Shown here: one piece after another, positions 1 through 36,841 of the stretch
How the letters are laid out: each line of letters begins with the position of its first letter
Numbering within the stretch: the stretch's first letter is position 1
DNA from: Hyphomicrobiales bacterium
Lineage (GTDB): Bacteria > Pseudomonadota > Alphaproteobacteria > Rhizobiales > Aestuariivirgaceae
DNA length: 36,841 bases
Direction of reading: 5' to 3'
NCBI GenBank assembly: GCA_026982665.1
Contig: JALSGQ010000160.1
Coordinates: forward strand, 1 to 36,841
Notes under the pieces: model-generated
What the model saw: the letters and a program-made list of their open reading frames with translations, nothing else
What the model was told of the DNA's origin: nothing
Database searches by the model: none
Made by a program: the position numbers and the translations under genes

Positions 1-8
1 TGCGAGGG

Positions 9-32
9 GGTGGCGGCCCTCCGGGAGCCACC
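9..32. other. GC-rich inverted repeat downstream of tRNA-Arg
   Basis: GGTGGC (9-14) and GCCACC (27-32) form a perfect 6-bp stem around a GC-rich loop that can extend the pairing. It lies about 40 nt downstream of tRNA-Arg in that gene's direction and may help end transcription or processing. There is no T-run after it on the minus strand within the window, so it is not a classical intrinsic terminator. Confidence 0.35.
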
Positions 33-72
33 TTATCCTTGTCTGCAGTTTCCGTGTTCTCCGTGAAATCAT

Positions 73-149
<77 letters not shown>

Positions 150-172
150 CCACCATGTGGGCTTTATGGTGT

Positions 173-302
173 GCTCTGTTGCCAGCGTAGGTTGGCAGGC
201 AACACCGGTTCTGGGGCGGCACTCACTCCGTTGGTGTCCCTATGCAATATGCAAGTGCGTGCGGCTTGCGGTGCGCTCTGTTGCCAATGCAGGTTGGCAG
301 GC
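173..302. repeat. Two near-identical 28-bp direct repeats (173-200, 275-302)
   Basis: The two 28-bp copies both start GCTCTGTTGCCA and end GGTTGGCAGGC. They differ at three positions and start 102 bp apart. Each contains TGCCA and TGGCA in inverted order (TGCCA-N8-TGGCA), so each copy can fold into a small hairpin. They fill the gap between tRNA-Arg and the complex I subunit gene. They could be a small REP-like element or a local duplication; no function is evident. Confidence 0.5.
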
Positions 303-350
303 CATGCCAGCTCTTGTCCTGCATGGTTGCCATTGCGTGCGCCAATCGCT

Positions 351-656
351 TCAGTGTGTCCAGTTCACCTTGCGCGTTGCGCGGAAGTTGTCGGTGTAGG
401 ACTTGGATTTCACCGTCTTCTCGTGCTCGGGCAGCACGATGAAGGGGATGCCATGACGGCGGGCATAGGCCTCCGCCTTCTCGCGGCTATCGAAGCGCAT
501 CTTCACCTGTCGCTTCATGTCCGACATCGTCGTCCAGCCCATCAGCGGCTCGCGGCCGTAATCCGCCTCCGGCTCGAACTCCAGCACCCATTCCCGCGAG
601 CGGGCCTCGCCGGACTGCGTGGCTGGCCGCGCCGGCCTGTAGATGCGCGCCACCAT
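351..656 (-). CDS. NDUFS4-type NADH dehydrogenase (complex I) accessory subunit
   Basis: A 101-residue protein of the ETC complex I subunit family (bacterial relatives of mitochondrial NDUFS4/AQDQ). The features seen are the start [16 protein letters not shown], then WVLEFEPEA (about 23-31), the PLMGWT block (about 38-43), an [16 protein letters not shown] segment (about 54-69) and a C-terminal YTDNFR...WTH tail, the usual order and length for this family. In alphaproteobacteria this supernumerary subunit binds the peripheral arm of NADH:quinone oxidoreductase near the 24-kDa/flavin subunits. The start at 656 is preceded on the minus strand by GGGAGGA at normal spacing. The gene sits alone between two tRNA genes, not in a nuo operon, so it may share a transcript with tRNA-Pro upstream. 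Family assignment is strong; the role in assembly or stability is inferred from the mitochondrial homologue. Confidence 0.9.
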
Positions 657-681
657 TGATTCGTATCCTCCCGTTTCTCAC

Positions 682-758
682 TGGTCGGGGCGGCAGGATT
701 CGAACCTGCGACCCTCTGCTCCCAAAGCAGATGCGCTACCAGGCTGCGCTACGCCCCG
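682..758 (-). tRNA. tRNA-Pro (anticodon UGG)
   Basis: On the minus strand this is a 77-nt cloverleaf beginning CGGGGCG and ending CGCCCCG-ACCA, so CCA is encoded. The anticodon stem TCTGC/GCAGA closes the loop TTTGGGA, giving anticodon UGG (proline). The T-arm has GGTTCGAATCC. It lies 25 bp upstream of the complex I subunit start on the same strand. Confidence 0.96.
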
Positions 759-963
759 TTTGCCAATGCTGTATCGTGATCCTGCATCGTGAGCACTGCA
801 GCGTGATTGCACGTGTGCATGTCTGCATGCCCACCTGTATTCACCACCTGCTTTCAATACGCATCCGTTCGACTGCTTGCAAGAGGCTTTACCCGGCGTT
901 TACGACGCATCTGGTAGGTTGCGGCAACCAACCGACACCGCCTTGTGGGGAGATGACAGGGCC
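759..963. other. Divergent intergenic region between tRNA-Pro and the PilZ gene
   Basis: 205 bp that must hold the promoters for the minus-strand tRNA-Pro group and the plus-strand PilZ gene. It is rich in TGCA/GCATG tetramers around 780-835. A weak -35-like TTGCAA is seen near 878. No strong palindrome or recognisable factor site was found. Confidence 0.4.
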
Positions 964-1587
964 ATGTATCTGGAGCATGTGGATACCATGCTGTTTTCAA
1001 ACGCCAATGCGCGGCCTGTTGTGGCGGCTGCAGGCTCTGAATTTCCCCTCATTCTGCTGGGGCGCTTCATGCGGGAAGATAAGAGCGAGCATGCCTGCCG
1101 GCTGCGAGAACTGACGACGGAGCAGGCAATCATCTCCTCGGATGCGGAAGTGAAGCAGGGCGAGCATATCATTGCCTACATCGATGAGATTGGCCGCATC
1201 GAGGGTGAGGTGGTGGATGTTGACGGGCGGCGCTTCACCCTGCATCTGCGCCTCGGTGAGGCCGGGCGCAAGCGGCTGGCGGAGAAGATCAGATGGGTGG
1301 AGGCCAAGGCGCGTGGCGAAGGCGTGGAAAAGCGCCGCTACGAGCGCTACCAGCCCAAGGACGCCCGCTCGCGCATAGAGCTGGAGGACGGGCGCAGCTA
1401 TCCGTGCGAGGTCATCGACATTTCCGTTTCCGGCGCATCGGTGCGCAGCCCGGTGATGCCCGCCATCGGCACACTGGTAAAGCTGGGCAAGACACGCGGC
1501 CGGGTGGTGCGTCATCACTCGGAGGGGTTTGCCGTGGAGTTCTGTCGCCTGTTGCCGGAGGAGGTGTTGCGAGCCAAGGTGCGCTGA
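964..1587 (+). CDS. Tandem PilZ-domain protein (probable c-di-GMP receptor)
   Basis: A 207-residue protein with two PilZ-like units. The C-terminal one (about 121-205) is canonical: KRRYERYQP supplies the RxxxR arm (R124, R128), and DISVSG (152-157) the D/N-x-S-x-x-G motif, the two parts that bind cyclic di-GMP in PilZ proteins. The N-terminal unit (about 33-112, GRFMREDKSEHACRL through IDEIGRIEG) has the fold pattern, but ELTTEQA stands where the DxSxxG motif should be, so it probably does not bind ligand. No signal peptide or membrane segment is seen, so it is cytoplasmic. I prefer the start at 964, with GGGGAG about 10 nt upstream; the frame is open to an earlier ATG at 877 that lacks a good ribosome site and adds an unconserved leader. 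It is a single-gene unit ending in a terminator. The downstream target (motility, exopolysaccharide, cell cycle) cannot be told. Confidence 0.85.
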   Translation: MYLEHVDTMLFSNANARPVVAAAGSEFPLILLGRFMREDKSEHACRLRELTTEQAIISSDAEVKQGEHIIAYIDEIGRIEGEVVDVDGRRFTLHLRLGEAGRKRLAEKIRWVEAKARGEGVEKRRYERYQPKDARSRIELEDGRSYPCEVIDISVSGASVRSPVMPAIGTLVKLGKTRGRVVRHHSEGFAVEFCRLLPEEVLRAKVR

Positions 1588-1636
1588 GAGCGCCGGGCGA
1601 GAGGTATTTCAACGGCAACGCATTTGCGATAAGCAG

Positions 1637-1671
1637 GGCAGGTTGTAGCTGATTGCAGCCTGCCTGTTTTT
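1637..1671 (+). terminator. Rho-independent terminator after the PilZ gene
   Basis: GGCAGGTTG (1637-1645) pairs with CAGCCTGCC (1656-1664), with one G-U pair, and is followed by TGTTTTT. It separates the PilZ unit from glmU. Confidence 0.8.
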
Positions 1672-1709
1672 CATGAAGACATCAGGACGGCCTGTTTTCG
1701 GAGGCTTGC

Positions 1710-3074
1710 ATGCGGGATCTTTCCATCATTGTGCTGGCGGCGGGGCAGGGCACGCGCATGAAGTCGCGTCTGCCGAAGGTGCTGCACCAGGTGGCCAATC
1801 GCTCCATGCTGGGGCACGTGCTGGGGCTGGCGCAAGACATGCAGCCGGCGCGGCTGGTGGTGGTGCATGGCCCTGGCGAGGAAGGTGCCGCGGTGGCGGC
1901 GGAAGCGCGTGCGCAAGCTCCCGATGTGCTGCTGGCGGAGCAGGCGGAGCGGTTGGGCACCGGACATGCGGTAATGCAGGCCCTGCCGGCGCTGGAAGGT
2001 TTCGGCGGCACGGTGCTGGTGCTTTATGGCGACGTGCCGCTGCTGCGGCGTGAAGTGCTGCAGGAGCTGCTGGCGCTGGTTTCTGCCGAGCGGCCTGTTG
2101 CGGTGCTGGGGTTCGAGGCGGCAGATCCGGGCAGCTATGGGCGGCTGCTGACCACGGCTGACGGGCAGGAACTTGAGGCGATAGTCGAAGCAAAGGATGC
2201 AACGCCTGAGCAGTTGCGCATAAGCCTTTGCAACTCCGGCGTCATGGCAGTGGATGCCGGGCTGCTGCGCAGGTTGCTGCCGCGGCTTTCCGCCGACAAC
2301 AGACAGGGCGAATACTATCTTACCGATCTCGTGGCGCTGGCGCGTGGTGAAGAGCTGCGGGTGGGCCTTGCGCTGTGTGATGAACAGGACGTGCTGGGGG
2401 TGAATGACCGCGTGCAGCTGGCCGAGGCCGAGCGGGTGATGCAGCGGCGCTTGCGTGAGCAGGCCATGCGCGCCGGGGCGACGTTCACTGCCCCGGACAC
2501 GGTGTTTCTTTCCGTCGATACGGAAATCGGGCGCGATGTCATCATTGGCCCGTTCGTGGTTTTCGGCCCCGGTGTGCGCGTGGCTGATGACGTGGTCATC
2601 CATTCCCACTGCCACCTGGAAGGAGCGGTGGTGGAGCAGGGGGCGCAGGTGGGGCCGTTTGCACGGTTGCGTCCCGGTGCCGTCATCGAGGCCGGTGCGA
2701 AGGTGGGCAATTTCGTGGAGATCAAGAACGCTACCGTGGAGGTGGGGGCAAAGGTCAATCACCTGAGCTACATCGGCGATGCGCGGGTGGGGGCGGATGC
2801 CAACATTGGTGCCGGCACCATTACCTGCAATTACGATGGCTACATGAAGCACCGCACGGATATCGGCAAGGGTGCCTTCATCGGCTCCAACACGGCGCTG
2901 GTGGCACCGGTGAAGGTGGGAGACGGTGCGCTGGTGGCAGCGGGCAGCACCATCACGAGGGATGTGCCGGAGAATGCGCTGGCCATCGAGCGGGCGGAGC
3001 AGCGCATGTCCGAAGGCTGGGCAGCGCGGTATCGCGAGCGCAAGGCGGCGGAGAAGGCGCGGCGGAAAGGATGA
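1710..3074 (+). CDS. glmU: Bifunctional GlcNAc-1-P uridylyltransferase / GlcN-1-P acetyltransferase GlmU
   Basis: 454 residues, the usual GlmU length. The N-terminal pyrophosphorylase domain starts with LAAGQGTRMKS (9-19) and LPKVLH; QAERLGTGHAV (about 78-88) and LYGDVPLL with the metal/UTP aspartate D108 follow. From about residue 250 there is a left-handed parallel beta-helix of hexapeptide repeats containing KVGNFVEIKNA, NHLSYIGDA and NYDGYMKHRT, the acetyltransferase active-site and acetyl-CoA region. It makes UDP-N-acetylglucosamine from glucosamine-1-phosphate in the cytoplasm, for peptidoglycan and LPS. GGAGG sits 7 nt before the ATG. The next gene is glmS, 31 bp downstream on the same strand, so the pair forms an amino-sugar operon (GlmM must be elsewhere). 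Nothing looks unusual. Confidence 0.97.
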   Translation: MRDLSIIVLAAGQGTRMKSRLPKVLHQVANRSMLGHVLGLAQDMQPARLVVVHGPGEEGAAVAAEARAQAPDVLLAEQAERLGTGHAVMQALPALEGFGGTVLVLYGDVPLLRREVLQELLALVSAERPVAVLGFEAADPGSYGRLLTTADGQELEAIVEAKDATPEQLRISLCNSGVMAVDAGLLRRLLPRLSADNRQGEYYLTDLVALARGEELRVGLALCDEQDVLGVNDRVQLAEAERVMQRRLREQAMRAGATFTAPDTVFLSVDTEIGRDVIIGPFVVFGPGVRVADDVVIHSHCHLEGAVVEQGAQVGPFARLRPGAVIEAGAKVGNFVEIKNATVEVGAKVNHLSYIGDARVGADANIGAGTITCNYDGYMKHRTDIGKGAFIGSNTALVAPVKVGDGALVAAGSTITRDVPENALAIERAEQRMSEGWAARYRERKAAEKARRKG

Positions 3075-3105
3075 ACCGCGGCAAGGGAAACGGGGAGAGA
3101 TTTCA

Positions 3106-4929
3106 ATGTGCGGCATTGTCGGCATCCTGGGGCGCGAACCGGTGGCCATGCGGCTGGTGGAGGCGCTGCGGCGGCTGGAATATCGTGGCTATGATTCCGC
3201 CGGCATTGCCGTGCTGGAGAACGGTGTGCTGAAGCGCGTGCGCGCGGCCGGCAAGCTGCGCAACCTGGTGCAGAAGCTCTCTGATGCAGACCTGCAGTCC
3301 ACCATCGGCATCGGGCACACGCGCTGGGCCACCCACGGCGGCCCCAGCGAGGCCAATGCCCATCCGCACATCGCCGGCAGGGTGGCCATCGTCCACAATG
3401 GCATCATCGAGAACTTCAAGGAGCTGCGCGAGCAGTTGCAGCACCGCGGCATTCAGCCCGAATCCGATACCGACACGGAGATCGTGGCGCATCTCATCAA
3501 CGTGGCGCTGGAAGAAGGTGCAACGCCCAAGGAGGCGGTGCTTTCGGTGCTGGAAGAGCTGCGCGGCGCATTTGCCTTCGCCATCATCTTCGAGGGGCAT
3601 GACAACCTCATGATCGGTGCACGGCGCGGCTCGCCGCTGGCGGTGGGGCATGGCGAGGGCGAGATGATGCTGGGTTCCGATGCCATTGCGCTGGCCCCCT
3701 TCACCTCGCGCATCACCTACCTTGAGGATGGCGACGTGGTGTTCCTCACCCGCGAGGGATTCGAGATCCTCGATGGCGAGCGCCGCCATGTCATCCGCCC
3801 GATGCAGTTCACGCAAGCCGCATCGCTGCTGGTGGACAAGGGCGGCTACAAGCACTTCATGGCCAAGGAGATGCACGAGCAGCCGGACGTGCTGGGCCAC
3901 ACCATGAGCGAATATCTCGACTTTGCCAATGGCCGGGTGCGCCTGCCCGAGCTGCCGGTGGACCTGAAGGCGCTGGGGCGGATGACCATCACGGCCTGCG
4001 GCACTGCCTTCTATGCCGGCATGGTGGGCAAATACTGGCTGGAGCAGCTGGCGCGGCTGCCGGTGGAGGTGGATGTGGCTTCCGAGTTCCGCTACCGCGA
4101 AGCGCCGCTGGATGCGGGCGGGCTGTCGCTGGTGATCTCGCAGTCTGGCGAGACGGCGGACACGCTGGCAGCGCTGCGTTACTGCAAGGCGCGCGGGCAG
4201 AAGGTGGCGGCGGTGGTGAACGTGCCGGAATCCACCATCGCGCGGGAAAGCGATGTGGTGCTGCGCACCTTTGCCGGGCCGGAGATCGGCGTGGCCTCCA
4301 CCAAGGCCTTCACCTGCCAGCTGGTGGTGCTGGCGGCCTTTGCCCTTGCCGTGGCGCGGGAGCGCGGACACGTGGATGCCGAACGCGAGCAGGAACTGGT
4401 GCGCGCCTTGCAGCAGGTGCCACGGCTGGTGGTTCAGGCGCTGGAGCAGGAAGAGAAGGTGGCAAAGGTGGCGCACGAGCTGGCGCATGCCTCCGATATT
4501 CTCTACCTGGGCCGCGGCATCAACTATCCGCTGGCGCTGGAAGGGGCGCTGAAGTTCAAGGAAATCTCCTACATTCACGCCGAGGGCTATGCCGCCGGCG
4601 AGCTGAAGCACGGGCCCATTGCGCTCATTGACGAGAAGGTGCCGGTGGTGGTCATTGCACCGCGTGATGCGCTGTTCGAGAAGACCGTCTCCAACATGGA
4701 GGAGGTGGCGGCGCGCGGTGCGAAGATCGTGCTGATCACCGACGAGGCCGGGGCGATGGAGCATGGGGCAAAGGCCTTCGAAACCATTACCGTGCCGGCG
4801 GCCGACCCGTTCATTTCGCCGCTGCTCTATGCCATTCCGGTGCAGCTGCTGGCCTATCACGCGGCGGTGTTCCTGGGTACGGACGTGGACCAGCCGCGCA
4901 ACCTGGCAAAATCCGTAACGGTGGAATGA
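3106..4929 (+). CDS. glmS: Glutamine--fructose-6-phosphate aminotransferase (isomerizing) GlmS
   Basis: 607 residues. The start is fixed by the N-terminal nucleophile: MCGIVGIL, where Cys2 becomes the glutamine amidotransferase catalytic residue after Met removal; an earlier in-frame ATG inside glmU would bury it. The glutaminase domain includes RRLEYRGYDSAG and HTRWATHGGPS. Two SIS sugar-isomerase domains follow, with ITACGTAFYAG and SQSGETADT in the first and a C-terminal tail ending DQPRNLAKSVTVE, the loop that completes the fructose-6-P site. It converts fructose-6-P and glutamine to glucosamine-6-P, the first step of the hexosamine pathway. A GGGGAGA site lies about 9 nt upstream of the ATG. 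The 31-nt glmU-glmS gap has no room for a glmS ribozyme. Confidence 0.97.
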   Translation: MCGIVGILGREPVAMRLVEALRRLEYRGYDSAGIAVLENGVLKRVRAAGKLRNLVQKLSDADLQSTIGIGHTRWATHGGPSEANAHPHIAGRVAIVHNGIIENFKELREQLQHRGIQPESDTDTEIVAHLINVALEEGATPKEAVLSVLEELRGAFAFAIIFEGHDNLMIGARRGSPLAVGHGEGEMMLGSDAIALAPFTSRITYLEDGDVVFLTREGFEILDGERRHVIRPMQFTQAASLLVDKGGYKHFMAKEMHEQPDVLGHTMSEYLDFANGRVRLPELPVDLKALGRMTITACGTAFYAGMVGKYWLEQLARLPVEVDVASEFRYREAPLDAGGLSLVISQSGETADTLAALRYCKARGQKVAAVVNVPESTIARESDVVLRTFAGPEIGVASTKAFTCQLVVLAAFALAVARERGHVDAEREQELVRALQQVPRLVVQALEQEEKVAKVAHELAHASDILYLGRGINYPLALEGALKFKEISYIHAEGYAAGELKHGPIALIDEKVPVVVIAPRDALFEKTVSNMEEVAARGAKIVLITDEAGAMEHGAKAFETITVPAADPFISPLLYAIPVQLLAYHAAVFLGTDVDQPRNLAKSVTVE

Positions 4930-5272
4930 ACCTAAGGGGCGAAGAGGGGGCGGGCAAACCCTCGGCGGCCTGTCTCAAGAGATTCGTGGTTGGCCCGAAT
5001 TGCCGGTTGCCGGCAGCGTGCCACATGCCTTGCGCCTGACCCGGCATCGGGAAGATGCGGCAGGTGTGCAACATCATTTTCTCCACAGATGATGCTTCGA
5101 CATGCCTGCACGCCACGGCAAGTGTGCAGAATCGCCACATTCTGTTGTAAAAAGGCGACAGCATGGTTGTCCGGAACGGCCTGCGGGGGCGGTTGCGTGC
5201 ATCCGGCGGGCGATTGTTTGCAAATGATGGGGCGTGGCTTCCGTGGCAAGCGGTGGAGAGGGTGGCAATGGC
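4930..5272. promoter_or_regulatory. glmS-ntrY intergenic region with a CAGAAT/ATTCTG dyad
   Basis: About 340 bp without a recognisable gene. The clearest structure is a perfect dyad, CAGAAT (5127-5132), 6-nt spacer, ATTCTG (5139-5144), followed by TTGTAAAAA. It may be an operator or the left part of the ntrYX promoter. I searched for a sigma-54 element (TGGCAC-N5-TTGC) on both strands and saw none with correct spacing. A GTG-initiated extension of ntrY (from 5234) overlaps the end of this region. Confidence 0.4.
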
Positions 5273-7645
5273 ATGACGGCGCGGGCGGGTGCCTCGCCCG
5301 CCATGATGCCGGTGGCCGAGCCGCCGGACATCAACGTGATGCGCCGCCCGCGCACCGGGCGCATCGGGCTGGCGCTGGTGCTGCTGGCGCTGGTGCTGGG
5401 GCTTGTCACCTATCTCGTCCTTACCGGCCTCACACCCATCAGGCCGACGCCGCAGCTGGTGTGGTGGCTGGTGGCGGCCAATGGCGTGATGGTGCTGCTG
5501 CTGGCGCTGCTCATTGCGCGGCAGGTGATATGGCTTGTGCGGGCGCGGCGGCGGCGGCTGGCCGGTGCGGGGCTGCATGGGCGCATTGTCGGCCTGCTGT
5601 CGCTGTTTGCGGCGGTGCCTGCCATCATCGTGGCGCTGTTCGCTTCCGTAACGCTCAATCGCGGGCTGGATGCGTGGTTTTCCGAGCGCATCGAGAGCAT
5701 CGTGCGGCGTGCCATCATCGTCTCGGAGGCCTACATCCAGGACAAGGTGGCGCAGGCGCGGGTGGATGTGCGCGGGTTTGCGCGGGAGATAGAGGCACGC
5801 AAGACACTGCTGGCGGCAGATCGTCCGCAGTTCCTGCAGGAGATCTCCGTGCTGGCGGCGGTGCGCGGGGTGCCGGCGGTGTTCATCCTCAACCCGCGGC
5901 AACAGCGGCTGGAGGCGGCCATCACGGCAGATGAGCGCATCCGCTTCCGCCCGCCGCCGCCGGATGCCTTCCGCATTGCCGATGAAGGCAAGGTGCTGGT
6001 AACGGGACCGGGGCCGGGCGACAACTTCATCCGCGCCATGATGAAGCTGGAAGAGCTGCCGGGGCTTTACGTGCTCATTTACCGGGCAGTGGATCCGGAG
6101 GTCATCCGCCAGCTCACGGCAGCGCAGCAGGAGCTGAACGAGTTCCTGTCGTTCAAGAAGCAGCGCTTCGGCATCCAGGTTACGTTCGCCTTCGTCTATG
6201 CCGGTGTTGCCTTCATCTTCCTGCTGGCGGCCATCTGGTTCGGGATGTGGCTGGCCGACCGGCTGGTGGCACCGGTGGTGGGGCTGATTGGTGCATCACG
6301 GCAATTGGCGCGGGGCAATTTCGACGTGCAGTTGCCGGAGCCGGAAGGGCAGGGCGACGTGGCCACGCTGCTGCGCGTGTTCAACCGCATGACCCGGCAA
6401 CTGAAGCAGCAGCGCCAGCAGCTGCTGGATGCCTACCATGAACTGGATGAGCGCCGCCGCTTCATGGAGGCGGTGCTGGCCGGGGTTTCCGCCGGCGTGA
6501 TGGGGCTGGATGCGCAGCAGCGCATCCGCCTGCTGAACCGATCGGCACGGGAGCTGCTGGGGTTGAAGCGGGAAAACCCCGTGGGCCGGTCGCTTGAAGA
6601 GGTGGTGCCGGCTTTCGCCCCGGTGCTGGAGAAGGCGAAGGCGCGGCGCTCCGGCTTCGGGCAGGATCACGTGCGCATGGAGGTGAACGGCGAGGAGCGC
6701 ACCTTCATGGTGCGCGCGGTGGTGGAGCGCGGCGACAAGGAGCTGTTCGGCTACGTCATCACCTTCGATGACACCACCGAGCTGCTGACGGCGCAGCGCA
6801 ATGCCGCCTGGGCCGACGTGGCGCGGCGCATCGCCCACGAGATCAAGAACCCGCTCACACCCATCCAGCTTTCCGCCGAGCGGCTCAGGCGGCGGTTCGG
6901 AAAGGAGATCACTTCCAGCCCGGAAGTGTTTGCCCAGTGCACGGACACCATCGTGCGGCAGGTGGAGGACATCGGCCGCATGGTGGACGAGTTCTCCTCC
7001 TTCGCCCGCATGCCGCAGGCGCACCCCGAACGGCAGGACATCGTGCAGGTGATCAAGGAGGCACTGCTGCTGCAACGGGTGAGCAGCGAGGACATCCGCA
7101 TAGAGCTGGAGCTGCCGGATGCACCGCTGGAGCTGGAGTTCGACCGCCGGCTCATCACCCAGGCGCTGACCAACCTGGTGAAGAACGCGCGCGAGGCCAT
7201 CGAGGCCCGGCGCGAGGAAGAGCCGGATCTGGAGGGGCGCATCATCGTGCGGCTGGTGCGGCAGGAAGAGGGCGTGGCCATCCAGGTGATCGACAATGGC
7301 AAGGGCCTGCCGAAGCAGGAGCGGCATCGGTTGACGGAGCCCTACATGACAACGCGCAAGAAGGGCACCGGGCTGGGGCTGGCCATCGTGCAGCGCATCA
7401 TGGAGGAGCATGGCGGGCGGCTGGAGCTGGCCGATGCGCCGCAGGGGCGTGGTGCGATGGTAAGCCTGTGGCTGCCACTGCGCGGCATGGGAGATGGCGC
7501 GCCTGATGGTGCGGCAGATGCCGGAACGGGGAATGCGCATGATGACGGTGGTGGCGCTGCGGCCGATACGGAGGAACGGGCGGCGGCCAGGAATGAAGCG
7601 GCCGGGCATGATGATGGCAAGCGTGAGGAGGAAGAACGCGCATGA
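5273..7645 (+). CDS. ntrY: Nitrogen regulation sensor histidine kinase NtrY
   Basis: A 790-residue membrane sensor kinase. The layout is: two N-terminal hydrophobic helices (about 30-52 and 62-84), a third near 106-126, an extracytoplasmic stretch, and a fourth helix near 300-322. Then come a HAMP linker (DRLVAPVVGL onward), a PAS domain (about 395-500) and a HisKA domain with RRIAHEIKNPLTPIQ, in which His522 is the phosphoacceptor. The ATPase domain carries NLVKNAREAIE (N box), DNGKGLP (G1) and KKGTGLGLAIV (G2). The last 50 residues are a low-complexity Gly/Ala/Asp/Glu tail. NtrY phosphorylates NtrX, and the genes overlap by 4 bp (ATGA), so they are translationally coupled. In alphaproteobacteria the pair affects nitrogen metabolism, redox response and envelope functions. 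I chose ATG 5273 because GGAGAGGG lies about 11 nt upstream; a GTG at 5234 would add 13 residues. Confidence 0.93.
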   Translation: MTARAGASPAMMPVAEPPDINVMRRPRTGRIGLALVLLALVLGLVTYLVLTGLTPIRPTPQLVWWLVAANGVMVLLLALLIARQVIWLVRARRRRLAGAGLHGRIVGLLSLFAAVPAIIVALFASVTLNRGLDAWFSERIESIVRRAIIVSEAYIQDKVAQARVDVRGFAREIEARKTLLAADRPQFLQEISVLAAVRGVPAVFILNPRQQRLEAAITADERIRFRPPPPDAFRIADEGKVLVTGPGPGDNFIRAMMKLEELPGLYVLIYRAVDPEVIRQLTAAQQELNEFLSFKKQRFGIQVTFAFVYAGVAFIFLLAAIWFGMWLADRLVAPVVGLIGASRQLARGNFDVQLPEPEGQGDVATLLRVFNRMTRQLKQQRQQLLDAYHELDERRRFMEAVLAGVSAGVMGLDAQQRIRLLNRSARELLGLKRENPVGRSLEEVVPAFAPVLEKAKARRSGFGQDHVRMEVNGEERTFMVRAVVERGDKELFGYVITFDDTTELLTAQRNAAWADVARRIAHEIKNPLTPIQLSAERLRRRFGKEITSSPEVFAQCTDTIVRQVEDIGRMVDEFSSFARMPQAHPERQDIVQVIKEALLLQRVSSEDIRIELELPDAPLELEFDRRLITQALTNLVKNAREAIEARREEEPDLEGRIIVRLVRQEEGVAIQVIDNGKGLPKQERHRLTEPYMTTRKKGTGLGLAIVQRIMEEHGGRLELADAPQGRGAMVSLWLPLRGMGDGAPDGAADAGTGNAHDDGGGAAADTEERAAARNEAAGHDDGKREEEERA

Positions 7646-9006
7646 GCGCCGACATTCTCATTGTTGATGACGAGGCGGACATTCGCGGGCTGATTGGTGG
7701 CATCCTGGAAGACGAGGGCTTCGAGGTGCGGCTGGCGGGCGACAGCACGCAGGCACTGCAGGAGATCAACGGCCGGCGCCCGGCGCTGGTGGTGCTGGAT
7801 ATCTGGCTGCAGGGCTCGAAGCTGGATGGGCTGGAGCTGCTGGAAGTCATCAAGTCGGCGCATCCGGATCTGCCGGTCATCATCATCTCCGGCCATGGCA
7901 ACATCGAGACGGCAGTGGCGGCCATTCGCAAGGGTGCGCACGACTACATCGAGAAGCCGTTCAAGGCCGACAAGCTGGTGCTGGTGGTGCAGCGCGCCCT
8001 GGAGCTTTCGCGCCTGAAGCGGGAGAACATGGAGCTGAAGAGCCGCGGGGGCGGTGATTGGGAGATGGTGGGCGATTCGCCGGCCATGCGGCAATTGCGG
8101 CAGATGATAGAGAAGGCGGCACCGGGCAATGCGCGGGTGCTGATCTCCGGCCCCTCCGGCTCGGGCAAGGAACTGGCGGCGCGCATGCTGCACGCGCGCT
8201 CCGGGCGCGCCAACGGACCGTTCGTGGTATTGCCGGCGGCGGCATTGTCGCCGGAACGCATGGAGGAAGAGCTGTTCGGGCGCGAGCCGGTGCCGGGGCA
8301 GCATGTCATCGGCAGGCTGGAAGAGGCGCATGGCGGCACCCTGTTCATCGACGAGGTGGCGGACATGCCGCTGCAGACCCAGAGCAAGGTGTTGCAGGTG
8401 CTCACCGGCCAGCCATTTCATCGGGTGGGTGGCTCGCGGCCGGTGCAGGTGGATGTGCGCATCGTTTCCTCCACCGCGCAGGACCTGCCGGCACTGGTGG
8501 AACAGGGGCGCTTTCGTGCCGACCTGTATCACCGGCTGGCGGTGATGCCGCTGCGGGTGCCGTCGCTGGCCGAGCGGCGCGAAGACATTCCGGCGCTGGT
8601 GGAGCATTTCATCGACCAGTATTCGCGCCAGACGGGGCACCCGGTAAAGCGCCTGTCCGAGGCGGCGCTGGCGGCATTGCAGGCGCGGGAATGGCCGGGC
8701 AACGTGCGGCAGCTGCGCAACTACGTGGAGCGGCTGATGATCCTGTTCGGTGGCGAGGATGTGGCGGAGATCACCCCGGACATGCTGCCGCCGGAAGAGG
8801 GGGCAGGCAGTGCGGCGGGCGGCGGGCTGGACATGGGCCAGCTGCTGGCGCTGCCGCTGAAGGAGGCTCGGGAAGCCTTCGAGCGCGAATACCTGAAGGC
8901 GCAACTGGCGCGCTTCTCCGGCAACATCTCGCGCACGGCGCAGGCCATCGGCATGGAGCGCTCGGCGCTGTATCGCAAGATGAAGGGGTTGGGGCTGCAG
9001 GGATGA
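7642..9006 (+). CDS. ntrX: Response regulator NtrX (AAA+/Fis type, GAFTGA missing)
   Basis: 454 residues. The receiver domain begins ADILIVDDEADIRG, with acidic residues D9/D10 and phosphoacceptor D53 (VVLDIWLQG), and K near IEKPFKA. The AAA+ domain has Walker A GPSGSGKE, Walker B GGTLFIDEVADMP and the arginine-finger region GRFRADLYHRL. A C-terminal Fis-type helix-turn-helix reads NISRTAQAIGMERSALYRKMKG. After EELFGRE the sequence runs PVPGQHVIGRLEEAHGG, so the GAFTGA loop that contacts sigma-54 is absent. This is known for alphaproteobacterial NtrX proteins, which therefore are not expected to activate sigma-54 promoters in the NtrC manner. It is coupled to ntrY by a 4-bp overlap and has no obvious terminator after it. 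Confidence 0.93.
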   Translation: MSADILIVDDEADIRGLIGGILEDEGFEVRLAGDSTQALQEINGRRPALVVLDIWLQGSKLDGLELLEVIKSAHPDLPVIIISGHGNIETAVAAIRKGAHDYIEKPFKADKLVLVVQRALELSRLKRENMELKSRGGGDWEMVGDSPAMRQLRQMIEKAAPGNARVLISGPSGSGKELAARMLHARSGRANGPFVVLPAAALSPERMEEELFGREPVPGQHVIGRLEEAHGGTLFIDEVADMPLQTQSKVLQVLTGQPFHRVGGSRPVQVDVRIVSSTAQDLPALVEQGRFRADLYHRLAVMPLRVPSLAERREDIPALVEHFIDQYSRQTGHPVKRLSEAALAALQAREWPGNVRQLRNYVERLMILFGGEDVAEITPDMLPPEEGAGSAAGGGLDMGQLLALPLKEAREAFEREYLKAQLARFSGNISRTAQAIGMERSALYRKMKGLGLQG

Positions 9007-9208
9007 ACAGGCCTGTGCCTCGTGTTGCCCGCGGGGGAAGGCATGCGCTCAAGGCTGGGGCGGGAGACTGGCAGCCGGTTTCGCCATTCTCTGTTGCAAG
9101 CGATGGCCCGGGCCCGAACGGGCGGCAGGGTGCTGCAGATGAAGAAAGTGCGCGGCTTCTCCAGCCATGCCCTTCATGTATTCAGCTTCCCGGCAGGCGC
9201 AAAATGTC

Positions 9209-9246
9209 GCATATGGGGGAAGTTGCATATGTGAAGTCTTGCATAT
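9209..9246. repeat. Three GCATAT hexamers at exact 16-bp spacing
   Basis: GCATAT occurs at 9209-9214, 9225-9230 and 9241-9246, so the start-to-start distance is 16 bp both times. The middle copy extends to TTGCATATGT. The third overlaps a -35-like TTGCAT (9239-9244). The array lies 83-120 bp upstream of the exported-protein gene at 9329. Evenly spaced identical half-sites look like a cooperative DNA-binding array, but the factor is unknown. Spacing of 16 bp is not a whole number of 10.5-bp turns, so the copies would lie on different faces. Confidence 0.6.
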
Positions 9247-9265
9247 TATTAAATTTGAATATACT
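9239..9265 (+). promoter_or_regulatory. Candidate promoter of the exported protein gene
   Basis: TTGCAT (9239-9244), a 15-bp spacer that is nearly all A/T, then TATACT (9260-9265). This is the most AT-rich stretch for kilobases around. The 15-bp spacing is short for a housekeeping sigma factor. A perfect dyad TCTGGC-GT-GCCAGA (9294-9307) in the predicted leader and the AGGAGGAAG ribosome site just before ATG 9329 suggest a well expressed, controlled gene. Confidence 0.5.
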
Positions 9266-9328
9266 AATGGGCGCATCAACCGGGGGTGGGATTTCTGGCG
9301 TGCCAGATGATCATTCAGGAGGAAGAAG

Positions 9329-10015
9329 ATGCGTTTCACCAAGACGATTGCCGGTGCGATGACGGCGGTGGCGATGCTGGCGGCTCCGGCCCTGGCGGTG
9401 GAGAAGGATGCCGGCGAGCACAAGTTCGAGAAGGCGGTGGCCTATTATACCGAGTGCCAGAATGCCTCGGCAGCGGAATTCAATTCCATCAAGCCCTATC
9501 TGAAGGCCTTCACCGATGCCGAGGTGATGGCGGAGACGATGAACGACCCGGCCCGCTTCTTCAAGCTGATGGAAGTGGTGAATGATCCGCGCACCGTGCA
9601 CGTGATGGCCAACTGCGCCACCGAGCCGGTGATGTGGAACACCTGGCTCAACGGCATGACCAATTACGAGAAGATGGCGGCGGCCGGCATCAAGGCGATG
9701 AACCCGGCGGGCATGGTGAAGTGGATGATGGCACCGCTGAACATGGATCTGTGGAAGTCTGCCGCCTCGCACCTGGACGTGAACCGCTACGTGCGCTGGG
9801 GCAAGGCCTTTCTGAATCCGAAGTTCTATCGTCCGGCCACCGACATGCTGACGGACTACAAGTGGTATGCCCCGCGGCTGGCGTGGTTCGTGCAGGCAGA
9901 GACCTACACCAGGCCGCTGGCCAACCTCGTTACCATGCCGGATTTCGGCCGGCTGGGCAGCGAGCTGGGCAAGGTGGTGGATGACACCGCCAAGCTGGCC
10001 AGCATCGCCAACTGA
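9329..10015 (+). CDS. Exported protein of unknown function (two cysteines)
   Basis: 228 residues. Residues 1-23 form a clear Sec signal peptide (MRFTKTIAGAMTAVAMLAAPALA, with an A-L-A cleavage site), so the mature chain of about 205 residues is periplasmic or secreted. I do not recognise the family. The mature part is rich in Met, Ala, Asn, Trp and Tyr, with no membrane helix and no repeats, and ends in a probably helical segment (LGSELGKVVDDTAKLASIAN). It has exactly two cysteines (in YTECQ near 43 and ANCATEP near 97), which could form one disulfide; a DsbA-like oxidoreductase gene lies just beyond, convergent. There is no CxxCH haem motif and no lipobox. The ribosome site AGGAGGAAG is near perfect, and the upstream region is elaborate. 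It is a single-gene unit followed by a strong bidirectional terminator. Confidence 0.85.
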   Translation: MRFTKTIAGAMTAVAMLAAPALAVEKDAGEHKFEKAVAYYTECQNASAAEFNSIKPYLKAFTDAEVMAETMNDPARFFKLMEVVNDPRTVHVMANCATEPVMWNTWLNGMTNYEKMAAAGIKAMNPAGMVKWMMAPLNMDLWKSAASHLDVNRYVRWGKAFLNPKFYRPATDMLTDYKWYAPRLAWFVQAETYTRPLANLVTMPDFGRLGSELGKVVDDTAKLASIAN

Positions 10016-10137
10016 GCCGATGCTGCCTGCGCCTTGTGGCAATGGCGGCGGTGTGCTGGCTGCCGTTCGGCAAGATGCCTGAACGGCGTGGCGGGCCTGG
10101 CCCCGTGCGCGGGTGGCGCAGAAGATGGCAGAGAGAA

Positions 10138-10179
10138 AAGGCGCGTGCTCGCTACCGGGCACGCGCCTTCTTCTTCTTG
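10138..10179. terminator. Bidirectional intrinsic terminator
   Basis: A perfect 11-bp stem, AAGGCGCGTGC (10138-10148) with GCACGCGCCTT (10159-10169), has a 10-nt loop and a pyrimidine-rich tail CTTCTTCTTCTT on the plus side. On the minus side the bases after the stem are TTTCTCTC. It sits between the convergent exported-protein gene and the DsbA-like gene and can serve both. Confidence 0.85.
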
Positions 10180-10219
10180 AGAGGCGAGATGACGTCTGCT
10201 GCCGGAGCAGGGGGGATCG

Positions 10220-11014
10220 TCATTTCTTGTTGCCGCTCTCCGCAGGCTGTTGGCCCTGCTGCTTGCGGGCACGCTCCACGGCGGCGTTCAGGGCGTCGAA
10301 GCCCACCGCACCGCGGATGATCTCATTGCCGATGATGAAGGCCGGGGTGCCGTTGATGCCCAGCGTCTGTGCCAGCTGCAGGTTGAGGGCGGTGGTGTTC
10401 TTCACCGCATCGCCGTTCATCTCCTGCTCCAGCTTCTTCACGTCATAACCCAGCTTTTCGGCGATGGAGAGCGCGACCTTGCCGTTCACCCGGCCGGGGA
10501 AGCCCAGCAGGGCCTTGTGCAGTTCGTAATATTTCTTCGGGTTCTGCCTGTAGGCGGCAAGGGCGATGCGCGCGGCCTCATCGGAGCCGGGGCCGAGGAT
10601 GGGGAACTCCTTCATCACCACCTTCACGTCCTTGTGCTGCTCGACGAGTTTCTTCACGTCATTGAGGGCGCGGCGGCAGTAGGGGCAGTTGTAGTCGGAG
10701 AACTCGACCACCACGATGCTGCCCTTCGGATTGCCGAACACCGGATCGTTGGCGTTGCGGAAGATGAGGTCGCCATGCGCCTTCAGCGCCGCCCTTGCCT
10801 GCTCGGCCTGCTGGCGGGCCTGCTTCTCTTCCAGCTTCTGCGACATCTCGATGAGGATTTCGGGGTTGTTCAGCAGGTATTGGCGCACCACCTGCTCGAT
10901 GGCCTTCTTCTGCTGTGGCGTGAACTCGGCGGCCTGCACCTTGACGGGGGCGAGCGCCGGCAGGGCCGCAAAAGTGGCCAGTGCCGCGGTGGTGGCGATG
11001 AACATCTTGCGCAT
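10220..11014 (-). CDS. Periplasmic DsbA-family thiol:disulfide oxidoreductase (ScsC/Com1-like)
   Basis: 264 residues. The N-terminus is a signal peptide (MRKMFIATTAALATFAALPALA...VQAA). A helical segment follows (about 31-80, FTPQQKKAIEQVVRQYLLNNPEILIEM and a Glu/Gln/Ala-rich coil), which in the ScsC group helps oligomerise the protein. The thioredoxin-fold domain has the redox motif CPYC (Cys110, Cys113), and the cis-proline loop GTPAF carries Pro224. It should introduce or isomerise disulfides in exported proteins. The start at 11014 has AAGGAG at good spacing; an earlier in-frame ATG at 11131 lacks this and would put a non-hydrophobic leader before the signal peptide. It lies 153 bp downstream of the M48 peptidase gene on the same strand and may be co-transcribed as an envelope-quality-control pair. 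Confidence 0.92.
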   Translation of the reverse strand: MRKMFIATTAALATFAALPALAPVKVQAAEFTPQQKKAIEQVVRQYLLNNPEILIEMSQKLEEKQARQQAEQARAALKAHGDLIFRNANDPVFGNPKGSIVVVEFSDYNCPYCRRALNDVKKLVEQHKDVKVVMKEFPILGPGSDEAARIALAAYRQNPKKYYELHKALLGFPGRVNGKVALSIAEKLGYDVKKLEQEMNGDAVKNTTALNLQLAQTLGINGTPAFIIGNEIIRGAVGFDALNAAVERARKQQGQQPAESGNKK

Positions 11015-11167
11015 GTCGTCTCCTTTCAGTGTTGGACAGGATTTCGCTCGGTCATGATCGGATTGCATTGCGGCGGGCAGCATCGGGCAGCCTGGCTGAA
11101 TGAGGGGTGAATGGCCACATGCGGCAGGCACACACCTTCGTGAGCTTTGCGTTTGGCGTTATGGGCT

Positions 11168-12559
11168 TTACCTCTTGGCACGTTTCATGCGCCTGGCGGT
11201 GTTCAGGATGTCATTGGCGCGCCGCCATACGGGGGTTCCCTTCTTTTCCCGCTTCACCAGCCGGCGGGCCTTGCGCACGGCAAGGTCGATGTCGCCGGCG
11301 GCCAGGGCGGCTTCCGCCGTTTCCAGCTCGGCCAGCGCGATGTTGCCCAGCGTGGCGTGGGCGCGGGCCTTCAGCCGGTGCAGCATGGGGCGGCCGCCTT
11401 CCGTGGCGCGGGCAGCGGTGAGCTGCTTCAGTGCGGCGCGGGCATTGGCGGTGCCTCCGGCAGCCAGTTGTGCCTGCGCCAGTTGCAGGCGGATGAGGCC
11501 ATTGCGCGGGGCCAGCCGGGCTGCCTGCGCAAAGGCGCGCACAGCCTGCTGCGTGCGCCCGGCGCGCAGCAGCACCTCTCCCTTCAGCTCATGAAAATAG
11601 GGGTATTTCGGCTTTTCCCGGATGAGGCTGTCGAGCAGCTTCAGGGCGGTGCGGGCATCACCGGTGCGGTGCGCGGCAATGGCGCGGGCATAACGCGCGG
11701 GCTGCGATGTGTCCTTGCCCGGATACTTGCGCCACACGGCGCGCGGGCTGCTGAGATAACCGGTGAGCTTGGCCTGCATCATGGCATGACGCCAGACGAG
11801 AGCAGGCGGGTCGGGGCGGTTGAAATGCGGGCTGCGCTTCAGCCGTTGTTCGAGGTCGCGGATGCGGCGCATCGGCATGGGGTGGGTCAGCGCATAGGGG
11901 TCGGCATGAGCCAGCGAGGCGATGGAGCGGCTGGCGAGGCGCTGGAACATGGTGAGCATGCCGCGGCCGGAGATGCCGGCGCGCTCCAGGTAGCGTGCCG
12001 CGGCCTGATCGGCGGCTGATTCCTGCACCCGGGCATAGGCCAGGAACTGGCGCTGCAGCATGGACTGCCCGCCCAGCATGATGGCCTTGCCCGCCTGCAC
12101 CGCGCCGGACTGGCCTGTTGCCACGCCACCGGCCATGGCACCTGCGGCCAGCAGTTGCTGGATGATGGCAAGGGTGGAGAGGCGGTTAAGCTCGATGCCC
12201 ATGCGCACCAGGTGCGCCCCGGCGATATGTGCCGTCTCGTGCGCCAGCACGCCGATGACCTCGCCGGGGGTCCGGGCCTGTTGCAGCAGGCCGGTGTTGA
12301 CGAAAATGCGCTGCCCGCCGGCAACGAAGGCGTTGATGCGCGCATCCTGCAGCAGGTGAACGCGCACGGCGGCGGCATGCAGCCCGGCGGCGCGGAAGAT
12401 GGGGCGGGCATAGGTGCGCAAGAGGTCTTCGATTTCGGCATCGCGCACCAGCGGCAGGCCGCGGCCCTGGGCCTGCGCCTGCTGCATGGCCGGGGCTTGC
12501 CAGAGCAGCAGCAGCACGGCAAGAAAGCTGCAGAGCAGGCGCGCGATGGATGAATGCAT
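11168..12559 (-). CDS. M48 family metallopeptidase with TPR-like tail (BepA-like)
   Basis: 463 residues. A signal peptide (about 1-31) leads into an M48 zinc protease domain with HETAH (His107, Glu108, His111) and the third ligand region ARVQESAADQ (Glu180). From about residue 290 the chain is alpha-helical repeats of TPR type (ARYARAIAAHRTGDARTALKLLD, YPYFHELKGEVLLRAGRTQQAVRAF and so on). This is the layout of periplasmic BepA/YfgC proteases, which degrade or chaperone stalled outer-membrane proteins such as LptD. That substrate is known for E. coli and is inferred here. The start at 12559 has GAGAGGGAA about 11 nt upstream; an ATG at 12586 would add nine residues. It is divergent from the aminotransferase gene and upstream of the DsbA-like gene. 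Confidence 0.92.
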   Translation of the reverse strand: MHSSIARLLCSFLAVLLLLWQAPAMQQAQAQGRGLPLVRDAEIEDLLRTYARPIFRAAGLHAAAVRVHLLQDARINAFVAGGQRIFVNTGLLQQARTPGEVIGVLAHETAHIAGAHLVRMGIELNRLSTLAIIQQLLAAGAMAGGVATGQSGAVQAGKAIMLGGQSMLQRQFLAYARVQESAADQAAARYLERAGISGRGMLTMFQRLASRSIASLAHADPYALTHPMPMRRIRDLEQRLKRSPHFNRPDPPALVWRHAMMQAKLTGYLSSPRAVWRKYPGKDTSQPARYARAIAAHRTGDARTALKLLDSLIREKPKYPYFHELKGEVLLRAGRTQQAVRAFAQAARLAPRNGLIRLQLAQAQLAAGGTANARAALKQLTAARATEGGRPMLHRLKARAHATLGNIALAELETAEAALAAGDIDLAVRKARRLVKREKKGTPVWRRANDILNTARRMKRAKR

Positions 12560-12682
12560 GGGTTGCCGATTCCCTCTCGTCATCATGATGTTCGTTTCTG
12601 GCGCGTGAATGTGGATGTTTCAAGACAATGCAGTTGTGCGGTGGCAGGGAAACGTGCGGCTGCGGGCCTGAGAGGGTGCGAG

Positions 12683-13870
12683 ATGAGATACGGGATGGCA
12701 AAGCCGGGGGTGGGGGTTGCGCGGCGTGGGGCGCGGGTGCGGCCGTTCATCGTCATGGACGTGCTGCGCGAGGCGCAGGAGCTGCAGGCAGCTGGCGTGG
12801 ATGTGGTGCGCATGGAGGTGGGGCAGCCCGTTGGCCCCGCGCCGCGCAAGGTGCTGGAAGCCGCTGCCGCCGCCATGCGCAACGATGACCTGGGCTATAC
12901 CGAGGCCAGGGGCATTCTGCCGCTGCGGGAGCGCATTGCCCGGTATTATGCCGAGCAGCACGGCATCGACGTGCCGGTGGAGCGGATCTTCATCACCACC
13001 GGATCATCTGCCGCCTTCACGCTGGCGCTGACGGCATTGTTCAATACCGGGGATTTCGTGGCGGTGGCCAACCCCGGCTATCCGGCCTATCTCAACATCC
13101 TGTGGGCGCTGGACGTGAACACCATTCTGCTGCCGGCAGGGGAGGCCGAGGGCTGGGTGCCGACGGAGCAGGGGGTGGCGCAGGCGCTGGATGATGGCGC
13201 TCGCGGCGTGTTGCTGGCCTCACCGGTGAACCCCACCGGGGCGATGATTCCGGCGCAGCGGCTGGAGGCACTGGTGCGGCTGGTGCTGGGGCGGGGCAGG
13301 GCGTTCATTTCCGACGAGATCTATCATCGCCTGACCTACGGGGAAGAGGCGCAGACGGCGCTGGCCTTTTCCGATGACGTGGTGGTGATCAACAGTTTCT
13401 CCAAGTATTACGCCATGACGGGCTGGCGCGTGGGCTGGATGGTGGTGCCGGAATGGCTGACGCGCACGGTGGAAGTGCTGGCGCAGAACATGTTCATCAG
13501 CGCGCCGGCCATTGCCCAGCATGCGGCGCTGGCGGCATTTGACGCGGAGGACGAGCTGCAGGAGCGCAAGGCGCGCTATGCGGCCAACCGCGCCTTCCTG
13601 CTGGATGCCTTGCCGGGCATGGGACTGGGCAAGGTGGCACCGGCTGATGGTGCCTTCTACCTGTATGTGGATGTGCGTGGCTTGAGCGATGACAGCGTGG
13701 CGCTGGCGCGGCGATTGCTGCACGAGGCGCACGTGGCGCTCACACCGGGGGTGGATTTCGACCCGCTGGAGGGACAGGGTGCCTTGCGCCTTTCCTACTG
13801 TGGTTCGGAGGCGGACATGGAGCGCGCCTGCGAGCGGCTGGCGCGCTGGTTGCAGGCGCAGCCGCGTTGA
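12683..13870 (+). CDS. Class I/II pyridoxal-phosphate aminotransferase
   Basis: 395 residues, cytoplasmic. Fold-type I signatures are present: the GSSAAF phosphate region (about 107-112), PGYPAY (131-136), SPVNPTG with Asn183, SDEIY with Asp211 that holds the PLP ring nitrogen, and SFSKYYAMTGWRVGW with the Schiff-base Lys241. The C-terminal LRLSYC carries the substrate-carboxylate arginine. It transfers amino groups between an amino acid and a 2-oxo acid. The SFSKYYAMTGWR block is typical of the aspartate/alanine/aromatic-like subgroup, but the exact substrate cannot be told. The start at 12683 is preceded by GAGAGGG; ATG 12695 is an alternative. It stands alone between a divergent peptidase gene and a terminator. 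Confidence 0.9.
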   Translation: MRYGMAKPGVGVARRGARVRPFIVMDVLREAQELQAAGVDVVRMEVGQPVGPAPRKVLEAAAAAMRNDDLGYTEARGILPLRERIARYYAEQHGIDVPVERIFITTGSSAAFTLALTALFNTGDFVAVANPGYPAYLNILWALDVNTILLPAGEAEGWVPTEQGVAQALDDGARGVLLASPVNPTGAMIPAQRLEALVRLVLGRGRAFISDEIYHRLTYGEEAQTALAFSDDVVVINSFSKYYAMTGWRVGWMVVPEWLTRTVEVLAQNMFISAPAIAQHAALAAFDAEDELQERKARYAANRAFLLDALPGMGLGKVAPADGAFYLYVDVRGLSDDSVALARRLLHEAHVALTPGVDFDPLEGQGALRLSYCGSEADMERACERLARWLQAQPR

Positions 13871-13895
13871 TCTTTCTGCAAGATCGGAAAAAACG

Positions 13896-13927
13896 AAGGC
13901 TTCCCTCATGTGGGGGAAGCCTTTTGT
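13896..13927. terminator. Bidirectional terminator between the aminotransferase gene and rne
   Basis: AAGGCTTCCC (13896-13905) pairs perfectly with GGGAAGCCTT (13914-13923) over an 8-nt loop, with TTTTGTTGTT on the plus side. On the minus side the stem is followed by CGTTTTTT. It ends both the aminotransferase transcript and the convergent rne transcript. Confidence 0.9.
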
Positions 13928-13958
13928 TGTTCCTGCTGATGCTGCGGTTTTTGCGGGA

Positions 13959-16676
13959 TCAGCCTGTCTTGTCGGTGGCGCGGGCGGCCAGCGGGGGCTG
14001 ATCATCCGCATCAGGGGTTTTGCCGTCCGTTACGGTATCGACAACGGCCTCGGTTTCGACTTCGCCGCGGGGTTCGCTGCTGGCCTTGCTGCCGTTTTCC
14101 GCCGCGGTTTCATGCGAGCGGGACGGTTCCGCTGCAGCCTCTCCTGGAGCTTTCCCCGGAGCTTCCCCTGATGTTGCAGCCTCCCGTGATGCTTTCGTGC
14201 CGGCGCTGGCCGTGTCTGCGCTGTCGTCAGCATCGGTTGCGGCGGGCGATGGCTGTGCGGCATCTGCCGTTTCGCCGGCCGTGGAGTCGGTCGTGGCTTC
14301 TGCCGGTGTGGCATCGGGGCGCGACACCGCTGTGGTGTCTGCTGATGCGTCTTGCGTTTTTGCACTTTCCGCGGCTTCGGCTGCGGGCTGGCCGGCATCG
14401 GCTGGTGCATCCGTGGCTGCCTGAGCGTCGGCTGGTGCCTTTGCTGCATTGCCGCGACCACGGCCACCACGGCGGCCGGAGCGCCGCTTGCGGGTCTTGT
14501 TGCTGCTCTTGCCGTCCTGGCTGGCAGTTTCGTCCGTTGCCTGCGTGGTGGCATCGGCTGCATCCTGTGCATCGGATGCCTGAGCCTGCTGTTCGGAGGC
14601 CGGCTGATAGGTGCGGTTGCGCACGATGATGACCATCTCGCCCATGTCCACCACGCGATAGGGGGATGGGGCTTCGGCCTGCGTGGCGGCATCGCTGCCG
14701 GCTTCCTGCTGCAGGGCTTCCAGCTTGGCCTGGGCGCGCTTGCGGGCCTTGCGTCCGCCACGCTTGCCACGACGGCGGCGACGCTTCTTCTTTGCGGGCG
14801 TCTCTTCGCCTTCCGCGGCGTCTGCCTTGGTGGCGGTCTTGCTCTCGGTGGCTTCGCCCTTGTTCTCTTCGCTTTCCGGGGCCAGCGCCGTTTCCAGCCG
14901 CACCGCGCCGGAGCCGGCGGAAGGGGCCGTCCAGTTGCGCTTGGCGGTGGTTATCTCGAAAGCTGCCGGGGCAATGTCGCGGTCCGGCTCCACGTAGATG
15001 GACACGCCGAAGTGGTGCTCCAGCCCGGTGAGGTGGTCGCGCTTCTCGTTGAGAATGTAGAAGGCGCTGTCCGGATGGCAGCGCAGGGTGAAGGTGTTGT
15101 CGCTTCCCTTCCTGCGGTTGGCCAGGTGTTCCTCGATGCCGCGCAGCACCGACAGGGCGGCGGAGGAGACAGAGCGGATGATGCCGGTGCCGAAGCAGTG
15201 CGGGCAGGGGCGGGTGGCGTTTTCCAGCATGCCCTGGCGCAGCCGCTGGCGCGACATCTCCAGCAGGCCGAACTGCGAGATGCGGCCCACCTGGATGCGG
15301 GCGCGGTCGCCTTTCAGCGACTCTTTCAGCTTGCGCTCCACCTGGCGGATGTTGCGCTTGTCCTCCATGTCGATGAAGTCGATGACGATCAGCCCGGCGA
15401 GGTCGCGCAGGCGCAGCTGGCGGGCGATTTCTTCCGCCGCTTCCAGGTTGGTCTTCAGCGCCGTGTCCTCGATGGAGTGCTCGCGCGTGGACTTGCCGGA
15501 GTTGATGTCGATGGAAACCAGCGCCTCGGTCTGGTTGAGCACCAGGTAGCCGCCGGACGGCAATGGCGCGATGGGGGAGAACAGGCCGTCGAGCTGTGCA
15601 TCCACCTGGTAGCGGGCAAACAGCGGGATGTCCTCCTTGTAGAGCTTCACGTTGCGCACGTGGGAGGGCATCAGCATCTTCATGAAGGCGCGGGCTTCCT
15701 TGTGCGCGGCCTCGCCCTCTACCAGGATCTCGGCGATGTCCTTGGTATAAAGGTCGCGAATGGCGCGCTTGACCAGGTTGCCCTCCTCATACACCAGCTT
15801 CGGCGCGGTGGACTGCAACGTCAGCTCGCGGATGTTCTCCCACAGCCTGAGCAGGTAGTTGAAGTCGCGCTTGATCTCGGCACGGGTGCGCTGCGCGCCG
15901 GCGGTGCGGATGATCAGCCCCATGCCGGCGGGCACCTTCAGCTCCTCGGCAATGGTCTTCAGCCGCTTGCGGTCGCGGGCGTCGGTAATCTTGCGCGAGA
16001 TGCCACCGCCGCGGGCGGTGTTGGGCATCAGCACGCAATAGCGCCCGGCCAGCGACAGGTAGGTGGTGAGTGCCGCGCCCTTGGTGCCGCGTTCTTCCTT
16101 CACCACCTGCACCAGCATCACCTGACCGCGGCGGATGACCTCCTGGATCTTGTAGCGCCGGCGCAGGGCCGCCTTGCTGCGCAGCGGCAGCTCGTCCAGC
16201 GCATCCTCGGCACCGACGCTGCTGACGTCTTCCCCGGTGTCTTCGGACTCATCGGCTTCCGAGGCTTCGGAGTCTTGCGCAGCCTCGCCGGCTTCCTGGT
16301 TGGCCTCGCTGGCTGCGGCCTCGCCGTTGTCCTCGCCATTGGCGGCATCGTCGGCATTCTGGGCGGCACTTTCAGCCTTCAGCAGCGCTTCGCGATCGGC
16401 CACCGGGATCTGGTAATAATCCGGGTGGATCTCGCTGAAGGCGAGAAAGCCGTGGCGATTGCCGCCATAGTCAACGAAGGCGGCCTGCAGGGAAGGCTCC
16501 ACGCGGGTAACGCGGGCGAGGTAAATGTTTCCCTTCAGCTGGGTGCGCTGGGAGGATTCGTAGTCGAATTCGTCGATACGGCCCTTCTCGTCAATCACCA
16601 CCACCCGGGTTTCTTCCGGGTGCGAGGCGTCGATGAGCATGCGCCTGGTTTTCTTGCTGGTCTTCGATGTGGCCAT
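13959..16676 (-). CDS. rne: Ribonuclease E
   Basis: 905 residues. The catalytic half has the S1 RNA-binding region (about 48-210), split by an acidic Ala/Glu/Asp-rich insert (about 101-160), then the 5' sensor and DNase I-like parts. The metal aspartates are D390 in SIDINSG and D433 in IVIDFIDM, and the zinc-link is CPHC (491-494), which joins two protomers. The C-terminal half (about 600-905) is disordered, with two Arg/Lys-rich RNA-binding blocks (KKKRRRRRGKRGGRK and RKRRSGRRGGRGRG) and a long Ala/Thr/Asp-rich tail, the scaffold arm for degradosome partners. It cuts single-stranded AU-rich RNA in mRNA decay and rRNA/tRNA maturation. ATG 16676 has GGAGAG 8 nt upstream; an earlier ATG at 16772 is less likely. 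It is convergent with the aminotransferase gene. The 1-kb upstream region may hold a long autoregulatory leader. Confidence 0.95.
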   Translation of the reverse strand: MATSKTSKKTRRMLIDASHPEETRVVVIDEKGRIDEFDYESSQRTQLKGNIYLARVTRVEPSLQAAFVDYGGNRHGFLAFSEIHPDYYQIPVADREALLKAESAAQNADDAANGEDNGEAAASEANQEAGEAAQDSEASEADESEDTGEDVSSVGAEDALDELPLRSKAALRRRYKIQEVIRRGQVMLVQVVKEERGTKGAALTTYLSLAGRYCVLMPNTARGGGISRKITDARDRKRLKTIAEELKVPAGMGLIIRTAGAQRTRAEIKRDFNYLLRLWENIRELTLQSTAPKLVYEEGNLVKRAIRDLYTKDIAEILVEGEAAHKEARAFMKMLMPSHVRNVKLYKEDIPLFARYQVDAQLDGLFSPIAPLPSGGYLVLNQTEALVSIDINSGKSTREHSIEDTALKTNLEAAEEIARQLRLRDLAGLIVIDFIDMEDKRNIRQVERKLKESLKGDRARIQVGRISQFGLLEMSRQRLRQGMLENATRPCPHCFGTGIIRSVSSAALSVLRGIEEHLANRRKGSDNTFTLRCHPDSAFYILNEKRDHLTGLEHHFGVSIYVEPDRDIAPAAFEITTAKRNWTAPSAGSGAVRLETALAPESEENKGEATESKTATKADAAEGEETPAKKKRRRRRGKRGGRKARKRAQAKLEALQQEAGSDAATQAEAPSPYRVVDMGEMVIIVRNRTYQPASEQQAQASDAQDAADATTQATDETASQDGKSSNKTRKRRSGRRGGRGRGNAAKAPADAQAATDAPADAGQPAAEAAESAKTQDASADTTAVSRPDATPAEATTDSTAGETADAAQPSPAATDADDSADTASAGTKASREAATSGEAPGKAPGEAAAEPSRSHETAAENGSKASSEPRGEVETEAVVDTVTDGKTPDADDQPPLAARATDKTG

Positions 16677-17747
16677 CTCGGCAACTCTCCATGCCGCCCG
16701 CCACGCAGCCATCGCTGGAAACGCGCGCCCATGACAGGGGCGGTTCCGGCGGGCGGTGTGGCGGTGCTGCATTGCTGTTGAGACGGCGCAGGTGCATCGT
16801 GCGGCCCATGCCTGTGGCCGCTGGCGTGCGTTCCGCCGGCACGATGAAGGCTGCCATGCCTCCGCCCTGGAGGGCGGCGGGTAGCGCCTTGCCGGATGTG
16901 CCTTGCGAAGTTGTGAGATGCGCCGTCATGGGTTGGCTTTCGTGGGTTCACGCATACTGCCGGGGCTGCAGGCCCGGCATCAAGACTGCTCCCGGGCAAA
17001 TGCACGTGCACTCATTGCACATCCTGCCCGTTCAACGTTTCCATTCCGGCATTGCGCCGCAGCAGGCTTGTCCTGATGATCCTGCAGAAACAGGCCTTCA
17101 GCCGCTTGCTGCGCAATGCTCTCCCATACATCCGTTCGTGGTGTGGCGGTTCCCGGACATCACCTGAGCCGCACCCCACGGGCTGCTGCCGGCAGAGCCG
17201 GAGGCAGCGCGAAAAAGAATTCATCCGTGGCACAACGGTCGGCACCGTGAGGCGCAGGCCGGTGGCCGGGATGAAGAAATCTCCTGCATCCGCGACAGTG
17301 CAGCAGCACTGCCAGCCGCCTGCGAAAAGGGGACATGAACCGAGGGTGTGGTGTTTTCATGCCCTGCAGCCATGCCAGCTTTCCTTTCGCGAGTCGGCTT
17401 CTTCCTTGTAAGCCGATGCAGGGCGGTTGGCAAGCGCATGTTGTCAATGGCGGGCAATTGCCCGGCTGCCGTGGCAAAGCGGGGAGCGGGGCGTGGTCCG
17501 GGAAGTGCGCTGCCGTGCGAGCAACCAATGGTTAACCGTTTGTTGCCATGTTGGCGGGCAGGTGGGAAAGTGGGCGCATTGCGCCTGCTGCCCGGGCATT
17601 GCGCGCGGTGATGAGGATGCGCGCAAGGGGGATGATGCATTTCCGGTGGCTGGCAGGTTTGGCGGACAAATGGGCATTTCCGGTTCACAGCAGCGGCAGC
17701 AGGCGGCATGCCCGGGCAGGGGTGTGTGCATTCCGCCGTGGGCTGAC
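16677..17747. other. 1.07-kb non-coding region between rne and amiC
   Basis: Divergent promoter region with no frame that looks like a gene. Structures seen are: a perfect hairpin CCGCCCT-GG-AGGGCGG (16862-16877); a two-part hairpin GCTGC-CCGGC...GCCGG-GCAGC (17182-17208); a perfect 14-bp palindrome CGGGCAATTGCCCG (17451-17464); GCAAC/GTTGC arms (17521-17525, 17542-17546) around the palindrome GGTTAACC (17530-17537); and GCATTGCGC repeated 20 bp apart (17576, 17596). The minus-strand hairpins could lie in a long rne 5' leader, as in other bacteria where RNase E controls its own mRNA. The TTAACCAT half-site resembles a CtrA half-box, but no second half is seen. Confidence 0.5.
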
Positions 17748-19283
17748 ATGCGCATGAACGCACGGCTTGCCGGGGTGTCATGGCTGTCGGGATTGTTGTG
17801 GCTGCTGGGGCTGTTGTTCGTTCTCGCCGATGTGCGGCTGGCGGCGGCAGCTGATTCCGCACGCCTGCTGGGGATGAAGGTGGAACCGGTGCAGGGCGGT
17901 GCGCAGGTGGTGCTGGAAGTTTCCAGGGCCATTTCCTTCGATGCCGGCGTGCAGGTGCGTCCGCTGCGGCTGGAGGTGCTGGTGCCGGGATTGCGGGCAG
18001 GTGGTGCGAAACAGGCTGAGGAGCAGGCCGTCGGCAAGTCCCCCTTGCTGGGCGGGGTGCGGTTGCGCTCGGTGCCCGGTGGCGTGTTGCTGAGTTTTCC
18101 CCTGCGGGCACCGGCGTTGATCGTGAATGCCCATGCCGAAGTGGCGGCGCGGGGGCGCAAGGCGCGGCTCGTGGTGCGGCTGGCGCGCACCGATGCGCAA
18201 ACGCTGGCGCGGCTCCTGGGCGTGGAGGTGGCGGCGCTGGATGATGTTGCTGCACCGCAACGCACAGGGGGCAAGGGGGAAGAGCGTGGCTCTGCCGTGC
18301 CGGCAGTGTCGCCGGGGAATGCGCCGAGCGGGGCGCTGGACAAGGTGAAGGCGGCCTATCGCAGGCTGGTGGAGGAGGCCGCCGCGGCTGCCGCGCCGTC
18401 GGGCATATCGGGCATTGGCGCGTTGATCGAGGCGTTGCCGCTGGGGTTTGGTGCCGATGACGAAGGCGGCAGGGAGGCGCGGGCAGAGAGCCGCCGCGCG
18501 ATGGTGCAACAGGAGCAAGCGGGCAGGCAGGTGGCTTCCGGCCAGCCGCAGAAGCATCCGGCAGAAAGGGCGAAGGAGGCAGAGAAGCCTGCAGGAGTGC
18601 GCCCGGTCATCGTTGTCGATGCCGGGCATGGCGGGCGTGATCCGGGGGCCATCGGCATTGGCGGAGTGAAGGAGAAGGACATCGTGCTGCGCTTTGCCCT
18701 GGCCTTGCGCAAGGCATTGCAGGCGCGGGGATACCGCGTGGTGATGACGCGCGAGGATGATACCTTCCTCAGGTTGCGGCAGCGGGTGCAGGTGGCGCGG
18801 GACAACCAGGCGGCGCTGTTCATCTCCATTCATGCAGACCGCTTTCGCCGGCGCGGGGTGGGGGGGCTTGGCATCTACACGCTGTCGGAAGAGGCGTCGG
18901 ACGCCGATGCCGCGGCACTGGCGCGCAAGGAGAATGCCGCCGACCTCATCGGTGCACCGGATGACGTGGTGGCGGATGGCGATGTGCGCGACATCCTGGT
19001 GGAGCTGACGCAGCGCGAAACCAACGCCAATTCGCACCTGCTGGCAACCCGGCTGGTGGAAGGCCTGCGCGGGGTGGCGCGCATCAGGCGCAACCCGGTG
19101 CGTTCGGCGGCCTTCCGCGTGTTGCGTGCGCCGGAGATCCCGGCACTGCTCATCGAGCTGGGGTTCATCACCAACCAGCAGGATGTGCGCAACATGCGCT
19201 CCGCCGCGTGGCGGCGCAAGGTGGCGGCACGCATGGCGCAGACCATCGACAAGGTGTTGAAGAATCGCCTGGCCCTTCGGTAA
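17748..19283 (+). CDS. amiC: N-acetylmuramoyl-L-alanine amidase (Amidase_3 family, AmiC-like)
   Basis: 511 residues. A signal anchor or signal peptide (about 1-37, ending in LAAAADS) precedes an AMIN-like beta domain (about 40-165), a low-complexity linker with a helical segment (about 190-280), and the zinc amidase domain. Zinc ligands are His294 in DAGHGG, Glu309 in GGVKEKD and His362 in SIHAD; the catalytic Glu470 is in IELGF. In other bacteria these enzymes cut septal peptidoglycan to let daughter cells separate and need an EnvC/NlpD-type activator through an inhibitory helix; the insert after SIHAD (about 366-415) fits that. The start is uncertain. ATG 17748 begins the natural signal sequence but has only a weak GTGGG upstream, and ATG 17754 is an alternative. 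It is followed by mrcA on the same strand. Confidence 0.92.
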   Translation: MRMNARLAGVSWLSGLLWLLGLLFVLADVRLAAAADSARLLGMKVEPVQGGAQVVLEVSRAISFDAGVQVRPLRLEVLVPGLRAGGAKQAEEQAVGKSPLLGGVRLRSVPGGVLLSFPLRAPALIVNAHAEVAARGRKARLVVRLARTDAQTLARLLGVEVAALDDVAAPQRTGGKGEERGSAVPAVSPGNAPSGALDKVKAAYRRLVEEAAAAAAPSGISGIGALIEALPLGFGADDEGGREARAESRRAMVQQEQAGRQVASGQPQKHPAERAKEAEKPAGVRPVIVVDAGHGGRDPGAIGIGGVKEKDIVLRFALALRKALQARGYRVVMTREDDTFLRLRQRVQVARDNQAALFISIHADRFRRRGVGGLGIYTLSEEASDADAAALARKENAADLIGAPDDVVADGDVRDILVELTQRETNANSHLLATRLVEGLRGVARIRRNPVRSAAFRVLRAPEIPALLIELGFITNQQDVRNMRSAAWRRKVAARMAQTIDKVLKNRLALR

Positions 19284-19553
19284 GATCATCCCGGTGTGGA
19301 TAAAGGGTGGGGCGGTGCCCTTGAGCCCTGTCGAGCATGTGGTTCGCAGGGTGCGTTGCGTTATGCCGTCATGCTTTTGCCGTGATTTGCACGAAAGACC
19401 TTGAGTATCTGCCGACATGCCATATGTTGCGGGTGCGTGATGCGTTTTGCGCCTGGCGGCGAATCGAAGGTGTCGGCTGGCCCGTGTTCCGGGCTGTCGG
19501 CACGAAAGATGCGCGGTGGTGGGGCGCACGGTTTTCTGATGAATGCATGAGGA
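19284..19553. other. amiC-mrcA intergenic region
   Basis: 270 bp without a gene. AAGGG/CCCTT arms near 19303-19322 could form a weak hairpin after amiC but lack a T-run. The 10-mer GCACGAAAGA occurs twice (19389-19398, 19500-19509). A CATATGTTGC string near 19421 resembles the GCATAT elements elsewhere. mrcA may have its own promoter here. Confidence 0.35.
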
Positions 19554-22136
19554 ATGCTGCGCTTTTTCGGATATCTGTTTTCCGTTGTTTCGGTGCTGTT
19601 CATCGCCGTTGCGGTGGTGGCAGGGTATTTCCTGTGGGACATTTCAAAGACGTTGCCTGATGCCTCCACCCTGAAGAACTATGCGCCGGAGGTGGTAACG
19701 CGGGTGCATGCCGGTGATGGCTCGTTGCTGGCCGAGTATGCGCGGCAGAAGCGCCTGTTCGTGCCGGTGCAGGCGATGCCGCGGCAGCTCATCCATGCCT
19801 ACATCTCGGCCGAGGACAAGAACTTCTATTCACACCCCGGCGTGGACCCGATGGCGCTGGCGCGGGCGGTGGTGCAGAACCTGGGCTACGTGGTGCGCGG
19901 GCAGCGGCGGCGATTCGTCGGTGCTTCCACCATCACCCAGCAGGTGGCGAAGAACTTCCTGGTGGGCAGCGAGCGCACGCTGACGCGCAAGATTCGCGAG
20001 GCGCTCATCGCCTTCAGGCTGGAGGCCACCTTTTCCAAGGACTACATCCTGGAGCTGTATCTGAACCAGATCTACCTGGGGCGTGGCGTCTATGGCGTGG
20101 CGGCGGCGGCGCTGGCCTATTTCGGCAAGCGGCTGGACGAGCTGAGCGTGGAGGAAATGGCCTTCCTTGCCGCATTGCCGAAGAAACCCGGCAAGCTGGA
20201 CCCGGTGAAGAATCACGACGAGGCACTGGAGCGGCGCAACTGGGTGCTGGGCCAGATGCTGAAGAACGGCTACATCGATCGGGCGGAGCACGACCGTGCC
20301 GTGGCCACGCCGCTGGTGGTGCGCCCGCGGCCCTTTGGCGTGAAGCAGTTCTCGGCGCTGTCGTTTACCGAAGAGGTGCGGCGGCAGCTTATCCAGCTCT
20401 ATGGCCGGGAGGCGCTGTATTCCGGCGGGCTTTCCGTGCGCACGACGCTGGACCCGCAGATGCAGCTGGTGGCGCGCAGGGTGTTCACCTCCGCCCTGGT
20501 GGCATTTGACAGGGAGCAGGGCTGGCGCGGGCCCATCGGGCGCATCGACAACCCGGAAACGGCAGACATTGGCGCGGCGCTGATGAAGTTCAGGCTGCCG
20601 CGCGACATGCGGCCGTGGAACGTGGCGGTGGTGCTGCAGGTGCGGGAAGATGCCGCCGTCATTGCCCTGCGCCCGGAGGAGAAGGGTGGCGAGGTGCGCC
20701 AGGGCGAGATCCCCTTCGCGCTGATGCAATGGGCCAAGCCGGCACCGCCTGCGGCCGAGGAGAAGCGCCGCAAGCGCCGCCGCTCGGGGCCGCCGAAGCG
20801 GCCGGCGGATGTGCTGAAGGTGGGCGATGTGGTGTATGTGGCACCGGCCGGCGAGGGGCGCTGGCACCTGATGCAGGTGCCACAGGTGCAGGGTGCGATG
20901 GTGGTGCTGGATCCGCACACGGGGCGCGTGAAGGCGCTGGTGGGCGGCTTTTCCCACGGGTTGTCGCAGTTCAACCGGGCGGTGCAGGCAAAGCGCCAGC
21001 CCGGCTCGGCCATCAAGCCGTTCGTTTATGCGGCAGCACTGGACAATGGCTATACGCCTGCTTCCGTGGTGCTGGATGCGCCCATCACCATTCAGCTGGA
21101 CAATGGCGAGACCTATACGCCGCGCAACTATTCCAAGAAGTTCTACGGCCCTTCCACGCTGCGCCGCGGCATCGAGCAGTCGCGCAACGTGATGACGGTG
21201 CGGCTGGCCATGGACATGGGGCTGGAGAAGTTTACCTCGCTGGTGGAGAAGCTGGGCATCTACGAGAAGCTGCCGCAGGTTCCCTCCGCATCGCTGGGGG
21301 CGCGGGAGACGACGCTGCTGAAGCTGGCAACGGCCTATGGCGTGCTGGCCAATGGCGGCAAGAAGATCACCGCCTCGCTCATCGACCGCATCCAGGACCG
21401 CTACGGACGCACCGTGTGGCGGCATGACAAGCGCGAGTGCCCGAAGTGCCCGGCAGAGCGCTGGGAAAACCAGCCCGAGCCGGAAATCATCGAGCATGCC
21501 GAGGAGCTGATAAACCCCTATACGGCCTATCAGATCACCTCCATGCTCCAGGGCGTGGTGCAGCGCGGCACGGCGAAGACGGCGTTCAAGGATTTTCCGT
21601 GGCCGGTGGCAGGCAAGACCGGCACCACCAACGACAGCCGTGATGCGTGGTTCATCGGCTATACGCCTGACCTGGTGGTGGGAACCTACATCGGCTACGA
21701 CAAGCCGCGCTCCATGGGCAAGAAGGCCACTGGCGGGCAGCTGGCGGCACCCATCGTCGCCACCTTCCTGCGCGAGGTGCTGAAGGGCAAGCCGCCGGTG
21801 CCGTTCCGCACGCCGCCGGGCATGCAGCTCATCCCCATCGACCCGAAAACGGGCAAACGCGCCAGCTTTGGTGATGAAGGGGTGATTCTGGAAGCCTTCA
21901 AGCCGGGCGAGGAGCCGCCCGAGGAGGAGGAGGATTCCGGGGCGGTCATCGGGGCCAGCCTGGGTGGTGCGGCGGCCAATGACAATGCTGCCGTCGGCGT
22001 GCAGATTTTCGGTGCGGAGGGTGCTGCCGAAGGGGGCGGGGATGCTGCGCTGCGTGGTGGTGGCGGGCAGGTTGCGGCACCGCCGGTGGTGGAAGAGGAT
22101 TCCGACTTGACGACGGGCACCGGTGGCCTTTATTGA
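19554..22136 (+). CDS. mrcA: Penicillin-binding protein 1A (bifunctional glycosyltransferase/transpeptidase)
   Basis: 860 residues. One N-terminal membrane helix (about 5-28) anchors the protein in the inner membrane. The GT51 glycosyltransferase domain has EDKNFYSHPG with catalytic Glu87, GASTITQQVAKN and LELYLNQIYLGRG. An OB-like domain (about 320-440) contains a basic loop, EKRRKRRRSGPPKR. The transpeptidase domain has the SxxK motif GSAIKP (Ser485, Lys488), QSRN and KTGTTN (Lys688). The tail (about 790-860) is Glu- then Gly/Ala-rich and unstructured. It polymerises and crosslinks peptidoglycan. The ATG at 19554 gives a compact, natural N-terminus, but GAGGA lies only 1-2 nt upstream, so initiation may be weak. 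It is flanked by amiC upstream and prfB 43 bp downstream. Confidence 0.96.
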   Translation: MLRFFGYLFSVVSVLFIAVAVVAGYFLWDISKTLPDASTLKNYAPEVVTRVHAGDGSLLAEYARQKRLFVPVQAMPRQLIHAYISAEDKNFYSHPGVDPMALARAVVQNLGYVVRGQRRRFVGASTITQQVAKNFLVGSERTLTRKIREALIAFRLEATFSKDYILELYLNQIYLGRGVYGVAAAALAYFGKRLDELSVEEMAFLAALPKKPGKLDPVKNHDEALERRNWVLGQMLKNGYIDRAEHDRAVATPLVVRPRPFGVKQFSALSFTEEVRRQLIQLYGREALYSGGLSVRTTLDPQMQLVARRVFTSALVAFDREQGWRGPIGRIDNPETADIGAALMKFRLPRDMRPWNVAVVLQVREDAAVIALRPEEKGGEVRQGEIPFALMQWAKPAPPAAEEKRRKRRRSGPPKRPADVLKVGDVVYVAPAGEGRWHLMQVPQVQGAMVVLDPHTGRVKALVGGFSHGLSQFNRAVQAKRQPGSAIKPFVYAAALDNGYTPASVVLDAPITIQLDNGETYTPRNYSKKFYGPSTLRRGIEQSRNVMTVRLAMDMGLEKFTSLVEKLGIYEKLPQVPSASLGARETTLLKLATAYGVLANGGKKITASLIDRIQDRYGRTVWRHDKRECPKCPAERWENQPEPEIIEHAEELINPYTAYQITSMLQGVVQRGTAKTAFKDFPWPVAGKTGTTNDSRDAWFIGYTPDLVVGTYIGYDKPRSMGKKATGGQLAAPIVATFLREVLKGKPPVPFRTPPGMQLIPIDPKTGKRASFGDEGVILEAFKPGEEPPEEEEDSGAVIGASLGGAAANDNAAVGVQIFGAEGAAEGGGDAALRGGGGQVAAPPVVEEDSDLTTGTGGLY

Positions 22137-22179
22137 GCCGCCGGAACGTGCTCCGGCAACGGATTCGGGAGATACTGGG

Positions 22180-23302
22180 ATGCGTGCGGAAACCGCCAGC
22201 ATGGTGGACGAAATCAAGCAGTCGCTGGGACTGCTGAGGAGGTATCTTTGACTGGGACAATGCGCTGTCCCGCCTCGAAGAGCTGAATGCCAAAGCCGAG
22301 GATCCGTCGCTGTGGGATGATCCGCAGCAGGCGCAGGCCTTGATGCGCGAGCGCCAGATGCTGGACGAGAAGATCCGGCGTATCCGCGAGTTCGAACAGC
22401 GGCTGGAAGAGAACGTCGAGCTGATCGAGATGGGCGAGGCGGAGGGCGACGAGGAGATCGTCGCCGAGGCCGAGGAGGCCATTGCCGCCATGCGCGAGGA
22501 GCTCTCGAAGCTCGAGATCGAGTCGCTGCTTTCCGGCGAGGCTGATGCCAACAACGCCTACCTTGAAATCCACGCCGGTGCCGGCGGCACGGAGAGCCAG
22601 GACTGGGCCTCCATGCTGATGCGCATGTATGTGCGCTGGGCGCAGGCGCGCGGCTACAAGGTGGAGGTGGTGGAGGAATCGCGCGGCGAAGAGGCCGGCA
22701 TCAAGTCCGCCACCCTGCACATCAAGGGGCATAACGCCTATGGCTGGCTGAAGACGGAGTCGGGCGTGCACCGGCTGGTGCGCATCTCGCCGTTCGACTC
22801 CTCGGCGCGGCGGCACACGTCGTTCGCCTCCGTCTGGGTGTATCCGGAAATCGACGACAACATCGAGATCGAGATCGCCGATTCGGACGTGCGGATCGAC
22901 ACCTTCCGGGCCTCTGGTGCCGGCGGGCAGCACGTGAACACCACCGACTCGGCGGTGCGCATCACGCACATTCCCACCGGCATCGTGGTGGTGTGCCAGA
23001 ACGAGCGCAGCCAGCACCAGAACCGGGCGCAGGCGTGGAAGATGCTGCGGGCGCGGCTGTATGAGCACGAGCTGCGCAAGCGCGAAGAGGAGGCGATGAA
23101 GGAGCAGGAGGCGAAGACCGACATCGGCTGGGGTCATCAGATCCGCTCCTACGTGCTGCAACCCTACCAGCTGGTGAAGGACCTGCGCACCGGCGTGGAA
23201 AGCACCAGCCCCGACGCCGTGCTGGACGGCGACCTGGACGCCTTCATCGAAGCCGCCCTGGCGCAGCGCGTGCACGGCGGGAAGGAGAAGGGGGAGGGCT
23301 GA
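22180..23302 (+). CDS. prfB: Peptide chain release factor 2, programmed +1 frameshift
   Basis: Two frames make one protein of 373 residues. Translation starts at ATG 22180 (GGGAG upstream), reads 23 codons ([23 protein letters not shown]) and meets an in-frame TGA at 22249-22251. A +1 slip on CTT (22246-22248) skips T22249 and continues with GAC TGG GAC ([19 protein letters not shown]) to 23302. The main frame has the codon-recognition tripeptide SPF in [11 protein letters not shown] and the GGQ peptide-release motif in [17 protein letters not shown]2 reads UGA and UAA, so slippage rises when RF2 is scarce, a well-known autoregulatory loop. The gene follows mrcA by 43 bp. A simple gene caller would start it too late, at ATG 22340, and lose the N-terminus. 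Confidence 0.96.
22237..22252 (+). promoter_or_regulatory. prfB recoding site (+1 frameshift)
   Basis: AGGAGG (22237-22242), then TAT, CTT and TGA-C. The internal Shine-Dalgarno-like AGGAGG sits directly upstream of the slippery CTT and the UGA stop followed by C, the weak stop context. The string GTATCTTTGAC is the same as in the classical E. coli site. Confidence 0.96.
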
Positions 23303-23410
23303 GGCTTGTTCGCCGCCTGTTGACCTGCCCTTCATTCGCCATTGCCGCGCATGAGAGTGCCTGAGACGTATCCGTTTTCCTCGGCCTCGGAGGGCTGACG
23401 CCATCCCGTC

Positions 23411-23430
23411 ATGCCCGTGGAAGCGGGCAT
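23411..23430. repeat. REP-like palindrome / possible terminator hairpin
   Basis: ATGCCCG (23411-23417) and CGGGCAT (23424-23430) form a perfect 7-bp stem with a 6-nt loop, preceded by CCCGTC and followed by CTAC. This resembles the short CGTCATxCCCGCGAAAGCGGGxATCC palindromes scattered through many alpha- and betaproteobacterial genomes. It lies between the convergent prfB and dehydrogenase genes. The rest of the 215-bp gap shows nothing else. Confidence 0.55.
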
Positions 23431-23517
23431 CTACAGCACATATCCGCCAACGCCAGTGCCTGTCAGGATCTGCGATGGAGTTCGCAGTGGTGGCACAGGG
23501 ACGTTGTGGTGGAGCGT

Positions 23518-24621
23518 TCAGCGCTTCTTCAGCACGCGGTAGATGGCGTTGTTGTGATCATCGGTGATGTAGATGTGCCCGTTCCTTGCCTCGAACACGT
23601 CCACGGGGCGGCCCAGGGTGGTCTGGCCGCGCAGGAAGCCGGTGAGGAAGGGCTTGTCGGTGATCTTGCCGTTTGCGTGAAAGTCAACCCAGCGCACGTC
23701 GTAGCCGGCCTTCTTCGTGCGGTTCCATGAGCCGCGGCGGGCCACCAGGGCGACGCTGCCGGGCTTCACATCCGGCTGATGCCGCAGGAAGCGGATGGAC
23801 AGTGGCGTGGAATGGGCGGTGAAGGTGTGCACCGGCTCGATGAAGCGCACGCCTTTTGGCCGCACGCGCCAGAACTTCGGGTCGCGGATGCCGTATTCAT
23901 GCACGAAGGGCCAGCCGTAATGCCCGCCGCGAACGATGCGGTTGACCTCCTCGCGCGGGCGGTCGTCGCCCATCCAGTCGCTGCCGGCATTCACCGCATA
24001 CATCTCGCCGGTGCCGGGGCGCCAGTCGAAGCCGACGGCATTGCGCAGGCCCTTGGCGTATATCTCCACGTTCTCCGCCTTGCCCGCATCGTTCACGCGG
24101 AAGCGGATGATGGCGGCGCGCCAGGGGTGCTTCTCCATGCAGATGTTGCAGCTTGAGCCGATGGAGACGAAGAAGAAGCCATCCGGCCCCTTGCGAATGG
24201 TGCGGCTGACATGCCCGCCGCGCGGCATGCCGGTGAGCACCACCTGCGGTGCGCCGGTGAGCTTGCCATCGCGATAGCGGAAGCGCACCACGCGATGCTC
24301 CTCCGCCACGTAGAGCCAGCCATCGTCCAGCTCCAGCCCGTGCGGCAGGTTCAGGCCCTTCGCCAGCACCCTGATGCCGTCGGTGCGGCCATCGCCATCG
24401 GCATCGGGCAGCAGCCGCCAGATGACGCCATCGCGGTAGCCGGAGGCGATCAGCGCGCCGGATGAATCCTCCACCAGCAGCCGCACATCGCCGGGCAGCT
24501 CGGCAAACACGTTCGCCTGCCAGCCGGGCAAGGCCGGTTTGGGCTGCGGCGGGGCGGCATGCAGCGGCGTGGCCGCGGGCAGCAGCATGAGCAGAAGAAG
24601 ATGTGCGCGATGCCAACGCAT
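23518..24621 (-). CDS. Exported PQQ-type sugar (sorbosone/glucose) dehydrogenase-like beta-propeller
   Basis: 367 residues with a signal peptide (about 1-22, LLLLMLLPAATPLHA). The mature chain has the glucose/sorbosone dehydrogenase propeller pattern: LAKGLNLPHGLEL, WLYVAEEHRVVRFRY, GHVSRTIRKGPDGFFFVSIGSSCN, GLRNAVGFDWRPGTGEMYAVNAGSDWMGDD, RGGHYGWPF, and the last blade GRPVDVFEARNGHIYITDDHNNAIYRV. Relatives bind PQQ and calcium and oxidise aldoses in the periplasm, but many family members lack proven activity. A CNIC pair (SSCNICMEKHPW) is conspicuous and might form a disulfide or metal site. No Shine-Dalgarno sequence precedes ATG 24621, and TATGCT lies just 6 nt upstream, so the mRNA may be leaderless. 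It is divergent from the padR operon and convergent with prfB. Confidence 0.88.
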   Translation of the reverse strand: MRWHRAHLLLLMLLPAATPLHAAPPQPKPALPGWQANVFAELPGDVRLLVEDSSGALIASGYRDGVIWRLLPDADGDGRTDGIRVLAKGLNLPHGLELDDGWLYVAEEHRVVRFRYRDGKLTGAPQVVLTGMPRGGHVSRTIRKGPDGFFFVSIGSSCNICMEKHPWRAAIIRFRVNDAGKAENVEIYAKGLRNAVGFDWRPGTGEMYAVNAGSDWMGDDRPREEVNRIVRGGHYGWPFVHEYGIRDPKFWRVRPKGVRFIEPVHTFTAHSTPLSIRFLRHQPDVKPGSVALVARRGSWNRTKKAGYDVRWVDFHANGKITDKPFLTGFLRGQTTLGRPVDVFEARNGHIYITDDHNNAIYRVLKKR

Positions 24622-24739
24622 GGAGAGAGCATAGCATCTTTTGCCGAAGGATGTGCCTTACAGCATGGTGAGGTTGGGGCGTTGATGAACTGACCATTGC
24701 CGGTTTTTCCGCTTGTCATGTCGGAATTATCGGTTCATC

Positions 24740-24778
24740 ATATATCGAAACAATATATATCCACTGTCGATATATCGA
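24740..24778. promoter_or_regulatory. Palindromic operator upstream of padR
   Basis: ATATATCGA (24740-24748) and TCGATATAT (24767-24775) are exact inverted copies with an 18-bp spacer; the right arm extends into a perfect 12-bp palindrome TCGATATATCGA (24767-24778). A further AATATATAT lies between them. AT-rich dyads of this kind are typical targets of PadR-family repressors. The site is 20-58 bp before the padR ATG, so autorepression of the padR-pump operon is likely, and the divergent dehydrogenase could also be affected. Confidence 0.7.
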
Positions 24779-24797
24779 TTGAAAGAGGAGCTGGTGC

Positions 24798-25430
24798 ATG
24801 GGCATGAACGTGCGCACCTTGTGCCTCGGCATTCTCTCCATGGGAGATGCCACGGGCTACGAGATCCGCAAGCGGGTGGAGGAAGGGGCGTTTTCGCATT
24901 TCATCGATGCTTCCTATGGCTCCATCTATCCGGCGCTGGCGCAGCTGCTGAAGGAGGGGCTGGCGACGGTGCGCACGGAGGTGGCGGAAGAGGGCAGGCC
25001 GCCGCGCAAGGTCTATTCCATCACTGCGCAGGGGCGCTCGGCGCTGGCGCAGGCGCTGGCCACCGATCCGGCACGCGACAAGTTCAAGAGCGAGTTCCTG
25101 TTCCAGATGATGTTCATGCGCTGCATCGACCCGGCGCATCTGGCCGTCATCTACGATGCCTACATCGAGGAGCAGGAGCGCGAGCTGCAGCAACTGGAAG
25201 AGGAAATGCGGCGCTGTCCGCCGGAAGATGCCGGGGCGCGCTTCGTGGCCGACTACGGGCGGACGATGCTGGGCACCGCCATCCGCTTCCTGAAGGAGCG
25301 GCGGGAAGAGATGCTGAAGGCCTTCGCGCAGGAGGGCGGCAGGGCGCTGGGCGCTGAGGTTGATGGTGCCGAGGCTGATGGCGGGGATGCGGCAGGGCAG
25401 GGCGCTGGCAAGCGGGAGGATGAGGCATGA
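24798..25430 (+). CDS. PadR-family transcriptional regulator
   Basis: 210 residues. The N-terminal winged helix-turn-helix (about 1-80) reads LCLGILSMGDATGYEIRKRVEEGAFSHFIDASYGSIYPALAQLLKEGL, then the wing GRPPRKVYSITAQGRSAL, the standard PadR pattern. A helical C-terminal domain (about 90-185, with IEEQERELQQLEEEMRR) makes the dimer and senses the ligand, and an Ala/Gly/Asp-rich tail ends the chain. PadR proteins usually repress a neighbouring transporter or degradation gene until a small phenolic or drug-like molecule binds. The stop overlaps the next start (ATGA), so it is translated with the pump genes it probably controls. AGAGGAG precedes ATG 24798 by about 9 nt. The inducer is unknown. 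Confidence 0.93.
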   Translation: MGMNVRTLCLGILSMGDATGYEIRKRVEEGAFSHFIDASYGSIYPALAQLLKEGLATVRTEVAEEGRPPRKVYSITAQGRSALAQALATDPARDKFKSEFLFQMMFMRCIDPAHLAVIYDAYIEEQERELQQLEEEMRRCPPEDAGARFVADYGRTMLGTAIRFLKERREEMLKAFAQEGGRALGAEVDGAEADGGDAAGQGAGKREDEA

Positions 25431-26557
25431 GGTGGCGTTCCCGCATGTGGGCGCTGCTGTTGCTGCTGCTGGCGGTGGCATGGTTTGCCGCTGGCTCATC
25501 GGGGCTGCTGCCGCAAGAGCGGAAGGTGCCGGATGATGCCGCGGCACGGCAGCAACAGCAGAAGAAGGAACAGGAACTGTTTGCCGTGGAGGTGGTGCGG
25601 GTGCGCCATGAGCCGTGGCAGCCGCGGCTTGTCTTCTCTGCCCATGTGGAGCCGTTGCAGCAGTTGCAGGTGCGGGCGCGGGTGAGTGGCGAGGTGGTGG
25701 AAACGCCAGTGCGCGAGGGAACACGGGTGAAGCGCGGAGCGGTGCTGTGCCGGCTGGACGAAACCTCCGAGCGGGCCGAGCTGGCGGCAGCGAAGGCGGC
25801 GCTGGTGAGCGCGGAGCGCGATGCAAGGGCGGCGCAGCGGCTGTTTGCCCGCGGCACGCTGCCCGATGCGCAATTGAAGCAGGCACAGGCGCGGCTGGAG
25901 CAGGCGCGCGCCGCCGTGCAGCGGGCGGAGCTGGCGCTGGCGTGGCGCACCATTCGCGCGCCCGTTGATGCAACGTTGTATCGGCAGGTGGCGAAGGTGG
26001 GCGACGTGCTTTCTCCCGGTGCACCGTGTGCCACCCTGGTGGTGTTGCATCCGCTGAAGGTGGTGGCCGATGCGGCGGAACCGGAGGTGGGCAGGCTCAA
26101 GGTGGGCATGGCGGCAACGGCGCGGGTTTCCTCCGGCCAGGAGCTTTCCGGCAGGCTTGCCTACATTGCGCCGATGGCCAACGTGGCCACGCGCACCTTT
26201 CGCATCGAGGCCGAGATGCCGAACCCGGAGCGGGAGGTGCGCGCCGGGATGACGGCGCGGCTCGTTGTGCCGCTGCCGGCACAGCCGGTGGTGCGGCTGC
26301 CGCTCTCTGCCCTGCTGCTGGCCGATGACGGGCGGCTGGGGGTGCGCATTGTCGGGCAGGATGAGCGGGTTGCCTTTCGCCCTGTGCGCATCGTGCAGGA
26401 AGGACGGCAGGCAGTGATGGTTGCGGGCCTTGATGACGGTGCGCGGGTGATTGTCAGCGGGCAGCATTTCGTCAAGGCCGGGCAGAAGGTGCGGGCGGTG
26501 GTGCGCGCTGGTTCGGCAGCAGGCGGGCGGCAGACACCGGTGGAGCAGCGGCCATGA
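25427..26557 (+). CDS. RND efflux periplasmic adaptor (membrane fusion protein)
   Basis: 376 residues with an uncleaved anchor or signal segment (about 7-23, WALLLLLLAVAWFAAG). The typical adaptor layout follows: a barrel-sandwich start (VEPLQQLQVRARVSGEVVETPVREGTRVKRGAVLCRLD), a coiled-coil hairpin (about 120-170, heptads of Ala/Glu/Arg/Gln), the lipoyl return (TIRAPVDATLYRQVAKVGDVLSPG), a beta-barrel and a membrane-proximal domain. A Gln-rich stretch RQQQQKKEQ follows the anchor. There is no lipobox cysteine, so it is not an AcrA-type lipoprotein. It bridges the inner-membrane pump and an outer-membrane channel; no TolC-type channel gene is in this operon. It overlaps padR by 4 bp upstream and the pump gene by 4 bp downstream. 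Confidence 0.94.
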   Translation: MRWRSRMWALLLLLLAVAWFAAGSSGLLPQERKVPDDAAARQQQQKKEQELFAVEVVRVRHEPWQPRLVFSAHVEPLQQLQVRARVSGEVVETPVREGTRVKRGAVLCRLDETSERAELAAAKAALVSAERDARAAQRLFARGTLPDAQLKQAQARLEQARAAVQRAELALAWRTIRAPVDATLYRQVAKVGDVLSPGAPCATLVVLHPLKVVADAAEPEVGRLKVGMAATARVSSGQELSGRLAYIAPMANVATRTFRIEAEMPNPEREVRAGMTARLVVPLPAQPVVRLPLSALLLADDGRLGVRIVGQDERVAFRPVRIVQEGRQAVMVAGLDDGARVIVSGQHFVKAGQKVRAVVRAGSAAGGRQTPVEQRP

Positions 26558-29500
26558 CATGGCTTGAGCGAATCCATGAGCGGCGGGTGCTGGTGGTGGT
26601 GGGCTTCGTGCTGCTGGTGGTGGCGGGGTTGTATGCCTATCTCACCATGCCGCGCGAGGCCGACCCGGACATACAGGTGCCGGTGTTCGTGGTGAACGTG
26701 GCGATGCCGGGCGTTTCGGCGGAGGATGCCGATCAGCTCATTGCCCGGCCCATGGAGCAGAAGCTGAAGGGCCTGCCGCAACTGAAGGAACTGACGGTGG
26801 TGGCGCGGGAGAATGGTGCCAGCGTCATTGCCGAATTCGAGACGGAAGTGGATGCGCATGCCGCCGGGCAGCTCCTGCGGCAGAAGGTGGACGAGGCGAA
26901 GGCCGAGCTGCCGGAAGAGGCCGAGGAGCCGGTGATCGAGGAGATCAACTTCGCGCTGACGCCGGCAGTGATGGTGGCGGTTTCCGGCGATGTGCCGGAA
27001 CGCACGCTGTATCGCCACGCCAAGCGGCTGGCCGATGCCATCGAGGCCTTGCCGGAGGTGCTGGAAGCGCGGCTTTCCGGCCAGCGCGAGGAGGTGGTGG
27101 AAGTCATCTTCGACGAGCGCAAGCTGAATGCCTACGGCATATCCTTGACGGCACTGGTGCAGGCGGTGCAGCGCTTCAACCGGCAGGTGCCGGCGGGCAG
27201 CATGCGGCTTGAGCAGGGCAGGCTGGCCATCAAGGCACCGGGGCTGTTCCGCAACGTGCGCGACGTGCTGCAACTGCCGGTGAAGGCGGCCAATGGCAGC
27301 GTCATCACGCTGGCCGACGTGGCCGAGGTGCGCCGCACCTTTCGCGAGCGCAGGCAATATGCGCGGGTGAACGGCAAGCCGGCAATGACCATCGAGGTGG
27401 TCAAGCGCGTGGGCGCGAACATCCTTGCCATGGTGGAGAAGACCAAGGCGCTGACGCGGCAGATGACGGCGAGCTGGCCGCAGCCCATTCGCGTGCACGT
27501 CGCGTTTGATGAATCGCGGCGCATCGGCACCGTGCTCGGCTCCCTGCAGAATGCGGTGCTCACCGCCGTGTTCCTGGTGATGGTGCTGATGATGGCGGTG
27601 ATGGGCGGCAGGCCGGCGCTGCTGGTGGGCATCTCCATTCCGGCAGCCTTTCTCATCGCCATGGCGCTGATGCTGCTGCTGGGCAAGACGATGAACGTGA
27701 TGATGCTGTTCGGCCTGGTGCTGACGGTGGGCATGCTGGTGGATGCCGCCATCGTGGTGGTGGAGTTCGCCGACCGCCGCATGGCCGAAGGGCTGGCCCC
27801 GCCACAGGCCTTCACGGCGGCGGCGCAGCGCATGTTCTGGCCGATTGCCAGCTCCACCGCCACCACGCTGGCGGCCTTTCTGCCGCTGCTGTTCTGGCCC
27901 GGCATCACCGGCAAGTTCATGGCCAACCTGCCGATTACCGTCATCATCGTGCTGTCTGCCTCGCTGTTCGTGGCGATGATCGTCATCCCGGTGCTGGGGG
28001 GATACCTGTTGCGGCGCTCCTCGAGCGGTGATGCACTGGCCACGCTGGGGCGGCTGGCGCGCGCTGGAGCAGATGAGAAAGTGATTCATGAATTGCGCGG
28101 CCTTGCAGGTGTTTCAGGCGCTTATGCGCGGTTCCTGAGTGGGTGCGTCAGCCGCCCGTTGCTGGTCTTCGCGGTGGGGATGGGGCTGATTGCCGGGGTG
28201 TTCGTGGCCTATGGCAAGTTCAACGCGGGCAGCGAGTTCTTTGCCCGCATCGAGCCGGACAAGATGTTCGTGAACGTGCGCGGGCGTGGCAACCTGTCGG
28301 CGGCGGAGAAGCTGCGGCTGGTGCGGGCAGTGGAAGAGCGGGTGCTGCAGGTGCGGGACGTCAGCATCGTGCACACGCTGGCCGGCAGGGTGGGGCGGCT
28401 TTCCGTTGGCGTGGGTGGCGGGCTGGATCAGCCGCGCGATGTCATCGGGCGGCTGCTGGTGGAGTTTCCGCCCTATCGCGAGCGCAGTCGCTCTTCGTGG
28501 GAGACGCTGCAGGAGGTGCGGCAGGTGGCGAGCCGCGTGCCCGGGGTGATCGTGGAAACAAAGGAGCTGGAGAAGGGGCCGCCGACGGGCAAGGACATTC
28601 GCCTGCAGGTGCTGAGCAATGACCTGGCCACCGCCAACCGCGTGGCCGGGATGATCTCGGCACAGCTTGAGCGCATGGAGGGCTTCATCGACATAGAGGA
28701 CGAGCGTCCGTTGCCCGGCTTCGAGCGGCGGGTGGTGGTGGATCGCGAGGAGGCGGGGCGGTTTGGCGCGGATGTGGTTACGCTGGGTGCCCTGGTGCAG
28801 TTGCTGACCGACGGGGTGAAGATCGGCAGCTACCGGCCAATGGATTCGGAAGACGAGCTGGATATCCGCGTGCGTTTTCCGCAAGAGGAGCGCTATCCGG
28901 GCAAGCTGCAGTCGCTGAGGTTGCTCACGCCGGTGGGGCTGGTGCCCATCTCGGAGTTCACGCGCATCGAGACGGCACCGCAGGTGGACGTGATCACCCG
29001 CAAGGACGGTTTCTATTCCGTTTACGTGAAGGCCAACGTGAACAGGGATGCGGGGTTTGACCGCAACGAGCGCCAGCAGGTGCTGGCGGCCTGGCTGGCG
29101 GAGCAGAAGTGGCCGGAAAACGTGCACTTCCGCTTCCGCGGCGCGGACGAGGAGCAGGACAAGGCCAAGGCCTTCCTGGGCAAGGCGGTGCTGGCGGCGG
29201 TGCTCATCATGCTGCTCATCCTGGTGGCGCAGTTCAACAGCGTGTATCATGCCTCGCTGGTGCTGTTCACGCTGGTGATGTCGGTGGCAGGCGCGCTCAT
29301 CGGCCTGCTGGTGATGGGGCAGAAGTTCTCCATCATCATGACCGGCACCGGGCTGGTGGCGCTGGCGGGCATCGTGGTGAACAACGCCATCGTGCTCATC
29401 GATACCTATCAGCTCAACCGGCGGCGCGGCTTCGGGGCGCGGGCGGCGGCGCTGCTTTCCGCCGTGCAGCGGCTGAGGCCGGTGATGCTCACCACCATCA

Positions 29501-29781
29501 CCACCATCATCGGCCTGCTGCCACTGGTGTTCGAGCTGGATGTGGACTGGCTCTCCGGCCACATCTACCAGGGCAGCGAGATTTCCTCGTGGTGGGTGCA
29601 GCTTTCCACCGCCATCGTCTTCGGCCTTGGCTTCGCCACCCTGCTGACGCTGGTGCTGACGCCGGTGATGCTGGTGCTGCCGCAGCGCCTGCAGGAGCTG
29701 GGGCAGGGCGCGTTGCGCTGGCTGCCCTGTGTGGCGCGGGAAGCAGGCAGGGGTTGTCAGCGGCGGTGGAGCGGTGAATAA
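26554..29781 (+). CDS. RND-family efflux transporter permease
   Basis: 1075 residues, close to the usual RND length. It opens with a first transmembrane helix (about 12-30) and PREADPDIQVP, then a first porter domain, TM2-6 (about 330-480), a second porter domain and TM8-12 (about 870-1050), the internal duplication of the family. Proton-relay residues differ from AcrB: TM4 reads VGMLVDAAIVVVE, with one aspartate (D397) followed by Ala, and TM10 reads GIVVNNAIVLID, with Asn where AcrB has Lys940. The single-Asp form is also found in CusA-type pumps, so it is compatible with transport. Substrate unknown. It overlaps the adaptor gene by ATGA; regulation by PadR is inferred. Confidence 0.94.
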   Translation: MTWLERIHERRVLVVVGFVLLVVAGLYAYLTMPREADPDIQVPVFVVNVAMPGVSAEDADQLIARPMEQKLKGLPQLKELTVVARENGASVIAEFETEVDAHAAGQLLRQKVDEAKAELPEEAEEPVIEEINFALTPAVMVAVSGDVPERTLYRHAKRLADAIEALPEVLEARLSGQREEVVEVIFDERKLNAYGISLTALVQAVQRFNRQVPAGSMRLEQGRLAIKAPGLFRNVRDVLQLPVKAANGSVITLADVAEVRRTFRERRQYARVNGKPAMTIEVVKRVGANILAMVEKTKALTRQMTASWPQPIRVHVAFDESRRIGTVLGSLQNAVLTAVFLVMVLMMAVMGGRPALLVGISIPAAFLIAMALMLLLGKTMNVMMLFGLVLTVGMLVDAAIVVVEFADRRMAEGLAPPQAFTAAAQRMFWPIASSTATTLAAFLPLLFWPGITGKFMANLPITVIIVLSASLFVAMIVIPVLGGYLLRRSSSGDALATLGRLARAGADEKVIHELRGLAGVSGAYARFLSGCVSRPLLVFAVGMGLIAGVFVAYGKFNAGSEFFARIEPDKMFVNVRGRGNLSAAEKLRLVRAVEERVLQVRDVSIVHTLAGRVGRLSVGVGGGLDQPRDVIGRLLVEFPPYRERSRSSWETLQEVRQVASRVPGVIVETKELEKGPPTGKDIRLQVLSNDLATANRVAGMISAQLERMEGFIDIEDERPLPGFERRVVVDREEAGRFGADVVTLGALVQLLTDGVKIGSYRPMDSEDELDIRVRFPQEERYPGKLQSLRLLTPVGLVPISEFTRIETAPQVDVITRKDGFYSVYVKANVNRDAGFDRNERQQVLAAWLAEQKWPENVHFRFRGADEEQDKAKAFLGKAVLAAVLIMLLILVAQFNSVYHASLVLFTLVMSVAGALIGLLVMGQKFSIIMTGTGLVALAGIVVNNAIVLIDTYQLNRRRGFGARAAALLSAVQRLRPVMLTTITTIIGLLPLVFELDVDWLSGHIYQGSEISSWWVQLSTAIVFGLGFATLLTLVLTPVMLVLPQRLQELGQGALRWLPCVAREAGRGCQRRWSGE

Positions 29782-29824
29782 ACGCGGCTGAACGGTTCAT
29801 GCATGCCATCGGGGAGCGAGAGAG

Positions 29825-31114
29825 ATGAACATCCTGCTGATTGGCGCTGGCGGACGGGAGCATGCGCTGGCGTGGAAGATGCGGCAAAGCCCGCTGTGCG
29901 GCACGCTGTTTGCCGCGCCGGGAAATGCCGGCATCTGCGCGGAGGCCGAGTGTGTCGATCTGGACATTGACGACTTCGCCGCCGTTATCGATTTCTGCAA
30001 GCGCAATGACGTGAAGCTGGTGGTGGTGGGGCCGGAAGCGCCGCTGGTGGCGGGCATGGCCGATGCGCTCGGCGAGGCGGGCATTGCCGTGTTCGGCCCC
30101 TCGCAGGCGGCGGCGCGGCTGGAAGGCTCGAAGAGCTTCACCAAGGACATCTGTCGTCGATACGACATCCCCACCGCCGAATATGCGGTGTTCGAGGACG
30201 AGGCAACGGCGCTGGCGCACTTGCGGAAGGTGGGCGCGCCCATCGTGGTGAAGGCCGATGGGCTGGCTGCCGGCAAGGGCGTGGTGGTGGCCGATGACAT
30301 GGAAACGGCGGAAGCGGCCATTCGCGACATCTTCGGCGGGGCCTTCGGGGCTGCCGGGGCGAAGGTGGTGCTGGAAGAGAAGATGGAGGGCGAGGAGGCC
30401 AGCTTCTTTGCCCTGTGCGACGGCGTGAACGTCTTGCCGCTCACTGGCGCGCAGGATCACAAGCGGGCATACGATGGCGACGAGGGGCCGAATACCGGCG
30501 GCATGGGGGCCTACACGCCGGCACCGGTGCTGGACGAGCCGCAGCAGGCGCTGGTGATGGAGCGCATCATTCGCCCCACGGTGCGGGCGATGGCGGAGAT
30601 GGGGCACCCCTACAGTGGCGTGCTCTATGCCGGGCTGATGATGACGGAGGAAGGGCCGAAGCTGGTGGAATACAACGTGCGCTTTGGTGATCCGGAATGT
30701 CAGCCGCTGATGATGCGCCTGCGCACGGACCTGGTGGAGCTGATGCAGGCCACGGTGGAGCGTGATCTGGCCGGAGGTGCGGCGGACTGGAGCCGGCAGG
30801 CGGCGCTGACGGTGGTGATGGCGGCGAAGGGCTACCCCGGCGCTTACGAGAAGGGCAGTGTCATTTCCGGCGTGGAGCAGGCGGAGGAAGACCCGCGGGT
30901 GAAGGTGTTTCATGCCGGCACGGCGCTGAACGGGGATGGCGCGCTCATTGCCGCCGGCGGGCGGGTGCTGAACATCACGGCGCTGGGCGAGGACATCGCC
31001 GATGCACAGCAGCGGGCCTATGCGGCGGTGGAGAAGATCGACTGGCCGGAAGGCTTCTGCCGCACGGACATCGGCTGGCGGGCGTTGCAGCGTCTGCGGC
31101 AGGATGGCGCGTGA
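29825..31114 (+). CDS. purD: Phosphoribosylamine--glycine ligase PurD (GARS)
   Basis: 429 residues, normal length. It starts [18 protein letters not shown], with the N-domain GxGGREHA loop, followed by [12 protein letters not shown]. The ATP-grasp core has [16 protein letters not shown], the [12 protein letters not shown] block, and [12 protein letters not shown]; metal ligands lie in [12 protein letters not shown]. It makes 5-phosphoribosylglycinamide in purine synthesis (cytoplasm). GGGAGCGAGAGAG precedes the ATG. It is 43 bp after the RND gene but with its own ribosome site and an unrelated role. It is convergent with cbbR across 84 bp, where I see no strong terminator. Confidence 0.97.
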
Positions 31115-31198
31115 GTGGTGTTGAGATGTGCACGGCGCATGGCCGGGGGTTGTGTGCCGGGCAAGCTGCCTGACATGATCTTGTTCATGCACTTGGCA

Positions 31199-32131
31199 TC
31201 ATGAGAGCTGGCTCAGCCGTGGCAGGTAGGCAGCGCCACGGGCGGCCAGGAAGTCCCACAGCGCGGCGGCGGTGGGCAGCAGGTGCTTCTCCTTGCGGCG
31301 CACCACCTGCCACTGGCGCATGATGGGCAGGCCGGGGGCGCGGATGATGCCGAGGCGCCCCTCCTGCAGCTCGTGTGCCACGGTGTGGGCGGAGATGAGT
31401 GCCACGCCCAGTCCGGCCATGACGGCCTGCTTGATGGTTTCGTTGGAGCTTATCTCCATGCCGATGTTCGGCTCTATGTCGAGGCGGGCGATGAGTCGCT
31501 CGGTCAGGGCACGGGTGCCGGAGCCGTTTTCGCGCAGCAGGAAGGTTTCGTGGGCAAGATCGGCGGGCTGCACGCGGCTGCGGCCGTTCAGCGGATGATC
31601 GGGCGGGCACACCAGCACGTGCGGATGCGGGCCGATGATGGATTGCTGCACCGCAAAGTCGCGTGGCGGGCGGCCCATGATGGCAAAGTCGAGTTCGTAT
31701 TCCATCAGGCGGCGGATGGTAGCCTCGCGGTTGCCGACGAACAGGCGCATTTCCACTTCTTCATGCTCGGCCCGGAAGTCGGCCAGCGCGGCGGGGGCAA
31801 AATACTTGGCGGTGGAAACGACGCCAACACGCACCAGCCCGGTGTGGGCGTGCAGCATGTTGCGCAGGGTCTGCGCCGAATCCTTCAGGATGCCGTCCAC
31901 CTGGTGCGCTGCTTCCAGCAATACCTGTCCTGCCAGGGTGGGGCGCATGCCATCCGGCGTGCGTTCCAGCAGCGGTGCGCCGGCATTCGATTCCAGCTGC
32001 TTCAATTGCAGGGAAATGGCCGGTGGCGTTACGTTCAGGCAACGGGCGGCGGCGGCAATGGAGCCGGTTTCCACCACGGCGGCGAAGGCGCGCAGCTGGC
32101 GCAGGGTGATTCCTTGCAGGTTCACCGGCAT
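31199..32131 (-). CDS. cbbR: LysR-type regulator CbbR of the Calvin-cycle operon
   Basis: 310 residues. The N-terminal LysR helix-turn-helix is ITLRQLRAFAAVVETGSIAAAARCLNVTPPAISLQLKQLE (about 8-47). The effector domain (about 95-295) has two periplasmic-binding-type lobes, with VGVVSTAKYFAPAALADF, ELDFAIMGRPP, LLRENGSGTR and AVMAGLGVALIS. The PPAISLQLKQLE helix and the position divergent from cbbF are characteristic of CbbR, which senses Calvin-cycle metabolites and activates cbb genes. Start 32131 has GGGAG about 11 nt upstream; ATG 32170 with GGAG 5 nt upstream is a real alternative (13 more residues). A -35/-10 pair (TTGAAA at 32222-32227, 17 bp, TAGAAA at 32199-32204, minus strand) overlaps the dyad, consistent with autorepression. 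Confidence 0.9.
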   Translation of the reverse strand: MPVNLQGITLRQLRAFAAVVETGSIAAAARCLNVTPPAISLQLKQLESNAGAPLLERTPDGMRPTLAGQVLLEAAHQVDGILKDSAQTLRNMLHAHTGLVRVGVVSTAKYFAPAALADFRAEHEEVEMRLFVGNREATIRRLMEYELDFAIMGRPPRDFAVQQSIIGPHPHVLVCPPDHPLNGRSRVQPADLAHETFLLRENGSGTRALTERLIARLDIEPNIGMEISSNETIKQAVMAGLGVALISAHTVAHELQEGRLGIIRAPGLPIMRQWQVVRRKEKHLLPTAAALWDFLAARGAAYLPRLSQLS

Positions 32132-32198
32132 GGATAAAGCGTCTCCCGTATTCCGGAGGGGTGTGTGCATTGGCTCCGGACTGCGATTGCATTCAGTT

Positions 32199-32241
32199 TT
32201 TCTAACGGGATTAGCAAGATATTTCAAATTTACTTTTGAAA
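32199..32241. promoter_or_regulatory. Probable CbbR operator and cbbR promoter
   Basis: A perfect dyad TTTCAAA (32222-32228), 6-bp spacer, TTTGAAA (32235-32241), plus a smaller dyad CTAA-N5-TTAG (32202-32214) next to it. On the minus strand TTGAAA-N17-TAGAAA makes a good cbbR promoter whose -35 lies in the left arm of the dyad. Adjacent dyads overlapping the regulator's own promoter are the usual LysR recognition/activation arrangement. Confidence 0.6.
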
Positions 32242-32328
32242 GCACCTGAGTCAGGAATGCGGCGCATGGCGCAGTTTTTTCTGCCGGCAGCAGAATGCTG
32301 GCGGGCCGCAGGCTGTGGAAAAACGCCG

Positions 32329-32352
32329 TGGGACGCGGGGCAAAACGTCCCA
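32329..32352. repeat. TGGGACG/CGTCCCA inverted repeat in the cbb control region
   Basis: TGGGACG (32329-32335) and CGTCCCA (32346-32352) are perfect inverted copies around a 10-nt spacer. It lies 230 bp before cbbF. It could be a second regulator site or a hairpin in the leader. No T-run follows. Confidence 0.5.
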
Positions 32353-32364
32353 TGCGTGGTTGCG

Positions 32365-32379
32365 GCATATTGCATATGT
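32365..32379. promoter_or_regulatory. Tandem GCATAT element sharing a 10-mer with the 9225 array
   Basis: GCATAT occurs at 32365-32370 and 32372-32377, 7 bp apart. The second copy is part of TTGCATATGT (32370-32379), identical to 9223-9232 upstream of the exported protein gene. It may be a shared regulator site; the factor is unknown. Confidence 0.35.
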
Positions 32380-32583
32380 CATGTTCCTGCTGCTAAGGCA
32401 GAGGCACGAGGGGCCGAATTCAGGCGTGCCGGCTTCCTGTGCCGTGGCGGCTGGGCGAATGCCCGGCGTCTGCGAGAGCGTGGCAGGCGCGCGTGATGGG
32501 GAGCGTGGATTTTCAGGTGGCAGGGGCCTCCTTTCACGGTGTGCGGAAGGGGGCGCGCCTGCGCAAGCAACGTCAGGGTGGGC

Positions 32584-33594
32584 ATGAGCGATTTCACGAC
32601 GCTGGAAGATTGGTTGCAGCAGGCTTGCGCCGGTGATGCGGCGCGGCAGGCGGCTGGCGAGACCTTGCTGAAGCTGGCGGCGGCGGCGCGCGATGTGTCG
32701 CACATGGTGGCGCGCGGGCCGATGGATGAAGCCGTGGCCGGCGTGGAGCGCAGCGAGCGCCCGGCGCGGTTCGACGAGAAGGCCGGCGAGCTGTTCATGG
32801 CGGCGTTGCAAGGTGCGCCGGTGGCGCAGATCGCGCGTGAGCGCGGCATGCTGCTGGAGGGCAGCGCCGGTGCGCCGGTGGCGCTGGCGATCGATGTGCT
32901 CAATGGCGTGCAGAACATTGTTGCCAACATTCCCACCGGTTCGTTCTTCTCCTTCCTGCCGGAGAAGGGGGAGGAAACCTTCGCCCAGCCCGGCACGGAG
33001 CAGGTGTGCGGCGGCTTCTTCATGTATGGGCCGCGCACCATGCTGGTGTTCTCCTTCGGGCAGGGCACGCAGGTGGCCAACATGGACCCGGAGACGGGGG
33101 TGTTTCACATCACCTCCGAGCAGCGCACGCTGCCGCCGGAGCCGGCGCGTGAATATGCCGCCAATGCCTCCAACTACCGGTTCTGGGATTCGGCCATTCG
33201 TGCCTACATCAACGACATGATCGACGGAGCCGATGGCCCGCGCGAGGTGGACTACAACATGCGCTGGGCCTCTTCGTTGCCGGCGGAGACGGTGCGCATT
33301 CTCAACCGTGGCGGCATTTTCCTGTATCCGGGCGATGCGCGCCCGGGGCACCGGGAAGGGCGCATGCGGCTGCTGTTTCATGCCAACCCGGTGGCGCTGG
33401 TCGTCGAGCAGGCGGGCGGGGCGGCCACCGATGGCGAGCAGCGGATACTGGAGAAGGTGGCGGGTGCGCGTGATCAGCGCACGCCACTGATTTTCGGCAG
33501 CCCGACGGAGGTGGAGCGGGTGAAGCGCTATTACGAGCTGCCCATGGGGGGCGCGCACTCGCCGCTGTTCTCGCGGCGCGGGCTGTTTCGCTGA
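32584..33594 (+). CDS. cbbF: Fructose-1,6-bisphosphatase class I family protein, active site degenerate
   Basis: 336 residues in the cbbF position. The family pattern is clear: PGTEQVCGGFFMYGP (136-150), NASNYRFW (194-201), YNMRWASSL (224-232), RGGIFLYPGD (242-251), VEQAGGAATDG (274-284). But residues that define the active site in characterised class I enzymes are changed. The DPLDGSSN box reads DVLNGVQN (104-111): the Asp118-type ligand is kept as D104, but Asp121 is Asn107. The SEE segment reads ARE (84-86), so the Glu97-type ligand is Arg85. The Glu280-type ligand is His266 (LLFHANP). The upstream GDxxKxLD segment is reduced to ARFDEK. The frame is intact and codon use normal, so it is not a recent pseudogene. 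It may be an inactive or regulatory paralogue, or have a new activity, with a working FBPase/SBPase elsewhere. ATG 32584 follows AGGGTGGG. Confidence 0.85.
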   Translation: MSDFTTLEDWLQQACAGDAARQAAGETLLKLAAAARDVSHMVARGPMDEAVAGVERSERPARFDEKAGELFMAALQGAPVAQIARERGMLLEGSAGAPVALAIDVLNGVQNIVANIPTGSFFSFLPEKGEETFAQPGTEQVCGGFFMYGPRTMLVFSFGQGTQVANMDPETGVFHITSEQRTLPPEPAREYAANASNYRFWDSAIRAYINDMIDGADGPREVDYNMRWASSLPAETVRILNRGGIFLYPGDARPGHREGRMRLLFHANPVALVVEQAGGAATDGEQRILEKVAGARDQRTPLIFGSPTEVERVKRYYELPMGGAHSPLFSRRGLFR

Positions 33595-33602
33595 GCATGC
33601 TG

Positions 33603-33621
33603 CCGCGCAGCTGGTGCGCGG
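33603..33621 (+). repeat. GC-rich hairpin between cbbF and cbbP
   Basis: CCGCGC (33603-33608) pairs perfectly with GCGCGG (33616-33621) over a 7-nt loop, just after the cbbF stop. There is no T-run, so it is likely an mRNA stability or processing element, not a terminator. A smaller GCTGC/GCAGC stem (34555-34570) follows cbbP. Confidence 0.45.
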
Positions 33622-33663
33622 CCAGGAGAATTTCGCAACAACGACCTGTTTCGGAGGGGATAG

Positions 33664-34542
33664 ATGTCTGTCAAGCATCCCATCATTTCGGTAACCGGCT
33701 CATCGGGTGCGGGTACCTCCACGGTGAAGCGCACGTTCGAGCAGATCTTCCGGCGCGAGGGCATCAAGGCTGCCTTCATCGAGGGTGATGCCTTTCACCG
33801 TTATGACCGCATGGCAATGAAGGAGGCGATGAAGAAGGCGGAGGAAGAGGGCAACCCGCACTTCTCGCACTTCGGCCCGGAGGCCAACCTGCTGGACGAG
33901 CTGGAGAAGGCCTTCAAGCGCTATGCCGAAACCGGCGTGCTGCGCACCCGCCATTACGTGCACGATGACGAGGAGGCGGAGAAATACGGTGTGCCGCCGG
34001 GCAAGTTCACCGAGTGGGAGGAGATTCCGGCGGGTGAATCCGATCTGCTGCTGTATGAGGGGCTGCATGGCGCGGTGGTTACCGACGAGGTGAACGTGGC
34101 CCAGCATGCCGACCTGAAGATCGGCGTGGTGCCGGTGATCAACCTGGAGTGGATCCAGAAGATTCATCGCGACAAGAAGGAGCGTGGCTACACCACCGAG
34201 GAGGTGAGCGCCACCATCCTGCGCCGCATGCATGACTACGTGCATTACATCTGCCCGCAGTTCTCGCAGACGGACATCAACTTCCAGCGGGTGCCGACGG
34301 TGGATACCTCCAACCCGTTCATCGCCGAGTGGATTCCGACGGTGGGTGAATCGATGGTGGTGATCCGCTTCAAGGATCCGCATGGCATCGACTTTCCCTA
34401 CCTGCTGTCGATGATCAAGGACAGCTTCATGACGCGGGCGAACACCATCGTGATTCCGGGCGACAAGCAGGACCTGGCCATGCAGCTGATCCTGACGCCG
34501 ATGATCAACCGGCTGATCGAGCGCAAGCAGCGGGCCATCTGA
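33664..34542 (+). CDS. cbbP: Phosphoribulokinase (bacterial octameric type)
   Basis: 292 residues, the length of the class I bacterial enzyme. The P-loop is GSSGAGTST (12-20), followed by [10 protein letters not shown], where the conserved Asp and His/Arg contact substrate. [31 protein letters not shown], the Walker-B-like [12 protein letters not shown], and [18 protein letters not shown] are all family blocks. It phosphorylates ribulose-5-P to ribulose-1,5-bisphosphate, the CO2 acceptor for RuBisCO, so it marks a Calvin cycle. Octameric forms are usually activated by NADH. GGAGGGG precedes the ATG by about 6 nt. It lies 69 bp after cbbF and 95 bp before cbbT. All signature residues look intact, in contrast with the neighbouring FBPase-family protein. 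Confidence 0.97.
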
Positions 34543-34637
34543 TACCGCTTTCCGGCTGCCGGCGCGCAGCAGCGCAAAAGGGGCGGCCTGCGGAACAACC
34601 GAATAGCGAAAGCGAAACGTGCGAGGAGCAACAGCTG

Positions 34638-36617
34638 ATGAGTAACGTGAGCCTGAAGGACATGGCCAATGCCATCCGCGCCCTGTCCATGGATGCGGTG
34701 CAGAAGGCCAACTCCGGCCATCCGGGCATGCCCATGGGCATGGCAGATGCGGCCACCGTGCTGTGGACGAAGTTCCTGAAGTTCGATGCGAAGGCGCCCG
34801 ACTGGGCGGATCGCGACCGCTTCGTGCTGTCCGCCGGGCACGGCTCCATGCTCCTGTATTCGCTGCTTTACCTGAGCGGTTTCAAGCAGGCCACCATCGA
34901 CGAGATCAAGAACTTCCGGCAGATCGGCTCGCGCATGGCGGGGCATCCGGAATATGGCCACCTGGAGGGCGTGGAGGTTACCACCGGCCCGCTTGGCTCC
35001 GGCCTTGCCACGGCCGTGGGCATGGCGCTGGCGGAGCGCATGATGAACGCCCGCTATGGCGATGAGCTGGTGGATCATTACACCTGGGTCATCGCCGGCG
35101 ACGGCTGCCTGATGGAGGGCGTCTCGCACGAGGCCATCGATCTTGCCGGGCATCTGAAACTCAATCGCCTCATCGTGCTGTGGGACGACAATTCCATCAC
35201 CATCGACGGTGCCACCGATGTCGCCACCTCGATGGATCAGCTCAAGCGCTTCGAGGCCGCCGGCTGGCGCACGCTGAAGTGCGACGGGCACGACTTCGAT
35301 TCCATCGAGAAGGCGCTGGCCGAGGCGAAAAACTCCGACGCGCCGGTGCTCATCGACTGCAAGACCATCATCGGTTTTGGCGCGCCCAACAAGCAGGGCA
35401 CGGAGGCCACCCACGGCGCGCCGCTGGGCGAGGACGAGATCGCCGCGGCGCGCGAGGCGCTGGGGTGGAATCATCCGCCGTTCGAGGTGCCGGAAGACAT
35501 CCTGAGCGCCTGGCGCGAGGCCGGCAGCCGTGGTGCGGCGGAGCGCGAGGCATGGGAGAAGCGGCTGGCCGCATCCCCGAAGAAGGCGCAGTTCGAGGCC
35601 GACGTGGCGAGCAAGGTATCGGACGAGACGCTGGCCGCCATCAACGACTTCAAGAAGAAGCTGGCGGAGGAGAAGCCGAAGCTGGCCACGCGGCAGGCCT
35701 CGCAGAAGACGCTGGAGGTCATCATTCCGGCGCAGGAAAACATCATTGGCGGTTCTGCCGACCTGACGCACTCCAACCTGACCATCGTCAAGGGCATGGA
35801 GTCGGTGAAGCCGGGTGATTATGCCGGGCGCTACATCCACTACGGCGTGCGCGAGTTCGGCATGGGCTGCGCCATGAACGGCATTGCCCTGCACAAGGGC
35901 TTCCTCAACTACGGTGGCACCTTCCTCATCTTCTCCGACTACATGCGCGGGGCCATCAGGCTGGCAGCGCTGCAGGGGCTGCCCGTAACCTACGTCTTCA
36001 CCCACGACTCCATTGGCCTGGGCGAGGACGGGCCGACGCACCAGCCGGTGGAGATCCTGCCGGCGCTGCGTGCCATCCCGAACCTGCGGGTGATCCGCCC
36101 GGCGGACGCGGTGGAGACGGCAGAAGCCTGGGCAGTGGCGTTGCAGTCCGAAAGCACGCCGACGGCGCTGGCGCTGTCGCGGCAGGGCTGGGAGGCGCTG
36201 CGCACCGAACACACGGATGAAAACCTTGTGGCAAAGGGTGCCTACGTCATTCATGGCGACGCCGAAAACCGCGACGTAACGCTGCTGGCTACCGGTTCGG
36301 AAGTGTCGCTGGCGGTGGCGGCGGCGGAAACGCTTGCCGGCGAGGGCATCAAGGCAGCGGTGGTTTCCATGCCGTGCTGGGAGCTGTTCGAGGAGCAGGA
36401 TGCCAGCTATCAGGCCGCCGTGCTGGGCGATGCGCCGCGGGTGGCGGTGGAGGCCGCCGTGGAGATGGGCTGGCAGAAGTGGCTGGGCGAGAATGGTCGT
36501 TTCATCGGCATGAAGTCGTTCGGTGCCTCCGGCCCCGGTGGTGCGCTTTACGAGCACTTCGGCATCACGGCCGAGAATGTCGCCAAGGCAGCGAAGGAAC
36601 TGCTGGGCCAGGCCTGA
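34638..36617 (+). CDS. cbbT: Transketolase
   Basis: 659 residues. The thiamine-diphosphate domain has [14 protein letters not shown], the [16 protein letters not shown] block, and the GDG...N motif ([15 protein letters not shown] to [11 protein letters not shown]). The pyrimidine domain has GSADLTHSN, the conserved glutamate region YGVREFGMG, and [21 protein letters not shown]-terminal domain follows. It moves two-carbon units between sugar phosphates in Calvin-cycle regeneration and the pentose phosphate pathway. CGAGGAGC lies 8-12 nt before the ATG. Position after cbbP and before gap supports the cbbT name; no separate transketolase is visible in the window. Confidence 0.96.
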
Positions 36618-36639
36618 GGCAACGGTATCGGCAATCAAT

Positions 36640-36669
36640 CCGGCTGGCGGGCAGGGAGGTTTCCGCCAG
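36640..36669 (+). repeat. Long hairpin between cbbT and gap
   Basis: GGCTGGCGG (36640-36648) and CCGCCAGCC (36661-36669) make a perfect 9-bp GC stem with a 12-nt loop, 35 bp before the gap ATG. No T-run follows. It may stabilise the upstream cbbFPT message, mark a processing point, or attenuate read-through into gap. Confidence 0.6.
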
Positions 36670-36677
36670 CCACATGA

Positions 36678-36841
<164 letters not shown>

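Follow-up and report, generated by a model that had tools for sequence, protein, structure and literature searches.

Erosion of catalytic residues in a conserved Calvin-operon fructose-1,6-bisphosphatase homologue and its possible non-catalytic role

Introduction

Why would a fructose-1,6-bisphosphatase (FBPase) gene be kept in its Calvin operon when several residues of its active site have been replaced? This question is raised by the cbbF gene of the window, the whole 36,841-nucleotide stretch of DNA analysed here (contig JALSGQ010000160.1 of a Hyphomicrobiales bacterium). An initial annotation, made from the sequence of the window, described the product as a maintained pseudo-enzyme or a new activity and proposed three roles: a regulator that binds fructose-1,6-bisphosphate (FBP) or AMP, a partner of the adjacent phosphoribulokinase (PRK), or a phosphatase with another metal set.

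Results

The cbb locus and its genome

The operon order is cbbR, cbbF, prk and tkt, with cbbR on the reverse strand and the other three genes on the forward strand (Table 1). The Calvin-operon position given to cbbF in the initial annotation is borne out by this arrangement, and its 336-residue frame is real and intact. The protein scores above the gathering score of both FBPase domains (PF00316, 51.9 bits against 34.8; PF18913 or FBPase_C, 122.8 bits against 27) and falls under the curated cut-off of the NCBIfam equivalog NF006780 (335.5 bits against 358). The window genome comprises 2.13 Mb in 167 contigs with a completeness of 100. It has one match to the RuBisCO large subunit, and RuBisCO is present in 11 of the 11 genomes of the genus, whose members are uncultured CO2 fixers. 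A search of the window genome for an FBPase of the PF01950 family found none.

Table 1. Features of the cbb locus, with positions in the window
Feature	Position	Strand	Basis
Divergent LysR-type regulator, cbbR by position	31199..32368	-	LysR_substrate 193.4 bits, HTH_1 77.8 bits
cbbF-derived putative pseudo-FBPase, 336 aa	32584..33594	+	Pfam FBPase and FBPase_C, NCBIfam NF006780
Altered catalytic loop, residues 42-64	32707..32775	+	Length of 23 residues; 27-28 in the 41 canonical relatives
R85-E86-R87 at the SEE motif	32836..32844	+	Glu97 kept; Ser96 and Glu98 replaced
DVLNGVQN at the DPLDGSSN box	32893..32916	+	Asp118 kept; Asp121 replaced by Asn107
His266 in place of the metal ligand Glu280	33379..33381	+	Alignment; His in 10/10 full-length genus rows
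C-terminal tail SPLFSRRGLFR, hallmark of prk-adjacent CbbF	33559..33591	+	Pattern LFxxR[GST][LF][FLM]
prk (phosphoribulokinase)	33664..34542	+	PF00485, 241.3 bits
tkt (transketolase)	34638..36617	+	Name recognised from sequence; homologue adjoins prk in related loci

Active-site residues

In class I FBPases, according to excerpts of PMC5639204 and PMC3785478, metal site 1 consists of Asp118, Asp121 and Glu280, metal site 2 of Glu97, Asp118 and the carbonyl of Leu120, while Asp74 and Glu98 hold catalytic waters. In the window CbbF, two of the three ligands of site 1 are lost, Asp121 and Glu280 being replaced by Asn and His; both of these changes had been reported in the initial annotation and are borne out by the alignment. 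The GDxxKxLD segment is degraded, as had also been claimed, and is shorter as well: nothing of the loop motif NxxGDxQKxLD is left except its final Asp (Asp64, corresponding to Asp74 of the pig enzyme), and the position of Asp68 is occupied by Glu.

The SEE motif had been read as ARE, which is one residue out of register. The ungapped context, PVAQIARER against PVAVMGSEE, gives R-E-R, with Ser96 replaced by Arg85, Glu97 retained as Glu86 and Glu98 replaced by Arg87. The ligands of metal site 2 are therefore still in place (Glu86, Asp104 and Leu106 for Glu97, Asp118 and Leu120), Glu86 being unchanged in all ten full-length genus rows, and the catalytic-water pair has kept Asp74 and lost Glu98, which is Arg, Lys or Ser within the genus. 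Because of this misalignment, and because Glu97, Asp118 and Asp74 are kept, the claim that most catalytic metal ligands have been replaced was too strong, although the losses of Asp121, Glu280 and Glu98 stand.

The sugar-phosphate pocket still has Asn197, Arg227, Tyr248 and Arg260, and of the 98 columns with a conservation of 90% or more among 41 canonical rows the window protein keeps 75. An AlphaFold2 model built on an alignment of seven rows had a mean pLDDT of 45.7, and no reading was drawn from it. Viral contigs were scanned twice for additional rows, one scan giving none and the other a single relative. Judged from its residues, the window CbbF is very probably not an efficient FBPase. 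The kept Glu97, Asp118 and Asp74 suggest that a metal site and some hydrolysis may persist in the genus. The genus protein, which has also kept its sugar-phosphate residues, may bind FBP or SBP or hydrolyse weakly.

Fixation and purifying selection within the genus

Every one of the 11 genus genomes carries a CbbF homologue free of stop codons, which in G004 is divided between two contigs; the ten besides the window protein itself are 58-88% identical to it. Seven residues are invariant in the ten full-length genus rows (Asp64, Arg85, Glu86, Asp104, Asn107, Phe265 and His266), each with mixed codons, as with CAT and CAC for His266, while residue 87 is Arg, Lys or Ser. The novel Asn107 and His266 are thus shared by the homologues, and in the motif census 12 of 12 genus rows are altered at the sites they cover. 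The pattern is more than accidental, 110 of the 130 rows in that census having kept all seven acidic positions. Across the ten genus proteins 132 of 348 residues are invariant, counting 12 residues upstream of the start, and 10 columns, one of them a gap column, are changed in all genus rows.

We estimated dN/dS by the Nei-Gojobori method for ten genus pairs. Six close pairs (dS 0.44-0.70) gave 0.15-0.25 for cbbF, and four deeper pairs (dS 0.60-0.74), in which dS is taken to be saturated, gave 0.34-0.43. The operon neighbours gave 0.04-0.09 (prk), 0.07-0.21 (tkt, five pairs) and 0.11-0.20 (cbbR), so that the close-pair values of cbbF are 2-5 times those of prk and similar to those of tkt and cbbR. 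Close canonical CbbF pairs in genus g44 gave 0.07-0.20; a canonical median of 0.64 (297 pairs, dS 0.25-0.8) was set aside, as it mixes in distant pairs whose dS is presumed saturated. Since dN/dS is 0.15-0.25 and the new residues are invariant while their codons vary, the gene is not decaying. Purifying selection is found together with the loss of catalytic residues, and the view of a maintained rather than randomly decaying gene is upheld by its genus-wide presence, by dN/dS well below 1 and by the fixed new residues.

The second FBPase, GlpX, is also eroded

A class II FBPase, GlpX, was found in 8 of the 11 genus genomes; the window copy lies at G000:C21:21188-22102. The catalytic site listed for E. 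coli GlpX in an excerpt of PMC5892879 comprises Asp33, Glu57, Asp85, Glu88, Thr90, Tyr119, Arg166, Asp188 and Glu213, without Asp61, and the same excerpt gives the Thr84Ala variant of M. tuberculosis GlpX (Thr84 corresponding to Thr90) as inactive. The genus copies (L067-L074) share the substrate-side residues of the class, retaining Glu57, Glu88, Tyr119, Arg166 and Asp188, but they lack Asp61, Asp85 and Thr90 in 8 of 8 cases, Asp33 in seven and Glu213 in five. In the wider order Asp85 is present in 30 of 30 rows and Thr90 in 29 of 30. Pairwise dN/dS of the genus GlpX is 0.10-0.31.

The search for another complete FBPase, suggested in the initial annotation, thus had an unexpected outcome: the genus does have GlpX, though without some of its essential residues, and a pyrophosphate-dependent phosphofructokinase (PPi-PFK) is present besides. 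The idea that GlpX is an intact backup was dropped once these losses and the PPi-type PFK motif had been found; by its residues the genus GlpX resembles a further pseudo-FBPase more than a backup enzyme. In genus g8 of the same family, Thr90 is Ser or Asn and Asp85 is kept (L075 from G026, L076 from G030, L078 from G017). Two of these genomes, G017 and G030, have Asn at Thr90, their CbbF being canonical and a PFK absent. The erosion of GlpX therefore does not depend on PPi-PFK alone, and from this pattern it may have begun before the change in CbbF.

A PPi-dependent phosphofructokinase usually accompanies the altered CbbF

The PPi-PFK was found in 8 of the 11 genus genomes, six by family search and two as fragments at contig edges. 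It was assigned to the PPi type by the motif GGGDSADT...PKTVDND in the relatives, the Asp and Lys of which we take to be the mark of PPi use; of the copy in the window genome only the C-terminal 23 residues are present, on the edge of a contig, and these do not cover the motif. A preliminary finding that PPi-PFK is absent from the window genome was dropped when this fragment was found. At six cbbR-cbbF-prk loci (G001, G002, G005, G007, G010 and G026, the last belonging to genus g8) the PPi-PFK gene lies within ~1.3 kb of cbbR. The enzyme was searched for and not found in G004, G006 and G009 (96, 84 and 88% complete), and these genomes therefore have no visible intact enzyme for the FBPase step.

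Taking as the same PPi-PFK any that is at least 70% identical, we found it in 5 of 7 lineages with a degraded CbbF; of the 41 prk-linked genomes with a canonical one, 4 have it (Fisher p 0.0013, ignoring relatedness). CbbF is canonical despite the same PPi-PFK in G036, G094, G130 and G370, and the genus-type PPi-PFK was not found in the degraded lineages G073 and G246. An excerpt of PMC4287430 describes in vitro activity of the Methylococcus PPi-PFK towards both FBP and SBP, and names PPi-PFK as the likely replacement in autotrophs that lack the genes for FBPase and SBPase.

Such a replacement could also leave CbbF as a useless relic in slow decay, undeleted and with its frame kept to avoid polar effects on prk. 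In a sample of 397 genomes from the order, 23 have this PPi-PFK and 13 of the 23 are without a CbbF match, a match being an E value better than 0.01 with the window protein as query (one of the 13, G080, has a weak NF006780 match at 1.2e-9); the most diverged CbbF copies, moreover, are badly eroded. These points fit decay, which nevertheless seems quite improbable for the genus, where no stop codon occurs in 11 genomes down to 58% identity, dN/dS is well below 1, the novel residues are invariant and the window protein retains the conserved columns counted above. We favour the reading, which is probable on the sequence evidence, that catalysis has passed to PPi-PFK and that CbbF survives as a sugar-bisphosphate-binding or scaffold partner.

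CbbF has been degraded repeatedly across the order

We compared 130 CbbF/Fbp rows, E. coli included: those of 106 of 184 matched genomes, together with rows for the genus, the family and second copies. Four genes appear twice in this set, and some high scorers and weak or partial matches were left out (e.g. G080, G162, G216, G253 and G305). All seven acidic positions, with Asp or Glu accepted at 68, are kept in 110 rows. The other rows are the 12 of the genus, six single prk-linked lineages (G026, G051, G083, G189, G073 and G246), the second copy G370b and the broken frame of G383. Among second copies, L214 (G370:C2:63128-64135) is a second class I FBPase with DPIEGSSE, Gln for Glu280 and the tail LFGHRGLF, and has no prk in the fetched flank.

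A tree was built without E. coli, L033 (half of a split gene) and L201 (a broken frame, from a locus with a broken cbbR and tkt as well). The genus forms one clade with support 99. G026 groups with canonical g8 sequences (90) and G083 with canonical f13 sequences (97), and on this placement at least these losses look separate. G051 is unresolved, G189 stands beside the genus (support 83), and G189, G073 and G246 are long branches whose placement is unsure.

We then compared the 98 conserved columns in nine degraded rows, three from the genus and one from each other lineage. Glu98 is present in 41 of 41 canonical rows and in 0 of 9 degraded rows, six of which have Lys or Arg there. None of the nine keeps Gly57, Asp58 or Gln60 of the loop, and each of the seven degraded lineages has a catalytic loop of abnormal length (11 to 40 residues). 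A group of Gly, Trp and Pro positions, among them Gly137, Trp201, Gly218, Trp228, Gly243, Gly244 and Pro249, is kept in 9 of 9. G073 and G246 retain only 49 and 47 of the 98 columns; their proteins (L208 and L209) share 34-35% identity with the window protein and have lost the active site but not the tail. The substrate pocket is eroded in these two and in G189, and FBP binding is therefore not the common kept function.

This comparison bears on whether CbbF is still an active phosphatase with another metal set. Asn and His are able to bind metals, and on this reading site 1 would be rebuilt from Asp118, Asn107 and His266 to take up Mn, Fe or Zn, while Glu97, Asp118 and Leu120 would keep site 2 and Arg85 and Arg87 would hold phosphate. 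The invariance of Asp64, Glu86, Asp104, Asn107 and His266 in the ten full-length genus rows and the three genus genomes without visible PPi-PFK speak for such an enzyme. However, Glu98 is lost in all seven degraded lineages and the catalytic loop is shortened, the Asn/His pair is not common to the other six lineages, and PPi-PFK is present in most of the genus, so that we consider an other-metal phosphatase unlikely.

The C-terminal tail accompanies an adjacent prk

All 63 prk-adjacent rows, which comprise 59 distinct sequences, end in the tail pattern. It also occurs in 1 of 6 rows without an adjoining prk, as judged on a flank of ~1.5 kb, and in 36 of 60 rows for which no flank was available; it is absent from E. 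coli Fbp. The degraded rows have kept it: all six tail columns are present in seven rows, five in G083 and four in G246. Moreover, cbbF is directly followed by prk in each of the seven degraded lineages, and cbbR lies upstream in five of them, not being seen in G051, where the contig starts, or in G073.

It could be argued that the 3' end is kept as DNA or RNA, for ribosome binding or coupling to prk, rather than as a peptide, and the tail codons do stop ~70 bases before prk. However, prk has its own ribosome site, GGAGGGG, and among columns with an invariant amino acid the codon varies at 7 of 9 in the tail and at 104 of 119 in the rest of the gene. The tail codons thus vary much like the rest of the gene, and therefore the peptide is what is kept; conservation of the nucleic acid is a very remote prospect.

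Together, what the degraded lineages have kept suggests that CbbF makes contact with another protein for a purpose other than catalysis. Among the three roles proposed in the initial annotation, conservation of the tail and of the prk position would favour that of a partner over an FBP or AMP sensor or an other-metal phosphatase. The position of prk is weak evidence for PRK as the partner, because that position is ancestral.

Discussion

On the reading we favour, a reversible PPi-PFK would carry out the steps from FBP to F6P and from SBP to S7P, which would free CbbF from hydrolysis. What remains would be a second function already present in canonical CbbF, a contact made through the tail with an operon partner, for which PRK is a first guess only. 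In the window genus this contact might be tuned by sugar-bisphosphate binding in the pocket of Asn197, Arg227, Tyr248 and Arg260. Replacement of Glu98 by Lys or Arg, seen in four lineages, may result in binding without cleavage, and GlpX could have become a second protein of this regulatory or scaffold kind in the window genus. More tentatively, CbbF of Calvin operons may have a second, non-catalytic job throughout the order, carried by the LFxxRGLF tail and directed at an operon partner; CbbF would then have turned repeatedly into a dedicated regulatory or scaffold subunit once PPi-PFK had made hydrolysis dispensable.

The window CbbF resembles class I FBPases of the proteobacterial CbbF type (NF006780; PF00316 and PF18913) in domains, length, operon position, the sugar-phosphate residues Asn, Arg and Tyr, and the C-terminal tail. 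It differs from them in the replacement of Glu98, Asp121 and Glu280, in the shortened loop and in its sub-cut-off NF006780 score. The nearest physiological parallel we found is the Calvin cycle with PPi-PFK of Methylococcus capsulatus and of chemosynthetic symbionts, the one of Solemya velum among them, where, as in the genus, an autotroph has a PPi-PFK able to replace FBPase and SBPase; in those systems, however, the excerpt of PMC4287430 describes FBPase and SBPase genes as absent, whereas the genus keeps an altered CbbF and mostly GlpX too. Literature searches, limited to open-access papers, brought up no description of an inactive CbbF or of a pseudo-FBPase in the Calvin cycle.

If the partner reading is true, a textbook enzyme of the Calvin cycle has a concealed function besides catalysis, revealed by repeated catalytic losses. 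The degraded CbbF proteins would be natural separation-of-function proteins, with the conserved tail named as the candidate. Annotation of cbbF or glpX would then be no proof of FBPase activity when the Calvin cycle is reconstructed from metagenomes.

Two minor observations concern the same genome. Positions 5234-9006 of the window encode an NtrY-like sensor kinase and, after it, a sigma-54 response regulator. In addition, the weak second PF00316 match of the window genome (L002, G000:C111:41332-41544) lies in a frame with VDPVDGSDN, which we take to be inositol-monophosphatase-like; by its sequence, this protein could be a candidate promiscuous sugar phosphatase.
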